From positions 1-64,000 of the forward strand of contig NZ_FOGZ01000005.1 in NCBI RefSeq assembly GCF_900111365.1: a stretch of 64,000 nt of DNA, read 5' to 3'. The translations under genes were made by a program, and so were the position numbers. The DNA comes from Propionibacterium cyclohexanicum. Its GTDB lineage: Bacteria > Actinomycetota > Actinomycetes > Propionibacteriales > Propionibacteriaceae. How positions within the stretch are numbered: the stretch's first letter is position 1; every line of letters starts with the position of its first letter. The notes beneath the pieces were generated by a model that was given only the letters and a program-made list of their open reading frames with translations, did no database searches and had not been told where the DNA came from. This document shows positions 1-64,000 of the stretch, piece by piece.

Positions 1-94
1 CCTCGGCTTCCGCAACCTCACCAACTACATCGCCCGCAGCCTGCTCGAGACCGGCGGCTTCAGACCCCACCTACACCCTCATCTGTGAAGAGCC
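1..94 (+). mobile_element. Right end of an ISL3-family insertion sequence (transposase C-terminus and terminal repeat)
   Basis: Frame 2 reads through the last 28 codons of a transposase, beginning LGFRNLTNYIARSLLETGGF and stopping with TGA at 86-88. This C-terminus resembles IS204/IS1001/IS1096/IS1165 (ISL3 family) transposases as I remember them. Six bases after the stop the sequence TGAAGAGCC ends at 94; its complement GGCTCTTCA is the usual kind of ISL3 terminal inverted repeat. From position 95 the recB reading frame resumes on the other strand, so 94/95 is taken as the element boundary. The rest of the element lies left of the window, so the other repeat and the target duplication cannot be checked. 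Confidence 0.75.
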
Positions 95-1444
95 GATTTG
101 CTCGCCGGTGTGCCGCCTGCGGACCAGTACCGCCATATCGCTGGGGCGCAGGGCCCGCCAGCGGCCCTGCGCGAACAGCTCGGCGCGGGCCAGCAGCTGA
201 TCGAAGGTATGCACCAGGTCCGCGCTGATGGCGTCACGCGCCGGCTGAGCACGCAGCAGGCGCTGGGGGCTGATGGCTCGTAGCTGGACGGCCGGTGGCT
301 GGCCGCGCTGGGACCCGATCCGCAGCCTCGGGAAGCTCTGCTGGGTGCTCACGGGTGTGAGACGGATGTCCTGGCCTGCGCTACCGAGCCCTGCGGCGCC
401 GAACAGCTCTGCCAGGCCTTCGGTCACCCCCGGGTCGCAGCGGTAGTTGCAGTCGAGCGTGAACCGTTGGTCAGCCTGGCCGGTGGCGTCGAGATAGGCC
501 TGCACATCGGCCCCCCGGAAGCCGTAGATCGACTGCTTGGGGTCACCGACGATGACCAGCCTCGTCCGGTGGTGGAATGCTCTGCGCAGGATCGTCCACT
601 GAGCAGGGTCAGTGTCCTGGAACTCATCGACCATCACGAGATCGAAACGCTCCGCAAGGGTGCTTGCTGCGCGCTCGCCCGTGACACGGTCGTTCAGGGC
701 ATCGACGACTCGCTGCACCATGTCGTCGAAGCCGTGCAGCCGAAGACGACGGGCCCGGTCCTCGAACTGGCGCCGTATCGCCCCGGCGAACTCGAAGCGC
801 GCCCGTGCAAGAGGATCGTCGGGGGGCGGTTCGAGCAGGCGAAGTCCGCGATGACCGAGCACCGCATCGCCGACGATTCGTGCGACATCGGGCGCAAGCT
901 GGGCCGTGCCCTGCATGCTGGTGGCCAACCGCACGTCGTCGATCACCTGGTGGCGGAGCACGGCCAGTTGCTGCTCGGAGCCACGGCCGGTGTCGTGGTC
1001 GACGAGCATCCCCAGTTCGTCGAGCAGCCGGCCGCAGAACTCGTGCGTCGTGGCGATGGTGGCCCGACCGAAGTCGCCGAGTGCCTGTTCGAGCCGGCCG
1101 ATGCGCGCACGGAGGACCGGTGGGTCGCCGGCACACAGGGTAGCCAGCATGTCATCACTCGGCTCGCTGTCACCCGAGCCTGCCAACGCATGGCGCAGCG
1201 CCTCCAAGCTGGCCCGGAGCCGTTCGTGGACGCGTGTCCTCAATTCGAGAGTGGCCGAACGCGCGAAGGTGACGAGCATGAGACGGTCGATCGTGGTGAG
1301 CCCCTCGGCAAGTGCCCCCGTGGCGAGGGCTGCGATGGCGAAGGTCTTGCCGGTGCCTGCGCTGGCCTCCAGCACGGTCGTTCCGTCTGGCAGGGGGGCG
1401 CAGGGATCGAAGCAGCCGGGTGCGCGGGTCACGGCGCTGGTCAT
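95..1444 (-). pseudogene. recB: recB, exodeoxyribonuclease V beta subunit, 3' part removed by IS insertion
   Basis: About 450 codons of RecB remain, against roughly 1100 in the intact family. The N-terminal UvrD-like helicase half is clear: Walker A EASAGTGKT near residue 30, the Walker B-type box VDEFQDTDP, VGDPKQSIYGFRGAD and the NYR box. The reading frame runs into the IS at position 95 and stops at 71 after seven IS-encoded residues. Helicase motifs IV-VI and the C-terminal nuclease domain are missing. The ATG at 1444-1442 overlaps the recC stop as ATGA, so recC and recB were translationally coupled. The longer upstream start at 1657 lies inside recC and is rejected. RecBCD is probably inactive in this strain unless a complete copy exists elsewhere. 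Confidence 0.88.
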
Positions 1445-4400
1445 CGGGGACCTGCTGTCAGGGGAGCGGACTGCCAGTGCTGCACAAGTGGCAGGTACAG
1501 CCAACACGCCAGATTGGCGAATCGAGAGGCAGCGGCGTCGAGGGGATCGCCCTGGTGTGGTGGCAGTGCCGAGAGCTGCTCCCAGCCGAGCGGCAGGAAC
1601 TCGGTCCACAGCACCGAGAACTTCGTCTCCTGGGTGAACTCGCGGGCCACCTCCCAATCCCGCACATCGCCATCTGGCAGGCAGCGTGCCTGGCGGAATG
1701 CCGCCTGGGGAGGCAGCGGAAGCAGACTCCCCAGGCCGGCTCGTCGCACGAGGAGAAGCTCATCGAGGAGCTCGAGGGCTTCTTGGCGGCCGGGAGCCCG
1801 CAGGGTGTGGATCGCGTCGCGGCCGACGACAACGGCCCGGTGGACCGCAGGGGACTGGGCGCTCGCGCAGACCAGATGCACCCAGGCGTCCACAAGGTGC
1901 TTCGCGCGGATCTGGCCATAGCGATGGGTCACCAGGGCATCGCCGAACCTGGCGAGCTGGCCCCTCACCCGGCCGGACGACACCGAGATCGCCAGATCGA
2001 TCTCGGCGCGGTCGATCTGCAGGTCAGCGATGACACCGGCCATCGACTGCACGTCCGACAACAGTGACCCCACCAGCTGCTGGCCGAGCGGCCCGGGCGG
2101 AGCGGATCCGCTGAGCAGCGTCGCGGCGGTCACCGCCTCCAGCTGTTCTCCGGCAAGCAGGGACTCCAGCATCCGGGTGCCGAGCGTATAGCGGTCCAGG
2201 GCGCTGGCAGTGATCGGCAGGTCTACCGCCAAGGGCTCATCGGGCTGTGCGGGCAGATAGCCGAAGGTATTGCGAAACCAGGCGGAGGCGGGGTCCTGAT
2301 AGAAGCGAGCCAGGTCGTCCACATCGACCGGCTCCTCGGATCCGGGGACGCCGGCGGCACGCACCAGCCACACCGGGTCGCTCGGCGTCGTGGTGCGGGG
2401 ACGGGTCAGTGCCTGCGCTCCGGCGAGTGCCTGGTTGTCGAAGCTGAATGGCAGCTCAGCTTTCCTCGCGGTGAAGTTGTAGGGAGAGTGCGGTTGCAGG
2501 GGGTGCCAGTGCAGAAGCCCGGCGGTGGGCTCCAGCACCTCGTCGTGCCGCGGTTGGCCCGCAGCGAGCGGGTCAACCCATCGCCGGGCGGCTCGGAGGA
2601 CACCGGTGGCGTCGAGCAGGTCGGAGACGACCACCGGCTGGGGCAGGGTCTGCCCGGTGAAGGGATCGCCGCCGGCTCCGACGACGAGGACGCGCTCGCG
2701 TGCCCCGAGGATGGCGTCCAGCAGGTCCTGCCGGGCGGCGGCCGAGCGTTGCGGGCGTGAACTGGTGACGCCGGGACGGGCCAGCAGGTCGTCGCCGGCG
2801 ACGGTCGAGTATGCCGCGGCGGGGTCATCTCCGACACCCAGCAGGCATACCACGCGGTGGGAGAGCTGGCCCAGTTCGCGCATCTCGCAGACGACGAGAT
2901 CGCCACTACCGAAGACCGCAGGACGGTGCCTTTCGGGCAATGGGCCGGCCAGCAGCTCGGCGAACTCGATCCGGTCGAGCAGCGGGGTGTTCTGGGGACA
3001 GGCCTGCGCCAACTCGGCCAGTCTGGTGCTCACCTGGTTCACCTGCCATTGCTGGGCGGCGGTGGGCTCGGTGAGGTCGGCCATCGCCTCGTCAAGTCGA
3101 AGGCGCCACTGCGTCACATTCGCCGGGGTGGCGCAGCGCAGCAGGTGCATCCGGATGCGCGAGACGAGTTCGGCGAGCGCCCCGATGATCGGGGCGTCGG
3201 AGGCATCGACATGCTCGACCGGCACGACAGTGTCGAGCCGGGCCAGCGGGGAGTCGGCCAACACGAGCCCGGCGAGCAGCCGGTCCAGTCCGGTGACCCA
3301 GGTGCCCTGGCGCACAGTGGGCAGCCCGGCACGGGCGCGCTGGGCGGCGTCAATGCCCCAGCGCACCTCGGCGCGCGCCAGGAGCGCCGGCACCCTGGCA
3401 AGGTCGTTCTCGTCGAGGCCGAAGCGGCGGGCCACCAATGGGATCGCGGCGATCGCGACGAGGTCGGCCGCGCTGGCGCGGCGATCGGGCGCCGTGAGCA
3501 GGCCAAGGAGCAGATCGCGCGCCGGATTCGACTCGTCGTGGCCTATGGTCAACCGGACCCGCAGCACGTGGCCGGGGTGCAGACCCGCATTGGTATCGCC
3601 GCCGAGATGTGCCTCAAGCAGGGGGGCATAGCGCTGGAGATCAGCGCAGGCCACCACGACATCGCGGGGCTGCAATGTGGGGTCGGCGTCGAACAGTCCG
3701 CACAGCAGCTCGCGCAGCACCTCGACCTGCCGGTCGGGTCCGTGACTGAGGTGGAACTGGATCGAGTCGTCGGGGATGCGGCCGAAGGCCGGGGGAAGGT
3801 CGTCGCTGACATCGCGCTGCAATTGCCCGAGAAGGGTGCTCGATTCGGCCTGGGAGGGCGGGCTGACATCGGTGAGCGCACCGCAGCCGGCCCACTGCGC
3901 CCAGGCATCGTCGCGCAGCCGCCCATAGCGGCTGGCCAGCGCGCAGCGTCGGGTGGCACTCGGTGGTCGGCCCAGCTGCCACACCGGGACGGGCAGCCGC
4001 GTGGAAACTGCGCGCAAGAGATCGATCTCATCGTGCGCAAAGCCGCGATCACCGAGCACGCCGAGACTGTTCGGAAGGGCATCGTCCACCGTGCCCGCGT
4101 GGATCCGTGTGGTGAGCAACTCGAGGCGGCGCGCCGGGTGGGGCCATTGTCCCAGGCGTGCCACGAGCATCCCGAAGAGTTCGGGCTGCCAGCGATCCTG
4201 GGGTTCCAGCGGACGACCCGTGGCGTCCACGAAATCTCCGCGCTCCCAGCTCAGCATCATCTGGGGCAGGTGGTGGGAATAGTCGCCGAACAGTGCGGCC
4301 ACACGCCGTGCGGTGCCCACCAGCCGCCCCGGACGGGGCAGTGGCTCGTCAAGGTGCCGTTGCACAAGTGCGAACCAGTCCTCGCCGCGCGCCTCGCCCA

Positions 4401-4725
4401 TAACGGCGGCCAGATGGGCGGTCAGCCCCTGGCCCGACCACGGGTCAGCCCTGCGGTCCAGGCCGAGCACCGTGGTCTCGAGCCTGGCGCGCAGCCCTGA
4501 GATGCCGATCATCTCGATCCCGGCACAGACCCCCTGATCGGCCGCGATCCACTGGCGCAAGAGCCTGCGCTGGGCGGCACGCGGCACGACGAGCAGCGGC
4601 TGGTCGAAAGGATCGTGCGTTGCGGCAGCGAGATGCGCGCTCACCTGGGTGCACAGACTGGGCCAGTCGGGGCACTCATGGACGTGGATCCCCGATGACT
4701 GCCCGGGCTGGACCGAGATGACCAT
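1441..4725 (-). CDS. recC: Exodeoxyribonuclease V gamma subunit RecC
   Basis: The protein has 1094 residues, the expected size for RecC. RecC is the Chi-scanning, catalytically dead helicase-nuclease subunit of RecBCD, which processes double-strand DNA ends. The family is recognised by overall similarity, for example LLVVPRAAQRRLLRQW near residue 40, a degenerate helicase fold, and a C-terminal half ending just before recB. The start is set at the ATG at 4725 because a TACAGT -10 hexamer lies exactly 7 nt upstream at 4733-4738, the leaderless arrangement seen at many genes in this window; a GTG at 4770 is the alternative. The stop overlaps the recB start by ATGA. recC looks intact, but its partner recB is broken. 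Confidence 0.88.
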   Translation of the reverse strand: MVISVQPGQSSGIHVHECPDWPSLCTQVSAHLAAATHDPFDQPLLVVPRAAQRRLLRQWIAADQGVCAGIEMIGISGLRARLETTVLGLDRRADPWSGQGLTAHLAAVMGEARGEDWFALVQRHLDEPLPRPGRLVGTARRVAALFGDYSHHLPQMMLSWERGDFVDATGRPLEPQDRWQPELFGMLVARLGQWPHPARRLELLTTRIHAGTVDDALPNSLGVLGDRGFAHDEIDLLRAVSTRLPVPVWQLGRPPSATRRCALASRYGRLRDDAWAQWAGCGALTDVSPPSQAESSTLLGQLQRDVSDDLPPAFGRIPDDSIQFHLSHGPDRQVEVLRELLCGLFDADPTLQPRDVVVACADLQRYAPLLEAHLGGDTNAGLHPGHVLRVRLTIGHDESNPARDLLLGLLTAPDRRASAADLVAIAAIPLVARRFGLDENDLARVPALLARAEVRWGIDAAQRARAGLPTVRQGTWVTGLDRLLAGLVLADSPLARLDTVVPVEHVDASDAPIIGALAELVSRIRMHLLRCATPANVTQWRLRLDEAMADLTEPTAAQQWQVNQVSTRLAELAQACPQNTPLLDRIEFAELLAGPLPERHRPAVFGSGDLVVCEMRELGQLSHRVVCLLGVGDDPAAAYSTVAGDDLLARPGVTSSRPQRSAAARQDLLDAILGARERVLVVGAGGDPFTGQTLPQPVVVSDLLDATGVLRAARRWVDPLAAGQPRHDEVLEPTAGLLHWHPLQPHSPYNFTARKAELPFSFDNQALAGAQALTRPRTTTPSDPVWLVRAAGVPGSEEPVDVDDLARFYQDPASAWFRNTFGYLPAQPDEPLAVDLPITASALDRYTLGTRMLESLLAGEQLEAVTAATLLSGSAPPGPLGQQLVGSLLSDVQSMAGVIADLQIDRAEIDLAISVSSGRVRGQLARFGDALVTHRYGQIRAKHLVDAWVHLVCASAQSPAVHRAVVVGRDAIHTLRAPGRQEALELLDELLLVRRAGLGSLLPLPPQAAFRQARCLPDGDVRDWEVAREFTQETKFSVLWTEFLPLGWEQLSALPPHQGDPLDAAASRFANLACWLYLPLVQHWQSAPLTAGPR

Positions 4726-4732
4726 GAGCTTC

Positions 4733-4738
4733 ACTGTA
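4733..4738 (-). promoter_or_regulatory. -10 element of recC (leaderless)
   Basis: On the minus strand TACAGT is followed by seven bases and then the ATG at 4725, so transcription would begin at or next to the start codon. It is divergent from the uvrD2 promoter about 80 bp away. No clear -35 box was seen. Confidence 0.45.
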
Positions 4739-4813
4739 GAACTGGCCCCCGACAGTACCGGATTGTCCACAGCCCCGCCCGGGCATGGTCCCGCGGCGCT
4801 CGGACGCGGCGTC

Positions 4814-4819
4814 TATCGT
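4814..4819 (+). promoter_or_regulatory. -10 element of uvrD2 (leaderless)
   Basis: TATCGT lies 7 nt before the ATG at 4827, and no Shine-Dalgarno sequence precedes that ATG. This supports a leaderless mRNA and the chosen start. Confidence 0.5.
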
Positions 4820-4826
4820 TGCCGCC

Positions 4827-6959
4827 ATGTCCACCGATTCCCGTCTGACGAGGTCCGCGTCTGCCCGGGAAGCCGACGAGGAGGTACTGTCCGGGCTCGA
4901 CGACCAGCAGCGCGAGGTGGCCATGGAGATCGGCGGGCCGCTCGTCGTGGTAGCGGGCGCGGGCACCGGCAAGACCCGTGCCATCACGCACCGGATTGCC
5001 CATGGCGTGCTCAGTGGCCAGCAGCAGGCCTCTGCGATCCTGGCCGTCACCTTCACCACGCGGGCGGCCGGCGAGATGCGGGCCCGGCTGGCCGGGCTCG
5101 GGGTGCCGCGGGTCAGAGCAAGCACCTTCCATGCGGCGGCCCTGCGCCAGTTGCGCTATTTCTGGCCGCGAGTGATGGGTCACGAGCTTCCCCAGGTGAC
5201 CGGATCCACCTATGCGCTCGTGGCGGAGGCGGCTTCGCGGCTGAAAGTGCGCACCGACACCGCATTGCTGCGCGACCTGGTCACCGAGCTGTCGTGGGCC
5301 AAGTCCACGAATGTCACCCCGGCGGACTATCCGGCGGCCGCAGAGCATGCCTCCCGCTCGGTTGCCGGGGCTGATCCCCAGACGGTTGCCCGGGTCGCCG
5401 CCGAGTACGAGCGCGTCAAACGCGGCCACGCGGTGATGGACTACGACGACATCCTGCTGTGCGCGGTGGCGCTCATGCATGAGCATCCCGAGGTGGCGCA
5501 GGAATTCCGGGCAGGGTACCGCCATTTCGTCGTGGACGAGTACCAGGACGTCAGTCCTCTGCAGCACAGCCTGCTGCGGCTGTGGCTGGGGGAGCGTCGT
5601 GATCTGTGCGTGGTCGGTGACCCCGACCAGGTGATCCATTCCTTCGCCGGAGCCGACGCGCGCTTCCTCATGCGCTTCTCGCGCGAGTTCTCCCAGGCGC
5701 GCACCCTTCGCCTGGAGCGCAACTATCGCTCCACGCCCGAGGTGCTGCAGGTGGCCAATGACCTGCTCCATCCGCCGGGACGGCGCGCGGTGGGTTCGGG
5801 AGTGGTGCTTCGTCCCACCCGGCCCGCAGGTGTACCGGTGATCACCGAGGCAGCGGGCGACGAGCCCGCCGAGGCGCAGTCGCTGGCGCAATGGCTCGCC
5901 GGCCAGCACCGCGACGGCATCGAGTGGTCGCAGATGGCGGTGCTGTTCCGGGTGAACTCGCAGGCGCTCGCGCTCGAGGCGGCGCTCGGCGAGGCGCACG
6001 TTCCCTATGTCGTGCGCGGCACCGAGCGCTTCTACGCTCGCGCGGAGACGCGCGCAGCGCTGGCCCGGCTTCGCCGCGACGCCGACCGCGCACCCGATGC
6101 ACCGGCCTCGCAGGCAGTGGCAACGAGCCTGGGTTCGCTCGGCTGGACACCGCAGGCACCGCAGGGCCAGGGCGCTGTGCGCACGCGCTGGGAGACCTGG
6201 AGCGCCCTGCACGATCTGGCGACCGACCTCCACGATGCGGGGACGCCGGGCTTTTCCGATGTCGTCACGCTCATCGAGCAGCGTGCCCGCAATGAGCAGG
6301 TGCCGGTCGCCGATGGCGTCACCCTCACCACATTCCACGCCTCCAAGGGCCTGGAATGGCGCGTCGTCGCACTGTATGGAGTCGTGGAAGGGCTCATGCC
6401 GATCTCGATGGCCACCGAGCGCTTCCAGATCGCCGAGGAGCGCCGTCTCCTCTACGTGGGAATCACTCGCGCCCGTGACCAGCTGCGGATCAGCTGGGCC
6501 ACGAAGGGCTCGGGCAATCATGCCAGGCGCTCCCCATCGCGTTTCCTCAGCGGGCTGGTGAGCGACAGTGCGGCTGCGCCGGACTCGGGCGACGCACCGG
6601 GGCCCCGACGCTCGGCGCGAAGACGCCGGGCGGAGCAGTGCTCGATGTGCGGGCGTCCTCTCACCACACCCGGAGAGATCAAGCTGGGCCATCACGACGG
6701 CTGCGAGGTGCCCTACGACGAAGAGCTGTTCGAGCGGCTGCGCACCTGGCGGGCGGCGGTCGCGGCCAAGGAGTCGATCCCGGCCTACATGGTGTTCACC
6801 GATGTCACCCTGCGCGCCTTCGCAGAGGCCTTGCCCGGTGACCGGGAGAGTCTGCTGAAGATCCGCGGTGTCGGGCTGCGCAAGGCGGAGCGTTTCGGCG
6901 ACCAGGTGATCGCGCTGATCAAGGGTGCCTCGGCGCAGCAGGCGCTCACCGAGGCATGA
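4827..6959 (+). CDS. uvrD2: ATP-dependent DNA helicase UvrD2 with HRDC domain
   Basis: A 710-residue superfamily 1 helicase. Walker A AGAGTGKT is at about residues 43-50, VVDEYQDV near 236, VVGDPDQVIHSFAGAD follows, and motif V/VI appears as TTFHASKGLEW and LLYVGITRARD. After the motor comes a cysteine region beginning CSMCGRPL near residue 605, then an HRDC domain to the end. This is the layout of mycobacterial UvrD2, a 3'-5' helicase whose activity depends on the cysteine motif. Here only three cysteines are visible (CxxC and one after HHDG) where mycobacterial proteins have four; a histidine may replace the fourth. The gene lies next to the E1-like/protease block, as in Mycobacterium. A start at 4785 is possible but lacks support. 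Confidence 0.9.
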   Translation: MSTDSRLTRSASAREADEEVLSGLDDQQREVAMEIGGPLVVVAGAGTGKTRAITHRIAHGVLSGQQQASAILAVTFTTRAAGEMRARLAGLGVPRVRASTFHAAALRQLRYFWPRVMGHELPQVTGSTYALVAEAASRLKVRTDTALLRDLVTELSWAKSTNVTPADYPAAAEHASRSVAGADPQTVARVAAEYERVKRGHAVMDYDDILLCAVALMHEHPEVAQEFRAGYRHFVVDEYQDVSPLQHSLLRLWLGERRDLCVVGDPDQVIHSFAGADARFLMRFSREFSQARTLRLERNYRSTPEVLQVANDLLHPPGRRAVGSGVVLRPTRPAGVPVITEAAGDEPAEAQSLAQWLAGQHRDGIEWSQMAVLFRVNSQALALEAALGEAHVPYVVRGTERFYARAETRAALARLRRDADRAPDAPASQAVATSLGSLGWTPQAPQGQGAVRTRWETWSALHDLATDLHDAGTPGFSDVVTLIEQRARNEQVPVADGVTLTTFHASKGLEWRVVALYGVVEGLMPISMATERFQIAEERRLLYVGITRARDQLRISWATKGSGNHARRSPSRFLSGLVSDSAAAPDSGDAPGPRRSARRRRAEQCSMCGRPLTTPGEIKLGHHDGCEVPYDEELFERLRTWRAAVAAKESIPAYMVFTDVTLRAFAEALPGDRESLLKIRGVGLRKAERFGDQVIALIKGASAQQALTEA

Positions 6960-6960
6960 A

Positions 6961-6982
6961 TGCCTGGCGGACCGGCCAGGCA
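6961..6982. terminator. Bidirectional terminator hairpin between uvrD2 and the amidotransferase gene
   Basis: TGCCTGGC and GCCAGGCA form a perfect 8-bp stem with a 6-nt loop, directly after the uvrD2 stop and 22 bp before the stop of the convergent gene. There is no T-run, as is common in GC-rich actinobacteria. Confidence 0.55.
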
Positions 6983-7004
6983 GCAGTGCCCCAGGTGCGG
7001 CCGA

Positions 7005-7805
7005 TCAGGCGACAGAGCGCTCGACAGCGGGCTCGGAACCGAAGATGTCGAGCCGGTCGCCGATCTCGACGTGGAGGTCGTCGCGCACGGTGATCACGCG
7101 GAATTGCTCAACGCGCCGGGCGCCGGGCACGGCGATCTTCGTGGAGCAGACCACCACCCGCTCGGCATTGGCCGACAGCTGGAGATCGTAAAGATCCACC
7201 GGCGACTCCGGCTTGAAGGTCGCCGGCTCGCTCTGCGAGTACGCGTAGAGCGCATGGGGCGTCGAGACCAGGCAGTTGAGGGCATGGGGACGGGCAGCTG
7301 GATCGTCGACGGCGACGTCGGCGCTGATCAACCTGACCGCTGCCTCGATCGCACGAGGCCAGTCCATGGTCTGGGCGAAGACCAGCAGAATCGCGAAGTA
7401 CAACTCGGAGTCGGTGGTGCCCTCGCAGGGCCGGGCGCCGTGGGCCTCGGCCCAGTCCCGCAGCCGCTCACTCACCGGGAAGGCACCGTTGTGGCAGAAG
7501 GCGACGTCACCGGCAACGAAGGGGTGGCAGTTGGACTCCACGACAGCCAGCCCCTCCGAGGCCTTGCGCAGGTGCACCAGCACCTGACGCGCCGAGCGCC
7601 GGGTCAGGGCCCGGGCGAACTCAGGATCTGTCCAGGCCGGGTCGGGGCAACGATAGCGGTGCACCTCACCCTCGGCGTCGCGCCATGCCGTGCCCCAGCC
7701 ATCCTTGTGCTCGTGCGAGAGCGTCTTCAGGTCCTTGACGCCGATCGGCAGGACGCCGCTGAGACGGGCTGGCCGAACGGACATGAGGCCGAGAAGACGG
7801 CACAT
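7005..7805 (-). CDS. Class II glutamine amidotransferase (YafJ/EgtC-like)
   Basis: A 266-residue protein starting MCRLLG. Cys2 becomes the N-terminal nucleophile after removal of Met, as in Ntn-type class II amidotransferases. Other family signs are HEHKDGWGTAW, the glutamine-site stretch HLRKASEG followed by NCHPFV, and FCHNGAF. The ATG at 7805 follows AGAGGAAG at a suitable distance, and starting there puts the cysteine at position 2; longer starts would bury it. No synthetase or acceptor domain is fused, so the ammonia acceptor is unknown. EgtC of ergothioneine synthesis is in this family, but no egt genes lie nearby. Two matching palindromes sit just upstream and may be operators. Confidence 0.85.
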   Translation of the reverse strand: MCRLLGLMSVRPARLSGVLPIGVKDLKTLSHEHKDGWGTAWRDAEGEVHRYRCPDPAWTDPEFARALTRRSARQVLVHLRKASEGLAVVESNCHPFVAGDVAFCHNGAFPVSERLRDWAEAHGARPCEGTTDSELYFAILLVFAQTMDWPRAIEAAVRLISADVAVDDPAARPHALNCLVSTPHALYAYSQSEPATFKPESPVDLYDLQLSANAERVVVCSTKIAVPGARRVEQFRVITVRDDLHVEIGDRLDIFGSEPAVERSVA

Positions 7806-7819
7806 GGGCTTCCTCTTCC

Positions 7820-7861
7820 GCGGTGTGACACCGCTCATTCTCCTCTGCGGTGTGGCACCGC
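7820..7861. promoter_or_regulatory. Two tandem 15-bp palindromes upstream of the amidotransferase gene
   Basis: GCGGTG-TGA-CACCGC at 7820-7834 and GCGGTG-TGG-CACCGC at 7847-7861 are both perfect palindromes with a 3-bp centre, spaced 27 bp start to start. The distal one begins 42 bp and the proximal one 15 bp upstream of the ATG at 7805. The shared flanks (CTCTTCC/CTCCTCT and CGCTC) show that a unit of about 27 bp was duplicated. The layout suits a dimeric repressor, but I know no regulator with this site. Confidence 0.5.
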
Positions 7862-8008
7862 TCGAGGTATGCAATTCATGGGTTGTCATGAGATCCGGCA
7901 GGCGTGCCCGCCACAGTCATTGTGGACCCTGACCCCAAGAGGCGGGGCCCGTGGTCCGCGGAGTGAACCCGCCAGCAGTGACCGGGGGGCTGTCGCGGCG
8001 AGGGCAGT

Positions 8009-9016
8009 TCAGGCGGCCAGCTCGGGCTGGCGGCGAGCCAGCAGTCGCGAGCAGGCGCCGCATCGGCGGTCCGGCGGGGTCGGTCGAAGCACGGCGCCCG
8101 TCGTGTCGGCACCCCTGGTGGCCCGCCCCGAGCGCAGGTGCGAGAGGACCATGGCCTGGGCCATCTCGACAGCCCAGCCGGCAGTCTCCCGCGCCGGTCT
8201 GGCAGGCCGAAGGATCAGCGCGCAGCGTTCGGCGACCTCGCGAGGCCACTGGTCGTGGCTGCGCTGGCATTCCACGCAAGCGGTGATTCCTGGCACGACA
8301 AGTGGGCTCACCTGGGCTCGCAGCCGGTGGGCAGTGACGACCAGATGGGGCAGGGCCGCCCCGACGAGCGCGAATCCCACTGCAGGGTCGGGGGCCTGGC
8401 CGCCAGGGGCCCAGACGATGAGATCTCCGGGTCGGTCGATGGCCTGCGTCCAGTGACCGAAGCGCCAGCCGGGCGGGTGGAACTCGATGTGCCCGCCAGG
8501 CGTCGCATCATCGTAGCAGGCGACGTGGGCGATCTGGGCCAGCCGCAGGCCGAGCAGCCGGGCCAGCTCGCCACTGCCGATGACGCTCACGGTGCGCCGC
8601 GGGCGCACCATCTTGGAGCCGGTGCACAGCACACCGGCGGTGAGCAGGTGGTTGAGGAGCTCGGCCATCGCCGCGCGATCCTGCCTGGTCAGGCCCGCGA
8701 GCAGCCACTCGGTGCCGTGACGGCCGTCCATGAGGAGCAGCAATCGGCGCAGCCGGGGGACTCCGGCACCGCTCAGCTCCACCGGCTGCGCGTGCCGCGC
8801 CTTCAACCACAGGCGATGTGGTCCGATGGCGACGATATCTGCATTCACCCGGAGCACCGGCGGCAAAGCGGGCCCGCACTGCTGCGGGGGACCCGATTCG
8901 GCGGCCGGGCCTCGGGGACAACTGGTTGAGCGGTCGACGGGGCCGTGTGGGCCGCGCGGCGCTGGATGGGGATGGTTGGGATGGCCGTTCGAGAACTCGG
9001 CGGGGGCGATGGTCAT
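8009..9016 (-). CDS. E1/ThiF-like Rossmann protein with CxxC zinc site (actinobacterial conserved protein)
   Basis: A 335-residue protein with an E1-type plan: a winged-helix-like N-terminal part, a nucleotide-binding strand VSVIGSGELARLLGLRLA, an acidic pair after the next strand (YDDA), and a C-terminal CxxC...CxxC set at about residues 247/250 and 319/322 that should bind zinc. E1-like enzymes adenylylate or bind peptide carboxylates; relatives serve as leader-peptide binders of azoline (TOMM) cyclodehydratases. No ubiquitin-like partner, YcaO or peptide precursor was found nearby. The gene lies close to uvrD2 and the proteases, as in Mycobacterium (Rv3196 region, from memory). The start is uncertain: an ATG at 9052 would add 12 residues. 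Confidence 0.7.
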   Translation of the reverse strand: MTIAPAEFSNGHPNHPHPAPRGPHGPVDRSTSCPRGPAAESGPPQQCGPALPPVLRVNADIVAIGPHRLWLKARHAQPVELSGAGVPRLRRLLLLMDGRHGTEWLLAGLTRQDRAAMAELLNHLLTAGVLCTGSKMVRPRRTVSVIGSGELARLLGLRLAQIAHVACYDDATPGGHIEFHPPGWRFGHWTQAIDRPGDLIVWAPGGQAPDPAVGFALVGAALPHLVVTAHRLRAQVSPLVVPGITACVECQRSHDQWPREVAERCALILRPARPARETAGWAVEMAQAMVLSHLRSGRATRGADTTGAVLRPTPPDRRCGACSRLLARRQPELAA

Positions 9017-9164
9017 GGCCTCAGTCTGCTCGGCCGGCAGCTGCCAGACCATGGAATGGCGATGCCTGCCAACATGGCGCCCCAGACGGCCAACACCGGC
9101 CCCCCACAGGACAACACCCGGGTCAGCGCGAAGCCGATCCGGGTGTCGATGGAACTATCGCTGC

Positions 9165-9326
9165 TCAGGCCTTGCCGAGGATCCGGTTCAGATTGGTGCC
9201 GCACTCCGGGCATACGGCCTTGGCCATCCTGGTGCCCTTGGCATTCACCACGACCGTGCCGACCGCATGGCGCTTTTCCTTGCACTTGACGCAGTAGTAC
9301 TCACCCTCGTACTTCGTGTCTGCCAT
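9165..9326 (-). CDS. Small zinc-ribbon protein, DUF5679-like (53 aa)
   Basis: A 53-residue protein starting MADTKYEGEYYCVKCKEKRH. It has two CxxC knuckles, CVKC at 12-15 and CPEC at 39-42, which form a zinc ribbon, and a basic C-terminus. The ATG at 9326 is preceded by AGGAGG at 5 bp, the strongest ribosome-binding site in this part of the window. The family is a widespread small actinobacterial protein of unknown role. It sits in the same direction as, and upstream of, the E1-like gene. Confidence 0.8.
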   Translation of the reverse strand: MADTKYEGEYYCVKCKEKRHAVGTVVVNAKGTRMAKAVCPECGTNLNRILGKA

Positions 9327-9652
9327 TAGTCCTCCTCATTGATCCGTCATGCGAGATGAGTCATCGTCCAGGCGGAACACCGGAGACGACCGCCGCCCAT
9401 ACTCTAGCCACCGAGTCCGCCCAATCGGGCCCAGATGCGAACGGCGTGCCTGCAATTCGCACCCGAGGGCGGTTCGCCCGGATCCCTGTGCCTCTCGGCG
9501 GCCCGGTGGACGAGGGAGGAGCCCCCGGGACGATGTCCATCTGCCTTCCCCTGCAGACGGACCCGAACCGAGGGCTCCGAAGTGAAGACTGCCAGTGCAA
9601 TCGACGTCAGTCAAGCAGAACCGGGCATTCGGCGGCGCGCTAGCCTGACACG
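9327..9652. other. Intergenic region between divergent genes
   Basis: This 326-bp gap holds the AGGAGG site of the zinc-ribbon gene, a possible minus-strand -10 TAGAGT at 9401-9406, and the plus-strand -10 of the metallopeptidase at 9641-9646. Open frames exist on both strands (about 80-95 codons) but they overlap each other and have no ribosome-binding site or recognisable product, so none is called. Confidence 0.6.
9641..9646 (+). promoter_or_regulatory. -10 element of the HExxH metallopeptidase gene (leaderless)
   Basis: TAGCCT lies 6 nt before the GTG at 9653. No Shine-Dalgarno sequence is present, so a leaderless transcript is likely. Confidence 0.5.
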
Positions 9653-10279
9653 GTGGCGGTCACAACGTCCCCGAGGCCCCGCGACGGGCAACCGGTCGAG
9701 CATGTCCTCGAACTACCGCCCGGGGTGACACTGCCGCCGGGAGTCGACGAGCTCGTGGCGCGCCCGAGTGCGCGACGCCGGCGTACTGCCTCGCTCACGG
9801 TACAGGACGGCCGGCTGGTGATGCTCGTGCCTGCTGGGCTGAACCTCGCCCGCGAGACGGAGCTGGCACGAATCCTGCTGGAGCGGCTGGCCCGCCGTCG
9901 GGCCAAACAGGTGCAGACCCGCAGCGACGAGGCGCTCATGGCGCGGGCACTGCAGCTGCGCGACAGCTATCTGCCGCAGGTGCCTGTTCCGGCCCAGGTG
10001 CGTTGGTCGGGCGATCAGATCACCCGATGGGGATCGTGCACCAGCGCCGATGCCTCGATCCGGATCTCCACGCAGCTGTGCGCAATGCCGCAGTGGGTGA
10101 TCGACCATGTGCTCATGCACGAGATGGTGCACCTCGTCCATGCCGACCATGGAACAGGCTTTCACGAGCTGTTGGCTGCTTGCCCGTTCACCGAGCGTGC
10201 CCGGGGCTTCCTGGAGGGCTGGGCGATGGCCACCAGCACGCCCCCGGACGGGGGTCAGGACTTGCTGCCCGGATCCTGA
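9653..10279 (+). CDS. YgjP/SprT-like (DUF45, M48-type) zinc metallopeptidase
   Basis: A 208-residue soluble protein. The zinc-binding motif HEMVHLVHADHG is near residue 156: two His plus catalytic Glu in HExxH and a downstream His. Before it, TRWGSCTSADASI and the strand ISTQLCAMP match the DUF45 family (YgjP-like), whose members are predicted peptidases with few known substrates. It starts at GTG 9653 behind a leaderless -10 box. The last 25 bp overlap the 3' end of the convergent DUF2342 gene, so the two mRNAs are complementary at their ends. Confidence 0.85.
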   Translation: MAVTTSPRPRDGQPVEHVLELPPGVTLPPGVDELVARPSARRRRTASLTVQDGRLVMLVPAGLNLARETELARILLERLARRRAKQVQTRSDEALMARALQLRDSYLPQVPVPAQVRWSGDQITRWGSCTSADASIRISTQLCAMPQWVIDHVLMHEMVHLVHADHGTGFHELLAACPFTERARGFLEGWAMATSTPPDGGQDLLPGS

Positions 10280-11652
10280 CCCTCACTCCCCGTGGACGGC
10301 CCCTCGCCGGGGCCCTGGTTGTCGTCATGTTCCTGCAAGAGCTCGGCCAGGCCTGCGTCCCAGTCCTCGCCCTCGTGCTCATCGCGATCGCCCTGGACGA
10401 AACCGATCGGGTCGTCGAGATCGCTGGCGGTCGGGATGAGATCGGGATGCGACCACACCGCGTCACGCCCCTCGATACCGCGGTCGGCCTCCACCGCCTG
10501 CCACAGCCGCTGCGCCTCCCGCACGCGACGCGGATGGAGTTCCAGCCCGACGAGCGCGCTCGTCACCTTCTCGGCCGGACCTCCAGTTGCCCGGCGCCGC
10601 CGGATCGCCTCCATGAGGGCCGGCTCTTGGCTGAGCCAGGGGCTCGCGGCATCGTGGGTGACCGCATCGACCCATCCCTCGATGAGCGCCATGAGCGTCT
10701 CGAGACGCACGAGGACGTCCTCCTGCTCAGGCGTGCGGGTGGGCTTGAAGAGCCGCCCCTGAAGCTGGCGGGAGACCTCCTGCAGTTTCTCGGGAGTGAG
10801 CTCGCCCAGTGAGTCCATGTCCACTGCATCGGTGAGCGCCGAGCTGTCGATGGTGATCTCGCGCGCGTAGTGCTCGATGAGGGCGAGCAGTTGGGGACCG
10901 AGCCAACTCACCGAGGCGAACAGACGCTGGCGCGCGGCCTCGCGCACCGTCAGGTACATGAGGGCATCCTCGTCGGCAAGGCCAAGGCCTTTGACGAATG
11001 CGTCCGCGTTGGTCGGCAGCAGCACCACGCGGGGTGCGCTGAGCAGCTGGAGGCCCAGCTCGGCCCCGCTGACCACCTCAGCGGCGATCTGGCCGATGGC
11101 CTGGGCCAGCTGGACCGCGTACATCTGCCCCGCGGCCGAGCGCAGCAGCGGACCGAACAGGCCGCTCAACTGGCCCAGTTCGGGCACCTCGCTGGCGGCC
11201 TCACCGCCGAAGGAGGCGGCCATTGCATCGGCGATCGACCGGACGATCGGATCGACGATGGTGCGCCAGGAATCCATCGTGTCCTCGACCCATTCCGCAC
11301 GGCTCCAGGCTTGTGCAGGCCTGGAGAGGGCAGGAAAACTGGTCGTCGGATCGAGCCAGGACTCCGCCAGTCGGTCGGCATCGGCCAGCTCCCGGCGCTG
11401 GGTCTGTCCGGGAGTGGGGTCGGGCCCAAGGGCTGCGACAACCCGGCGAGCGGCCTGGCGGGTGGCCGCCCAGTCGATCCCGCTCTCCGCATCGGCATTC
11501 GCGCCGGCGCGCTGCATGGCCTGCTGGAACTGGCTCATCAAGGTGGACAGATCCAGGCCCTGTGGCGGAACCGTGAACCCGAGCTGGCGAAGCAATTCGC
11601 TGAGGGGATCGCGCTCCGGCTCCCCGGGAGGCCCCATCTTCTCGTCACTCAT
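10255..11652 (-). CDS. DUF2342 / zinc-dependent metalloprotease-like conserved protein
   Basis: A 465-residue protein typical of the actinobacterial DUF2342 family, also named in databases as coenzyme F420 biosynthesis-associated or zinc-dependent metalloprotease. The N-terminus (PLSELLRQLGF, DLSTLMSQFQQAM) and the helical core with VLLPTNADAFVKGLGL, LALIEHYAREI and TLMALIEGWVDAVTHD are visible; the last segment corresponds to the zincin-like helix, although a classical HExxH is not present. An acidic Asp/Glu-rich tail ends it. GAGGAGCC precedes the ATG at 11652. It lies between two proteases, as in Mycobacterium (Rv3195 region, from memory). The biochemical role is not established. Confidence 0.75.
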   Translation of the reverse strand: MSDEKMGPPGEPERDPLSELLRQLGFTVPPQGLDLSTLMSQFQQAMQRAGANADAESGIDWAATRQAARRVVAALGPDPTPGQTQRRELADADRLAESWLDPTTSFPALSRPAQAWSRAEWVEDTMDSWRTIVDPIVRSIADAMAASFGGEAASEVPELGQLSGLFGPLLRSAAGQMYAVQLAQAIGQIAAEVVSGAELGLQLLSAPRVVLLPTNADAFVKGLGLADEDALMYLTVREAARQRLFASVSWLGPQLLALIEHYAREITIDSSALTDAVDMDSLGELTPEKLQEVSRQLQGRLFKPTRTPEQEDVLVRLETLMALIEGWVDAVTHDAASPWLSQEPALMEAIRRRRATGGPAEKVTSALVGLELHPRRVREAQRLWQAVEADRGIEGRDAVWSHPDLIPTASDLDDPIGFVQGDRDEHEGEDWDAGLAELLQEHDDNQGPGEGPSTGSEGQDPGSKS

Positions 11653-11803
11653 CGCTGGCTCCTCGCTCCTGCGCGTGCGGCACTGTCACACACACAACTG
11701 TGCCCTCCATTCAAGCGCACCAGGACAATGGCGCTGCCCGCACCGAATGGCGTGGCGCCACAGTGCGCTTCCCCGCCACGCCGGCGTCGCGGCGATGCTC
11801 GGG

Positions 11804-11809
11804 TAAACT
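11804..11809 (+). promoter_or_regulatory. -10 element in front of the leader ORF and PDZ-Lon gene
   Basis: TAAACT is followed by 7 nt and the ATG at 11817, so the transcript would start at that ATG. Confidence 0.5.
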
Positions 11810-11816
11810 TCCGGGC

Positions 11817-11873
11817 ATGTTCGGGGTGCTCGAGACTGCGCGGTCCGCATGCCCCTTGGGGCTGTGCCGATGA
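11817..11873 (+). CDS. Candidate leaderless leader peptide (18 aa) coupled to the PDZ-Lon gene
   Basis: ATG at 11817, 7 nt after a TAAACT -10 box, opens an 18-codon frame reading MFGVLETARSACPLGLCR. Its TGA at 11871-11873 overlaps the ATG at 11870 of the PDZ-Lon gene as ATGA. The promoter placement and the 4-nt overlap together suggest a translated upstream ORF that feeds ribosomes into the main gene, since the latter has no Shine-Dalgarno sequence of its own. The two cysteines could make translation cysteine-sensitive; that is conjecture. Chance occurrence cannot be excluded for so short a frame. Confidence 0.45.
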   Translation: MFGVLETARSACPLGLCR

Positions 11874-12913
11874 CTCGGCGTGCGGCCACGGTGCTGGCCT
11901 CGGGAATCTGCTTCGTGATCCTGCTGGGGATCATGTTCGTGGTTCCGGTTCCCTTCGTGAGCTGGAGTCCCGGCGTCGCGCAGAATGCGCTGGGCAGCTT
12001 TGACAACAGACCCGTCGTCGAGGTCGACGGAAAAGCTGGTCCGCCGACCAGCGGCCAGCTCCTCATGATCCCCACCGCAATCACCCGGCCAGGATCCCAA
12101 CTCACCTTCCCCGAGGCGCTCGGCGACTATCTGGCAGCTCACCGCGACGTCCAGCCCCGCGACTGGGTCTACCCGGTCGGTCAGTCCGCCGCCGAACTGG
12201 ACGCCGCACGCATCGCCGGCATCAAGACGGCTCAGCAGAGCGCCACCGTCGCGGCACTACGAGTGGCAGGGGTGGAGGTGCGTCAGAACCCCGTAGTGAG
12301 CTCGGTGTCGACGGGAGGACCGTCCTACCGGCTCCTCACGGTGGGCGATATCGTCGAGACGGTCAACGGCACGAGTGTGCAGACCTCGGCCGAGGTCTCC
12401 GAGATCGTCTCGGGCCTGACGGTCGGGGATCCGGTGAAATTCGGCATCGTACGGCAGGGGGCGAGCATGGACGTCACGGTGACCACTCAGGCCAGCGCAT
12501 CCAGCCGCGACGTGCCGAGGATCGGCATCACCATGGACGAGGGCTATCGCTACGCGCCCCACCCCGAGTTCGCCATGGACGAGCGGAACCAGAACTCCAG
12601 TTCCGGCCTCATGCTCGCCCTGGCGCTGTATGAGAGAGTCTCGAACCAGGACATCACCGGCGGCAGGATCATCGCCGGCACCGGAACGATCGAGCCGACC
12701 GGCGCCGTCGGGGTCACGCGGGGCATCGACGAAAAGGTCTACGCCGCCGAGCGGCTGGGCGCCAGCGTCTTCTTGGTACCCGCATCGAATTGCTCCGAGG
12801 CCCATCGGCTGTCCACCCGGATGACACTGGTCAAGGTGAACAAGCTCGACGACGCCGTGAACAGTCTCCACGCGCTGAACACCATCCCCAACGCCGTCGT
12901 GCCCACCTGCTGA
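11870..12913 (+). CDS. Membrane-anchored PDZ domain / Lon (S16) protease
   Basis: A 347-residue protein. One N-terminal membrane helix (about residues 5-27) is followed by an extracytoplasmic region, a PDZ domain (about 130-215, with YRLLTVGDIVETVNG) and a Lon-type proteolytic domain. The catalytic Ser lies in NSSSGLML near residue 245 and the catalytic Lys in GIDEKVYAAERLG near 288, the Ser-Lys dyad of S16 peptidases; there is no AAA module. The usual context of the Ser is GPSAGLM, so the preceding residues are unusual here. The ATG at 11870 overlaps the stop of the upstream leader ORF; an ATG at 11849 in the same frame is the alternative. A neighbour of UPF0182, as in Mycobacterium (Rv3194c-Rv3193c, from memory). 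Confidence 0.85.
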   Translation: MTRRAATVLASGICFVILLGIMFVVPVPFVSWSPGVAQNALGSFDNRPVVEVDGKAGPPTSGQLLMIPTAITRPGSQLTFPEALGDYLAAHRDVQPRDWVYPVGQSAAELDAARIAGIKTAQQSATVAALRVAGVEVRQNPVVSSVSTGGPSYRLLTVGDIVETVNGTSVQTSAEVSEIVSGLTVGDPVKFGIVRQGASMDVTVTTQASASSRDVPRIGITMDEGYRYAPHPEFAMDERNQNSSSGLMLALALYERVSNQDITGGRIIAGTGTIEPTGAVGVTRGIDEKVYAAERLGASVFLVPASNCSEAHRLSTRMTLVKVNKLDDAVNSLHALNTIPNAVVPTC

Positions 12914-12933
12914 GCCGGTGAGTGAGGAATGCC

Positions 12934-13485
12934 ATGAGTTCTGCTCCGCACCAGCCGGTGCCCGAACACCTCGAACCACTGACCGCCGCGCTCGTCGAGA
13001 TCGAGCACCACGTGGCACACGGAGGCTGGGACCAGCCGGCTCGCCTGTTCGCCCTCGTTCCGACCGCCGAACTGTTGGCCGCTGAACCATCGCTGGCCGG
13101 GCAGCTGCGCGAAAGCTCACCGGATGAGCTGTCCAGCGTGGAGCAGGAGGACTTCCATCCGGGCGCCGATCTGCTCACGGCCCTGGCGGGAATCGGCTGG
13201 GGTGCTGGAGTGCACGGCGTTGCCCTGTGCACCGAGCGGAGCTTCCTGCCTGCCTCGGCTGAACCCGAGTTGCCCGAGGACCCCGAGCTGGCGGCCGAGT
13301 ACGTGGCCCGGCATCCGCAACGCGAGGACATCCGTGTCGTGGTCGGCGTCTTGCGCGACGGCAGCGGGTACGGTGTGGCACGTCTGGCCAGCTCACCGCA
13401 GGAGCTTCTGGCAGGCAATGATCTCGTCCCGGCCCTGCGCCGGGCGCTGGCCCGCACATTCACCGCAGGGGAAGGGCAATCGTGA
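12934..13485 (+). CDS. Conserved actinobacterial protein of unknown function
   Basis: A 183-residue soluble protein with no recognised motif. The sequence shows an acidic N-terminal half, the segment DLLTALAGIGWGAGVHGVALCTER and a C-terminal VVVGVLRDGSGYGVARL, which looks like an alpha/beta fold. GAGGAAT precedes the ATG at 12934; a GTG at 12922 in frame would add four residues. It lies 20 bp after the PDZ-Lon gene, and its stop overlaps the start of the UPF0182 gene (GTGA), so the three are one operon. I recall similar proteins beside UPF0182 in Propionibacteriaceae, but no function is assigned. Confidence 0.7.
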   Translation: MSSAPHQPVPEHLEPLTAALVEIEHHVAHGGWDQPARLFALVPTAELLAAEPSLAGQLRESSPDELSSVEQEDFHPGADLLTALAGIGWGAGVHGVALCTERSFLPASAEPELPEDPELAAEYVARHPQREDIRVVVGVLRDGSGYGVARLASSPQELLAGNDLVPALRRALARTFTAGEGQS

Positions 13486-16433
13486 GTCAGACAGGCAGTG
13501 CCGCACACTCCGGACGGCCATCGCGGACAGGGACCCGTCGCCGGCGCGGTGCCCTCGGGCCGACGCTCATCGTTCTCGTCGCCGTTGTGCTGGTGTGGTG
13601 GCTCGTCAGTGAATTGTTCACCGACTGGCTGTGGTTCAAAAACCTCGATTTCGGGCAGGTCTTCACGACTCGTTGGGTGACCGGTGTCGTCCTGTTCGCC
13701 TGCGGTGCGCTGCTGACCGGCGCAACGAGCGCCGTGAACATGGTCATCGCCTGGCGCAATCGCCCGGTCAATGCCGCCTCGCTGGAATCCGACCTCCTCG
13801 ATCACTATCGGGGGGCGATGAGCCGGCGTACGAAGACCTTCATCGCGGTTCCCTCGGTTCTTCTCGGTGTCATCGCAGGCGCCGTGGCCACGGGAAACAT
13901 CGACACGACGCTGGCCTTTCTGCATCGCACGTCATTCGGGACCAAGGACGCCCATTTCGGCATGGACGTCTCCTTCTTCGTGTTCACCATGCCCTTCCTC
14001 CAGTTCGTGCTGGCCGCGCTCATGGGTGCCCTCGTCCTGGGAACCGTGCTGGCCGGACTCGTGCACTTCGTCACGGGCTCGGTTCATGCCCCGACCATGA
14101 GGCTGCGCGACGAGCTGTTCGAGCCTCGCATCTCTCGGCCGGGCCGCCAGCCGTTGAGCAGTCCCTTCAACGGTGCCGCGCAGGTTCATCTCTCGGTGAT
14201 GCTGGGCCTGGTCTTCGTCGTCTACGGCCTGCAGCGCCTGTTGTCGCGCTATGAGTTCGCGGTGAGCGACAATGACTCGCTGTTCACCGGAATCGGGTAC
14301 ACCGATGCCCACTCGCGGATCACCGCGCGACTCATCGTGGCGATCATCTCATTCATCTGCGCCGCGATGTTCTTCGCCAATGCCAAGTTGAAGATGTGGC
14401 GCCTGCCGGGCACTGCGATCATCCTCATGATCGTCTCGAGCCTGCTCATTCAGGGGCTGTACCCCAGCTTCGTGCAGCAATTCGGCGTGAAACCGAACGA
14501 GCCGGACCGTGAGCGTCCCTATATCGCCGACCAGATCGCCGCCACCCGCAAGGCCTATGACATAGACGACGTCCAGGTGAGCGACTATTCGGCGAAGACC
14601 ACGGTGAGCGCGGGCCAGCTCAAGTCCGACGCCGAGGCCTTGCCCGGTATCAGGCTCGTCGACCCGGCGATCGTGGCGCCCACCTTCGAGCAGCTGCAGC
14701 AGGTGCGCGGCTACTACTCCTTCCCCCCGGTCCTCGACGTGGACCGCTACACCCTCAACGGGCAGACCACCGACACGATCGTCGCCGCCCGCGAGATCGA
14801 CATTTCCGGGCTGCCCGACCAGAGCTGGAACAACATCCACACCGTCTATACCCACGGTTTCGGTCTCGTGGCGGCCTATGGCAATCGTCTGCAGGACAGC
14901 GGTGAGCCGGAATGGATCGAGGGTGACATTCCTCCCACCGGGCTGCTGGACGAGAAGGAGCCCCGGCTGTACTTCGGGGAGCAGGAGTCGCAGTACGTCA
15001 TCGCCGGAAATGTCGAGGGTGCCACCCCGGTCGAGCTGGACACCCCCGGTGGCAGCGACACGGGAGGCGAACAGCACACCACCTACGCGGGCAAGGGTGG
15101 CGTGGCCATCGGTAACCCCATCGTGCGGGCGATGTACTCCACGAAGTTCGCCGATCTCAACCTGCTGCTGTCGGGGCGGGTGAACAAGGCCTCGCGGATC
15201 CTCTACGACCGCACTCCGCAGCAGCGAGTCAAGCAGATCGCGCCCTGGCTGACGGTCGACCAGGACCCCTACCCGGCGGTGGTCGATGGACGCGTCGTAT
15301 GGATCGTGGACGGCTACACGACCACAGCGGACTATCCGGACTCCCAGCACGTGAACTACCAGGACACCATCTCCGACTCGGCCAGCGACTGGCGCACCTC
15401 CGGCGACACCCGCCAGGTCAACTACATTCGCAATTCCGTCAAGGGGGTCGTGGACGCCTACGACGGAACGGTCAAGCTCTACGACTGGGATCCCAGCGAT
15501 CCGATCGTCCAGACCTGGTCGAAGGCCTACCCCGGGCTGTTGCTGCCCAAGAGCGAGATCTCCGCCGATCTCCTGGATCACCTGCGCTATCCGCAGGACA
15601 TCTTCAAGGTGCAGCGCCAGATTCTCGGGCGCTATCACATGACCGATCCAGGCAGCTGGTATAACCAGTCCGATCTGTGGGTGGTGCCTGCCGACCCGCG
15701 CGACAAGAGCGGGAAGTCCGAGCCGCCGTACTATCTGTCGATCAAGTGGCCCGGGGACTCGTCGGCGGTGTTCAGCCAGACGGCCGTCTATGTGCCGAAC
15801 AACCGGGAGAACATGGGCGCCTATATGTCGGTGGTCGCCGATGCCTCCAGCAAGGACTACGGCACGCTGCGCGTCCTGCGCCTGTCGGGCTCGGAGCAGG
15901 TGCCCGGGCCCAACCAGACCTACAACGCCATCGTCTCCGACCAGCAGGTGGCCAATAAGCTGCTGGCCTTCGTCGGCCAGAGCGGCAATGCCACTGCCGA
16001 TGCCCTGTACGGGAACCTGCTCACCTTGCCGATGGGCGATGGGCTCATCTATGTGGAGCCGATCTACACCCAGCGCAAGGACTCCTCCAGTGGTGGATCG
16101 GCGGCGGGCAGCTACCCTGTGCTGCGCTTCGTCGTCGTGCGCTACGGAACCCACATTGGCATCGGCACGACGCTGCAGGACGCGCTCGACTCGGTCTTCG
16201 GGGGCGACTCGGGCGCGGACACCGGCACCCAGCCCCCGGCCCAGGCGGCTCCGGGCGGCGGATCCGGCGGCAATTCCGGTGACCCGGTGGCCCGGCAGGC
16301 GCTTTCCGACGCGAACGCGGCCTTCGCCGCCGCGGACGAGGCGCTGAAGAAGGGGGATCTGGCCGGCTACCAGTCCCAGCTGGCCATCGCCCAGTCCAAG
16401 GTGAACGAGGCCACCAAGGCGCTCGGTGGCTGA
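13482..16433 (+). CDS. UPF0182 family large membrane protein
   Basis: A 983-residue protein. The first third contains about seven hydrophobic membrane spans, beginning TLIVLVAVVLVWWLVSELF after a short Arg-rich cytoplasmic tail. A large extracytoplasmic domain follows, with family segments such as RPYIADQIAATRKAYDID, YPDSQHVNYQDTI and GRYHMTDPGSWYNQSDLW. The C-terminus has a Gly/Pro/Ala linker and a short helical tail. The function of UPF0182 is unknown. GTG at 13482 overlaps the previous stop by four bases. The position right after PDZ-Lon is conserved in actinobacteria and suggests that the protease and this protein act together at the membrane. Confidence 0.88.
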   Translation: MSQTGSAAHSGRPSRTGTRRRRGALGPTLIVLVAVVLVWWLVSELFTDWLWFKNLDFGQVFTTRWVTGVVLFACGALLTGATSAVNMVIAWRNRPVNAASLESDLLDHYRGAMSRRTKTFIAVPSVLLGVIAGAVATGNIDTTLAFLHRTSFGTKDAHFGMDVSFFVFTMPFLQFVLAALMGALVLGTVLAGLVHFVTGSVHAPTMRLRDELFEPRISRPGRQPLSSPFNGAAQVHLSVMLGLVFVVYGLQRLLSRYEFAVSDNDSLFTGIGYTDAHSRITARLIVAIISFICAAMFFANAKLKMWRLPGTAIILMIVSSLLIQGLYPSFVQQFGVKPNEPDRERPYIADQIAATRKAYDIDDVQVSDYSAKTTVSAGQLKSDAEALPGIRLVDPAIVAPTFEQLQQVRGYYSFPPVLDVDRYTLNGQTTDTIVAAREIDISGLPDQSWNNIHTVYTHGFGLVAAYGNRLQDSGEPEWIEGDIPPTGLLDEKEPRLYFGEQESQYVIAGNVEGATPVELDTPGGSDTGGEQHTTYAGKGGVAIGNPIVRAMYSTKFADLNLLLSGRVNKASRILYDRTPQQRVKQIAPWLTVDQDPYPAVVDGRVVWIVDGYTTTADYPDSQHVNYQDTISDSASDWRTSGDTRQVNYIRNSVKGVVDAYDGTVKLYDWDPSDPIVQTWSKAYPGLLLPKSEISADLLDHLRYPQDIFKVQRQILGRYHMTDPGSWYNQSDLWVVPADPRDKSGKSEPPYYLSIKWPGDSSAVFSQTAVYVPNNRENMGAYMSVVADASSKDYGTLRVLRLSGSEQVPGPNQTYNAIVSDQQVANKLLAFVGQSGNATADALYGNLLTLPMGDGLIYVEPIYTQRKDSSSGGSAAGSYPVLRFVVVRYGTHIGIGTTLQDALDSVFGGDSGADTGTQPPAQAAPGGGSGGNSGDPVARQALSDANAAFAAADEALKKGDLAGYQSQLAIAQSKVNEATKALGG

Positions 16434-16534
16434 GTGGGAGCCTGACGGGATGCAGGGGCTGCCTGTTCGCAGGGAAGAACGTCGGCTCGCGGGGACCCTG
16501 CCCGCACGGCGGCGGGGCCTCAGAATCGGCAGGT

Positions 16535-17902
16535 TCAGAGGGTCGGTGTGACGAGCTCGACCCCGAAACCCTGCGATTCCAACTGGGGAGCAAGCGTCGC
16601 GGCGTCGCCGCACAGCGCGATGTGCGCCCCACCCCGGGCCACGGCCGTGCCGATGTGGCGGGCGAAGGCGGCGCTCGCCTGCTCGGCGGAGGTGGACGCG
16701 ATACGGGCGTGCAACTCGTCGATCCACCCGGGTGACACCTGGTGTGCGGCCAGGACACTGGCCTGCTCGGCGATGGCCTCGGCGGTGTCGTAGCGCAGCG
16801 GCGCGATCCCCGAAAGATAGCGCACCGCGTCGCCGGTCTCGTGCTCGTCGAGCGGTTGGGCGGCCACGTCGAGCAGGTTGACCACCTCTCGGCAGGCCCT
16901 GGCTGCCACCTCGGTGCGGAAACTCGAGCGCACCGAGAAGGTGCCGTTGAACCGTCCGGCGTGAAGCCCGGCCTGTACCCCGTAGGTGTATCCGCGCTGC
17001 TCGCGCAGGACGAGATTGAGGCGGCTCCCGAACAGACCTCCCAGGCACATCGTGGCCACCTGCATGCGTGCCCAGTCCGGGTGTTGGCGGCCGGGAGTGA
17101 TCAACCCGATCTGCAGGTCGGCGGCCACTGCGCCGGGCCGGTCGACAACCCGGATCGTTGGGCTCCCTCCATGTCCCTCCGGTGCCGTGCGGTCCGGCCT
17201 GAGGCCGGTGGCCGGCCAGGCGCCGAAGAGTTCACAGGCAGCCTGCGTCAACCCCTCGGGAAGATCGCCGGCCAGCACGAGTGTCGCCCCCTCGGGACGC
17301 CACCAGCGGTCGTGGAACTCGTGGATCGCGTGCTCGTCGGACGCCTCGATGCCCGATGCGCTCCCGCCAGCCGCCAACGCCTGCCGGCTGGCGGTCGGCC
17401 ACATTGCCTCGCGAACAGCGGCGCCAGCCAGGACGGCGGAATTGAGCCTTGAGCGCTCGATCTCGGCGAGCCGGATGGCACGATGCCGCTCGATGTCGTC
17501 GGGTGCATAGAGCGGCTCGCGGACGATCTCGTGCAGGAGCTGGAGGCCATCTCGGGCCTGCGGCGCGGCGACGCTGATCCCAGCCGCCGTGCCCCACCAT
17601 CCGGCATTGCCGTCATAGGCGGCACCGATGTCCTCGATGCGCCGAGCGAGCTCGAACCCGGGATGGGTGCGGCTGCCCTCGTCGCTGCCGCGCAGCGCCA
17701 AGGTGGCCACCCCGTCGAGACCGGGAGGCTCATCGGCCAAGGCGATGTCCATGACCAGCTGCACGCTCAGCACGTGCTGACCGGGCAGCTGGAAGGCCCA
17801 TACCTGCATGCCGTTGGCCAGCGGCTGTACCTGCGGGCGCGGAAAGTGCCAGGGGCGAGCCTCATGTACCTGCGGACGGGGGCCGACTGTGGGCATCGTC
17901 AT
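16535..17902 (-). CDS. M16 peptidase family protein, non-catalytic partner
   Basis: A 455-residue M16 (pitrilysin-like) fold. It lacks the HxxEH zinc motif, having ATLALRGSDEGSR where the motif should be. It keeps the C-terminal R/Y pair region QRGYTYGVQAGL, which in M16B partners contributes to substrate binding. The ATG at 17902 overlaps the stop of the catalytic gene as ATGA, so the two are coupled and probably form a heterodimer, as known for bacterial M16B pairs. The substrate is not known. No secretion signal is visible. Confidence 0.85.
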   Translation of the reverse strand: MTMPTVGPRPQVHEARPWHFPRPQVQPLANGMQVWAFQLPGQHVLSVQLVMDIALADEPPGLDGVATLALRGSDEGSRTHPGFELARRIEDIGAAYDGNAGWWGTAAGISVAAPQARDGLQLLHEIVREPLYAPDDIERHRAIRLAEIERSRLNSAVLAGAAVREAMWPTASRQALAAGGSASGIEASDEHAIHEFHDRWWRPEGATLVLAGDLPEGLTQAACELFGAWPATGLRPDRTAPEGHGGSPTIRVVDRPGAVAADLQIGLITPGRQHPDWARMQVATMCLGGLFGSRLNLVLREQRGYTYGVQAGLHAGRFNGTFSVRSSFRTEVAARACREVVNLLDVAAQPLDEHETGDAVRYLSGIAPLRYDTAEAIAEQASVLAAHQVSPGWIDELHARIASTSAEQASAAFARHIGTAVARGGAHIALCGDAATLAPQLESQGFGVELVTPTL

Positions 17903-19176
17903 CGGTTCTCCTGGGCTTGGTAGACGAGTGTCGCGCGCGCTGCCGGGGCGAGCCAGTCGCGGGTGGCCTGGGCGATCTCGTCTGCGGTGATGGCGTGCAC
18001 TCGCGAGAGCAGTGAGTTGATCTCGCGCGGGTCGCCGGTCAGTGTGGCGAACGAGCTGATCTCGTCGGCCCTGGCCTCGACACTGGCGAGCCGGCCGAGC
18101 CATTCGCGATCGAAGGTGGCGTTTGCGCGTGCCAGCTCCTGGGCGGTGGGGCCCGCGCAGGCGAGCCGGTCCAGCTCGGTCAGCGTGGCGTCGATGATCT
18201 CCTCGGCACGGTGCCCGCGACGCACCCTGGCAGTGATGGTAGCCAGCGAGACCTCCCGGGACAGCCCGAAGTCACCCGAGCCCACCGACTCGGCAGAACC
18301 GATCCGCCGTTCGAGCAGCTCGGGGAGCCGGCTGGCCTGGCCGCTCGCCAGGATCGCCAGGGCCTGCTCCACCGCCAGATGGGCGGGATCGGCGAAGGGA
18401 GGCGTGCGCCAGCACAGGTGCAGCAGGGTGCTCGGCACCGCGCGCTCCACGAGGCTGAAGGGTTCGCCGCTGTGGGGGCGGGCAGGTATCGCCTGGCGGG
18501 GCTGGTCGGGCGCTTTCGGCTCGATGGCGCCAAGCTGTCGTCTGGCAAGCTCGATCACGTCCTTGGGGGGCAACGGCCCGCACACACTGAGCACGGCATT
18601 GTCGGGTCGGTACCAGCGGCGGTAGAAGTCCTGGGCATCGTCGAGGCTGGCCGCGTCGAGGTCGGCCATCGAGCCGATCGGCGGATGATCGTAGGGGTGG
18701 CCCGTCGGGAAGTTCAGGCCGAGCAGCAGTTCGATCTGGTCGCCATAGGGGACGTTGTCGTAGCGCTGTCGCTTCTCCTCCTTCACCACCTCGCGTTGGG
18801 TGGCGAAGTTCTCCTCGGTGACAGCCAGGCTCTCCATCCGTTCGGCTTCAAGCCACAGCGCCAACTCGAGGGCCCCCGGCGGCACCGTTTCGAAGAAGTT
18901 CGTGCGATCGAAGGAGGTCGTGGCATTGGCGCTTCCGCCGATCGACTCGATGCTCGACAGGTGTTCGCTGGACGCCACCTGCCGTGAGCCAGAGAACATG
19001 AGGTGCTCGAACAGGTGGGCGAAGCCGGTGGCGCCGGCTCGCTCGTCGGCCGAGCCGACCTGGTACCAGATGTTCACTGCCTGCGCCGGGGCCATCGGAT
19101 CGCGGTTGACGATGACGCGCAGGCCATTGTCCAGTACGGCTTCGGTGAGCTGGTAGTCGAGGTCGAAGTGGGGCAC
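17899..19176 (-). CDS. M16 family zinc metallopeptidase, catalytic subunit
   Basis: A 425-residue M16 peptidase with the inverted zinc motif HLFEH in TGFAHLFEHLMFSGS near residue 56 and the distal glutamate region QREVVKEEKRQRYDN. The GTG at 19176 is preceded by TAAGCT at 6 nt, a leaderless layout. It is the first gene of a two-gene unit with the non-catalytic M16 partner. No signal peptide is seen, so it probably acts in the cytoplasm on short peptides; that is inference. Confidence 0.9.
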   Translation of the reverse strand: MPHFDLDYQLTEAVLDNGLRVIVNRDPMAPAQAVNIWYQVGSADERAGATGFAHLFEHLMFSGSRQVASSEHLSSIESIGGSANATTSFDRTNFFETVPPGALELALWLEAERMESLAVTEENFATQREVVKEEKRQRYDNVPYGDQIELLLGLNFPTGHPYDHPPIGSMADLDAASLDDAQDFYRRWYRPDNAVLSVCGPLPPKDVIELARRQLGAIEPKAPDQPRQAIPARPHSGEPFSLVERAVPSTLLHLCWRTPPFADPAHLAVEQALAILASGQASRLPELLERRIGSAESVGSGDFGLSREVSLATITARVRRGHRAEEIIDATLTELDRLACAGPTAQELARANATFDREWLGRLASVEARADEISSFATLTGDPREINSLLSRVHAITADEIAQATRDWLAPAARATLVYQAQENR

Positions 19177-19182
19177 CGCGCC

Positions 19183-19188
19183 AGCTTA
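19183..19188 (-). promoter_or_regulatory. -10 element of the M16 operon (leaderless)
   Basis: On the minus strand TAAGCT, then 6 nt, then GTG at 19176. It is divergent from the plus-strand -10 box at 19238, 50 bp away. Confidence 0.5.
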
Positions 19189-19237
19189 GCGACGGGCTGC
19201 GAGGTTCCTGCGGTAACCATCCGGGGGCCGCTCGTCC

Positions 19238-19243
19238 TAGCCT
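19238..19243 (+). promoter_or_regulatory. -10 element of the prolyl aminopeptidase-like gene (leaderless)
   Basis: TAGCCT is followed by 6 nt and the ATG at 19250; there is no Shine-Dalgarno sequence. Confidence 0.5.
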
Positions 19244-19249
19244 TGGTCC

Positions 19250-20524
19250 ATGACCTCGACCCCCTTCGATCCGGCACCTGCGAATTGGCAACGCCGTCTG
19301 CCCGGTCTCATCACCCGGCAGGTGCGGATCAACGTTCCCCTCGATCACCGAAACCCCGACGACGAGCGTCGCCTCGAGGTCTTCGCCCGGTTGGTGAGCG
19401 CACCCGACGGGCAGGACCGGCCCTATCTGCTCTTCCTGCAGGGTGGCCCCGGCTGCGAGTCGCCGCGTCCGAGCCTTGCGCCGCAGGTGCCCGGCTGGCT
19501 GGCCCGGGCGCTGCAGGACTTCCGTCTCGTGCTGCTCGATCAGCGCGGCACCGGGCTGTCCAGCCCGGTGAGCGAGCCCATCGGCGCTGCCGAGGACCAG
19601 GCGGAGTACCTGTCCCATATGAGGGCCGACGAGATCGTTGCCGACTGCGAGGATCTGCGTGTGCACCTGGGCATTGACCAGTGGGCCGTGCTCGGACAGT
19701 CGTTCGGCGGCTTCACACTGCTGCACTATCTGTCGATGCATCCCGAATCGCTGTTGGCGAGCTACTTCACGGGCGGCCTGCCCGCGGTGGGGCGAGGCTG
19801 CGAGGACATCTACGAGGCTTGCTACCGCGCACTCGCCGTGAAGTCGGAGCAGTTCTACCGGCGGTTTCCGCAGGATCGGGAGAGGATGCGCCGGCTGCTG
19901 ACGCTCGCCGACGAGGAGGCCATCCGCACACCCAATGGCGACGTCGTCTCGCCCTCGCGGTTGCGTTCGCTCGGCCACGGTCTGGGCGGATCGGCCGGTG
20001 CGGCCCGGCTGCACTATCTGCTCGAGCGCGACCCGGGCTCGCGCGGCTTCCGGTACGACCTCGCCGACGCCCTGCCATTCGGCGGGCGCAATCCGCTCTA
20101 CACGGTCATCCACGAGTCCTCCTACGCCGACGGGGTCGCCACTCGCTGGGCCGCGGCACGCACTTTGCCCGATGAGTTCCGGACGGATCCGACCTTGTTG
20201 ACCGGCGAGCATGTCTTCCCCGAGTGGTTCGACGAGGATTCCTCGCTGCGCCCCTGGAAGGCCTGCGCGTACGCCATCGCCGAGCAGAACTGGCCCAAGC
20301 TCTACGATCCCGATGCGCTGGCGCAGACCCAGGTGCCCTGCGCTGCGGCGATCTATGCCAATGACGCCTATGTGCCCATGGAGTACTCGCTGCAGACCGC
20401 GGCGCTCATCCCGCGGATGCGCACCTGGGTGACAAGCGAGTACGAGCACGACGGGTCAATCGCCTCGGGCGGGGCAGTGCTCGGACGGCTGATCGCCCTG
20501 GCCGCCGACGACATCGCCCGCTGA
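19250..20524 (+). CDS. Alpha/beta hydrolase, prolyl aminopeptidase-like (S33)
   Basis: A 424-residue protein with the S33 plan: oxyanion box LQGGPGCESP, the strand LVLLDQRGTGLS, the nucleophile elbow GQSFGG near residue 151, then a cap domain, and late acid/base candidates in IYANDAYVP and YEHDGS. Prolyl iminopeptidases release N-terminal proline from peptides; the DQRGTG box and size fit them well. No signal peptide is present, so it is cytoplasmic. Divergently transcribed from the M16 pair, it may share a role in peptide degradation (inference). Its stop codon is the first part of the terminator hairpin. Confidence 0.85.
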   Translation: MTSTPFDPAPANWQRRLPGLITRQVRINVPLDHRNPDDERRLEVFARLVSAPDGQDRPYLLFLQGGPGCESPRPSLAPQVPGWLARALQDFRLVLLDQRGTGLSSPVSEPIGAAEDQAEYLSHMRADEIVADCEDLRVHLGIDQWAVLGQSFGGFTLLHYLSMHPESLLASYFTGGLPAVGRGCEDIYEACYRALAVKSEQFYRRFPQDRERMRRLLTLADEEAIRTPNGDVVSPSRLRSLGHGLGGSAGAARLHYLLERDPGSRGFRYDLADALPFGGRNPLYTVIHESSYADGVATRWAAARTLPDEFRTDPTLLTGEHVFPEWFDEDSSLRPWKACAYAIAEQNWPKLYDPDALAQTQVPCAAAIYANDAYVPMEYSLQTAALIPRMRTWVTSEYEHDGSIASGGAVLGRLIALAADDIAR

Positions 20525-20560
20525 GGGCACCCTCCTGAACACCGTTCAGGAGGGTGCCCT
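20524..20560. terminator. Strong hairpin at the end of the hydrolase gene, with a BioQ-like centre
   Basis: A perfect 17-bp stem (AGGGCACCCTCCTGAAC with its complement) around a 3-nt loop begins at the last base of the hydrolase TGA. No T-run follows. It should end the upstream transcript before bioB. Confidence 0.75.
20536..20548. promoter_or_regulatory. Candidate BioQ operator upstream of bioB
   Basis: TGAAC-ACC-GTTCA is a perfect 13-bp palindrome at the centre of the terminator hairpin, 85 bp before the bioB start. BioQ, the TetR-type biotin repressor of corynebacteria and mycobacteria, binds TGAAC-N3-GTT(C/A)-type sites as I recall. The match and the next gene being bioB support an operator. 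The alternative is that this is only the middle of a terminator stem. Confidence 0.5.
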
Positions 20561-20632
20561 AGGCTGTGGCCCCGAGGTGGGCAGACCATCGTCGACACAG
20601 CGTCGGCATCGGGGCCCACGGGGGGCGGGGTC

Positions 20633-21784
20633 ATGCAGGTCGGAGAACTCGACGAGATCACGGCGCGGGCATTGCGTGGCGAACCGGCCACGACCGAGCA
20701 GGCGCTGGACATCCTCAAGGCCGGCGATGACGAGACGATGAGCGTGGTCGCGGCGGCCGGCCGGGTGCGGCGCCATTTCTTCGGTACCGGTGTGCGATTG
20801 AACTATCTGGTCAATCTGAAGTCCGGTCTGTGCTCGGAGGACTGCGCCTACTGCTCCCAGTCGCTGGCGTCCACGGCACAGATCCCGCGCTACAGCTGGG
20901 TCGAGGATGGCGAGGTCCGCCGTGCCGTGGAGGCCGGGGTCGCCCGGGGCGCCAGCACCGTCTGCCTCGTCGCGTCCGGGCGAGGACCCTCGCGCCGCGA
21001 GGTGGACAAGGTGGCTGGCATCGTCGCAAGGATTCACCGTGAGCACCCGAGTCTGCACATCTGCACCTGTCTCGGTTTCCTCGACGACGAGAAGGCGAAG
21101 ACCTTGTACGAGGCCGGCTCGGACCGTTACAACCACAATCTGAACACGGCCGAGTCGCACTATTGCGAGATCTGCTCAACACACAGCTATGCCGACCGGG
21201 TGGCCACGATGCAGGCCGCCCGGCGCGCCGGGATCAGCCCGTGCACCGGGCTCATCGCGGGGATGGGGGAGACCGACGAGCAACTCGTCGAGGTGGCGCT
21301 GGCTCTGCGCGAACTCGATGCGGAGTCCGTGCCGGTGAATCTCCTGCTGCCCTTCGAGGGCACCCGTTTGGCTGACCACCGCGAACTGACCCCTCAGCGC
21401 TGCCTGCGGATCCTGTCGATGGTGCGCATGATCCATCCCGACCGGGAGGTGCGTTCGGCAGCAGGCCGCGAATACCACATTCGCACTCTGCAGCCGTTGG
21501 TTCTGGAGGTGTGCAATTCGATCTTCCTGGGCGACTACCTCACGAGTGAGGGACAGTCCGGCCGTGATGACCGGGAAATGATCGCCGACATGGGTTTCCA
21601 CGTCGAGGCGCCCGAACCGAGCACGTCCGGCCAGATCTGCTTCGGCCCCGAGCCCGATGCCCGAAGCGTTGTCGCGGTGGCCAGCGCACTGGGGGAGGAC
21701 ACGACCGGGCCGGTGCTCGTCGACGCCGCCGGGGTTGCCATCAGGACACGGGGTATCGGTACCTCCAGCCTGCCGAATGTGTGA
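20633..21784 (+). CDS. bioB: Biotin synthase BioB
   Basis: A 383-residue radical SAM enzyme that inserts sulfur into dethiobiotin. The SAM cluster motif CSEDCAYC is near residue 66. The second-cluster and substrate residues are seen in [11 protein letters not shown], the YADRV region, [16 protein letters not shown] and [16 protein letters not shown]. The C-terminus extends about 40 residues beyond many BioB proteins. A G-rich ribosome-binding stretch (GGGGGGCGGGG) precedes the ATG at 20633. No other bio gene is near. Upstream lies a BioQ-like palindrome, so repression by biotin status is likely. Confidence 0.95.
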
Positions 21785-21819
21785 ACGCACTGCCGGTGGT
21801 CATCCGCCGACAGTGCCGG

Positions 21820-21825
21820 TAGCGT
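21820..21825 (+). promoter_or_regulatory. -10 element of the VOC gene (leaderless)
   Basis: TAGCGT lies 6 nt before the ATG at 21832, with no ribosome-binding site. Confidence 0.45.
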
Positions 21826-21831
21826 GGGGCC

Positions 21832-22170
21832 ATGAACATAGGAATGGTCACCGCCGACTGTACGGATCCGGGTGCCGAGGCCGCTTTCTGGACCAAGGCG
21901 CTCGGCGTGAACATTGTGGAGAATTACGAGGAATTCGTCATGATCGGCTCCACACCGGTGCTCGGTTTCCAGAAAGTGGACGATCCCACGCCGGGCAAGA
22001 ACCGGATGCACCTGGACCTCCACAGCGCTGACCGGCTGGCCGAGGTGGATCGGCTCATCGCACTCGGGGCGGCGGTTGTCGCCGAGCACCAGATGCCCGG
22101 CGGTAGTGGCTTCACGTGGACCGTCATGCGCGACCCCGAGGGCTTGGAGTTCTGCGTTTCGGGGCAGTGA
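21832..22170 (+). CDS. VOC (glyoxalase/bleomycin-resistance) superfamily protein
   Basis: A 112-residue protein with one pair of beta-alpha-beta-beta-beta modules. Family signs are DPGAEAAFWTKALGVNIVE at the N-terminus, NRMHLDLHSAD in the middle (metal-ligand His) and the ending WTVMRDPEGLEFCVS. VOC proteins include glyoxalases, dioxygenases and antibiotic-binding proteins. The sequence does not tell which, and neighbours (bioB, tRNA) do not help. Confidence 0.8.
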   Translation: MNIGMVTADCTDPGAEAAFWTKALGVNIVENYEEFVMIGSTPVLGFQKVDDPTPGKNRMHLDLHSADRLAEVDRLIALGAAVVAEHQMPGGSGFTWTVMRDPEGLEFCVSGQ

Positions 22171-22261
22171 CCCGCTCCAACCGACGACCCGTGCAGCCGT
22201 GAGGAGGACGTGCACGCAGGGCGGGCACGAGAGGCGACAGGATCCAAACAACAGCAGGACG

Positions 22262-22303
22262 TGAAGAAAGCCCCTGACCGGATCAAAAGACCTGGTCAGG
22301 GGC
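22262..22303 (-). terminator. Terminator of the initiator tRNA gene
   Basis: GCCCCTGACC at 22270-22279 pairs perfectly with GGTCAGGGGC at 22294-22303. On the minus strand the stem is followed by CTTTCTTC, a U-rich tail, so it fits an intrinsic terminator for the tRNA just upstream. It may also end the VOC transcript from the other side. Confidence 0.75.
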
Positions 22304-22309
22304 CACCAT

Positions 22310-22386
22310 TGGTAGCGGGGACAGGATTTGAACCTGTGACCTCTGGGTTATGAGCCCAGCGAGCTACCGAGCTGCTCCACCCCGCG
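22310..22386 (-). tRNA. Initiator tRNA-fMet (CAU)
   Basis: A 77-nt cloverleaf on the minus strand with CCA encoded. The acceptor arm begins CGCGGGG and the 3' side is CCCCGCU-A-CCA, leaving an unpaired C1-U72, a mark of initiator tRNAs. The anticodon stem ends in three G-C pairs (GGG-CUCAUAA-CCC), the second initiator mark. The anticodon is CAU. Confidence 0.95.
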
Positions 22387-22397
22387 TCGCCCGGACA

Positions 22398-22426
22398 ACT
22401 CTACTCGCGAGAGCGGCTGGTGCCAA
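22398..22426 (-). promoter_or_regulatory. Promoter of tRNA-fMet
   Basis: On the minus strand TTGGCA (22426-22421), a 17-bp spacer and TAGAGT (22403-22398) form a near-consensus housekeeping promoter that would start about 5 nt before the mature tRNA. Confidence 0.7.
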
Positions 22427-22486
22427 ATCCGAGGCTCTGCACGGCGTAACCGCACTGCTGGTGCCAGCCCGTGGGAGGCCCGCTTG

Positions 22487-22492
22487 TACAAT
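22487..22492 (+). promoter_or_regulatory. -10 element of the ABC transporter operon
   Basis: TACAAT would place the start of transcription near 22499, giving a leader of about 45 nt with the ribosome-binding site TGAGGAGAAG. Confidence 0.5.
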
Positions 22493-22544
22493 GTCCATGC
22501 TCTGCTGCGGGCGGATCTGCCCGAACCTCATGAGGAGAAGCACC

Positions 22545-24071
22545 ATGGACTTCAGGATTGGCCGTCGGCCGCTCATCGGCGCCGCGCTCGCCGGATCGTT
22601 GGCGTCCCTGGTGGGGTGCTCCTCCAAGGACGGCGGCAGTGGCAGCCAGGCCCAGGTGCACGACTTGGTCGTCGGCGCCACGGCAGCGCCCGACGCGCTC
22701 GACCCTTCCACGAACACTGCTGCGGCGATCTCCCAGGCCCTGCTCTACAACGTCTACGAGACCCTGCTCAAGGTGGACGGCAAGGGCGCCTACCAGCCGC
22801 TGCTCGCCAAGAGCTGGACCGAGAGCCCCGACGGGCTGTCCTACACCTTCACCCTCGAGCCGAACGCGAGATTCGCCAGCGGTGCGGCGCTGGACGCCTC
22901 CGCCGTCAAGACCTCCCTCGACCGCATCGGCCAGGATCCCACGACGCTGGCGACGCTGAAGTCGCAGCTGGCAGCCATCGACCGGGTCGAGACCCCCGAT
23001 CCAGGCACCCTCGTCCTCAGGCTCAAGCACCCCGACAACTTCCTGCTGTACTTCCTGGCGCAGACCGCCGGCATCGTCTACGAACCCTCGGCCTTGTCGA
23101 CGCTCAACCAGAAGCCGGCTGGTTCGGGCCCCTTCGTCTTCAGCGCCTGGAGCCAGGGTGAGTCGCTCTCACTGGTACGCAACGCGAGCTACTGGGGCAC
23201 ACCGACCAAGTTCGACAAGGCCACCTTCAAGTACTACGCCGATCCCAATGCCGAGAATGCGGCGCTGAGCAGCGGCGATCTCGACATCATCTCGAACGTC
23301 CAGGCTCCCCAGGCGCTCGGGCAGTTCAAGGACACCAGCCGGTTCACGATCCTCGACGGGACGACGATGTCCGAGGTGGTCATGGGGTTCAATCACTCCC
23401 GCCCGGTCTTCGGCGACATCCGGGTACGCCGGGCCATCAACTACGCGATCAACCGCCCCGAGCTGCTGCAGACCGTCGCCGACGGGCACGGGCGCCTCAT
23501 CGGATCCATGGTCCCGCCCACCGATCCATGGTACGAGGATCTCTCGAACACCTATAGCTTCGATCCCGACAAGGCACGCAGCCTGCTGGCCGAGGCTGGT
23601 CACTCATCGGGTCTCACGCTCGCCCTGCGAGTGCCGACATTGCCCTACGCCACCGCAGCGGCGACCTTCGTCACGAGCGCTCTCAAGGACGTCGGCATCA
23701 CGGTCACCGTCGACCAGCTGGACTTCCCGGCCCGCTGGATCGACGAGGTGATGACGAAGGGCAACTACGATATGACGATCATCGGCCACGCCGAGGGTCG
23801 TGACATCGTCAAGTGGGCCGATCCCCAGTACTACTGGCACTACGACAATCCGGCCTTCCAGAAGCTCATCCAGCAGGCGCAGACCGGGCCGGCCGATGAG
23901 GTGAACGGAATCATGAAGAAGGCGGCGGAAATGCTGGCCACCGATGCGGCGGCCGATTTCCTCTATCTGCTCGCCAATCTCGTCGTCATCCGCGCGGACC
24001 TGTCCGGGGTCGCCGAGAACCTCACCTCCGACAGCTTCGACCTGACGACGATCTCGTCCAAGGACTTCTGA
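22545..24071 (+). CDS. ABC transporter substrate-binding lipoprotein (family 5, peptide/nickel type)
   Basis: A 508-residue extracytoplasmic binding protein. The N-terminus has two arginines, a hydrophobic stretch and the lipobox LVGC, so it should be lipidated at Cys 24 or so and held on the membrane. SBP family 5 features follow: YETLLKVDGKGAYQPLLAKSW, FTLEPNARFASG, GSGPFVF, VRRAINYAINRPEL. The ligand cannot be told; this family carries oligopeptides, dipeptides, nickel chelates and others. GAGGAGAAG precedes the ATG at 22545. It is the first of five consecutive genes that make a full importer. Confidence 0.9.
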   Translation: MDFRIGRRPLIGAALAGSLASLVGCSSKDGGSGSQAQVHDLVVGATAAPDALDPSTNTAAAISQALLYNVYETLLKVDGKGAYQPLLAKSWTESPDGLSYTFTLEPNARFASGAALDASAVKTSLDRIGQDPTTLATLKSQLAAIDRVETPDPGTLVLRLKHPDNFLLYFLAQTAGIVYEPSALSTLNQKPAGSGPFVFSAWSQGESLSLVRNASYWGTPTKFDKATFKYYADPNAENAALSSGDLDIISNVQAPQALGQFKDTSRFTILDGTTMSEVVMGFNHSRPVFGDIRVRRAINYAINRPELLQTVADGHGRLIGSMVPPTDPWYEDLSNTYSFDPDKARSLLAEAGHSSGLTLALRVPTLPYATAAATFVTSALKDVGITVTVDQLDFPARWIDEVMTKGNYDMTIIGHAEGRDIVKWADPQYYWHYDNPAFQKLIQQAQTGPADEVNGIMKKAAEMLATDAAADFLYLLANLVVIRADLSGVAENLTSDSFDLTTISSKDF

Positions 24072-24079
24072 GGCCCTTC

Positions 24080-25048
24080 GTGCGCGTCGCCTCGACGATC
24101 GCCCGTGAGCTGCTGATCTTCGCGGCCACCCTCCTGGTCACCTCGCTCATCATCTTCATGGTGGTCAATCTGCTGCCCGGAGACGTGGCGGGAACCATTC
24201 TCGGCCCCAACGCCGACGCCTCCTCGATCGCCGCGCTGCGCACTACGATGGGCCTCGACCGGCCGTGGCCGCTGCGCTATCTGGAGTGGATCGGCGGTCT
24301 GCTCACCGGCGACGCCGGGAGATCCGCGCTGAGCGGCCAGCCGGTGTTGGCGCTCATTGGCCCCAAGCTGGCTGTCACGGGCTGGCTCGTGACGCTGGGC
24401 ATGGCCCTGGCCATCGTCATCGCGGTGCCGGTGGGCATCGCTGCTGCACTGCGGCGCAAGCATCTCGACGGCCTCATCTGGGCGGGTCTGTCCCAGCTCG
24501 GCATGGCCGTGCCCGCCTTCCTCGCCGGCATGCTGCTCGTCGTGGTCTTCGCCGTCCAGCTGAGCTGGCTGCCGGCCAATGGCTATGTCCGGCTCGCCGA
24601 GGACCCCGGAGGGTGGGCGCGACACCTCGTCCTCCCGGTGGTCTCCCTGGCCATCGTCCAATCGGCGGTCCTCGTGCGCTATGTCCGATCGGCGTTCATC
24701 GACGTTCTCGGCGAGGACTACTTTCGCACCGCCCGGGCCGTGGGCTGGCGTTTCGGCTCGGCAGTGCTGCGCCACGGTCTGCGCAATGCCAGTCTCCAGG
24801 TGCTCACCGTGCTCGGGCTGCAGCTCGCCACCTTGTTCGTCGGGGCCATCGTCATCGAGAACGTCTTCGTGCTGCCGGGCCTCGGCTCGCTGCTGCTGTC
24901 CAGCGTGAATCAGCGCGATCTGCCTGTTGTGCAGACCATCGTCATGATTCAAGTGGCACTCGTGCTCGTCATCAACGGCGTGGTCGATCTCGTCGCCCGG
25001 CTGGCGGACCCGCGCCTGCGCGCCGAGGCCACGGAGGCCGGGGCATGA
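24080..25048 (+). CDS. ABC transporter permease (DppB-like)
   Basis: A 322-residue inner-membrane permease with about six spans. The N-terminus has RELLIFAATLLVTSLIIFMV, typical of DppB/OppB, and the ATPase-contact EAA loop is near RTARAVGWRFGSAVLRHGLRN. The GTG at 24080 is 8 bp after the binding-protein stop. Its stop overlaps the next start as ATGA. It would pair with the following permease to form the channel. Confidence 0.9.
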   Translation: MRVASTIARELLIFAATLLVTSLIIFMVVNLLPGDVAGTILGPNADASSIAALRTTMGLDRPWPLRYLEWIGGLLTGDAGRSALSGQPVLALIGPKLAVTGWLVTLGMALAIVIAVPVGIAAALRRKHLDGLIWAGLSQLGMAVPAFLAGMLLVVVFAVQLSWLPANGYVRLAEDPGGWARHLVLPVVSLAIVQSAVLVRYVRSAFIDVLGEDYFRTARAVGWRFGSAVLRHGLRNASLQVLTVLGLQLATLFVGAIVIENVFVLPGLGSLLLSSVNQRDLPVVQTIVMIQVALVLVINGVVDLVARLADPRLRAEATEAGA

Positions 25049-25869
25049 GGCGCGCCGGGCTCATCGCCGGGACGGCCTGCGTCGGGGTTGTCGTCGTCAT
25101 GGCCCTTGTCGCACTGTTTTGGACGCCCTATGATCCTGGCCAGGTGGAGGCCTCTCAGGCCCTTGCCCAGCCGAGCGCGGCGCACCTGTTCGGCACTGAC
25201 GGCTTCGGGCGCGACATCTTCTCCCAGCTCCTCGTCGGTGCAAGGATCTGCCTGCAGGTCGGCATCGTGTCCGTCGCCATCGGCGCACTGGTCGGGGTGC
25301 CGCTGGGCATCTGGGCGGGAATGGCCCCAGGACGGATCGGCAGGGCCATCATGCGGGTCAGCGATGTGCTCTACGCCTTCCCGGCTCTGCTGCTCGCCAT
25401 CCTGCTGGCGGCCGCGCGGGGCAGCGCGTCCACCGGCACCGCGATGGTGGCGATCGGGGTGAGCACGGTGCCCGCCTTCGCGCGGGTGGCCCACGGTGCC
25501 ACCCGCTCCGTGATGGCACGCGACTATGTGGCGGCGGCACGGGCCAGCGGAATCGGCTGGGGTGGGATCGCGCGAACTCATGTGCTGGTGAACATCGCGC
25601 CTGTCGTTCTCGTGCAGACCTCGACGAGTTTCGGCCTGGCGATCCTCGCCGAGGCGGGTCTGAGCTATCTGGGGATCGGCACTGCGCCAACCACGCCGAG
25701 CTGGGGACGCATGCTCTACGACGCCCAGAAATACCTGTACCAGGCACCGCTGCAGCTGCTGTGGCCCGGCATGTTCATCGCTGTGGCAGTGCTCGGATTC
25801 AACCTGCTGGGCGATGGCCTGCGCGATGCGCTGGATCCCCGGCTCAGGACCGGGAGGCACGATGACTGA
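25045..25869 (+). CDS. ABC transporter permease (DppC-like)
   Basis: A 274-residue permease, the second channel subunit. It has about six spans, the DppC-type segment HLFGTDGFGRDIFSQLLVGAR after the first span, and the EAA loop DYVAAARASGIGWGGIARTHVL. ATG at 25045 overlaps the previous stop; the end overlaps the next start by 8 bp. The N-terminal tail is shorter than in many DppC proteins. Confidence 0.9.
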   Translation: MRRAGLIAGTACVGVVVVMALVALFWTPYDPGQVEASQALAQPSAAHLFGTDGFGRDIFSQLLVGARICLQVGIVSVAIGALVGVPLGIWAGMAPGRIGRAIMRVSDVLYAFPALLLAILLAAARGSASTGTAMVAIGVSTVPAFARVAHGATRSVMARDYVAAARASGIGWGGIARTHVLVNIAPVVLVQTSTSFGLAILAEAGLSYLGIGTAPTTPSWGRMLYDAQKYLYQAPLQLLWPGMFIAVAVLGFNLLGDGLRDALDPRLRTGRHDD

Positions 25870-26707
25870 GCTGCTGAGCGTGGAGAACATGGTCGTCGGT
25901 TTCGAGGGCGCGTCCCGGCCCACCATCGGCGGCATCAGCTTCACGCTGCGCGCCGGCCAGCGCCTGGGTCTGATCGGCGAGTCCGGTTCGGGCAAGTCGG
26001 TCACCGCACTGGCGCTCATGGGACTGCTTCCCGACACTGCCCATCTGTCTGGTTCGGTACGCCTGGCAGGTCGCGAGCTCGTCGGGCTCGGCGACGCGAA
26101 GATGGCGCGCATCCGGGGCCGCGAGATGTCGATGGTGTTCCAGGAACCGATGACCGCCCTGGATCCGACAATGCGGGTTGGCCGCCAGGTGGCCGAGGTG
26201 GTGCGCCTGCACTGCGCTCGCACCGGGAGCGGGCACACTCGCGAGCGGGTCTGCCGGATGCTGGAGGAGGTGGGTCTGCCCGACGCGGAGCGGATCGCCG
26301 ACAGTTATCCCTTCCAGCTGTCGGGCGGGCAACGCCAACGGGTGATGGTGGCGATGGCGCTCATCAACCGGCCTGAGCTCATCATCTGCGACGAGCCGAC
26401 CACTGCCCTCGACGTCACGGTGCAGGCCAGGGTGCTCGATGTGCTCGATCGAGGGCTGCGCGAGGTGGGCGCCGCATGCCTGTTCATCAGCCACGACTTG
26501 GCGGTGGTCTCGCAGATCTGTGACGACGTGATCGTGATGTATCGCGGCCAGATCGTGGAGGCCGGCCCGGTGGCGGTGCTGCTGGATCACGCACGCCATC
26601 CCTACACCCGCGGACTCGTGGCCACCGCGCGACTCGACGAGGTGGCCCCCGGAGCTCGGCTTCGGGTGATCGAGGACTTTTGGGACGCGTCACAGGAGCG
26701 GCGATGA
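25862..26707 (+). CDS. ABC transporter ATP-binding protein (DppD-like)
   Basis: A 281-residue ATPase with Walker A GESGSGKS near residue 40, signature LSGGQRQR, Walker B LIICDEP and the switch histidine in ISHDLAVV. The C-terminal part is shorter than in full-length DppD (about 330) and lacks most of the oligopeptide-type C-terminal cysteine region. Start ATG at 25862 overlaps the permease by 8 bp; the stop overlaps the next gene by ATGA. Confidence 0.9.
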   Translation: MTELLSVENMVVGFEGASRPTIGGISFTLRAGQRLGLIGESGSGKSVTALALMGLLPDTAHLSGSVRLAGRELVGLGDAKMARIRGREMSMVFQEPMTALDPTMRVGRQVAEVVRLHCARTGSGHTRERVCRMLEEVGLPDAERIADSYPFQLSGGQRQRVMVAMALINRPELIICDEPTTALDVTVQARVLDVLDRGLREVGAACLFISHDLAVVSQICDDVIVMYRGQIVEAGPVAVLLDHARHPYTRGLVATARLDEVAPGARLRVIEDFWDASQERR

Positions 26708-27516
26708 GCGAGTCGACCCCGGAGTTTGCTCTGCGTGAGGTACGGCGCACCTTCCACCGGCGACGCGGTCGTGGCGCCGGCACAGTGGCAGCCGTCGATG
26801 GTGTCGACCTCGATGTCATGGCCGGTCAGCGATTGGGGATTGTCGGGGAGTCCGGCTCGGGAAAGTCCACCTTGCTGCGCATGATGGCCGCCATCGTCGC
26901 CCCCACATCCGGCCGGATCAGCTTCCGCGGTCACCGGATCGACAGCGCGCGCCCCCGCGATCTGGGGGCGCTGCGCTCCAGCGTCCAGATGGTCTTCCAG
27001 GACCCCAACAGCTCACTGGATCCGCGCATGAAGGTGGCCGACATCGTCACTGAGCCGCTGCGCTCGCCGCTTGTGAGGGGCCGGGGCGACGCGCCGGCGG
27101 ACCGGCGGGCTCGGCTCGTCGAGGTGCTTGCCGAGGCCGAGCTCGAACCCGACATCGCCCGGCGCTATCCCCACGAGCTGAGCGGAGGCCAACGCCAGCG
27201 AGTCGCAATAGCCCGCGCCCTGGCACCCGAACCCGATGTCCTGCTGGCCGACGAGCCGGTCTCCGCCCTCGACGTCTCGGTCCGCGCTCACGTGCTCAAC
27301 TTGTTCGTCGACCTCGTCCGGGCACGGGGGTTGACGTTCGTCCTGGTGGGCCACGACTTGGCGGTGGTACGCCATGTCTGCGATTCGGTGGCCGTCATGC
27401 AGGCGGGCCGGGTGGTGGAATCGGGCCCTGTCGAGCAGGTCTATCGCAACCCGAGGCACGACTACACCAAGACCCTGCTCGCCAGCGTGCCGAGCATCCG
27501 AGCGCATCGCGGTTGA
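26704..27516 (+). CDS. ABC transporter ATP-binding protein (DppF-like)
   Basis: A 270-residue ATPase with Walker A GESGSGKST near residue 48, signature LSGGQRQR, Walker B VLLADEP and VGHDLAVV. It is the second nucleotide-binding subunit and ends the five-gene importer. The overlaps between all five genes support co-translation. No terminator hairpin was found behind it; the SerA-like gene starts 42 bp later from its own promoter. Confidence 0.9.
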   Translation: MSESTPEFALREVRRTFHRRRGRGAGTVAAVDGVDLDVMAGQRLGIVGESGSGKSTLLRMMAAIVAPTSGRISFRGHRIDSARPRDLGALRSSVQMVFQDPNSSLDPRMKVADIVTEPLRSPLVRGRGDAPADRRARLVEVLAEAELEPDIARRYPHELSGGQRQRVAIARALAPEPDVLLADEPVSALDVSVRAHVLNLFVDLVRARGLTFVLVGHDLAVVRHVCDSVAVMQAGRVVESGPVEQVYRNPRHDYTKTLLASVPSIRAHRG

Positions 27517-27546
27517 GATCGTGGCGGGCCAGCACCTGCCGGACCA

Positions 27547-27552
27547 TAGAAT
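27547..27552 (+). promoter_or_regulatory. -10 element of the SerA-like gene (leaderless)
   Basis: TAGAAT lies 6 nt before the GTG at 27559; no ribosome-binding site is present. Confidence 0.5.
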
Positions 27553-27558
27553 CTGGGT

Positions 27559-28758
27559 GTGAAGGCTCTGCTGCTCGAAAACATCCATCCCGAGGCCACC
27601 CGTATTCTCACCGCTGCGGGCTACGACGTGGAGACCCGCTCGGGTGCTCTGGGCGAGGACGAACTCATTGCCGCACTCAACGGCGTCGACCTGCTGGGCA
27701 TCCGATCGCGGACCAATGTCACCGACACCGTCCTGCGCCGCATTTCCGGTGGACTCAAGGCGATCGGGGCCTTCTGCATCGGTACGAACCAGATCGATCT
27801 GGACGCTTGCTCCGAGCATGGCATCGCCACCTTCAACGCGCCCTACTCCAATACCCGCAGCGTCGTCGAGCTCGCGATGGCCGAGATCGTGGCGATGGCC
27901 CGGCATCTCACCGACCGCACCGCGCAGATGCATGCGGGTGTGTGGAGCAAGTCGGCCACCGGCAGCCACGAGGTACGGGGCCGCACCCTGGGGATTGTCG
28001 GCTACGGCAACATCGGTTCGCAGCTGTCCGTGCTCGCCGAGGCCTTCGGCATGCAGGTGTACTTCTACGACATCTCGGACCGGCTCGCCATGGGCAATGC
28101 GAAGCGCTGCGAATCCCTGGAGGAGCTCCTTGCGGTGGCCGAGACGGTGACACTGCACATTGACGGGCGCGAGTCGAACACCGGCTTCTTCGGTGCCGAC
28201 CAGTTCGCGGCGATGCGAGCCCGTTCGCTGTTCCTCAACCTGTCGCGCGGCTTCGTCTATGACGACCAGGCGCTGGCGGACGCGCTGCGCTCGGGTCACC
28301 TGGCCGGTGCCGCCGTCGACGTGTATCCCAAGGAGCCCAGGTCCTCGGGTGAACCCTTCGTCTCGCCCCTGCAGGGCCTGCCGAACGTCATCCTGACTCC
28401 CCATGTGGGTGGCTCCACCCAGGAGGCTCAGTACGACATCGGACGGTATGTGGCAAACAAGCTGCACGACTACATCCAGACCGGCGGCACCTCGATGAGC
28501 GTCAACCTTCCCGAGGTGAGCACGCCTCCGGCCACCGGAGTGCGGGTCACCCATATCCATCGCAATGTGCCAGGAGTGATGGCCCAGCTCAATTCGGTGC
28601 TGTCCAGCCACGACGCGAACATCGCCTTCCAGGCGCTCAGCACGAAGGGGAGCACGGGATATGCCGTCACCGATGTGACGGCCGCCTCCAATGGTTGGGT
28701 CGACGATCTGGCGCATATTCCCAATACCATCGCCTGCCGGGTGATCCGCGCGAGCTGA
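27559..28758 (+). CDS. serA: D-3-phosphoglycerate dehydrogenase, ACT-domain type
   Basis: A 399-residue D-2-hydroxyacid dehydrogenase. The NAD-binding box GIVGYGNIGSQ is near residue 150, catalytic Arg in NLSRGFVYDD, Glu in the PKEP region and His in LTPHVGGSTQEAQ near 280. A C-terminal ACT domain (from about residue 325) fits the short E. coli-type SerA, in which serine inhibits by binding ACT. It would oxidise 3-phosphoglycerate, the first step to serine. Other hydroxyacid dehydrogenases are possible but the ACT domain favours SerA. It starts at GTG without leader. Confidence 0.88.
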   Translation: MKALLLENIHPEATRILTAAGYDVETRSGALGEDELIAALNGVDLLGIRSRTNVTDTVLRRISGGLKAIGAFCIGTNQIDLDACSEHGIATFNAPYSNTRSVVELAMAEIVAMARHLTDRTAQMHAGVWSKSATGSHEVRGRTLGIVGYGNIGSQLSVLAEAFGMQVYFYDISDRLAMGNAKRCESLEELLAVAETVTLHIDGRESNTGFFGADQFAAMRARSLFLNLSRGFVYDDQALADALRSGHLAGAAVDVYPKEPRSSGEPFVSPLQGLPNVILTPHVGGSTQEAQYDIGRYVANKLHDYIQTGGTSMSVNLPEVSTPPATGVRVTHIHRNVPGVMAQLNSVLSSHDANIAFQALSTKGSTGYAVTDVTAASNGWVDDLAHIPNTIACRVIRAS

Positions 28759-28770
28759 GTGCCGATGCCT

Positions 28771-28793
28771 GCCGGAGAACTGGCGTTCTCGGC
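28771..28793. terminator. Possible terminator between serA and hisN
   Basis: GCCGGAGAAC and GTTCTCGGC pair with one bulged G around a short loop, in the gap between two convergent genes. No T-run. Confidence 0.35.
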
Positions 28794-28894
28794 GTGGCGG
28801 AGCCTGCCGCGGGGCAGATCGGCCGTGAGGGGGCGTGGGCAGGAGCGGTGAGCACAAGGGCATCTCGCCTGCACACCCTCGAACGGCTGGCGCC

Positions 28895-29701
28895 TCAGCC
28901 GGAGGTGTCGTCGCGAGCCAGCCGGGCGAGCACGGCATCGTGGAGTCGGCCATTGGTGGCCAGGGCACCGCGGCCCACGGGACCGGGCTCGCCGTCGAGA
29001 TTGGTGAAGCGTCCGCCCGCTTCGCGCACGATGATGTCGAGCGCCGCCATGTCGTGCAGTTCGAGATCGGGTTCAGCGGCCAGATCCACGCACCCCTCCG
29101 CCACCAGCATGTAGCTGAAGAAGTCCCCGAAGGCTCTGGTGCGGCCGCAATCGCGGATGAGGTCGACGAATCCTTGGCCACGCCCGTCCTTGATCCAGCC
29201 GTTGATCGACGAGTAGGACAAGAAGGCGTCGCCGACCGAGTCGACCTTCGACACCTGGATGCGGGCGGGGGAGAGCAGAGTCTTGCCGGTATAGGCGCCG
29301 GCTCCCTTGGCAGCCCACCAGCGGCGTCCGATCGCCGGGGCACTGACCACACCTACGCAGATCTCGCCGTTCACACGCAGCGCAATGAGTGTCGCCCAGA
29401 TGGGCACCCCCCGCACATAGTTGGCCGTGCCGTCGATGGGGTCGACAATCCAGGTGCGAGGACCCCGACCGGTGTCCTCCATCTCCTCGCCGTGCACGGC
29501 GTCGCGCGGTCGCGCCGTGGCGAGCGTACGGCGCACCGCCGCCTCCACTGCCTGGTCCGCCTCGGAGACGGGCGTGTGATCGGCCTTGCTGCGGACCACG
29601 AGATCGCGCGCCTTGAAGCGGCTCATTGTCAGGGAATCGGCGTTGTCCGCCATGAGGTGGGCCAGACGCAGGTCATCGGTGAAGTCGGGCGCATCAGCCA
29701 T
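28895..29701 (-). CDS. hisN: Inositol monophosphatase-family histidinol-phosphatase HisN
   Basis: A 268-residue lithium-sensitive-type phosphatase. The metal site is clear in HGEEM, DPIDGTANYVRG (about residues 82-95) and LELHDMAALDIIVREAGG. The length and details such as ATLIALRVNGEICVGVVSAPA fit actinobacterial HisN, which removes phosphate from histidinol phosphate; other inositol-phosphatase activities cannot be excluded. The ATG at 29701 lies 7 nt after TAGAGT; the ATG at 29707 is only 1 nt from that box and is therefore less likely. No his genes are adjacent. Confidence 0.8.
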   Translation of the reverse strand: MADAPDFTDDLRLAHLMADNADSLTMSRFKARDLVVRSKADHTPVSEADQAVEAAVRRTLATARPRDAVHGEEMEDTGRGPRTWIVDPIDGTANYVRGVPIWATLIALRVNGEICVGVVSAPAIGRRWWAAKGAGAYTGKTLLSPARIQVSKVDSVGDAFLSYSSINGWIKDGRGQGFVDLIRDCGRTRAFGDFFSYMLVAEGCVDLAAEPDLELHDMAALDIIVREAGGRFTNLDGEPGPVGRGALATNGRLHDAVLARLARDDTSG

Positions 29702-29708
29702 GGCCATG

Positions 29709-29714
29709 ACTCTA
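29709..29714 (-). promoter_or_regulatory. -10 element of hisN (leaderless)
   Basis: Minus-strand TAGAGT, seven bases, then the ATG at 29701. The first ATG inside the spacer would be upstream of the transcription start. Confidence 0.5.
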
Positions 29715-29761
29715 GCGGTGCCGCAGACCCGCGAGTGCCAGGTCACGCCCCGGTGGGCACA

Positions 29762-30811
29762 TCAGCCGTTCTCATGCGCGGGATGGTCGACGGCGTCGAG
29801 TATCCGCCGGAAGCTGGCCAGCCGCGCTGCGGACAGCTCGCCGCGCCCCAGGGCGGCATCCAGGCCGCACTCGGGCGCATCGGCATGATGGCTGCAGCCG
29901 CGCGGGCAGTCCGCGACATACTGCGCCAGATCATGAAAGGCGTCGAGGATGGCCGCCGGATCCACGTGGCTCAGCCCGAAGCTGCGAACTCCTGGCGTGT
30001 CGATCACCCAGCCGGGGTCATCCTTGTGACCGGGCAGCTGCGGCAGTTCGAGGGCGACCGCGGAGGTGGAGGTCTGGCGTCCCTTGCCGGTGACGTCGTT
30101 GACCTCCCCGGTGCGCCGGTCGGCGTCGGGCACCAGCCGGTTGATGAGTGTCGACTTGCCGACCCCCGAATGACCCACCAGCACCGTCACCTTGCTCGCC
30201 AGCAGATCACGTAGTCCCGATAGCTCGCACGTGGGGGAGCTCACGACGATCGGGAGACCGAGGGGCTCGTAGAGGCGGGTTATGGGTGCGGGGTCGGCGA
30301 GATCGGATTTGGTGAGGCAGATGATGGGCGCCACCCCGGCCGCGTAACCAGCCACCAGCACCCGGTCGATCATGCCGGGCCGGGCCGGCGGATCGATGAG
30401 CGAGGCCACCACGACGAGCTGGTCCGCGTTGGCCACGATGGGCCGCTCAGTGGGGTCGGTGTCGTCGGCCGTGCGATTGAGCACGGTCCGGCGTGCCATC
30501 ACCTCGACGATGCGGGCCAAGGTGCCGTCGCGGCCGCTGGTGTCTCCGACGACACGCACGCGGTCTCCCACGATGACGCCCCTGCGGCCGATCCGGCGGG
30601 CTTTCGTGGCAAGCAGCGGACGAGACTCGGAGTTCTCGAGGAGGCAGCGGTAACGCCCGCGGTCCACCGAGATGACCCGGGCCAGCGCAGCCTCGGAGTA
30701 GTCGGGCCGCTGCTTGGTCCGTGGGCGTGTACGGCGCGCGGGCCGGCCGAAATCATGGAGATCGAAGTCGGTTCCGCGACCGATGGCACCTCGGGTCGGG
30801 CGTGCGTTCAT
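29762..30811 (-). CDS. rsgA: Ribosome small-subunit GTPase RsgA
   Basis: A 349-residue circularly permuted GTPase that helps mature the 30S subunit. Motif order is G4 (LTKSD), then G1 (GHSGVGKSTLINRL), then G3 (DTPGVRSFGL), with an N-terminal OB fold (RGVIVGDRVRVVGD) and a C-terminal zinc motif CPRGCSHHADAPEC. A basic N-terminal extension of about 35 residues precedes the OB fold. The ATG at 30811 is used; a GTG at 30817 is equally possible. Its upstream region and the aroA end are made of a degenerate 16-17-bp tandem repeat, so it is probably cotranscribed with aroA. Confidence 0.92.
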   Translation of the reverse strand: MNARPTRGAIGRGTDFDLHDFGRPARRTRPRTKQRPDYSEAALARVISVDRGRYRCLLENSESRPLLATKARRIGRRGVIVGDRVRVVGDTSGRDGTLARIVEVMARRTVLNRTADDTDPTERPIVANADQLVVVASLIDPPARPGMIDRVLVAGYAAGVAPIICLTKSDLADPAPITRLYEPLGLPIVVSSPTCELSGLRDLLASKVTVLVGHSGVGKSTLINRLVPDADRRTGEVNDVTGKGRQTSTSAVALELPQLPGHKDDPGWVIDTPGVRSFGLSHVDPAAILDAFHDLAQYVADCPRGCSHHADAPECGLDAALGRGELSAARLASFRRILDAVDHPAHENG

Positions 30812-30904
30812 CGGCACTGCTTTGTCATCGGCCCTGCCTTGTCATGGGCATTGCTGTGTCATCGGCGCGGTCTTTCATGGGCGCGGTCTTTCATCGGCCC
30901 TGCA
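30808..30904. repeat. Six degenerate 16-17-bp tandem repeats between aroA and rsgA
   Basis: Units begin TCATSGGC (S is C or G) at 30808, 30825, 30842, 30859, 30875 and 30891. The first three are 17 bp, the next two 16 bp (ending GCGGTCTTT) and the last is partial. The array covers the rsgA start codon region at one end and the aroA stop codon at the other. On the minus strand every unit carries an ATGA. Confidence 0.8.
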
Positions 30905-32216
30905 TCATGGCTGTCCACCGCTGCGCGAAATCGGGCATCGTCTTCGCTGCGCACGCCACGTCGTCGAGTTTCATGCCAGGAACGAGCAGGCCGAGCAGCG
31001 CGCCGAGATGCACCATCCTGTGGTCGCCGTAGCAGGCGAAGACTCCATTGCCCTCACTGGGGTGCAAATCGCCGAGATGATCGGCCATGCCCCGGATCAC
31101 CAGGCCATCGGGGTTCTCGCGCACGGGCACCCCGATGCGCGAGAGCTCGGTGGCGATGGCGCGGATCCGGTCGGTTTCGTGACCACGGATGTGCGCGACA
31201 CCGCCGATGGCGGTCGTGCCACGTGCTGCGACTGCCATCGCCGCCGCGACCGGGGTCAGCTCACTGGCATCGTGCAGGTCGAGGGTGGCGCCCAGCAGAC
31301 GCGTGCCGGTCATCGTGAATCCCTGGGGGGTATCGGTCAGGGTGGCGCCCATGAGGGCAGCCATCGACCCGATGAGACGCCCGGGCTGCTCGGTGCGTCT
31401 CGGCCAGCCGGCAATGCGCACGGCTCCTCCGGTGAGCAGGCCCGCGACGAGGAAGGCTGCACCATTGGTGAGGTCGGGCTCGATCTGCTCGTCGACGGCT
31501 GCGATCGGGCCGGGTTCGACAATCCAGTGACGTCCGAGGCGATCCGCCCTGATCTGCACCCCATGGCGTTCGAGCATCGAGACCGTCATCGCGATATGGG
31601 GCGAGGAGGGGATGAGCTCGCCCTCGTGGCGCAGATCCAGCCCCTGGGGGAACAGCGGGGCTGCGAGCAGCAGCCCGGAGACGAACTGGCTCGAGGCACT
31701 CGAATCGATGGTGACCTTGCGTCCGCCCAGCTGGGCCGGCGCCTCCAGGACGAAGGGGATGGCCTCGGCGGAGCTCGTGACACCCAGCTGATGCAGTCCG
31801 TCGAGCAGCGGGCCCAGCGGTCGCTCACTGGCCCTGGGGTCGCCGACGAAACTCGTCCGGCCACCAGCCAGGGCTGCCACCGGAGGGATGAAGCGCATGA
31901 CGGTTCCCGCCAGCCCGCAGTCGATGGGCTGACCGGCTGCGTGCAGGGGCCCGGGATGCACAATGACGATGTCGTCGTCGGCCGCCTCGAAACGCGTTCC
32001 CAGCGCCGTCAGGGCGGCCATCATGAGCTCGGTGTCGCGGGCGTGGAGGATCCCGCGGATACTGCTCACGTCCTGTGAGAGCGCAGCGAGGACGAGCGCC
32101 CTGTTGCTCTCGGACTTCGACCCCGGCACGACAACGCTGGTGCGCAGGGGATGGCCGGGGCTCGGCGCGGGCCAGGGCTCGGCGGGTCTGGTGATCGCGT
32201 CGGAGGGCATGCTCAT
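30891..32216 (-). CDS. aroA: 3-phosphoshikimate 1-carboxyvinyltransferase (EPSP synthase)
   Basis: A 441-residue enzyme of the shikimate pathway that joins shikimate-3-phosphate and PEP. Family boxes: GSKSESNRALVLAAL near residue 32, GLAGTVMRFIPP, GDPRASERPLGPLLDGL, DSSASSQFVSGLLLAAP and a late ETDRIRAIATEL and YGDHRMV. GLAGTVMRF has Leu-Ala in place of the common Gly-Thr-Ala/Asn order around the PEP site, as in several actinobacteria. The ATG at 32216 lies 7 nt after TAGCCT; earlier ATGs at 32222 is 1 nt from that box. Its stop codon lies in the last unit of the tandem repeat array before rsgA. Confidence 0.94.
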   Translation of the reverse strand: MSMPSDAITRPAEPWPAPSPGHPLRTSVVVPGSKSESNRALVLAALSQDVSSIRGILHARDTELMMAALTALGTRFEAADDDIVIVHPGPLHAAGQPIDCGLAGTVMRFIPPVAALAGGRTSFVGDPRASERPLGPLLDGLHQLGVTSSAEAIPFVLEAPAQLGGRKVTIDSSASSQFVSGLLLAAPLFPQGLDLRHEGELIPSSPHIAMTVSMLERHGVQIRADRLGRHWIVEPGPIAAVDEQIEPDLTNGAAFLVAGLLTGGAVRIAGWPRRTEQPGRLIGSMAALMGATLTDTPQGFTMTGTRLLGATLDLHDASELTPVAAAMAVAARGTTAIGGVAHIRGHETDRIRAIATELSRIGVPVRENPDGLVIRGMADHLGDLHPSEGNGVFACYGDHRMVHLGALLGLLVPGMKLDDVACAAKTMPDFAQRWTAMMQGR

Positions 32217-32223
32217 GGCCATC

Positions 32224-32229
32224 AGGCTA
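32224..32229 (-). promoter_or_regulatory. -10 element of aroA (leaderless)
   Basis: Minus-strand TAGCCT, seven bases, then the ATG at 32216; the same geometry as hisN. Confidence 0.5.
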
Positions 32230-32318
32230 GCCGCCCGCCCGTGACTGCTCTCGGCAGGCGCTGTGCGAGCTGTCGAATGTGCCCGCCATGCCGGGCCTGC
32301 CCAGCCTTTCCGGCACGC

Positions 32319-32840
32319 TCAGCTCGCGATCGTCTGGACCTTGCCGACAGCCTGCTCGGTGAGGTCCTGCACGTTCTCGACGGCGTGGTGGGCGCCGCTG
32401 CGGGCGCGCCAGACCAGACTTGGCTTGCCCTCGGTGTCCTGGGCCGCGAGCACTGCCGCACCCAACAGGGCACCAGTCGTGATGAGCTCGTTGAGACTTC
32501 CCGAACCGTCCCTGGCGCGCGCCCCCTTGACGACGGAAGGCAAGGTGAAGGCGGTAGTGATGGCAAGCACCGCAGCGCTGGGGCGTCTGCCCAACCCCAC
32601 TGCGTAGCCCAGTGCGGCCACCAGCTGGGCAGCGCCGCTGATTCGCACCCAGGCAGGTGCCGTCTCTGGTAGCCGGGCGGCTGCCTCCCCGGGCAAGGCG
32701 GCCTTGGCGATGCCCACGAGCTGGCTGATGGTGGGGGCGAGCTTCTCGGCGGCGGGACCCGGATTGACCACATTGCGGGCGCCCTGGACCGCGAACCACG
32801 AGGAGAACATGGCTCGGGAGGTGAATCGCAGCAGTGACAT
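32319..32840 (-). CDS. DoxX-family membrane protein
   Basis: A 173-residue protein with about four hydrophobic helices: FTSRAMFSSWFAVQGARNV, RISGAAQLVAALGYAVG, AAVLAITTAFTLPSVV and ELITTGALLGAAVLAA. The pattern matches actinobacterial DoxX-like proteins, some of which work with thiol or superoxide stress proteins at the membrane. A short amphipathic C-terminus follows. The start at 32840 is preceded by TACTAA at 6 nt, perhaps again leaderless. No operon partner is evident; the gap to aroA is about 100 bp. Confidence 0.75.
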   Translation of the reverse strand: MSLLRFTSRAMFSSWFAVQGARNVVNPGPAAEKLAPTISQLVGIAKAALPGEAAARLPETAPAWVRISGAAQLVAALGYAVGLGRRPSAAVLAITTAFTLPSVVKGARARDGSGSLNELITTGALLGAAVLAAQDTEGKPSLVWRARSGAHHAVENVQDLTEQAVGKVQTIAS

Positions 32841-32927
32841 GGTCCATTAGTACCCCCGCTTGCATTGTTGTGAAACCCAGGCAGGCGAGCGTCTTCCGGT
32901 CGGGCACGGCAGGCCCGGCGCAACGAT

Positions 32928-32933
32928 TACCGT
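32928..32933 (+). promoter_or_regulatory. -10 element of the SRAP gene (leaderless)
   Basis: TACCGT lies 6 nt before the ATG at 32940. Confidence 0.4.
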
Positions 32934-32939
32934 TGAATC

Positions 32940-33785
32940 ATGTGCGGCAGATACGCCTTGAGTGCCGATCCCGACGAGCTCATCGAGATCTTCGAGGTCG
33001 AGCAGTTGCATGACGACGACGGTCAGTCCCGCCCGGCAGGGGCGGTGGCGCCGGCTCCCGGCTGGTTGGCGCCGCACTACAACATCGCTCCCACCCAGAC
33101 CGTCCCGGGTATTGTGCAGGCCTCGTCGCCCGGACGGCCGCGCAGCCTGGTGGGCATGCGCTGGGGGCTGGTGCCGAGCTGGTCGAAGGGTCCCGGCGCT
33201 GGACCTGCGTTGATCAATGCCCGCCTGGAGACCGCCACCGAGAAGCCCTCCTTCCGCGCAGCCGCGGCGAAACGCCGGTGCCTGCTGCCGGCGGACGGCT
33301 ACTACGAGTGGTATCAACCCGAGCCTGGCGCGCCATCCGGGGGGCGGGCGGTCAAGGCGATCAAGCAGCCCTACTTCATTCACCCGACAGATTCCAGCGT
33401 CATGGCAATGGCCGGTCTTTTCGAGTTCTGGCGGGCCCCGGGAGGGGAATGGCTGGTCAGCTGCACGATCCTCACCTGCTCGGCCATCGACGAGCTGGGC
33501 CACCTCCACGACCGGATGCCGGTTCAGGTGGCCCCATGCAACTGGCCGGCCTGGCTCGACCGCGAACTCACCGATTCCCGCGCCGCGCTGCAGCTGGCCC
33601 ATGTGCCGGATGCCGGCGAGATGAGCGCCTACCGGGTGGGTGCGGAGGTCAACAAGGTGGCACACGACTACCCGGGGCTCATCACGGCTGTCGATGATCC
33701 GGCTGGGCAGCCCTCTGACGAGCCGGTCGGCACCCCGCCGGCGGGTGCTCCGCCCCGAGGCGAGCCGAATGCGCCGACGGAATAA
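32940..33785 (+). CDS. SRAP-domain protein (HMCES/YedK-like abasic-site crosslinker)
   Basis: A 281-residue protein starting MCGRY, which places the catalytic Cys2 at the N-terminus after Met removal. The remaining active-site parts are present: YNIAPTQ, ALINARLETA, LLPADGYYEW (Glu) and the late His in HDRMP. HMCES/YedK forms a stable thiazolidine link to abasic sites in single-stranded DNA and so protects them. The last 45 residues are a Pro/Gly-rich tail. Its TAA overlaps a SigH-type promoter for the next gene. Similar placement near aroA, rsgA and sigH in Mycobacterium (Rv3226c, from memory). Confidence 0.92.
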   Translation: MCGRYALSADPDELIEIFEVEQLHDDDGQSRPAGAVAPAPGWLAPHYNIAPTQTVPGIVQASSPGRPRSLVGMRWGLVPSWSKGPGAGPALINARLETATEKPSFRAAAAKRRCLLPADGYYEWYQPEPGAPSGGRAVKAIKQPYFIHPTDSSVMAMAGLFEFWRAPGGEWLVSCTILTCSAIDELGHLHDRMPVQVAPCNWPAWLDRELTDSRAALQLAHVPDAGEMSAYRVGAEVNKVAHDYPGLITAVDDPAGQPSDEPVGTPPAGAPPRGEPNAPTE

Positions 33786-33804
33786 GGCCACTCACCGCAG
33801 TGTT
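33779..33804 (+). promoter_or_regulatory. SigH/SigR-type promoter of the sigma/anti-sigma operon
   Basis: GGAAT at 33779-33783, exactly 18 bp, then GTT at 33802-33804. This is the -35/-10 consensus read by SigR of Streptomyces and SigH of Mycobacterium (GGGAAT-N18/19-GTT). It lies directly before the ECF sigma gene, so the operon is probably autoregulated. The -35 overlaps the TAA of the SRAP gene. Confidence 0.7.
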
Positions 33805-33812
33805 GTGCCTGC

Positions 33813-34514
33813 GTGCCCACGAAGACAACGACCGACAGTCCGGTAATGTCATATCTGATGATGATTGCCGCTTCTGCCAAGAGTGAGCCGGCCGGTGAGG
33901 ATCAGACCGACCGGGCCGTCGACGTGCGCGAGACAGAGACCGCCGATGAGCGTGCCGAGCGTTTCGAGCGCGAAGCTATGGTCTATCTGGACCAGCTCTA
34001 CGGCGCCGCGTTGCGCATGACGCGCAACCCCGCTGACGCCGAGGATGTGGTCCAGGAGACCTATGCGAAGGCGTTCAGTTCGTTCAAGCAGTTCCGTCCC
34101 GGCACCAATCTGAAGGCCTGGTTGTACCGGATCCTCACGAACACCTACATCAACAGCTATCGCAAGGCGCAGCGCCAGCCGCAGACCGGCTCGGGTGACG
34201 ACGTCGAGGACTGGCAGCTGGCCAAGGCTGCCTCGCACGACGCGACCGGCAATCCCTCCGCCGAGATGGAGGCGCTGAAGGGCATCCCGGACGCGGCCGT
34301 CACCGAGGCCCTGGAACAGCTGTCGAGTGAGTTCCGCGAGGCTGTACTGCTGGCTGATGTCGAGGGCTTCTCCTACAAGGAGATTGCGCAGATCATGGGG
34401 ACGCCCATCGGCACCGTGATGTCGCGGCTCAATCGTGGTCGGGCTCAACTGCGCAAGTCGCTGGCAGATTTCGCCAGCGAGCATGGTATCGGGAGACGGT
34501 CTCACAATGACTGA
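33813..34514 (+). CDS. sigH: ECF RNA polymerase sigma factor, SigH/SigR type
   Basis: A 233-residue ECF12-type sigma factor. Region 2 reads [20 protein letters not shown] and [20 protein letters not shown]; region 4 has [20 protein letters not shown] and [16 protein letters not shown]. This group drives thioredoxin and mycothiol genes under disulfide stress. The start is uncertain: GTG 33813 is only a few bases from the predicted transcription start, and ATG codons in frame at 33846, 33858 and 33861 would give shorter forms. In Streptomyces SigR also has a long, unstable and a short form. The 3' end overlaps the anti-sigma gene by 8 bp. Confidence 0.93.
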
Positions 34515-34785
34515 GTTACGAGACGGCCAGGAGCCGGCGGAGGTCCGCGAGGACAGCTGCGAGTTCGCGCTGAGCAGCGTCCAGGCGTTCTTGCACGGTG
34601 AGTTGCCGGAGGCAACTGCCGACGAGATCCGGGCCCATCTGCTCATGTGCGAGAAGTGCATGGACAACTTCGACGTTGAGCAGATGATCTCGGCGATGGT
34701 CAAGCGGTGCTGGTGCACCCCGGCGGCCTCGGACGCTCTCAGGCTGCGGATCGCGGCCGTCGCCCACCTCGGCGACACGATCTAG
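34507..34785 (+). CDS. rsrA: Zinc-containing redox anti-sigma factor, RsrA/RshA type
   Basis: A 92-residue protein with the ZAS motif HLLMCEKC (HxxxCxxC) near residue 42, an upstream cysteine (SCEFALSSV near 17) and CWC after VKR. In RsrA zinc binding holds the sigma factor and oxidation to a disulfide releases it. It starts at ATG 34507, overlapping the end of sigH as ATGACTGA, the classic sigma/anti-sigma coupling. Confidence 0.92.
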
Positions 34786-35095
34786 CTGCGAGACCGTCGA
34801 CCAGGGGAGATAGTGCCTCCTCGGCGCCGCCGCTTTCCGGCAATCCTGCCCCGCCGTCGGGTCGACTTGTGAGCGATGCCGTCGGGTCGACCGGTTTCCG
34901 GTCGTCGCAGCTGGTGTCGCGCTGGGTTCGGTAGTGAGCCCGTCCGCCGGTGCTGGGCCAGTGCTGCGGGCTGATGCCGCGACAGTCCGGTCTCGGAATG
35001 TCACACAGCTCGCTTTCCGCTGGCCCGCTCGTCATTGCAGAAATGGTGGGGCCCCCGGACCTTGCGGTCCGGGGGCCCCACCATTCACGGCTGCG
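34786..35095. other. Intergenic region after rsrA
   Basis: A 310-bp gap between rsrA and the convergent bL37 gene. It ends with the terminator described next. No gene, promoter or RNA could be recognised in the first 250 bp. Confidence 0.6.
35042..35085. terminator. Bidirectional terminator between rsrA and the bL37 gene
   Basis: A perfect 20-bp stem (AATGGTGGGGCCCCCGGACC and its complement) with loop TTGC. Outer A/T pairs give a short A-tract and T-tract on either strand, so it can stop both converging transcripts. Confidence 0.88.
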
Positions 35096-35170
35096 TCACG
35101 CATTGGGTCGCTTGCCGTGGTTCGCTGCATGCTTGCGCCGGGCGCGGCGCTTGCGACCAGTCTTGCCCAT
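35096..35170 (-). CDS. Ribosomal protein bL37 (24 aa)
   Basis: A 24-residue, very basic peptide: MGKTGRKRRARRK, then HAANHGKRPNA. It matches the actinobacterial large-subunit protein bL37 first seen in mycobacterial ribosome structures, which keeps the ANHGKRPNA ending. The ATG at 35170 follows GGGAGGT at a good distance. The gene is so short that automatic callers often miss it. Confidence 0.88.
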   Translation of the reverse strand: MGKTGRKRRARRKHAANHGKRPNA

Positions 35171-35254
35171 GTCGACCTCCCGATCGTCGCCGGTCGATGG
35201 ACCCGGCGCGCTGAATTGATTCCCGCGAGTCGTCCGCCGCGGGCACGAACTGAC

Positions 35255-35284
35255 ATTGTGCCACCCCTGCCAGCTCGCGTCCAA
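35255..35284 (-). promoter_or_regulatory. Promoter of the bL37 gene
   Basis: Minus-strand TTGGAC (35284-35279), 18-bp spacer, CACAAT (35260-35255). The transcript would have a leader of about 75 nt. Confidence 0.5.
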
Positions 35285-35341
35285 CACATTCCTGTCACCG
35301 CCTTGCCCGTCGACCGTTCTGGAGTGCTTGCGGCGTTCTCC

Positions 35342-35347
35342 TAGAGT
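35342..35347 (+). promoter_or_regulatory. -10 element of the PdtaS-like kinase gene (leaderless)
   Basis: TAGAGT, six bases, then the ATG at 35354. Confidence 0.5.
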
Positions 35348-35353
35348 TGGACC

Positions 35354-36826
35354 ATGCTGTCGATGAGCGAAGTTCTGGCCGAACACACCGTTCTCGGTGA
35401 GGACGACCGGATTTGGCTCACGGCATTCGTCCGCGAATGGCATCTGCTGTCCGACACCAGCTTCTCCGATCTGGTGCTGTGGGTGCCCGATGCCGATGAG
35501 AACGTCTTCTGGGCCGCTGCCCAACGCCGCCCGGTCACGGGCCCCACCGCCCTCGAGGACGATGTGGTGGGCGACGACATCAGCTATGAACCGGATTCCT
35601 TGGTCGTCGAGGCATATCTGTCCCGCGAGATCAGCGAGACGAGCAACAACAAGCTGCAGGCAGGTATCCCGGTAGATGTCTGGGCGATCCCCATCATCCG
35701 CCACGGTGAGGTCATCGGCATCGTGGAGCGGCACACGAATCAGATGGGCGTGCGGGCGCCGGGCGCCATGGAGGACTGCTATCTGGAGGTTGCCGAGATC
35801 CTCGCGGACATGGTCCGCCACGGCATCTATCCGATCCATCCGCCCAGCGACCCCACCACCAGCCCCAGGGTGGGCGACGGGCTGGTCTATGCCACGGATT
35901 CGGGGGTGATCAGTTACGCCAGCCCGAACGCGGTCTCGGCCTACCGGCGGCTGGGGCTGGTGGGCGACATGCTGGGCGAAGGGATCCGCGAGCTGAGTAC
36001 CACCGCCGTAGGGGCGGCGATCTCGCCCGTTGCGCCCACCACGGGCCACGACTTCGATCTGGGCAGCGTGGGGGAGTTCGACACGCAGAACGAGCATGGG
36101 TGCGTGCGACTTCGGGTGATGCCGCTGTCCCAGGCCGGGCACCGGGCCGGCGTGCTTGTCACCTGCCGTGATATCACCGAGCTTCGCGACCGCGAACGTG
36201 AGCTCGTCACCAAGGACGCCACGATCCGCGAGATCCACCACCGGGTGAAGAACAACCTCCAGACCGTTGCGGCGCTGCTGCGTCTGCAGGCACGCCGGTG
36301 CCATTCTGCGGAGGCCGAGAGCGCGCTGTACGACGCCATGAGCCGGGTGCAGTCGATTGCCGTGGTGCACGAAATCCTCTCCCAGAGTTTCGACGAGGCC
36401 GCCCAGTTCGACGAGGTGGCGGACAAGATCCTGCAGACTGTGGGAGATGTGGCCTCCACGCGAGGCGGGTTGCGGGCCAAGCGTCAGGGAAGTTTCGGGC
36501 TGGTGCCCGCGAAGGTGGCCACCTCGCTGAGCCTCATCATGACCGAGCTGTGCCAGAACGCACTGGAACACGGGCTGGGCGATCGGGCTGGGGAGGTTTT
36601 CGTGCGACCCAGGCGCGACGCTCACGGCGCCCTCGTGCTCGACGTCGTCGATCAGGGTGCCGGTCTGCCCGAGGGATTCGTCATGGGAGCATCCGACAGC
36701 CTGGGCACCTCGATCGTCACGACGCTGGTGGCCGATCTGGGTGGCGAGTTCACCTTGTTCAACAATCCCGGCGCTCCCGGTGCCACATCGCGCGTGATCG
36801 TTCCCGCGGAGACATTGAGGGTCTAG
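35354..36826 (+). CDS. pdtaS: PdtaS-like sensor histidine kinase
   Basis: A 490-residue soluble histidine kinase. An N-terminal GAF-like domain (about 1-150), a PAS-like domain (about 165-285, ending VTCRDITELRDRE), a HisKA_2 dimerisation box with the phosphoacceptor in IREIHHRVKNNLQTVAALLRL near residue 298, and a C-terminal HWE/HATPase with MTELCQNALEHGLGD and DQGAGLP. In Mycobacterium PdtaS phosphorylates PdtaR, an ANTAR-domain antiterminator, and lies next to whiB1, as here. No pdtaR is in this window. Its TAG stop is within a 16-bp direct duplication. Confidence 0.9.
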   Translation: MLSMSEVLAEHTVLGEDDRIWLTAFVREWHLLSDTSFSDLVLWVPDADENVFWAAAQRRPVTGPTALEDDVVGDDISYEPDSLVVEAYLSREISETSNNKLQAGIPVDVWAIPIIRHGEVIGIVERHTNQMGVRAPGAMEDCYLEVAEILADMVRHGIYPIHPPSDPTTSPRVGDGLVYATDSGVISYASPNAVSAYRRLGLVGDMLGEGIRELSTTAVGAAISPVAPTTGHDFDLGSVGEFDTQNEHGCVRLRVMPLSQAGHRAGVLVTCRDITELRDRERELVTKDATIREIHHRVKNNLQTVAALLRLQARRCHSAEAESALYDAMSRVQSIAVVHEILSQSFDEAAQFDEVADKILQTVGDVASTRGGLRAKRQGSFGLVPAKVATSLSLIMTELCQNALEHGLGDRAGEVFVRPRRDAHGALVLDVVDQGAGLPEGFVMGASDSLGTSIVTTLVADLGGEFTLFNNPGAPGATSRVIVPAETLRV

Positions 36827-36842
36827 GACATTGGGGGTCTAG
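36811..36842. repeat. 16-bp tandem duplication across the pdtaS stop codon
   Basis: GACATTGAGGGTCTAG at 36811-36826 is followed at once by GACATTGGGGGTCTAG, one base different. The second copy repeats the stop codon TAG outside the gene. Confidence 0.85.
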
Positions 36843-36915
36843 CCGAAGGGGGGCTGTCGGTGCCCGCAGTGACGCAGGCACCGGCAACCGCAGCGGCCAG
36901 GCCCCGGTGTGGGGC

Positions 36916-37164
36916 TCAGGCGGTACGGCGATTACGCGCGGCACGACGGCGCAGGGCACGGCGCTCGTCCTCCGACATACCGCCCCATACGCCGTGGTCC
37001 TGGCCGGCCTCGAGGGCCCACGCCAGGCATTCCTCACGGACCTCGCAGCGTTCGCAGACCCGCTTGGCCTCTTCGATCTGCGCCAGTGCCGGGCCTGTGT
37101 TGCCGATCGGGAAGAACAGCTCAGGGTCCTCGTTGAGGCAGGCCGCCTTGTGGCGCCAGTCCAT
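36916..37164 (-). CDS. whiB1: WhiB-family iron-sulfur regulator, WhiB1-like
   Basis: An 82-residue protein starting MDWRHKAAC. Four cysteines that bind a [4Fe-4S] cluster are at about 9, 37, 40 and 46 (VCERCEVREEC). The GVWGG turn and the basic tail RRALRRRAARNRR bind DNA and sigma factor. Length and the MDWRHKAAC start match WhiB1, an essential NO-sensitive regulator that binds SigA. AAGGAG precedes the ATG at 37164; the longer frame to 37194 is unlikely. It is convergent with pdtaS, the same pairing as in Mycobacterium (from memory). Confidence 0.9.
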   Translation of the reverse strand: MDWRHKAACLNEDPELFFPIGNTGPALAQIEEAKRVCERCEVREECLAWALEAGQDHGVWGGMSEDERRALRRRAARNRRTA

Positions 37165-37364
37165 CTGGATGTGACTCCTTCTGCGTCGGGGCACGTGGAA
37201 ACACCACAGGCACCGGAAACGTCGTGTGCTTCGGCGCGGCTCGCTGCGCGGGCCGCAACCCGGGTACTGAACAGCTCAGCAGTCCATCTGGGGCAATGCC
37301 GCAATGACCCGCTCACATGTGCAGGCCAGGCATCGTCACCGACAGGGCAGTGCCCAAGAATACG

Positions 37365-40300
37365 TCACTGTTGGCTCAGTGCGGCAGTGATCAGCTCCTG
37401 TTGTTGCTCAATGTGGACATCGCGCGAGCCGACCGAGGGAGCCGGCGCCGCCGGGCGCGTGAAGGGACGGATGTGTAACGGGCGTCCCAGGCCCCTGGAC
37501 AGCTCCGGGACGAGATGCTGCGCGAGGAAATACCAGGATCCCTGGTTCTGCGGTTCCTCCTGCACGAAGCGCACATCGACGTCGCGGGGGAACTCGCGCA
37601 GCAGCTCAACGAGGGCGTCGCTGGCCAGCGGATAGAGACGTTCGAGCGCGATGATCGCCACCTGCTGGCCCAGTCCCAGTTCCTGGCGCTTGGCCACCAG
37701 ATCCCAACGCACCTTTCCGCTGCACAGCAGCACGCGACGGACGCCACCAGGATCGGTGATCGTGGGGTCGGGCAGGACCGGACGCCACGACGCGTCGAGG
37801 AACTCCTCGGGGGCGCTGACCGCCGCGGGATTGCGCAACATCGACTTCGGGGTGGCCACCACGAGGGGGCGGTGCCAGTTCACATAGGCGTGCTGGCGCA
37901 GCAGGTGGAAATAGGACGCCGGGGTGCTCGGCATTGTCACCGCGATGTTCCCGCCCTCGCACGACTGCAGCCAGCGTTCGATGCGGCACGACGAATGGTC
38001 GGGGCCGGCGCCCTCATAGCCATGCGGCAGCAGGAGCACGACACCCGAACGCTGGTACCACTTGGCGAATCCGGAGGTGATGAACTCGTCGGCGATCGTC
38101 TGGGCGCCATTGGCGAAATCGCCGTACTGGGCCTCCCACAGCACGAGGGCATCCGGTGCCGCGGCGGAATAGCCGTACTCGAAACCCATCGCCGCGTACT
38201 CGCTGAGGTTCGAGTCATAGATATCGAAGGGGGCCTGGGTCTGCGAGAGGTGCTTCAGGGGCACCCACGCCTCGTTCGTCACGCGATCCACCACGGCCCC
38301 AAAACGCTGGCTGAAGGTGCCGCGCCGGGTGTCCTGACCGACCAGTCGCACGTGGCGGCGCTCCTGCAGGAGAGTACCGAAGGCCAGCAGCTCGGCAGTG
38401 GCCCAGTCGATCGGTCCCTGCTGGATCTGCTCGGCGCGGCGCTGCAGCTGACGCAGCACCTTCGGGTGAGCGGTGAAGTTCTCGGGCAGCTCCTCGTGCA
38501 CCTGGGCCACGCGCTGCAGCTCCTGCGGGCTCACCCTCGGGGGCGCGGTGAGATGACCCGGCTTGAGGGGGTACAGCGGCGAGAGCCGGTACTGCACCTC
38601 GTGGTCCACCTCTTCGCTGGGCACCTTCGGGTCGCGGACCATGGAGAAGACCTCCTCCAGCCGTCCGCGGAAGCGGTTGACGGCCTTCTCGGCGTCTTCC
38701 AGCGAGATGTCACCGCGCCCGATGAGCGCGTCGGTGTACAGCTTGCGCACCGAGCGTTTGCGGCCCACGAGGCGGTACATCTGTGGCTGGGTGAAGCTCG
38801 GGTCATCGCCCTCATTGTGGCCGCGCAGCCGGTAGCAGACCATGTCGATCACGACATCCTTGTGGAAGCGCTCACGAAAGTCGTAGGCGAGCGCGGCGGC
38901 GCGGCTGCATGCGTCGGGGTCGTCACCGTTCACGTGGATCACCGGTGAGCCCAGCGCCTTGGCCACATCGGTGCAGTACTTGGACGAGCGCCCGTCGCTC
39001 GGCGCGGTGGTGAAGCCGAGTTGGTTGTTGACCACCAGATGGATCGTCCCGCCAACTCGATAGGGACGCAGTTGGCTCATCTGGAGCACCTCGTAGACCA
39101 CCCCCTGGGCGGCGAAGGACGCATCGCCGTGCATGAGCACGGGGAGCACCGGATAGTCGGCCGGATGGGGTTCGCGGTCGCGCTTGGCTCGGGCGATGCC
39201 CTCCAGAACGGGATCGACCGCCTCCAGATGGCTCGGATTGGCCGCCACCGAGACCCTCACGTGATTGCCCGCCATGGAGGTGAACTCGCCCTCGGCGCCG
39301 AGGTGGTACTTCACGTCGCCGCTGATGACCTCCTCGTCGAGGGCGGCCTCGTCGAACTCGCGGAAGATCTGGCTGTAGAGCTTTCCGGCGACATTGGTGA
39401 GCACATTGAGCCGGCCGCGGTGCGGCATCCCGATCGTCACCTCGGTCATTTTCCGGTCGGCGGCGCGGGCGCACAGCTCAGTGAGGATGACGATGGCCGA
39501 TTCGGCGCCCTCCAGGCTGAACCGGGTCTGGCCCACGAACTTGGTTTGCAGGAAGGTCTCGAGCACCTCCGCTTCGCTCAGACGATCGAGGATGAGCAGA
39601 TGCTCCTCGCGTGGCCGGGAGGTGTGCGGACGCTCGATGCGCTCGCGGATCCAGCTGCGCTGCTCCGGATCGTCGATGTGCATGTATTCCAGGGCCAGGG
39701 TGTGGCAGTAGCTCTCGCGCAGCTGGCCGAGGATCTGGCGCAGCGGCAGGTGCTGGTTGTCGGCGCCGCCGAACCGGCCCACCGCGAACGAGCGGTCGAG
39801 ATCCCAGATGGACAGCCCATGGGTGCCCAGCTCGAGATCGGGATGACTGCGCATCCGGTACTCGATGGGATCGAGATCGGCGAGCAAATGACCCTCGCAG
39901 CGGAAGGAGTTGATCAGCTCGAGCACCCGCGCCTGCTTGTTCACCCCCGAGACGGCGTCGGGGGCGTAGTCCTTCGACCAGCTGAGCGGCGGGTAGGGGA
40001 TGCGCAGCGATTCGAAGATGTCCTGGTAGAAGCCGTCCTCGCCGAGCACGAGCTGGTGTATCCGGCGCAGGAACTCTCCGGAGACCGCCCCCTGGATGAC
40101 GCGGTGATCGTAGGTTGAGGTGAGCGTGCACACCTTCGATATGGCGCTCTCGTTGAGCCGTGCAGCGCTCGTGCCCTCGAAGGCAGCCGGGTAGTCGATG
40201 GACCCGATGCCGAGGATCATCGCCTGACCGGCCATCAGCCGTGGCACCGAGAGCCTCGTGCCGATACCACCGGGATTGGTGATGGACACGGTGGTGGCCT

Positions 40301-41279
40301 CGAAGTCGGCGACGGCCAGCTTGTTCTCACGTGCCCTGGCGATGAGGTTCTCGTAGGCCGCCCACAGCTGCGCGAAGTTCAGGGCGTCGGCATCCTTGAT
40401 GTTGGGCACCAGGAGGCGACGGCTGCCATCGCGCATCGTCACGTCGACGGCAATTCCGAGGTTCACGCCGCGGTGCTCCACCAGGGTGGGTTTGCCGTCG
40501 GCGTCCTCGTAGGAGTTGTTCATGGCGGGCACATCGCGCAGGGCGCGCACCATCGCGTAGGCCAGGACATGGGTGAAGCTCACCTTGCCGCCGCGGCTGC
40601 GGCGCAGGAAGGAGTTGATGATGGCGCGATTGTCGATGACCAGCTTCATCGGCACCTCGCGCACCGAGGTGGCAGTCGGCACCGACAGCGAGGCATTCAT
40701 GTTGACAGCAGTGCTGCGCGGTGCACCCTTGAGGACAGTGCGCAGCGGCGCAGCGCGGACCGATTCGGGGCGCATCGCGGGATTGGGCACGTCGGCCGAC
40801 AGCCCGCCGCCCATCCCGGGCTGCTCAGGGGCGTTCCTGCGCGTCTCGCGGGACTCGACGGGAGGGACGGGCGCCTGAACCCGGCTCGAGGGCGGTGCCC
40901 CTGCCGCGGCCGCATCGGGGCTGGGCGCAACCCTCCCGCGCTCCAGTGCGCCAGAACGATCCGGTGTGGTGGGGCCAGTCGGCGTAGCGGGCCGGCCAGC
41001 CGTCGCGGCCGGGGCACCGGGAGCCGGGGCAGGAGCATGACCGGCTGAGGCCGCCTTCACGGAGCCGCGTGGTGTGGCGGTGCCCACGGACTCGTGCGGT
41101 GTGGCGGTGTGCACGGGGTCGTGCAGTGTGGCGGTGTGCACGGGGTCGGATGGTGGGGCGGTCCTGGTTCGGAAGAAGTTTGCCCACTGTGCGGGAACCG
41201 AGTGCGGATCGGCGGCGTAGCGCTCCCGCATGTCCTCGATGAGCCAGTCGTTCGCGCCGAAATCGTCGGTTGTAGACAT
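37365..41279 (-). CDS. kgd: Multifunctional 2-oxoglutarate decarboxylase/dehydrogenase E1-E2 (Kgd/SucA)
   Basis: A 1304-residue actinobacterial fusion. An N-terminal ODHI-binding segment (NDWLIEDMRERYAADP, residues 9-24) is followed by a Pro/Ala-rich linker (about 40-190), an E2-like succinyltransferase domain with YDHRVIQGAVSGEF, and the ThDP-dependent E1 domain with RGHNEGDDPSF and MPHRGRLNVL. It decarboxylates 2-oxoglutarate in the TCA cycle, with GarA/OdhI control expected. The linker contains three 27-bp tandem repeats. The ATG at 41279 has no clear Shine-Dalgarno sequence. It follows the glycosyltransferase genes after 64 bp and may be transcribed with them. Confidence 0.95.
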   Translation of the reverse strand: MSTTDDFGANDWLIEDMRERYAADPHSVPAQWANFFRTRTAPPSDPVHTATLHDPVHTATPHESVGTATPRGSVKAASAGHAPAPAPGAPAATAGRPATPTGPTTPDRSGALERGRVAPSPDAAAAGAPPSSRVQAPVPPVESRETRRNAPEQPGMGGGLSADVPNPAMRPESVRAAPLRTVLKGAPRSTAVNMNASLSVPTATSVREVPMKLVIDNRAIINSFLRRSRGGKVSFTHVLAYAMVRALRDVPAMNNSYEDADGKPTLVEHRGVNLGIAVDVTMRDGSRRLLVPNIKDADALNFAQLWAAYENLIARARENKLAVADFEATTVSITNPGGIGTRLSVPRLMAGQAMILGIGSIDYPAAFEGTSAARLNESAISKVCTLTSTYDHRVIQGAVSGEFLRRIHQLVLGEDGFYQDIFESLRIPYPPLSWSKDYAPDAVSGVNKQARVLELINSFRCEGHLLADLDPIEYRMRSHPDLELGTHGLSIWDLDRSFAVGRFGGADNQHLPLRQILGQLRESYCHTLALEYMHIDDPEQRSWIRERIERPHTSRPREEHLLILDRLSEAEVLETFLQTKFVGQTRFSLEGAESAIVILTELCARAADRKMTEVTIGMPHRGRLNVLTNVAGKLYSQIFREFDEAALDEEVISGDVKYHLGAEGEFTSMAGNHVRVSVAANPSHLEAVDPVLEGIARAKRDREPHPADYPVLPVLMHGDASFAAQGVVYEVLQMSQLRPYRVGGTIHLVVNNQLGFTTAPSDGRSSKYCTDVAKALGSPVIHVNGDDPDACSRAAALAYDFRERFHKDVVIDMVCYRLRGHNEGDDPSFTQPQMYRLVGRKRSVRKLYTDALIGRGDISLEDAEKAVNRFRGRLEEVFSMVRDPKVPSEEVDHEVQYRLSPLYPLKPGHLTAPPRVSPQELQRVAQVHEELPENFTAHPKVLRQLQRRAEQIQQGPIDWATAELLAFGTLLQERRHVRLVGQDTRRGTFSQRFGAVVDRVTNEAWVPLKHLSQTQAPFDIYDSNLSEYAAMGFEYGYSAAAPDALVLWEAQYGDFANGAQTIADEFITSGFAKWYQRSGVVLLLPHGYEGAGPDHSSCRIERWLQSCEGGNIAVTMPSTPASYFHLLRQHAYVNWHRPLVVATPKSMLRNPAAVSAPEEFLDASWRPVLPDPTITDPGGVRRVLLCSGKVRWDLVAKRQELGLGQQVAIIALERLYPLASDALVELLREFPRDVDVRFVQEEPQNQGSWYFLAQHLVPELSRGLGRPLHIRPFTRPAAPAPSVGSRDVHIEQQQELITAALSQQ
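41071..41151. repeat. Three 27-bp tandem repeats in the kgd linker
   Basis: Units at 41071, 41098 and 41125, about 85-90% alike, encode the 9-residue motif DPVHTATPH and variants in the flexible linker of Kgd. The unit length keeps the frame. Confidence 0.85.
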
Positions 41280-41343
41280 GTTGTCCGTGGCTGAGCCACG
41301 TCCCTCACTTCCCTGTGATCGTCCGGGGGTGCCTTGTCGAACT

Positions 41344-42645
41344 CTACTGGGGCGCGGTACCCACGCCAACGCGCATCGACAGCCTGAGGGCCTGGGCCAG
41401 CGAATACGCTGTGAGCGCAATGAGGGCGCCATTGCGCAGCGCAAGCAGCAGGGTCGAACCGGCATTGGGGTCGACGCTTGACACCAGGCCACCGTAGCTG
41501 AGGGGGTAGATGAGCTGGGTGAGCCCGATCGTCGCCGCCCCCAGGACCGCGAGCCAGGGCACCGGAGCGCGCTGCCTGCTGTGGGCGAGGCGTGCGATGG
41601 CGAGGACAAGCGGCCCGAAGATCCACGTGAGGTACTGGGGGCTCAGCGTCTTGTCCGCCACCAGGAAGGCGCACACCAGGGCGAGACCGGCCAGCAGAAT
41701 GGCATGCTCGTGACGGTCGTCCTCGACGAGCGGCAGCCGGTGCCCGGGCAGGCCAACGCCACCGAGGCCGATGAGCCAGACGAAGATCGCGGCGAGCAGC
41801 ACGACCAGCACCGTGCTCACCGAGGCTCCCCTTTCCCAGGCGCCCACCGAGGAGCCGAAGATCTCGTAGGCCTGGAACTGGCTGTACTCGACATGGGGAC
41901 CTCCCGAACCGCTCCACAGCCGGCTCACCATGAGAGGGGTGGCCCAGACCGATTCGATTTGCAGACCCCGCTGCGACTGATAGCCCAGCGGGGAGAGCGT
42001 GCGCGCCAGTCCCTGGCTTGCCACCGAGATCGTCGTGAGGACGAGCCCGGTGATTCCGAAGCCCAGCATGCGGCGCCTGGCGGGCGCGGACACACCCACC
42101 ATCGGCACCAGGAGGAGCGCGGGCCACAGCTTCAGCCCGGCGCCCACCGCCAGCAGCGCGCCGGCGAGCGCCGGACGGCGGCGAAGCCAGTACAGCGCTG
42201 CCAGGACACACAGCGCCGGCACCAGGTCGAAGCGGAACCACAGCAAGGGGCCGAGCAACGCCCCGGCACCCGCCCACAGCCAGGCTGCGGTCCGCGACTC
42301 GAAGAGATACAACGCCGCGGCGGCCAGCGCGTCCAGGGCCGCCAGGAGCAGGGCGAAGACGAGCACATAGGCGTCGGTGTCCCGTGCCGAGGACCAGGAA
42401 ACGAGCTGCAGGAACCACACCGACCCGGTGGGATACTCGGTGAGCACCCCCCGGATGTCGTCCAGTATCGGCCAGGGCCTGGTGAGCACGGAGTCGGCGT
42501 AGTAGACGACGTCATTGCGGATGAAGGTGGCCAGCGCCAGGAAGAGGCAGAGCATGGTTGCCCGGGTGAGCAGCCAGCAGCCGATGAGCCATCCCGGTCT
42601 GCGTGGCCTCCTGGCGGCACACCCGAGCATCCCGTCTGGGCTCAT
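41344..42645 (-). CDS. Membrane glycosyltransferase, GT87/DUF2029-like (1 of 3)
   Basis: A 433-residue polytopic membrane protein with about ten spans. GT87 signs are FIRNDVVYYADSVL after the first span, the EYPTGSVWFLQL box, GPLLWFRFDLVPALCVL, KLWPALLLVP and LQIESVWATPL, then DKTLSPQYLTWI near the C-terminus. Enzymes of this group use polyprenyl-phosphate mannose or similar to glycosylate lipids on the outer face; PimE is a known example. Donor and acceptor are not known here. The ATG at 42645 overlaps the stop of the second glycosyltransferase as ATGA. It is the last of three similar genes. Confidence 0.75.
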   Translation of the reverse strand: MSPDGMLGCAARRPRRPGWLIGCWLLTRATMLCLFLALATFIRNDVVYYADSVLTRPWPILDDIRGVLTEYPTGSVWFLQLVSWSSARDTDAYVLVFALLLAALDALAAAALYLFESRTAAWLWAGAGALLGPLLWFRFDLVPALCVLAALYWLRRRPALAGALLAVGAGLKLWPALLLVPMVGVSAPARRRMLGFGITGLVLTTISVASQGLARTLSPLGYQSQRGLQIESVWATPLMVSRLWSGSGGPHVEYSQFQAYEIFGSSVGAWERGASVSTVLVVLLAAIFVWLIGLGGVGLPGHRLPLVEDDRHEHAILLAGLALVCAFLVADKTLSPQYLTWIFGPLVLAIARLAHSRQRAPVPWLAVLGAATIGLTQLIYPLSYGGLVSSVDPNAGSTLLLALRNGALIALTAYSLAQALRLSMRVGVGTAPQ

Positions 42646-44177
42646 GCCCTCACCGTCTCGGCAGGGGACAGCGCGCCGCTCTGAGCTTCGGCAACGAGAG
42701 CGGGCACGAGCGGCTCGGCAGCCATCGGGGCAGGCTGGCGTCCCACCCGCCATGCGGCGCGCACGGCGAGCACTGAGGAATAGACCGCCAGCACCACCAT
42801 GAGCCCATTGCGAATCGCCAGGATGAGCGTCACTCCTATTCCCGGGTCGTGCGGGCGCACCAGTGCCGCGTAGTTGAGCGGGAACTCGAGCTGGGTGAGA
42901 GCCGCCGCGACGAGCCCCAGGACCAGCATAACGGCGGCATGATGTCGGTCCTTGCTGCGCAGCTGCGTGGCGATGAGTACGGCGAAGGGCCCGGCGAGCC
43001 AGATCATGTATTGGGGGCTGAAGGTCTTGTTCGCCACGATGACACCGGCCACGATCGCCAGGGTGGACAAGGTGATCGCCAGTGTCCGGTCGCGGCGCCG
43101 ACGCTCGGCGCCCGCCATCCGCAGGCTGTGGCGCGGCAGGCCCACGCCACCCAGCACGATGAGCCAGCCCAGCACCGCCACGAGGGCAATGAGCGCCACC
43201 ATGGCCGCGCTGGCCAGCCCGGTGAGGGCCTCGACGTGGGGACCGAAGATCTCATAGGCGTTGTAGCGGCTGAGCCGGACCTCCCATTGGTCGCCGGACT
43301 GGCCCAGCCGCGCGAGCATCACCGGAGTCGCCCAGATCGACTCCACCTGGAGCCCGCGCCCGGACTGCCAGGTCAGCGGCGAGGCCGAGCGGGTGAGGCC
43401 CTCGGTGACCAGCGAGGACAGGCCGGCCGCCAGCCCGAACGCGAGAAACCCTGCGCCGCGGCGCAGCCCTGCCCGGTTCCCGGGCAGTCCGGGGAGCCCT
43501 GCCCGGTTCCCGGGCAGTCCGGGGAGCCCTGCCCGGTTCCCGGGCAGTCCGGGGAGCCCTGCCCGGTTCCCGGGCAGTCCGGGGCCCTCGCCCTGCCGGC
43601 TGCACAGGATCGGCAGTCCCAGCATCGGCACGATGAGGAGCGCGGGCCACAGCTTTGTGGCGGCACCCAGGGCTATCGCGGCACCGGCGATCCGGGGGCG
43701 GCGTTCGAGCTCCCGCAGGGCGATGAGCACGCACACCGCCGGGATCAGATCGATGCGGAACCAGGCCAGCGGGCCGATGAGGAAGATGAAAGCCATCCAC
43801 AGCAGCGACGAGAGCCGGGAGACCCGCGTCCACAGCATCCAGCTGCACAGGGCATCCAGCACCGCCAGGCACAGCGCGAACAGGAAGACGTAGACGTCCT
43901 TCGAGGGTCCGCTCACTGCGCGCAGCATCTGCATGATCCACACCACGGGTACCGGGTACTCGACGAGTGCGTGCGCCAGGTCATCGGGGCTGGTCATCGA
44001 CGTGTGGTCGATCGAGGTGAAGTAATAGAGCACGTCGGCACGGACGAAACTGGTCTGCACGACGAAGACATAGGTCATCACCGAGCGCGACAGCAGCCAG
44101 CAGACCACCCCGACCCAGTCCTGCAGGGGATCGGTGCGGGGACGCAGCCGAAGCGAGGGCCAGCGCAGGCTGCTCAT
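42642..44177 (-). CDS. Membrane glycosyltransferase, GT87/DUF2029-like (2 of 3), with 10-residue repeats
   Basis: A 511-residue paralog of its neighbours. Shared boxes: ADVLYYFTSID, VEYPVPVVWIMQM, GPLAWFRIDLIPAVC, KLWPALLIVP, LQVESIWATPV and NKTFSPQYMIWL. Between the KLWPALL span and the next one, at about residue 197-237, four exact copies of a 30-bp unit insert the 10-residue motif GLPGNRAGLP into a loop. Removing them gives the same length as the other two genes. ATG at 44177 overlaps the previous stop (ATGA). Confidence 0.75.
   Translation of the reverse strand: MSSLRWPSLRLRPRTDPLQDWVGVVCWLLSRSVMTYVFVVQTSFVRADVLYYFTSIDHTSMTSPDDLAHALVEYPVPVVWIMQMLRAVSGPSKDVYVFLFALCLAVLDALCSWMLWTRVSRLSSLLWMAFIFLIGPLAWFRIDLIPAVCVLIALRELERRPRIAGAAIALGAATKLWPALLIVPMLGLPILCSRQGEGPGLPGNRAGLPGLPGNRAGLPGLPGNRAGLPGLPGNRAGLRRGAGFLAFGLAAGLSSLVTEGLTRSASPLTWQSGRGLQVESIWATPVMLARLGQSGDQWEVRLSRYNAYEIFGPHVEALTGLASAAMVALIALVAVLGWLIVLGGVGLPRHSLRMAGAERRRRDRTLAITLSTLAIVAGVIVANKTFSPQYMIWLAGPFAVLIATQLRSKDRHHAAVMLVLGLVAAALTQLEFPLNYAALVRPHDPGIGVTLILAIRNGLMVVLAVYSSVLAVRAAWRVGRQPAPMAAEPLVPALVAEAQSGALSPAETVRA
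43465..43584. repeat. Four exact 30-bp tandem repeats inside the second glycosyltransferase gene
   Basis: Units at 43465, 43495, 43525 and 43555 are identical. Each contains the perfect palindrome GCCCGG-TTC-CCGGGC, so each copy can fold into a hairpin, and the unit length keeps the reading frame. Confidence 0.95.
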
Positions 44178-45694
44178 GGACCGGCCTGCTCGTTGCGCTG
44201 CGGACCCCCATCACCGGGCAGGGCATCGGCCAGGCCCGTTTCCGGCAGTTCGCGATGGCCGTGCCGCGCCGCCCGAAGCGCCTTGGGGCCAAGGAAACTC
44301 CAGACCCAGCTCACCACCCGGGCCACCACCACGAGCACGGCGACATTGCGCGCCGCGAGCAGCGCGGTGGCCGGCAGTCGCAGCAGCGAGTCACCGACGC
44401 TCCAGTCGCGGATCAGCAGGCTGTAGCTGAGGGGATAGATGAGCGTGGTCAGGCCCGCGGTGATGAGGACCCACGCCGAGAGGCTGTTCACATGCCTGCG
44501 GTTCAGATAGAAGTCCTGGGAGTGCTGGGTGCGAGCGCCCAGCACGGCGTATCCGGCCGCCAGGGGACCGCCCGGCCAGATGAAGTACTGGGGGCTGAAG
44601 GTCTTGTTCGTGACGATCATGATGAGGATGACGAGCACGACCAGCGCCACCGCCTCAAGGACCCGACCGTGGCCGCGCATGAGCCACACGACATAGCAGA
44701 CCAGGGCCGTGCCGAGCCCGAAGGCGAAGGCGATGTCGCTCGCCGTGATGAGCTCGGAAACTCCGGGGCCCCAGATCTCGAAGGCCTGATAGGGCGACTG
44801 GGTGACCACATAGTCACCGGCATGGAGCGCCCGGGCGAGCATCGGTACCGTGGCCCACACCGACTCGATCTGCAGACCGCGGCCCTTCTGCCAGTTCAGA
44901 GGTGACATCAACCGGCTCCAGCCCGCGTACACCAGCGAGATGACGACGAGAATGACGCCTCCGGCGGCGAAGCCGAGCGTGGCACGCAGTTTCTGACGCC
45001 CTCGCCCGGGCATGAGCGCCGGCCACAGCAGGGCGGGCCACAGCTTGACTGATGCCCCGACTGCGGTGAGGAAACCTGCGGTGGCGCTGTGGCGGCGCAG
45101 CAGGAGAATGAGGGACCAGCCTGCCAGCACCGATGTGATGAGATCGAACCGCAAATAGGCGGTGGGACCGATGAGCGCCAGGAACAGTGTCCAGAAGACG
45201 ACGGACTGCCCTCTCATCGCCTTGCCGGTGCGCCACAGCGTCCAGGTGAACAGCGCGTCGAGTGCGAGCATGGACAAGACGAAGACGGTCACATATCCGG
45301 TCTGGTGCCCGAAGGACAGCAGATAGGGCAGCGCCAGGATCCAGATGACCGGCGTCGGGTACTCCTTGAGCGTGTCTGCGGGACCATGGCTGAACAGCAC
45401 CTGGATGCGCTCGTAGTAGTAGACCACGTCGCCCTGGGTGCCCGGGGCGACGAATGCCCAGATGACGAAGACGAGCAGGCGGCAGCCGAACCAGAAGAAC
45501 AGCAGGAACCGGCCCGACTGCAGGCGCTCACGCGTGAAAGCCAAGGTGAGCTGACGCGAGACCCTCGTGGTGATGCGTGTCGGTGTGGCGGCGCTGGCCC
45601 CATGACACGCCACTGCCTGGGACGCCCCGCCATGACACACCATCTCGCCATGACACACCATCTCGCCATGACACACCATGCTGCGGTCTGCCAT
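44174..45694 (-). CDS. Membrane glycosyltransferase, GT87/DUF2029-like (3 of 3), Cys/His-rich N-terminus
   Basis: A 506-residue paralog, first in the transcription unit. Shared boxes: QGDVVYYYERIQ, KEYPTPVIWILALP, GPTAYLRFDLITSVL, KLWPALLWP, LQIESVWATVP and NKTFSPQYFIWP. The N-terminal 35 residues before the first span hold tandem copies of MVCHGE, encoded by an 18-bp repeat. AGGAGG is 5 bp before the ATG at 45694, which fixes the start upstream of the repeats. tRNA-Arg lies 92 bp upstream in the same direction. Downstream it overlaps the second gene as ATGA. Confidence 0.75.
   Translation of the reverse strand: MADRSMVCHGEMVCHGEMVCHGGASQAVACHGASAATPTRITTRVSRQLTLAFTRERLQSGRFLLFFWFGCRLLVFVIWAFVAPGTQGDVVYYYERIQVLFSHGPADTLKEYPTPVIWILALPYLLSFGHQTGYVTVFVLSMLALDALFTWTLWRTGKAMRGQSVVFWTLFLALIGPTAYLRFDLITSVLAGWSLILLLRRHSATAGFLTAVGASVKLWPALLWPALMPGRGRQKLRATLGFAAGGVILVVISLVYAGWSRLMSPLNWQKGRGLQIESVWATVPMLARALHAGDYVVTQSPYQAFEIWGPGVSELITASDIAFAFGLGTALVCYVVWLMRGHGRVLEAVALVVLVILIMIVTNKTFSPQYFIWPGGPLAAGYAVLGARTQHSQDFYLNRRHVNSLSAWVLITAGLTTLIYPLSYSLLIRDWSVGDSLLRLPATALLAARNVAVLVVVARVVSWVWSFLGPKALRAARHGHRELPETGLADALPGDGGPQRNEQAGP
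45631..45684. repeat. 18-bp tandem repeats at the start of the third glycosyltransferase gene
   Basis: CATGACACACCATCTCGC at 45631 and 45649 are identical; a third copy at 45667 differs in its last bases, and a diverged copy lies at 45601. They encode MVCHGE and variants, and each carries an in-frame ATG. Confidence 0.85.
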
Positions 45695-45786
45695 GTTCCT
45701 CCTGGTTTCGCCCCACACAGCCTTTCTGCGCCGGTGCAGCGTACCAAGATGACCTGGCAGCGAGCGGAGAAAGCGACCCGGCCAAG

Positions 45787-45858
45787 CGCTCCCGGAGGGA
45801 TTCGAACCCTCGCACCCGCCTCCGGAGGGCGGTGCTCTATCCCCTGAGCTACGGGAGC
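45787..45858 (-). tRNA. tRNA-Arg (CCG)
   Basis: A 72-nt cloverleaf on the minus strand. Acceptor GCTCCCG pairs with CGGGAGC, the anticodon loop is CTCCGGA with anticodon CCG, and the T-arm GAGGG-TTCGAAT-CCCTC is perfect. CCA is not encoded. It reads the CGG codon. A possible -10 TAAGCT lies at 45891-45896 on the same strand. Confidence 0.95.
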
Positions 45859-45920
45859 ATGGCCTGCCGCCACGCGGCGGACCATTGACGAGCTTAGTCC
45901 CCGGGGCGCCATCGCTGCCA

Positions 45921-45986
45921 CTCGACAGGGCTCGGGGGATGGCGAGCGCACGGCTCGACAGGGCTCGGGGAGTGGCGAGCGCACAG
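45921..45986. repeat. 33-bp tandem duplication upstream of lysA
   Basis: Two copies beginning CTCGACAGGGCTCGGGG at 45921 and 45954, differing at about three positions. They fill the gap between tRNA-Arg and lysA. Confidence 0.85.
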
Positions 45987-46018
45987 CCCGGCGCGGGGAT
46001 CTGGAAAGATGGGGAGAT

Positions 46019-47422
46019 GTGACCCACATGCATGTCGCCGGCTCGATCCACGCCGATGTCTCCGCGCCGGGGCCCCAATGGCTCACCGAGCCGGCGGACC
46101 TCAATGCCTTGGATCGCGCACTGTGGAGCCGCAATGTCACTCGCGATCCCGCCGGGCGGCTCAGCGTGGCGGGCGTCGACGTGGTGAGCGCGGTGCGCCA
46201 GGAGGGCTCGCCGGTATACCTGTTCGACGAGGACGACTTCCGACATCGGGCGCGCGCCTTCCGGCACGCCTTCGAGGGCTGGCAGGTGTTCTATGCCGGA
46301 AAGGCGATGCTCACCCGCACGATTGCCCGACTCGTGATGGAGGAGGGACTGAGCCTCGACGTGTGTTCGGGCAGCGAACTGCAGGTGGCCCTGCTGGGCG
46401 GTATGGATGCCGCGCGGATAGGCATGCACGGCAACAACAAGACCAGCGACGAACTGGAACTGGCCCTCTCGCGCGGTGTCGGATGCATCGTCGTGGATTC
46501 CCTCGACGAGATCGCGCGCATCGAGCAGCTGTGCGAGGCCGGCGGCTACCACGCTCGCGTCATGGTGCGGGTGACCCCGGGGGTGGAGGCACACACCCAC
46601 GAATACATCGCGACCGCCCACGAGGACCAGAAGTTCGGCTTCTCCATCGCGAACGGCCAGGCGATGGTGGCCATGGTGCGCTGCCACTACTCGCCCTCGA
46701 TGGAACTGCTGGGGGTGCACTCCCACATCGGATCGCAGATCTTCGACACCGGGGGCTTCGAGGTGGCGGCACGGCGCACGATGAAGCTCATGGCGCAGTT
46801 CACCGACGCCACCGGCGTCCACCTGCCTCAACTCGATCTTGGCGGCGGATTCGGTGTCGCCTACACCAGCGCCGACTCCCCGGCCACCCCCGACGAGCTG
46901 GCCAGTGGGCTGCGCGAGATCGTGGAGCACGAGGCCCGTGCTCACTCCATGGCGCTGCCGGCCCTGTCCATCGAGCCCGGACGCGCCATCGTTGGTCCAA
47001 CGACGATGGCGGTGTACACCGTCGGCACCGTGAAGACCGTCGACCTGGACGGTGGGGGACAGCGGGTCTACGTGAGCGTCGACGGCGGGATGAGCGACAA
47101 CATCCGTCCGGCTCTCTACGCGGCCGAGTACTCGGCGGTGCTCGCCGACCGCACTTCGCAGGAATCCGGTGTGCTGTGCCGGGTCGTCGGCAAGCACTGC
47201 GAAGGCGGTGACATCCTGGTGCGCGATGTCTTCCTGCCCGCAGACATCGCCCCCGGCGATCTCATTGCGGTCCCCACGATGGGTGCCTACAGCCGTGAGA
47301 TGGCCAGCAACTACAATCACGCGCTGCGCCCGCCGGTGGTGAGGGTGCACGACGGGCAGCTCAGTCCGATGATCCGCCGTGAGACCATGGACGACTTGCT
47401 CCGTCTCGACGTGGGACGCTGA
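46019..47422 (+). CDS. lysA: Diaminopimelate decarboxylase LysA
   Basis: A 467-residue fold-type III PLP enzyme, the last step of lysine synthesis. The PLP lysine is in VFYAGKAMLT near residue 95; other boxes are HSHIGSQIFD, LDLGGGFGVAY, SIEPGRAIVG, and the catalytic cysteine in GKHCEGGDIL. The GTG at 46019 is used; an ATG at 46028 also fits, with GGGGAG 11 nt before it. AAAGAT at 46005-46010 may be the -10 box. It begins the lysA-hom-thrH unit; hom follows after 10 bp. Confidence 0.94.
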   Translation: MTHMHVAGSIHADVSAPGPQWLTEPADLNALDRALWSRNVTRDPAGRLSVAGVDVVSAVRQEGSPVYLFDEDDFRHRARAFRHAFEGWQVFYAGKAMLTRTIARLVMEEGLSLDVCSGSELQVALLGGMDAARIGMHGNNKTSDELELALSRGVGCIVVDSLDEIARIEQLCEAGGYHARVMVRVTPGVEAHTHEYIATAHEDQKFGFSIANGQAMVAMVRCHYSPSMELLGVHSHIGSQIFDTGGFEVAARRTMKLMAQFTDATGVHLPQLDLGGGFGVAYTSADSPATPDELASGLREIVEHEARAHSMALPALSIEPGRAIVGPTTMAVYTVGTVKTVDLDGGGQRVYVSVDGGMSDNIRPALYAAEYSAVLADRTSQESGVLCRVVGKHCEGGDILVRDVFLPADIAPGDLIAVPTMGAYSREMASNYNHALRPPVVRVHDGQLSPMIRRETMDDLLRLDVGR

Positions 47423-47432
47423 GGGGGTGCAG

Positions 47433-48761
47433 ATGAACCAGAGCGTGACTCGCCCCGCTGTGCCGGTCAAGGTCTTGCGGGTGGCATTGCTGGGTGCCGG
47501 AACGGTCGGGCGCAAGGTGGCCACGATCCTCCTCGAGCACGCCGACGACCTGGCGGCGAAGGCCGGTTGCCGATTGGAGGTCAGCGGCATCGCCGTGCGC
47601 GATGCCACGAAGCCACGTGCCGGCATCGACCCGGCGCTGCTCACCGAGGACGCCGCCGGGCTGGTGGCCAACAGCGGCGCCGACATCGTCATCGAGCTGA
47701 TCGGCGGGCTGAGCCCTGCCAAGGAGCTCATCGTCTCGGCGATCGAGCACGGCGCCTCGGTGATCACCGCGAACAAGGCCCTGCTCGCCAGCCACGGCGA
47801 CGAGATCTTCGCCATCGCCGAACGCAATGGTGTCGACGTGTACTTCGAGGCTGCCGTCGCCGGAGCCATCCCGATCGTGCGGCCCTTGCGCGAATCGCTG
47901 GTCGGCGACGAGATCAGGGCCGTCATGGGTGTGGTGAACGGCACGACGAACTACATCCTCGACAAGATGAGCACCGAACACCAGGACTTCAACCAGGCTC
48001 TCGCGGCCGCCCAGGATCTGGGCTTCGCCGAGGCCGATCCCACGGCGGACGTCGAAGGATACGACGCGGCGAGCAAGGCGGCCATCCTGGCCAGCCTCGC
48101 CTTCCACTCCAGTGTCCCGGGATCCGCTGTCTACCGCGAGGGCATCACGGACGTCACGCCCGAGGACATCGAGGCGGCTGCGGCGATGGACTGCGTCGTG
48201 AAGCCACTCGCCATCGCGAGGGTGGACGAGCAGGGGCGGATCGAGGTGCGGGTGCATGCTGCCATGGTGCCGCTGACCCACCCGCTGGCAATGGTGCACG
48301 GTCCCAACAACGCGCTGGTCGTCGAAGCCGCCAACGCCGGGCGGCTCATGTTCCTCGGTCCTGGCGCGGGCGGCTCACCGACCGCCAGCGCCGTCACGGG
48401 GGACCTGGTGACGGTGGCCCGCAACAGGGTGCGCGGAGTGGTTGGGCCGGCCCACTCGCTGTATCAGGCCTTGGCGACGGCTCCGATGGGACAGACACGG
48501 ACTCGCTACTATCTGCGGTTCAAGGTGGCAGACCAGCCCGGTGTGCTCGCCGCAGTGGCAGGGATCCTTGCCCGCCACGAGGTGTCGGTGCACTCGATAC
48601 GCCAGACGCCCACCGCGAACGGCGACGATCCGGCCACCGCGCGGGTGTCGATGATGACCCATATCGCCCGGGAGTCCGATGTGGCCGCATGCCTGGGCGA
48701 GCTGGAGAATTCAGGTTTCGTCATCGGCCCGGTACGTCTCGTCCGTGCCGAAGGAGTCTAG
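47433..48761 (+). CDS. hom: Homoserine dehydrogenase with ACT domain
   Basis: A 442-residue enzyme that makes homoserine from aspartate semialdehyde. NAD(P) box LLGAGTVGRKV near residue 20, VITANKALL near 110, the signature GVVNGTTNYIL and FAEADPTADVEGYDAASK, and a C-terminal ACT domain (about 360-442) expected to bind threonine for feedback inhibition. GAGGGGGT precedes the ATG at 47433. It lies between lysA and thrH. Confidence 0.95.
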   Translation: MNQSVTRPAVPVKVLRVALLGAGTVGRKVATILLEHADDLAAKAGCRLEVSGIAVRDATKPRAGIDPALLTEDAAGLVANSGADIVIELIGGLSPAKELIVSAIEHGASVITANKALLASHGDEIFAIAERNGVDVYFEAAVAGAIPIVRPLRESLVGDEIRAVMGVVNGTTNYILDKMSTEHQDFNQALAAAQDLGFAEADPTADVEGYDAASKAAILASLAFHSSVPGSAVYREGITDVTPEDIEAAAAMDCVVKPLAIARVDEQGRIEVRVHAAMVPLTHPLAMVHGPNNALVVEAANAGRLMFLGPGAGGSPTASAVTGDLVTVARNRVRGVVGPAHSLYQALATAPMGQTRTRYYLRFKVADQPGVLAAVAGILARHEVSVHSIRQTPTANGDDPATARVSMMTHIARESDVAACLGELENSGFVIGPVRLVRAEGV

Positions 48762-48769
48762 GAGAAGCA

Positions 48770-49393
48770 ATGCACGTCGTCTGCCTCGATCTCGAGGGTG
48801 TCCTGGTTCCCGAGATCTGGATCAGCGTCGCCGAACGCACCGGTATCGAGGAGTTGCGGCTCACCACCCGCGATATCTCGGACTACGACCAGCTGATGAG
48901 GCATCGTCTTGGTGTGATGGCCGACAACGGGCTGACGCTGAGCACGATCACCTCAGTGATCGCCCAGTTGCACCCACTGCCCGGGGCGGCCGACTTCCTG
49001 CACTGGCTGCGTGAGCGCTGGCAGGTCGTCATCTTGTCCGACACCTTCTACGAGTTCGCCGAACCTCTCATGGCCCAGTTGGAGCGCCCCACGATCTTTT
49101 GCCACAACCTGGTGGTGCGCGACGACATGGTCGTCGACTACCGACTGCGCCAGCCCCATGCGAAGAAGGCTGTCGTCGAGGCCCTCAAGGGACTGAACTT
49201 CACGACTCTGGCCGCGGGCGACTCCTACAACGACACCGCGATGCTCCGGGCCGCCGACTTCGGGGCCTTCTTCTGCCCGCCGGAGCGGGTCATCGAGGAG
49301 TTCCCCGAGATCGCGGTGACGAGGGACTACCAGGCACTGGGAGGGCTGTTCGAGCAGGCAGCCGAGAGGCTGGACGCGCAGGCTGCCCGCTGA
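48770..49393 (+). CDS. thrH: ThrH-type phosphoserine phosphatase / homoserine phosphotransferase
   Basis: A 207-residue HAD-family protein beginning MHVVCLDLEGVLVPEIWI, the ThrH form of the HAD nucleophile box (DLEG in place of DxDG). Further boxes are VVILSDTFYEF and LAAGDSYNDTAML. ThrH of Pseudomonas hydrolyses phosphoserine and can pass the phosphate to homoserine. AGGAGAAG precedes the ATG at 48770, 9 bp after hom. In Mycobacterium thrC and thrB stand between hom and rho; here only thrH does. It may supply O-phosphohomoserine or make serine; which one cannot be told. Confidence 0.9.
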   Translation: MHVVCLDLEGVLVPEIWISVAERTGIEELRLTTRDISDYDQLMRHRLGVMADNGLTLSTITSVIAQLHPLPGAADFLHWLRERWQVVILSDTFYEFAEPLMAQLERPTIFCHNLVVRDDMVVDYRLRQPHAKKAVVEALKGLNFTTLAAGDSYNDTAMLRAADFGAFFCPPERVIEEFPEIAVTRDYQALGGLFEQAAERLDAQAAR

Positions 49394-49744
49394 GTCCTGG
49401 ATCGGCAGACACGCCGGCGTGACACGCGATCGGCGTCATTGCCCGGGTACCGAGTTGTCCGGACCGTGATGACTGATAGTCTTGGGGTATCGCACATCCG
49501 GTGAAGAACCGGTGGGCATTCATCCTTCATTCGGGTCCAGGGCCTCGGGCTGATCGGACCGGAATTCCATCCACTCCGTGCATCGCCACGGCCGAGCGCC
49601 AGCTTGACATGCCTCGCACGGAGTGGAGACCGAATTCCCACCGCTCCCCGACACCGCCCCGCAGCACCGTTTCGGCAGCGGGATTCCGATGAATGTGCAA
49701 CCGCAGCGGACATGGCGTCCGGTTGCGGTACCGAAAGGACATCA
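49394..49744. other. Intergenic region and rho leader
   Basis: A 351-bp gap. A promoter is suggested by TTGTCC at 49455-49460, 16 bp, and TAGTCT at 49477-49482, which would start an RNA near 49489 and give rho a leader of about 255 nt. The leader contains a candidate 19-codon ORF ending in the rho start codon and a hairpin inside it, both listed separately. Nothing else was recognised. Confidence 0.5.
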
Positions 49745-49748
49745 GTGA
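49689..49748 (+). CDS. Candidate leader peptide (19 aa) overlapping the rho start
   Basis: ATG at 49689 opens the frame [19 protein letters not shown], whose TGA at 49746-49748 overlaps the rho GTG at 49745 as GTGA. Inside it, GCAACCG (49697-49703) pairs with CGGTTGC (49720-49726), just before the rho ribosome-binding site GAAAGGA. Translation of the peptide would open the hairpin and feed ribosomes to rho. Rho is autoregulated through its leader in other bacteria. The peptide is short and unproven. Confidence 0.35.
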   Translation: MNVQPQRTWRPVAVPKGHQ

Positions 49749-51742
49749 CCGAAATCACCGAGGCGCCCCGGACAACCGATCGGACCGGGACGCCTGACTC
49801 CACCTCCGTCGCGCTGGGCAGTCTCAGGCTGCCCGAACTCAAGCGAGTGGCCGCCGAACTCGGGATCAAGGGCGCCGGCAGCATGCGCAAGGGGGATCTG
49901 GTGAACGCCATTTCCCAGCGCCGCAGCGGCCCAGCCGCAGCCGACGATACGCCGGCCCCGCCATCCACCAGGGCACGCACGACCCGACATCGGGACACCC
50001 AGCCCGAGATGGCCGTCGGTCGTCTCGCGCGACTTGCCGACCAGGCAGCTGCGACGGACCAGCAGGCCCCCCTGCCCGGCGCCCCGCAGGCGGCACAGGA
50101 GGCCGAACCGCCAGTGCTCGCCCGGACACACCGCGGCACGCAGCCAGCGGCACCACAACCCGCGACCGAGCCCGAGGGCGGCGTCCGCGAGGACGGCCTT
50201 GACCCCATCGCGGCCCGTCTCGAGGCGGCCGCGAAGGCCCAGCGTGCCGAGCACAGGGCGGGGCGGGCTGCCCACGAGCGCACCGATGACGCCGCTGCCG
50301 GTGCCGAGGCCGCTGTGCACGAGAACGAGAGCACGACCGATCAGGTCGGTGCCCGGCTCGAGCAACTCGGCAGCCCGCGCGCCCGGACCGAGCACGTCGA
50401 ACGGACGCCCGGCAGTGAGGAGAGCGGCGAGGAGCACGGCCGTTCGCGCGGCCGATATGAGGCCGGCAGACGTCCCGATGCCGCCCGGCACGACGACGAG
50501 GACGCGAACGGGGGCCGGCGTTCGCGGCGGCGCCGACAGCGTGATCGCCAGAATCGGCGCGGACGCAGCGGCGCCGTGACCGAGATCGACGATGCCGTGG
50601 TGCACGAAGGCGATGTGCTGACCGATGTCAGCGGCATCCTCGATGTGCTCGACAACTACGCCTTCGTCCGTACCTCGGGATACCTGCCGGGCCCCCAGGA
50701 CGCCTATGTCTCGCTGTCGATGGTGCGCAAGTACGGCCTGCGCAAGGGCGATGTCGTGGTCGGCGCCATTCGCCAGGGCCACGAAGGCGATCGGCGTGAA
50801 AAGTACAATCCCCTGGTGCGTCTGGACACCATCAACGGTGCCGACCCGGAGGTCATGCGCAATCGCCCGAGCTTCGGCAAGCTCACGCCGCTGTATCCTC
50901 AGGAGCGGCTGAGGATGGAGACGACGCCCACGAACATGATCGGCCGGATCATGGATCTCATGTCGCCGATCGGCAAGGGCCAGCGTGGCCTCATCGTCTC
51001 CCCGCCGAAGGCCGGCAAGACGATGGCGCTGCAGGCCATCGCCAATGCGATCACCGCGAACGACCCCGAGGTCCACCTCATGGTGGTGCTGGTGGACGAG
51101 CGTCCCGAGGAGGTCACAGATTTCCAGCGCGCCACGACCGCCGAGGTCATTGCCTCCACCTTCGATCGCCCGGCCGAGGATCACACGACGATCGCCGAAC
51201 TGGCCATTGAGCGCGCCAAGCGTCTCGTCGAGCTGGGCCGCGATGTGGTCGTCCTGCTCGACTCGATCACACGCCTCGGCCGCGCCTACAACCTGGCGGC
51301 CCCGGCATCGGGGCGCATCCTGTCCGGAGGTGTCGACTCGGCGGCGCTGTACCCGCCGAAGAAGTTCTTCGGTGCTGCGCGCAATATCGAGAATGGCGGT
51401 TCGCTCACCATCCTCGCCACCGCGCTCGTGGAGACCGGCTCGAAGATGGACGAGGTGATCTTCGAGGAGTTCAAGGGCACCGGCAATATGGAGTTGCGTC
51501 TGTCGCGGCAGCTGGCGGACAAGCGGATCTTCCCGGCCATCGATGTGGAGGCGTCCGGCACTCGCCGCGAGGAACTCATCATGGGCCGTCAGGAACTCGA
51601 CATCATCTGGAAGCTGCGGCGGGCACTGTCGGGCCTGGAGAGTCAGCAGTCCCTCGAGACGCTCCTGTCGCGGATGCGCAAGACCCGCAACAACTCGGAG
51701 TTCCTCGTGCTCATCTCCAAGACGACGCCCGGCGCGGACTGA
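49745..51742 (+). CDS. rho: Transcription termination factor Rho, with actinobacterial insertion
   Basis: A 665-residue Rho; E. coli Rho has 419. The N-terminal Rho_N helix bundle ([18 protein letters not shown], about 20-55) is followed by an insertion of some 200 residues that is first Ala/Pro/Glu rich and then Arg/Asp/Gly rich ([17 protein letters not shown]). Then come the RNA-binding cold-shock fold ([20 protein letters not shown], about 290) and the ATPase with [34 protein letters not shown] and the R-loop. Such insertions bind RNA and allow termination on structured, GC-rich transcripts. AAAGGA precedes the GTG at 49745. Confidence 0.96.
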
Positions 51743-51802
51743 CCTTCGGGGCTCTCGTCTGGCGTGGGCCGCTGGGGCGGGGTGGTCTTTGTGCCAGTGG
51801 GC

Positions 51803-51808
51803 TATGAT
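51803..51808 (+). promoter_or_regulatory. -10 element of rpmE
   Basis: TATGAT, 92 bp before the rpmE ATG; no good -35 box was found. Confidence 0.35.
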
Positions 51809-51900
51809 GGCCGCCGATCCGGTTCACGCCTGCCGTACCAATGCGGCTCGCGGTGCAGGCACCGCTCGGCGACCCGGACCAACCACCAGGAGAAACGACG

Positions 51901-52122
51901 ATGAAGAAGTCCACGCATCCCGCGTACCACGAAGTGAAGGTCGTGTGCACCTGCGGCAACGAGTTCGTCACCCGCAGCACATTCGAGGGCGATGTCATGA
52001 GCGCCGACGTGTGCAGCAACTGCCATCCCTTCTACACGGGAAAGCAGAAGATCTTGGACACCGGTGGTCGCGTGGCCCGCTTCGAGCGCCGCTACGGCAA
52101 GCGCAAGGTCGAAGCCAAGTAG
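51901..52122 (+). CDS. rpmE: Ribosomal protein bL31, zinc-binding type
   Basis: A 73-residue protein of the 50S/30S bridge. It has the C+ zinc motif: CTC near residues 16-18 and CSNC near 38-41. The C-terminus is basic ([13 protein letters not shown]). GGAGAAA precedes the ATG at 51901. The zinc form is usually replaced by a zinc-free paralog under zinc starvation; none is in the window. It is between rho and prfA, the conserved order. Confidence 0.95.
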
Positions 52123-52129
52123 CTTCCAC

Positions 52130-52167
52130 ACAGGGGCGCCGGATGCATCGACATCCGGCGCCCCTGT
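52130..52167 (+). terminator. Terminator after rpmE
   Basis: A perfect 16-bp stem ACAGGGGCGCCGGATG with its complement around loop CATCGA, 8 bp after the rpmE stop. It would separate rpmE from prfA, or reduce read-through. Confidence 0.8.
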
Positions 52168-52210
52168 CATGTTCTGCGGCAGCGAGCACGGTGACAGGGG
52201 AGACGGGAAA

Positions 52211-53287
52211 ATGTTCGAGAGCGCCAAGGGCCTGCGGGCTGAGTTCAGCGAGCTGGAGGGCATGCTCGCCGATCCGCAGGTGATCAGCGACCCCTCGAGG
52301 TCGCGGCGCATCGGGCGGCGCTACTCGGAGCTGACCGGTATCGTCCATGCGCTGGACGAGTACGACCGGCGCACGGACGATCTGGAGGCCGCGCGCGAGC
52401 TGGCCGAGGAGGACCCTTCGTTCGCTGCCGAGGTGGAGTCGATCGGCGCGCGCCTCGACGAACTGACCACGCGGCTGACCGGGCTGCTCGCCCCCCGGGA
52501 CCCCAACGATCTCAACGACGCGATCATGGAGATCAAATCGGGTGAGGGCGGCGAGGAGTCCGCCTTGTTCGCCGCCGATCTGCTCGCGATGTACGTCCGT
52601 TTCGCCGAGCACATGGGCTGGTCGGTGGACAGCCTGGAATCCGAGCCAACGGATCTGGGCGGCTACAAGTCCGTCACGGTCGCCTTCCGGGCGCGTCAGA
52701 GCACCCCTGCCGACGAGAAGCCGTACGGGATGCTGAAGTTTGAGGGCGGCGTGCACCGGGTTCAGCGCGTCCCGGTGACCGAATCCCAGGGGCGCATCCA
52801 TACCTCGGCAGCGGGGGTGCTCGTCATGGCGGATGTGGAGGAGGATGAGGTGAGCATCGACCCCGACGATCTGCGGATCGACGTGTACCGGTCCACCGGT
52901 AAGGGCGGCCAGGGTGTCAACACCACGGATTCGGCGGTGCGGATCACTCATCTGCCCAGCGGGATCGTCGTGACCTGTCAGGACCAACGCAGCCAGTTGC
53001 AGAACAAGGAGCAGGCGATGCGCATTCTGCGGGCGCGGCTCGTGGCGGCGGCCGAGCAGGAGGCCCAGACGGCCGCCGAACAGGCCCGACGCTCCCAGGT
53101 GCGGACCGTCGACCGGTCGGAGCGGATCCGCACCTACAACTTCCCCGAGAACCGCATCACGGATCACCGCATCGGATTCAAGGCACACAACCTGGACGCC
53201 GTGCTCGGGGGCGAACTGGGCCCGCTGATCGCTGCCTTGCGAGCCGACGACCTGGCACGCCGGCTCGCGGCAGGAGCACACGCGTGA
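52211..53287 (+). CDS. prfA: Peptide chain release factor 1
   Basis: A 358-residue class I release factor for UAA and UAG. The stop-codon tripeptide is PVT in [19 protein letters not shown], typical of RF1 (PxT), and the catalytic loop is [26 protein letters not shown] precedes the ATG at 52211. The end overlaps prmC as GTGA; PrmC methylates the glutamine of GGQ, so enzyme and substrate are cotranslated. Confidence 0.96.
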
Positions 53288-54207
53288 GCGCCGGAGAGCC
53301 GGGAGGGCCGGGAAAGCGGGGCGGTGAGACCGTGAGCCTACGGCCAGCCGCCATGCTGCGGCGCGGCATCGCACTGCTCGCCCAGGCAGGGCTCGTGACG
53401 CCCCGGGCGGATGCCCGGCTGCTGCTCGCCCACGCTGCGGGAATGGAGCCGGCCGGGCTGGCCACGACGGCAGTTCTCGACGAGCAGGTGGAGAACCGCT
53501 ACCGCGAGCTGCTGGTGCGCCGCGTGGCCGGCGAGCCCGTCCAGTACCTCACCGGGCGGGCCTACTTCCGCAAGATCAGCGTTGAGGTCGGCCCGGGCGT
53601 GTTCATTCCCCGCCCCGAGACGGAGCTGGTCGTGCAGTTCGCGCTCCACCGGCTCATCACGATGCGCGCCCAGACCGGCCCATCCCCGGTCGTGGTGGAC
53701 ATGGGAACCGGGTCGGGCGTGATTGCCGCCAGTATCGTCGCGGAGTATCCCGGGACACCTGTGGTTCATGCCGTCGATGTCTCGGCGCAGGCTCTCTCGT
53801 GGGCCCGCCGCAATCTCGCAGGAACCGGTGTGCGGGTAGTGGAGGGGCGGATGGGTCAGGCCCTGCCCGAGCTGGACGGCCTGGTCGACCTCGTCGTCTC
53901 CAACCCGCCCTATCTGCCCAGCGGTTCGGCCCCGGATCTGCCGAACGACGTGGTGAGCCACGATCCCGAGGAAGCGCTGTTCTCGGGGGCGGATGGGATG
54001 GACGCCATTCGCGAGCTGGTTCCCAACGCGGCGCGGCTGCTGAAGACCGGAGGCGCGCTCGTTGTCGAACACGACGACTCCCAGGGTGAGCTCATCGTCC
54101 AGCTTCTGCGGGGCAGCGGGCTGTTCGATCTCGTGGACGACCACCCCGATATGTCGGGCCGGCCGCGGTTCGTGTCGGCGACCCGGCGGGCAGGAGTGGG
54201 AGAATGA
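53284..54207 (+). CDS. prmC: Release-factor glutamine methyltransferase PrmC
   Basis: A 307-residue SAM-dependent methyltransferase. N-terminal helical substrate domain (about 15-95), then [14 protein letters not shown] box [15 protein letters not shown] near residue 140 and the catalytic SNPPYLP near 211. It methylates Gln of the GGQ loop of RF1 and RF2. Starts at GTG 53284 inside the prfA stop; its own stop overlaps the next start by ATGA. Confidence 0.95.
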
Positions 54208-55286
54208 GCGACGTGAGTGAGCCGAACGAATCCGTGCCCGACCAGCTGGATGGCCCCGAACCGGACAGCCCGGCGCAGCAGCGACCCGACGAGCCGGCCC
54301 CGGGGTCGGCGGAAGGCGAGCGTGTCGCCGGACCGGCCCACCAGCTCTTCCGGCTCGCCGACCGGCGAGAGGAGGCGATCGAGGCGGCGCAACGCGCCGT
54401 ACGGGCCGGCCGGTGCATCGTCTTGCCGACCGACACCGTCTATGGCATCGGCGCCGACGCGTTCAGCGCTCCGGCGGTGCAGCGCCTGCTCGACGCCAAG
54501 CGCCGTGGCCGGGACATGCCCCCTCCCGTGCTCATTGCCGAACCGGCCATGCTGCCCGCTCTGGTGGCCTATGTGCCCCTCAGCGCCCGCGCCATGGTCG
54601 AGAAGTTCTGGCCAGGCGCATTGACCCTCATCTTCCGGGCACAGGCGAGCCTGCGACTCGATCTGGGTGACACCGGAGGCACGATCGCCGTGCGTGTGCC
54701 CGACAACGACGCGGCCCGTGCGCTCTTGCGTCACACCGGCCCGCTGGCGGTGTCCAGCGCGAACATCTCGGGCAGCCCCTCGGCCACGAATGTCGCGGAC
54801 GCCGAGGCGATGCTTGGCGACAGCGTCGACGTCTATCTCGACGGCGGACCCACCCCCGGTCCGGTGGCGTCGACCATCGTCGATTTCACCCAGAACCCCT
54901 CTGGCAAGATCCTGCGCCAGGGGGTTGTCAGCTTCGAGGCGCTTCGCGAGCTCTCGGCCGGTCTTGAGAACCTGCCCGAGCCGGCTGCCAATGCGCAGGA
55001 GCCAGCGGCTGGGCAGGCAGCCGGGCTGGAAGAAGCTGTCCCCGAATCGGCAGCGCCCGCCCAGGCGGTGGGCCGGAGCGAACCGGATGGCCCGCGGCCT
55101 GCCGAGGGGGTTCCGGATGGCCCGAACTCCGACGAGAGTGGACCGGATGTCCCGCAGCCGGACGAGGGCGAACCTGTCGAGGCAGCACCGGACGACACGA
55201 AGCCTGCCGAGAGTGAGCCGGCCGGCTCAGCTCCAGGCGCCGGCGATCCTCCCCCTGATCGCGGCCACGCCGCACCCACGATCTGA
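54204..55286 (+). CDS. Sua5/YciO/YrdC-family threonylcarbamoyl-AMP synthase, with acidic tail
   Basis: A 360-residue protein. The YrdC domain (about 55-250) shows GRCIVLPTDTVYGIGADAFS, KRRGRDMPPPVLIAE, FWPGALTLIFRA and VSSANISGSPSATNV. It makes threonylcarbamoyl-AMP from Thr, bicarbonate and ATP, the first step to t6A37 in tRNA. Preceding it are 45 acidic, Pro-rich residues, and after it comes a tail of about 110 residues rich in Pro, Glu, Asp and Ala with repeated PDGP/PDE segments. This is not the Sua5 C-terminal domain. Neither tail has an obvious function. Overlaps prmC by ATGA, the order also found in Mycobacterium (Rv1299-Rv1302, from memory). Confidence 0.88.
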   Translation: MSDVSEPNESVPDQLDGPEPDSPAQQRPDEPAPGSAEGERVAGPAHQLFRLADRREEAIEAAQRAVRAGRCIVLPTDTVYGIGADAFSAPAVQRLLDAKRRGRDMPPPVLIAEPAMLPALVAYVPLSARAMVEKFWPGALTLIFRAQASLRLDLGDTGGTIAVRVPDNDAARALLRHTGPLAVSSANISGSPSATNVADAEAMLGDSVDVYLDGGPTPGPVASTIVDFTQNPSGKILRQGVVSFEALRELSAGLENLPEPAANAQEPAAGQAAGLEEAVPESAAPAQAVGRSEPDGPRPAEGVPDGPNSDESGPDVPQPDEGEPVEAAPDDTKPAESEPAGSAPGAGDPPPDRGHAAPTI

Positions 55287-55294
55287 GATAGCCG

Positions 55295-56428
55295 ATGCGC
55301 GAGTATCTGCTGGTGATGCTTGTCGCCGCGAGCGGCAGCTATCTGTTCTCAGGTCTCGCACGCCGCCTCGCGGTCCGCTTCGGCGCCCTGGCACCGGTGC
55401 GCGCCCGTGATGTGCATACCGTGCCGATTCCCTATCTGGGGGGCGCAGCAATGCTGGTGGGTATCCTGTTCGCCTTCGTGCTGGCGGTGCACATGCCCTT
55501 CCTGGGCCGTCACGCGACGGTGCGCCACGATGCCCTGGGCATCTTCGCTGCGGCGGCGGTGATCTGCGTCGTCGGCATCGTCGACGACATCATCGACCTG
55601 CCATGGCTGGCCAAGATCGCGGGACAGGTGCTGGCAGCCGGGGTGGCCGTGCTCAATGGGGTGCGGATGTACTGGGTGAGCCTGCCCGATCAGATTTTCG
55701 CCCTCGACGTGCCCAGCTCGATGCTCCTCACCGTGCTGTACATCTTCGTGTGCGTCAACGCAATCAACCTCATCGACGGCCTCGACGGGCTGGCGGCCGG
55801 GGTGGTGGGCATCGGCGCCCTCGCCATGTTCTTGTACACCTATCTGCTCGCCTACCAGCAGCAGTTCGTGGTGGCCACCACGGCGAGCCTCGTCACGGCC
55901 AGCATTGCCGGCGTCTGCGCCGGTTTCCTGCCGCACAACTTCTCCCCGGCCAAGATGTTCATGGGCGATTCCGGGGCGATGCTGCTGGGCCTGCTGCTGG
56001 CCTGCAGCACGCTCTCGCTCACCGGCCAGGTGGACGCTTCGGCGCTGAGCCCCAGCGCCGGCGACATCCTGCCAACCTTGCTGCCCATCGTCTTGCCCAT
56101 CGCCATCATGGCCCTGCCCTTGGTCGATATGACGATGGCCTATGTGCGCCGGACCTGGAACGGGAACTGGTGGTTCGTCGCCGACAAGCAGCATCTGCAC
56201 CACCGCCTGCTGCGCCGAGGTTATTCGACGGTTACGGCGGTCCTCATCTTGTACATGTGGACCGCTCTGGTCGCCTTCGGCGTCATCCTGCTGGGCCTGG
56301 AGTGGAGCGGCCTGACCGTGCTCGTCGTCGTCGGCGCACTGGCCTTGGCGATCATGCTCACCGCACTGCCCGTGCGGGCCCGCGACAAGAACTGCGCCCA
56401 GCCGGCGGGTGGTACTCAGGTCAGGTGA
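55295..56428 (+). CDS. wecA: WecA-like polyprenyl-phosphate GlcNAc-1-phosphate transferase
   Basis: A 377-residue membrane protein with about eleven spans, of the MraY/WecA family. Catalytic boxes: VVGIVDDIIDLPWLAKI (DDxxD), NAINLIDGLDGLAAG near residue 160, FMGDSGAML, and the cytoplasmic loop DKQHLHHRLLRRG typical of WecA (HIHH-like). It links GlcNAc-1-P to polyprenyl phosphate and so starts arabinogalactan-type linker or other wall glycopolymers. 8 bp after the Sua5 gene. Confidence 0.92.
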   Translation: MREYLLVMLVAASGSYLFSGLARRLAVRFGALAPVRARDVHTVPIPYLGGAAMLVGILFAFVLAVHMPFLGRHATVRHDALGIFAAAAVICVVGIVDDIIDLPWLAKIAGQVLAAGVAVLNGVRMYWVSLPDQIFALDVPSSMLLTVLYIFVCVNAINLIDGLDGLAAGVVGIGALAMFLYTYLLAYQQQFVVATTASLVTASIAGVCAGFLPHNFSPAKMFMGDSGAMLLGLLLACSTLSLTGQVDASALSPSAGDILPTLLPIVLPIAIMALPLVDMTMAYVRRTWNGNWWFVADKQHLHHRLLRRGYSTVTAVLILYMWTALVAFGVILLGLEWSGLTVLVVVGALALAIMLTALPVRARDKNCAQPAGGTQVR

Positions 56429-56446
56429 TCCATGTGGCGGGCGTGA

Positions 56447-56452
56447 TAGTTT
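56447..56452 (+). promoter_or_regulatory. Possible extended -10 of the ATP synthase operon
   Basis: TG-A-TAGTTT (56444-56452) fits an extended -10 box, 43 bp before the first gene. No -35 seen. Confidence 0.35.
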
Positions 56453-56494
56453 CGCAGTGATTGCCGGTGCGTTCGTCGTGATGGGGGGCCTGTC

Positions 56495-56941
56495 GTGTAT
56501 GTCACTTCATCGCGGGCCTGGCCTGAGCTGGTCGTGCGCGGTGGGCTGTTCGGCGCCTTGATCTGTTCCGTGCCGGTAGCGGTCTGGGGCACGCTGGCAG
56601 CTGGGCGCGAGGCCTTCGCTGGATGGGCGCTGGCGATGCTCGTGGTCTGTGCCTACTTCGTCTGCGCTGTGGTGAGCGATGTGCTGGCCACCCAGTGGAT
56701 GGACCGCACCGGCATGGTCGTGGCCCTCAGCGGTTTCTGCCTGCGTGCCGGTCTCGTGGCCGTGGTGCTGTGGCAGCTGGTGACGCACCAGATTCTGGCC
56801 GGGGAGGTTCGTACCCGGTGGTTCGGGTGGACTACTCTCGGTCTGGTGATCGGTTGGACGGCCGGAGTGGTGTTCGCCGCACGCAGCGCGCGCACCCTCG
56901 TCTTCGACGATCCGGCAGCTGAAAAGGAGTCCGCTCAATGA
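56495..56941 (+). CDS. Membrane protein at the head of the atp operon (Rv1303/AtpI-like)
   Basis: A 148-residue protein with four predicted membrane helices: GGLFGALICSVPVAVWGTL, ALAMLVVCAYFVCAVVSDVL, MVVALSGFCLRAGLVAVVLW and TTLGLVIGWTAGVVFAAR. A gene of this kind precedes atpB in many actinobacteria (Rv1303, from memory) and occupies the place of AtpI, an assembly factor for the c-ring. The GTG at 56495 is the start; the stop overlaps the next gene as ATGA. Confidence 0.7.
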   Translation: MYVTSSRAWPELVVRGGLFGALICSVPVAVWGTLAAGREAFAGWALAMLVVCAYFVCAVVSDVLATQWMDRTGMVVALSGFCLRAGLVAVVLWQLVTHQILAGEVRTRWFGWTTLGLVIGWTAGVVFAARSARTLVFDDPAAEKESAQ

Positions 56942-57153
56942 GTGAAACCGATGAGGGACGGGACTCTACGACCAGCAGCGATGCGGGGATGCAGAGTTTT
57001 TCCTACCTTTTTTCCGGAATCGTGCTCTACGGTGGTCTCGGCTGGCTCCTCGATCGTTTTCTGCACATAGGCTGGCTGCTGCCGGCTGGGCTGCTCGTTG
57101 GGATGGCAGCTGGCATCTATCTGGTTATCAAGAGATTTGGGAGCGGAGCATGA
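56938..57153 (+). CDS. Small ATP synthase accessory protein (AtpZ/AtpI type)
   Basis: A 71-residue protein with two helices, FSYLFSGIVLYGGLGWLLD and LLPAGLLVGMAAGIYLVIK, and an acidic N-terminal tail. The GxLGWLLDR pattern is typical of AtpZ/AtpI-family proteins encoded before atpB. It overlaps the genes on both sides by ATGA. Confidence 0.8.
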   Translation: MSETDEGRDSTTSSDAGMQSFSYLFSGIVLYGGLGWLLDRFLHIGWLLPAGLLVGMAAGIYLVIKRFGSGA

Positions 57154-58049
57154 GCGGCACGCACGAGGTCGTGACGCAGGCCGACGAGTCAGCTGTCAAG
57201 CCGAAGCGCAGGGCAAGCCCGGTGCTCATCGTCCTCGGGATGCTGGTGGCATGGTTTGTCATCACCCGTCTCACCGTGCTCGTGAGCGGTACCACCACGC
57301 ATTGGGATTCGCCGAGCGCAAATGATTTCATTTTTCCCGGCTGGTTCGGTACGAGTTGGTTCAACAAGCCGATGTTCTTGGCCCTGCTCGGTGCCTGTGG
57401 TGTGCTTGTCTTCTGGCTGCTGGCCTCCCGGAACCTGAAACTCGTTCCGGGGCGTGGGCAGTTCTTCGCCGAGTACATCTACAATTTTGTCCGAGGCATC
57501 GGCCGCGACATGATCGGGCCTGGTTACAACCGATTCATGCCCTATCTGCTCACCCTGTTCTCCTTCGTTCTGGTGAGCAATTGGTTCGGTGAGACCTTCC
57601 TCTTCATGTTTCCCACGTTCTCGCGCGTGAGTTACTCCTATGCTGCTGCGCTGCTGACCTTCGCGGTGTATGTCGGGAGTGGTCTCCGGCGCCATGGCCT
57701 TCGCTATTTCAAGGTCGCGTCCGTGCCGTCCGGGGTGCCCGTCTGGTTGTATCCGATCATCGTCCCGCTGGAATTCCTCTCGAGTTTCATCACCCGGCCG
57801 GTGACCCTCTCGGTCCGACTCTTTGCCAATATGTTCGCCGGCCACATGTCGATCATGGTCTTCGTCGGTGGTGGTGCTGCCCTGCTCACTTGGGCAGGGA
57901 ATGTGTTCTACAACGTGACCGGTGTGGTGTCCATGCTCTTCGGCCTGCTCATGCTGCTCCTGGAGTTGTTCATCGGCTACCTGCAGGCCTACATCTTCAC
58001 CATCCTCGCCGCTCAGTACATCGGTTCTTCGGTGGGCGAAGCGCACTGA
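57150..58049 (+). CDS. atpB: ATP synthase F0 subunit a
   Basis: A 299-residue membrane protein of the proton channel. The essential arginine is in PVTLSVRLFANMFAGH near residue 222, facing the c-ring; the last helix has LELFIGYLQAYIFTILAAQY. About six spans plus a long N-terminal segment of 25 residues. Start ATG 57150 overlaps the accessory gene. Confidence 0.96.
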   Translation: MSGTHEVVTQADESAVKPKRRASPVLIVLGMLVAWFVITRLTVLVSGTTTHWDSPSANDFIFPGWFGTSWFNKPMFLALLGACGVLVFWLLASRNLKLVPGRGQFFAEYIYNFVRGIGRDMIGPGYNRFMPYLLTLFSFVLVSNWFGETFLFMFPTFSRVSYSYAAALLTFAVYVGSGLRRHGLRYFKVASVPSGVPVWLYPIIVPLEFLSSFITRPVTLSVRLFANMFAGHMSIMVFVGGGAALLTWAGNVFYNVTGVVSMLFGLLMLLLELFIGYLQAYIFTILAAQYIGSSVGEAH

Positions 58050-58074
58050 ATCCTCCCTCCACAATCATTTCTGA

Positions 58075-59664
<1,590 letters not shown>

Positions 59665-59725
59665 GACAGATGAGCAGGAAGACCCCTCGCGGGGTGACGA
59701 GCAGGAATGAGGAAGACAGGACGCC

Positions 59726-61363
59726 ATGGCTGAACTGAGCATCAGTCCGGACGAGATCCGGGCAGCGCTGGACTCCTTCGTGAAGGGATTCACCCCCGCG
59801 CAGGCGAGCACCGAAGAGGTGGGCACCGTCATCTCGTCCGGTGACGGCATCGCCCACGTCGAGGGGCTGCCCAGCGCAATGGCCAATGAGCTGCTCACCT
59901 TCGAGAACGGCACGATGGGCATCGCCCTCAACCTCGATGCCCGCGAGATCGGCGTCGTCGTGCTCGGCGATTCCGACGGCATCGACGAGGGTTCGACGGT
60001 GCACGGCACCGGAGAGATCCTGTCCGTGCCCGTCGGTGACGGCTACCTGGGGCGGGTCGTCGACGCCATGGGCAACCCGATCGACGGCAAGGGCCCGATC
60101 GAGGGCATTGAGGGGCGCCGACCACTCGAGCTCCAGGCGGCAGGCGTGATGGACCGCCAGGAGGTCCGCGAGCCGCTGATGACCGGCTTGAAGGCGGTCG
60201 ACTCGATGATCCCGGTAGGTCGTGGTCAGCGGGAGCTCATCATCGGGGACCGCAAGACAGGCAAGACCGCGATCGCCACCGACACGATCCTCAACCAGCT
60301 CGACAACTGGAAGTCCGGCGATCCGAAAAAGCAGGTGCGCTGCATCTATGTAGCAGTCGGGCAGAAGAACACCACCGTCGCCGAGGTGGTCGAGAAGCTG
60401 GAGAAGGCCGGCGCGATGGCGTACACCACCGTCGTCAATTCGCCCGCATCCGATCCCGCCGGGTTCAAGTACATCGCCCCCTATTCGGGCTCCGCCATCG
60501 GGCAGCACTGGATGTACAACGGCAAACATGTGCTCATCGTCTTCGATGACCTCACCAAGCAGGCCGAGGCCTATCGCGCCATGTCGCTGCTGCTGCGCCG
60601 CCCACCGGGCCGCGAGGCCTATCCCGGCGATGTCTTCTACCTGCACAGCCGGCTGCTGGAGCGCTGCGCGAAGCTCTCCGACGAGCTGGGCGGCGGTTCG
60701 ATGACCGGCCTGCCGATCGTGGAGACCAAGGCCAACGACATCTCCGCCTATATCCCAACCAATGTGATCTCCATCACCGACGGCCAGATCTTCCTGCTCT
60801 CCGACCTGTTCAATGCCAATCAGCGCCCCGCGGTCGACGTCGGCCTGTCGGTGAGCCGGGTCGGCGGCGCGGCCCAGACGAAGGCGATGAAGAAGGTCTC
60901 CGGGACGCTGAAGATCGACCTGGCCCAGTACCGCGACATGCAGGCCTTCGCGATGTTCGCTTCCGATCTGGACGCCACGAGCCGCCGCCAGCTGGACCGG
61001 GGCGCACGCCTCACCGAGCTGCTGCGCCAGGACCAGGCCCATCCCTTCAGGATGGAGGACCAGGTGGTATCCATCTGGTCCGGCGTCAACGGGCGCCTCG
61101 ACGATGTGCCGGTCGAGGACGTGCTGCGCTTCGAGAGTGGCTTCCTGGACTACCTGAGGGAGAACTCCGATGTCCTCACGACGATCGCCGACAGCGGTGA
61201 GCTCTCCGACGAGTCGGTCGAGGAGCTGAGCCGGCGTATCGACGATTTCAAGCAGGGCTTCCGCACCGGTGACGGCGGGCGGCTCACCGGCGGCCGCGAG
61301 GCCGCCCCGGTTGCCACCAAGGACATCAATCAGGCCAAGATCGTCGCCACCGAGAGGGCGTGA
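59726..61363 (+). CDS. atpA: ATP synthase F1 subunit alpha
   Basis: A 545-residue non-catalytic nucleotide-binding subunit. Walker A is GDRKTGKTA near residue 175, with [15 protein letters not shown] before it and the arginine finger region [16 protein letters not shown]. The N-terminal crown ([11 protein letters not shown]...) and C-terminal helices are normal. ATG at 59726 with AGGA upstream. Confidence 0.97.
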
Positions 61364-61366
61364 GCC

Positions 61367-62314
61367 ATGCCGGCATCCCTTCGTGAGCTGAGGCAGCGCA
61401 AGACCTCGGTCTCCACGACGATGAAGATCACCAGGGCGATGGAGCTCATCGCGGCCTCGCGAGTGACCCGGGCTCAGCAGAAGGCCCGCGGGGCCGACGA
61501 GTACACCCGCGAACTGGTGCGCGCCGTCTCGGCGGTCGCCGCGTACTCGCGGGCCGAGCACCCGCTGGTCAGCGAAGTGGCGAACCCGTCGCGAGCGGCT
61601 GTCCTGGTGATCAACTCCGATCGTGGCCTGGCGGGCGGCTACCCCGCCGCCGTCATGAAGGTGGCCGAGGGACTGCTGGAGCACCTTGCGGAGGCCGGGC
61701 TCGGCACCGAGATCTACACCGTCGGACGCAAGGCCCAGGAGTACTTCACCTTTCGCCGTGTCCCCGTGGAGCACTCGTGGACCGGCTTCAGCGAGGAGCC
61801 GCACTACGAGAATGCTCGTGATATCGGCAACACCCTCATCGACAAGCTTTTCCAGCCCACCGCCGAGGGCGGCGTCGACGAGATCCATGTGGTGTACACG
61901 CGCTTCCAGTCGCTGGTGAGCCAGCGCCCCGAGCTCGTCCGGCTGTTGCCGCTGCAGGTCGTCAAGGCCACCGATCCCGGCACCGATCTGTCGAGCGGCG
62001 CGACGATGCTCGATGGGCCCGAGGAGGGGGACATCGTGCCGCCGTACACCTTCGAACCCGATCCGGAGACCGTACTCGGCGCGCTGCTTCCGCTGTATGT
62101 CATCGATCGAGTGAAATACATGCTGCGGGAGTCGGCGGCCTCCGAGCTGGCGGCGCGTCAGCAGGCCATGCATTCGGCCACCGACAACGCCAAGCAGCTC
62201 ATCGACAGCTTGACCCGGCAGGCGAACCAGGCGCGCCAGGGTGAGATCACCCAGGAAATCAACGAAATCGTGGGCGGCGCCGGAGCGTTGTCCGAGTCCA
62301 CACAGGAGATCTGA
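61367..62314 (+). CDS. atpG: ATP synthase F1 subunit gamma
   Basis: A 315-residue rotary shaft. N-terminal helix LRELRQRKTSVSTTMKITRAMELIAASR and C-terminal helix ARQQAMHSATDNAKQLID, EINEIVGGAGAL form the coiled coil that turns inside the alpha-beta ring. An actinobacterial insert near residues 205-225 (DLSSGATMLDGPEEGD) is present. 3 bp after atpA. Confidence 0.96.
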   Translation: MPASLRELRQRKTSVSTTMKITRAMELIAASRVTRAQQKARGADEYTRELVRAVSAVAAYSRAEHPLVSEVANPSRAAVLVINSDRGLAGGYPAAVMKVAEGLLEHLAEAGLGTEIYTVGRKAQEYFTFRRVPVEHSWTGFSEEPHYENARDIGNTLIDKLFQPTAEGGVDEIHVVYTRFQSLVSQRPELVRLLPLQVVKATDPGTDLSSGATMLDGPEEGDIVPPYTFEPDPETVLGALLPLYVIDRVKYMLRESAASELAARQQAMHSATDNAKQLIDSLTRQANQARQGEITQEINEIVGGAGALSESTQEI

Positions 62315-63765
<1,451 letters not shown>

Positions 63766-63766
<1 letters not shown>

Positions 63767-64000
63767 TGGCCGATCCTCTCCAGGTAGAGGTGGTCGCTGC
63801 CGACGGCAAGGTCTGGGAGGGCCAGGCGCTCAGCGTCATCGCGCGAACCAGCGAGGGCGACATCGGGATCTTGGCCAACCACGAGGCGCTCATGGCCGCC
63901 TTGGTGCCGTGTGCGGTGGAAGTGACCACACTGGACGGCACCGACGAGATCTTCGCCGTGTCCGACGGGTTCATCTCGGTGTTCCGCAATCGCGTGTCGC
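63766..64000 (+). CDS. atpC: ATP synthase F1 subunit epsilon (partial, runs off the window)
   Basis: The first 78 codons of epsilon, beginning MADPLQVEVVAADGKVWEG. The beta-sandwich domain with ARTSEGDIGILANHEALMAAL and the C-terminal FAVSDGFISVF are visible; the rest is beyond the right edge. Overlaps atpD as TGATG. Confidence 0.94.

Follow-up and report, generated by a model that had tools for sequence, protein, structure and literature searches.

An ISL3-family insertion sequence (IS) interrupts recB at the left edge of the DNA analyzed here, a stretch of 64,000 nucleotides from Propionibacterium cyclohexanicum (the window). At a probability of roughly 93%, we read this as an insertion that truncates RecB, leaving RecBCD very probably inactive and the processing of double-strand ends to AdnAB. 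The features concerned are listed in Table 1.

Table 1. Features at the left end of the window
Feature	Position	Strand	Remarks
IS right end (ISL3 family, ISPfr2-like)	1..94	+	Last transposase codons, stop, terminal inverted repeat; end of contig C42
8-bp target-site duplication GATTTGCT	95..102	.	Second copy adjoins the IS left end, contig C17
recB 5' fragment, 450 native residues, helicase motifs I-IV	95..1444	-	TIGR00609 recB 7.8e-81
recC, intact, 1109 aa	1441..4770	-	TIGR01450 6e-134; RecC_C and Exonuc_V_gamma domains
UvrD/PcrA-like helicase with HRDC domain (UvrD2-like), divergent neighbor	4785..6959	+	

The two halves of recB

The recB frame is open from position 1444 down to 95 and continues for seven foreign, IS-encoded residues (GSSQMRV) to a stop at positions 71 to 73, giving a product of 457 aa. 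This 5' fragment matches the RecB model TIGR00609 up to model position 557 and is 54 to 57% identical to the intact RecB of three same-genus genomes. It carries a Walker A stretch (ASAGTGKT), motif II (DEFQD), and motif III (GDPKQSIYGFRG), assignments that follow established knowledge of UvrD-like helicases. The original prediction correctly described a frame intact from 1444 to 95 that then meets an IS, next to an intact recC (Table 1). It also held that motifs IV to VI and the nuclease are lost; this is right for motifs V and VI and the nuclease, but motif IV (NYR) is retained near window position 448.

A search with a relative's RecB placed the missing portion at the right end of contig C17. 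From that end inward, C17 carries the IS left end, GATTTGCT, the recB 3' part, recD, and intact adnB and adnA, so that the other IS end, the 3' half of recB, and recD, all expected beyond the window, lie together on one contig. The 3' frame matches TIGR00609 positions 558 to 1175 and contains motif V (TIHKAKGLQFP), motif VI (LLYVAATRA), and nuclease motifs (GTQFGSLVH and DYKT). The start of recD overlaps the stop of recB, and RecD scores above its NCBIfam cut-off. No single protein thus combines the full-length helicase and nuclease of RecB (TIGR00609); the two halves lie on separate frames.

The predicted 8-bp target duplication, GATTTGCT, begins at position 95 and has its partner copy beside the IS left end on C17, an exact match that is unique when the 38 right IS ends are compared with the 32 left ones. 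Fusing the flanks over a single GATTTGCT yields one open RecB frame, HTGEQIQEALADAGIPAVFTGG, which is collinear with the intact RecB of the three same-genus genomes, the halves meeting at the same residue; on the RecB of one of these (G001), the two halves cover coordinates 41 to 482 and 480 to 1163. Comparison with these relatives, in which recB is a single open frame, likewise bears out the predicted interruption. The gene order across the two contigs, adnA-adnB-nudix-recD-recB on C17 and recB-recC-uvrD2 on C42, is also that of the three relatives, and a simple insertion is therefore the most economical reading. We infer that C17 and C42 are separated by one element of about 1.4 kb. A composite element, or additional DNA between the two IS ends, is a possible alternative to a simple IS: no contig spans the element, and the assembly breaks there without an ISL3 transposase body.

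The element and the draft assembly

Position 1 of the window is also position 1 of contig C42, part of a draft assembly of 58 contigs and 2.81 Mb. Bases 1 to 94 encode, on the plus strand, the transposase C terminus LGFRNLTNYIARSLLETGGFRPHLHPHL followed by a stop, and the IS end terminates in ...GAAGAGCC, in agreement with the recognizable transposase C terminus and terminal repeat originally described. Near-identical copies of this end are found at 14 contig ends. Plasmid matches to the transposase peptide, at about 90% identity over the C terminus, are annotated as ISL3-like element ISPfr2 family transposase. In the same-genus genome G003, a complete homologous copy measures about 1.43 kb between its ends and matches Pfam DDE_Tnp_ISL3 at 4e-58; its right end is 90% identical to that in the window, where only C-terminal transposase residues are available for comparison. 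Within the present genome, the left and right inverted repeats of the element agree at 24 of their first 25 bases. The element shares with the ISL3 family (ISPfr2 group) terminal repeats starting GGCTCTTC, an 8-bp target duplication, and the transposase C terminus; it differs in that the body of the copy in recB is absent from the assembly, its identity being read from the ends. A Pfam profile search for the ISL3 transposase found no transposase body anywhere in the genome's own assembly, because the draft breaks at unassemblable copies of the ISL3 repeat.

Both recB contigs terminate within a high-copy repeat that no contig spans, a situation in which the assembler could have ended the recB contig wrongly on the repeat while the gene is whole in the organism. 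To gauge this, we gathered the ISL3 ends at contig ends (38 right ends and 32 left ends, belonging to two subtypes) and paired them by their adjoining 8 bases. This gave 27 pairs with an exact, unique 8-mer, against 0.02 expected by chance, and the recB pair is among them. IS sequence adjoins the identical 8-bp duplication at both recB ends, whereas a chimera would leave neither matched duplications nor an exactly joining frame. Misassembly at recB, which the original prediction had named as a way in which it could fail, is very unlikely given these 27 unique pairs.

It is also improbable, if slightly less so, that only part of the sequenced culture carries the insertion and the rest has an intact recB. 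ISL3 transposition has been reported to differ between subpopulations of one Propionibacterium freudenreichii strain (PMC5644110), and a subpopulation with intact recB is beyond what an assembly can reveal. However, the assembly contains no uninterrupted recB, and a sizeable intact fraction would tend toward a contiguous path.

Several observations concern the ISL3 copies more generally. The draft breaks at them at contig ends (for example, L047-L058 and L091-L146), and the 8-bp target duplications can serve to scaffold it, with 27 contig joins inferable. Right ends of the two subtypes are about 88% identical to each other, those of the second subtype terminating in GATGAGCC. One pair, formed by the right end of contig C10 (L047) and the left end of contig C48 (L101) with the duplication GCTTTCAT, joins a subtype-A right end to a subtype-B left end, which suggests that the element is a hybrid or that two IS copies have recombined.

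Expected consequences for double-strand break processing

In the proposed course of events, an ISL3-family element would have entered recB behind codon 450 (of about 1120), with duplication of the 8 bp GATTTGCT, and cut RecB down to a protein that keeps helicase motifs I to IV without motifs V and VI or the nuclease domain. The 3' part of recB would then form a reading frame of its own, and recD, with its start overlapping the recB stop, would probably be uncoupled. Judging from known RecB function, a protein without motifs V and VI and the nuclease would not be expected to work, and RecBCD is very probably inactive; recD, downstream of the IS, may be impaired as well.

Both recB fragments are still open, with 52 to 57% identity to relatives and conservation about equal to that of their neighbors. 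These features, together with an ATG within the IS end in frame with the 3' fragment, would be compatible with a split RecB, in which both fragments are made, reassemble, and remain partly functional together with RecC and RecD. We consider this highly unlikely, and see just as little chance for its specific form, in which the 3' frame starts at the IS-supplied ATG (MKSQQIQEAL...) to give a 676-aa protein with motifs V and VI and the nuclease. The insertion lies between motifs IV and V, within the helicase motor; by eye, no ribosome-binding site can be recognized upstream of the IS ATG; and a recent insertion would equally leave open frames. The open, conserved fragments fit such a recent insertion.

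An intact second recB, which the original prediction had also named as a way in which it could fail, was not found in the assembly: a full-length RecB query from a relative returned only the two halves and weak UvrD-like helicase paralogues. The alternative route foreseen in the original prediction, AdnAB, is present and intact; on C17, about 3.5 kb separate the end of adnB from that of the recB 3' fragment. AdnA (1132 aa) and AdnB (1147 aa), encoded by adjacent genes, each have UvrD-helicase and PDDEXK_1 domains, in keeping with the AdnAB architecture of two UvrD-like motors that both carry a nuclease domain at the C terminus. RecO is also present in the genome. Double-strand ends would then be processed by the nearby AdnAB, on which the strain would rely, and the RecO pathway would assist in loading RecA. 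Ku was not found in the whole assembly (TIGR02772), and Ku end joining seems to be absent too.

According to the literature, AdnAB provides the main recombination pathway in mycobacteria, and RecBCD of this phylum acts in single-strand annealing. Because of this division of labor, the functional consequence of RecBCD loss is probably modest; most likely, the strain would lose RecBCD-dependent annealing and one exonuclease but keep most of its homologous recombination. The altered recombination and phage defense put forward in the original prediction are inferred there and probably overstated, although an effect on phage defense is possible.

RecC occurs in 96 of 97 genomes of the family, as does AdnA (96/97). 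Members of the family thus normally carry both enzymes, and the recB insertion described here is an exception. The genome resembles its three same-genus relatives in gene order and in having both sets of genes, and differs in that recB is interrupted rather than a single open frame. As in recB loss-of-function mutants, RecB is truncated while the recC and recD frames remain; here, in contrast, the lesion is a natural IS insertion and AdnAB is also present. E. coli, unlike this genome, has no AdnAB.

Corrected for motif IV, the original observation and its interpretation are borne out. The event itself is an ordinary gene inactivation by a common mobile element, cushioned by the intact AdnAB, with nothing mechanistically new. 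Literature titles and abstracts offered no clear parallel to a natural disruption of recB by an IS. The strain would be a well-supported natural example of an actinobacterium that has AdnAB but no RecBCD, whereas nearly all examined genomes of its family keep both. The case is in line with the view that a cell with AdnAB can do without RecBCD, and the strain provides a natural background for probing the contribution of RecBCD.

A last observation concerns the IS ends as sources of start codons. The left end supplies an ATG (ATGAAGAGCC) in frame with the recB 3' fragment (L063:14540-14560, right end of contig C17), and the right end has a GTG in the corresponding place. As read from these ends, insertions of this IS can potentially create start codons for downstream frames.
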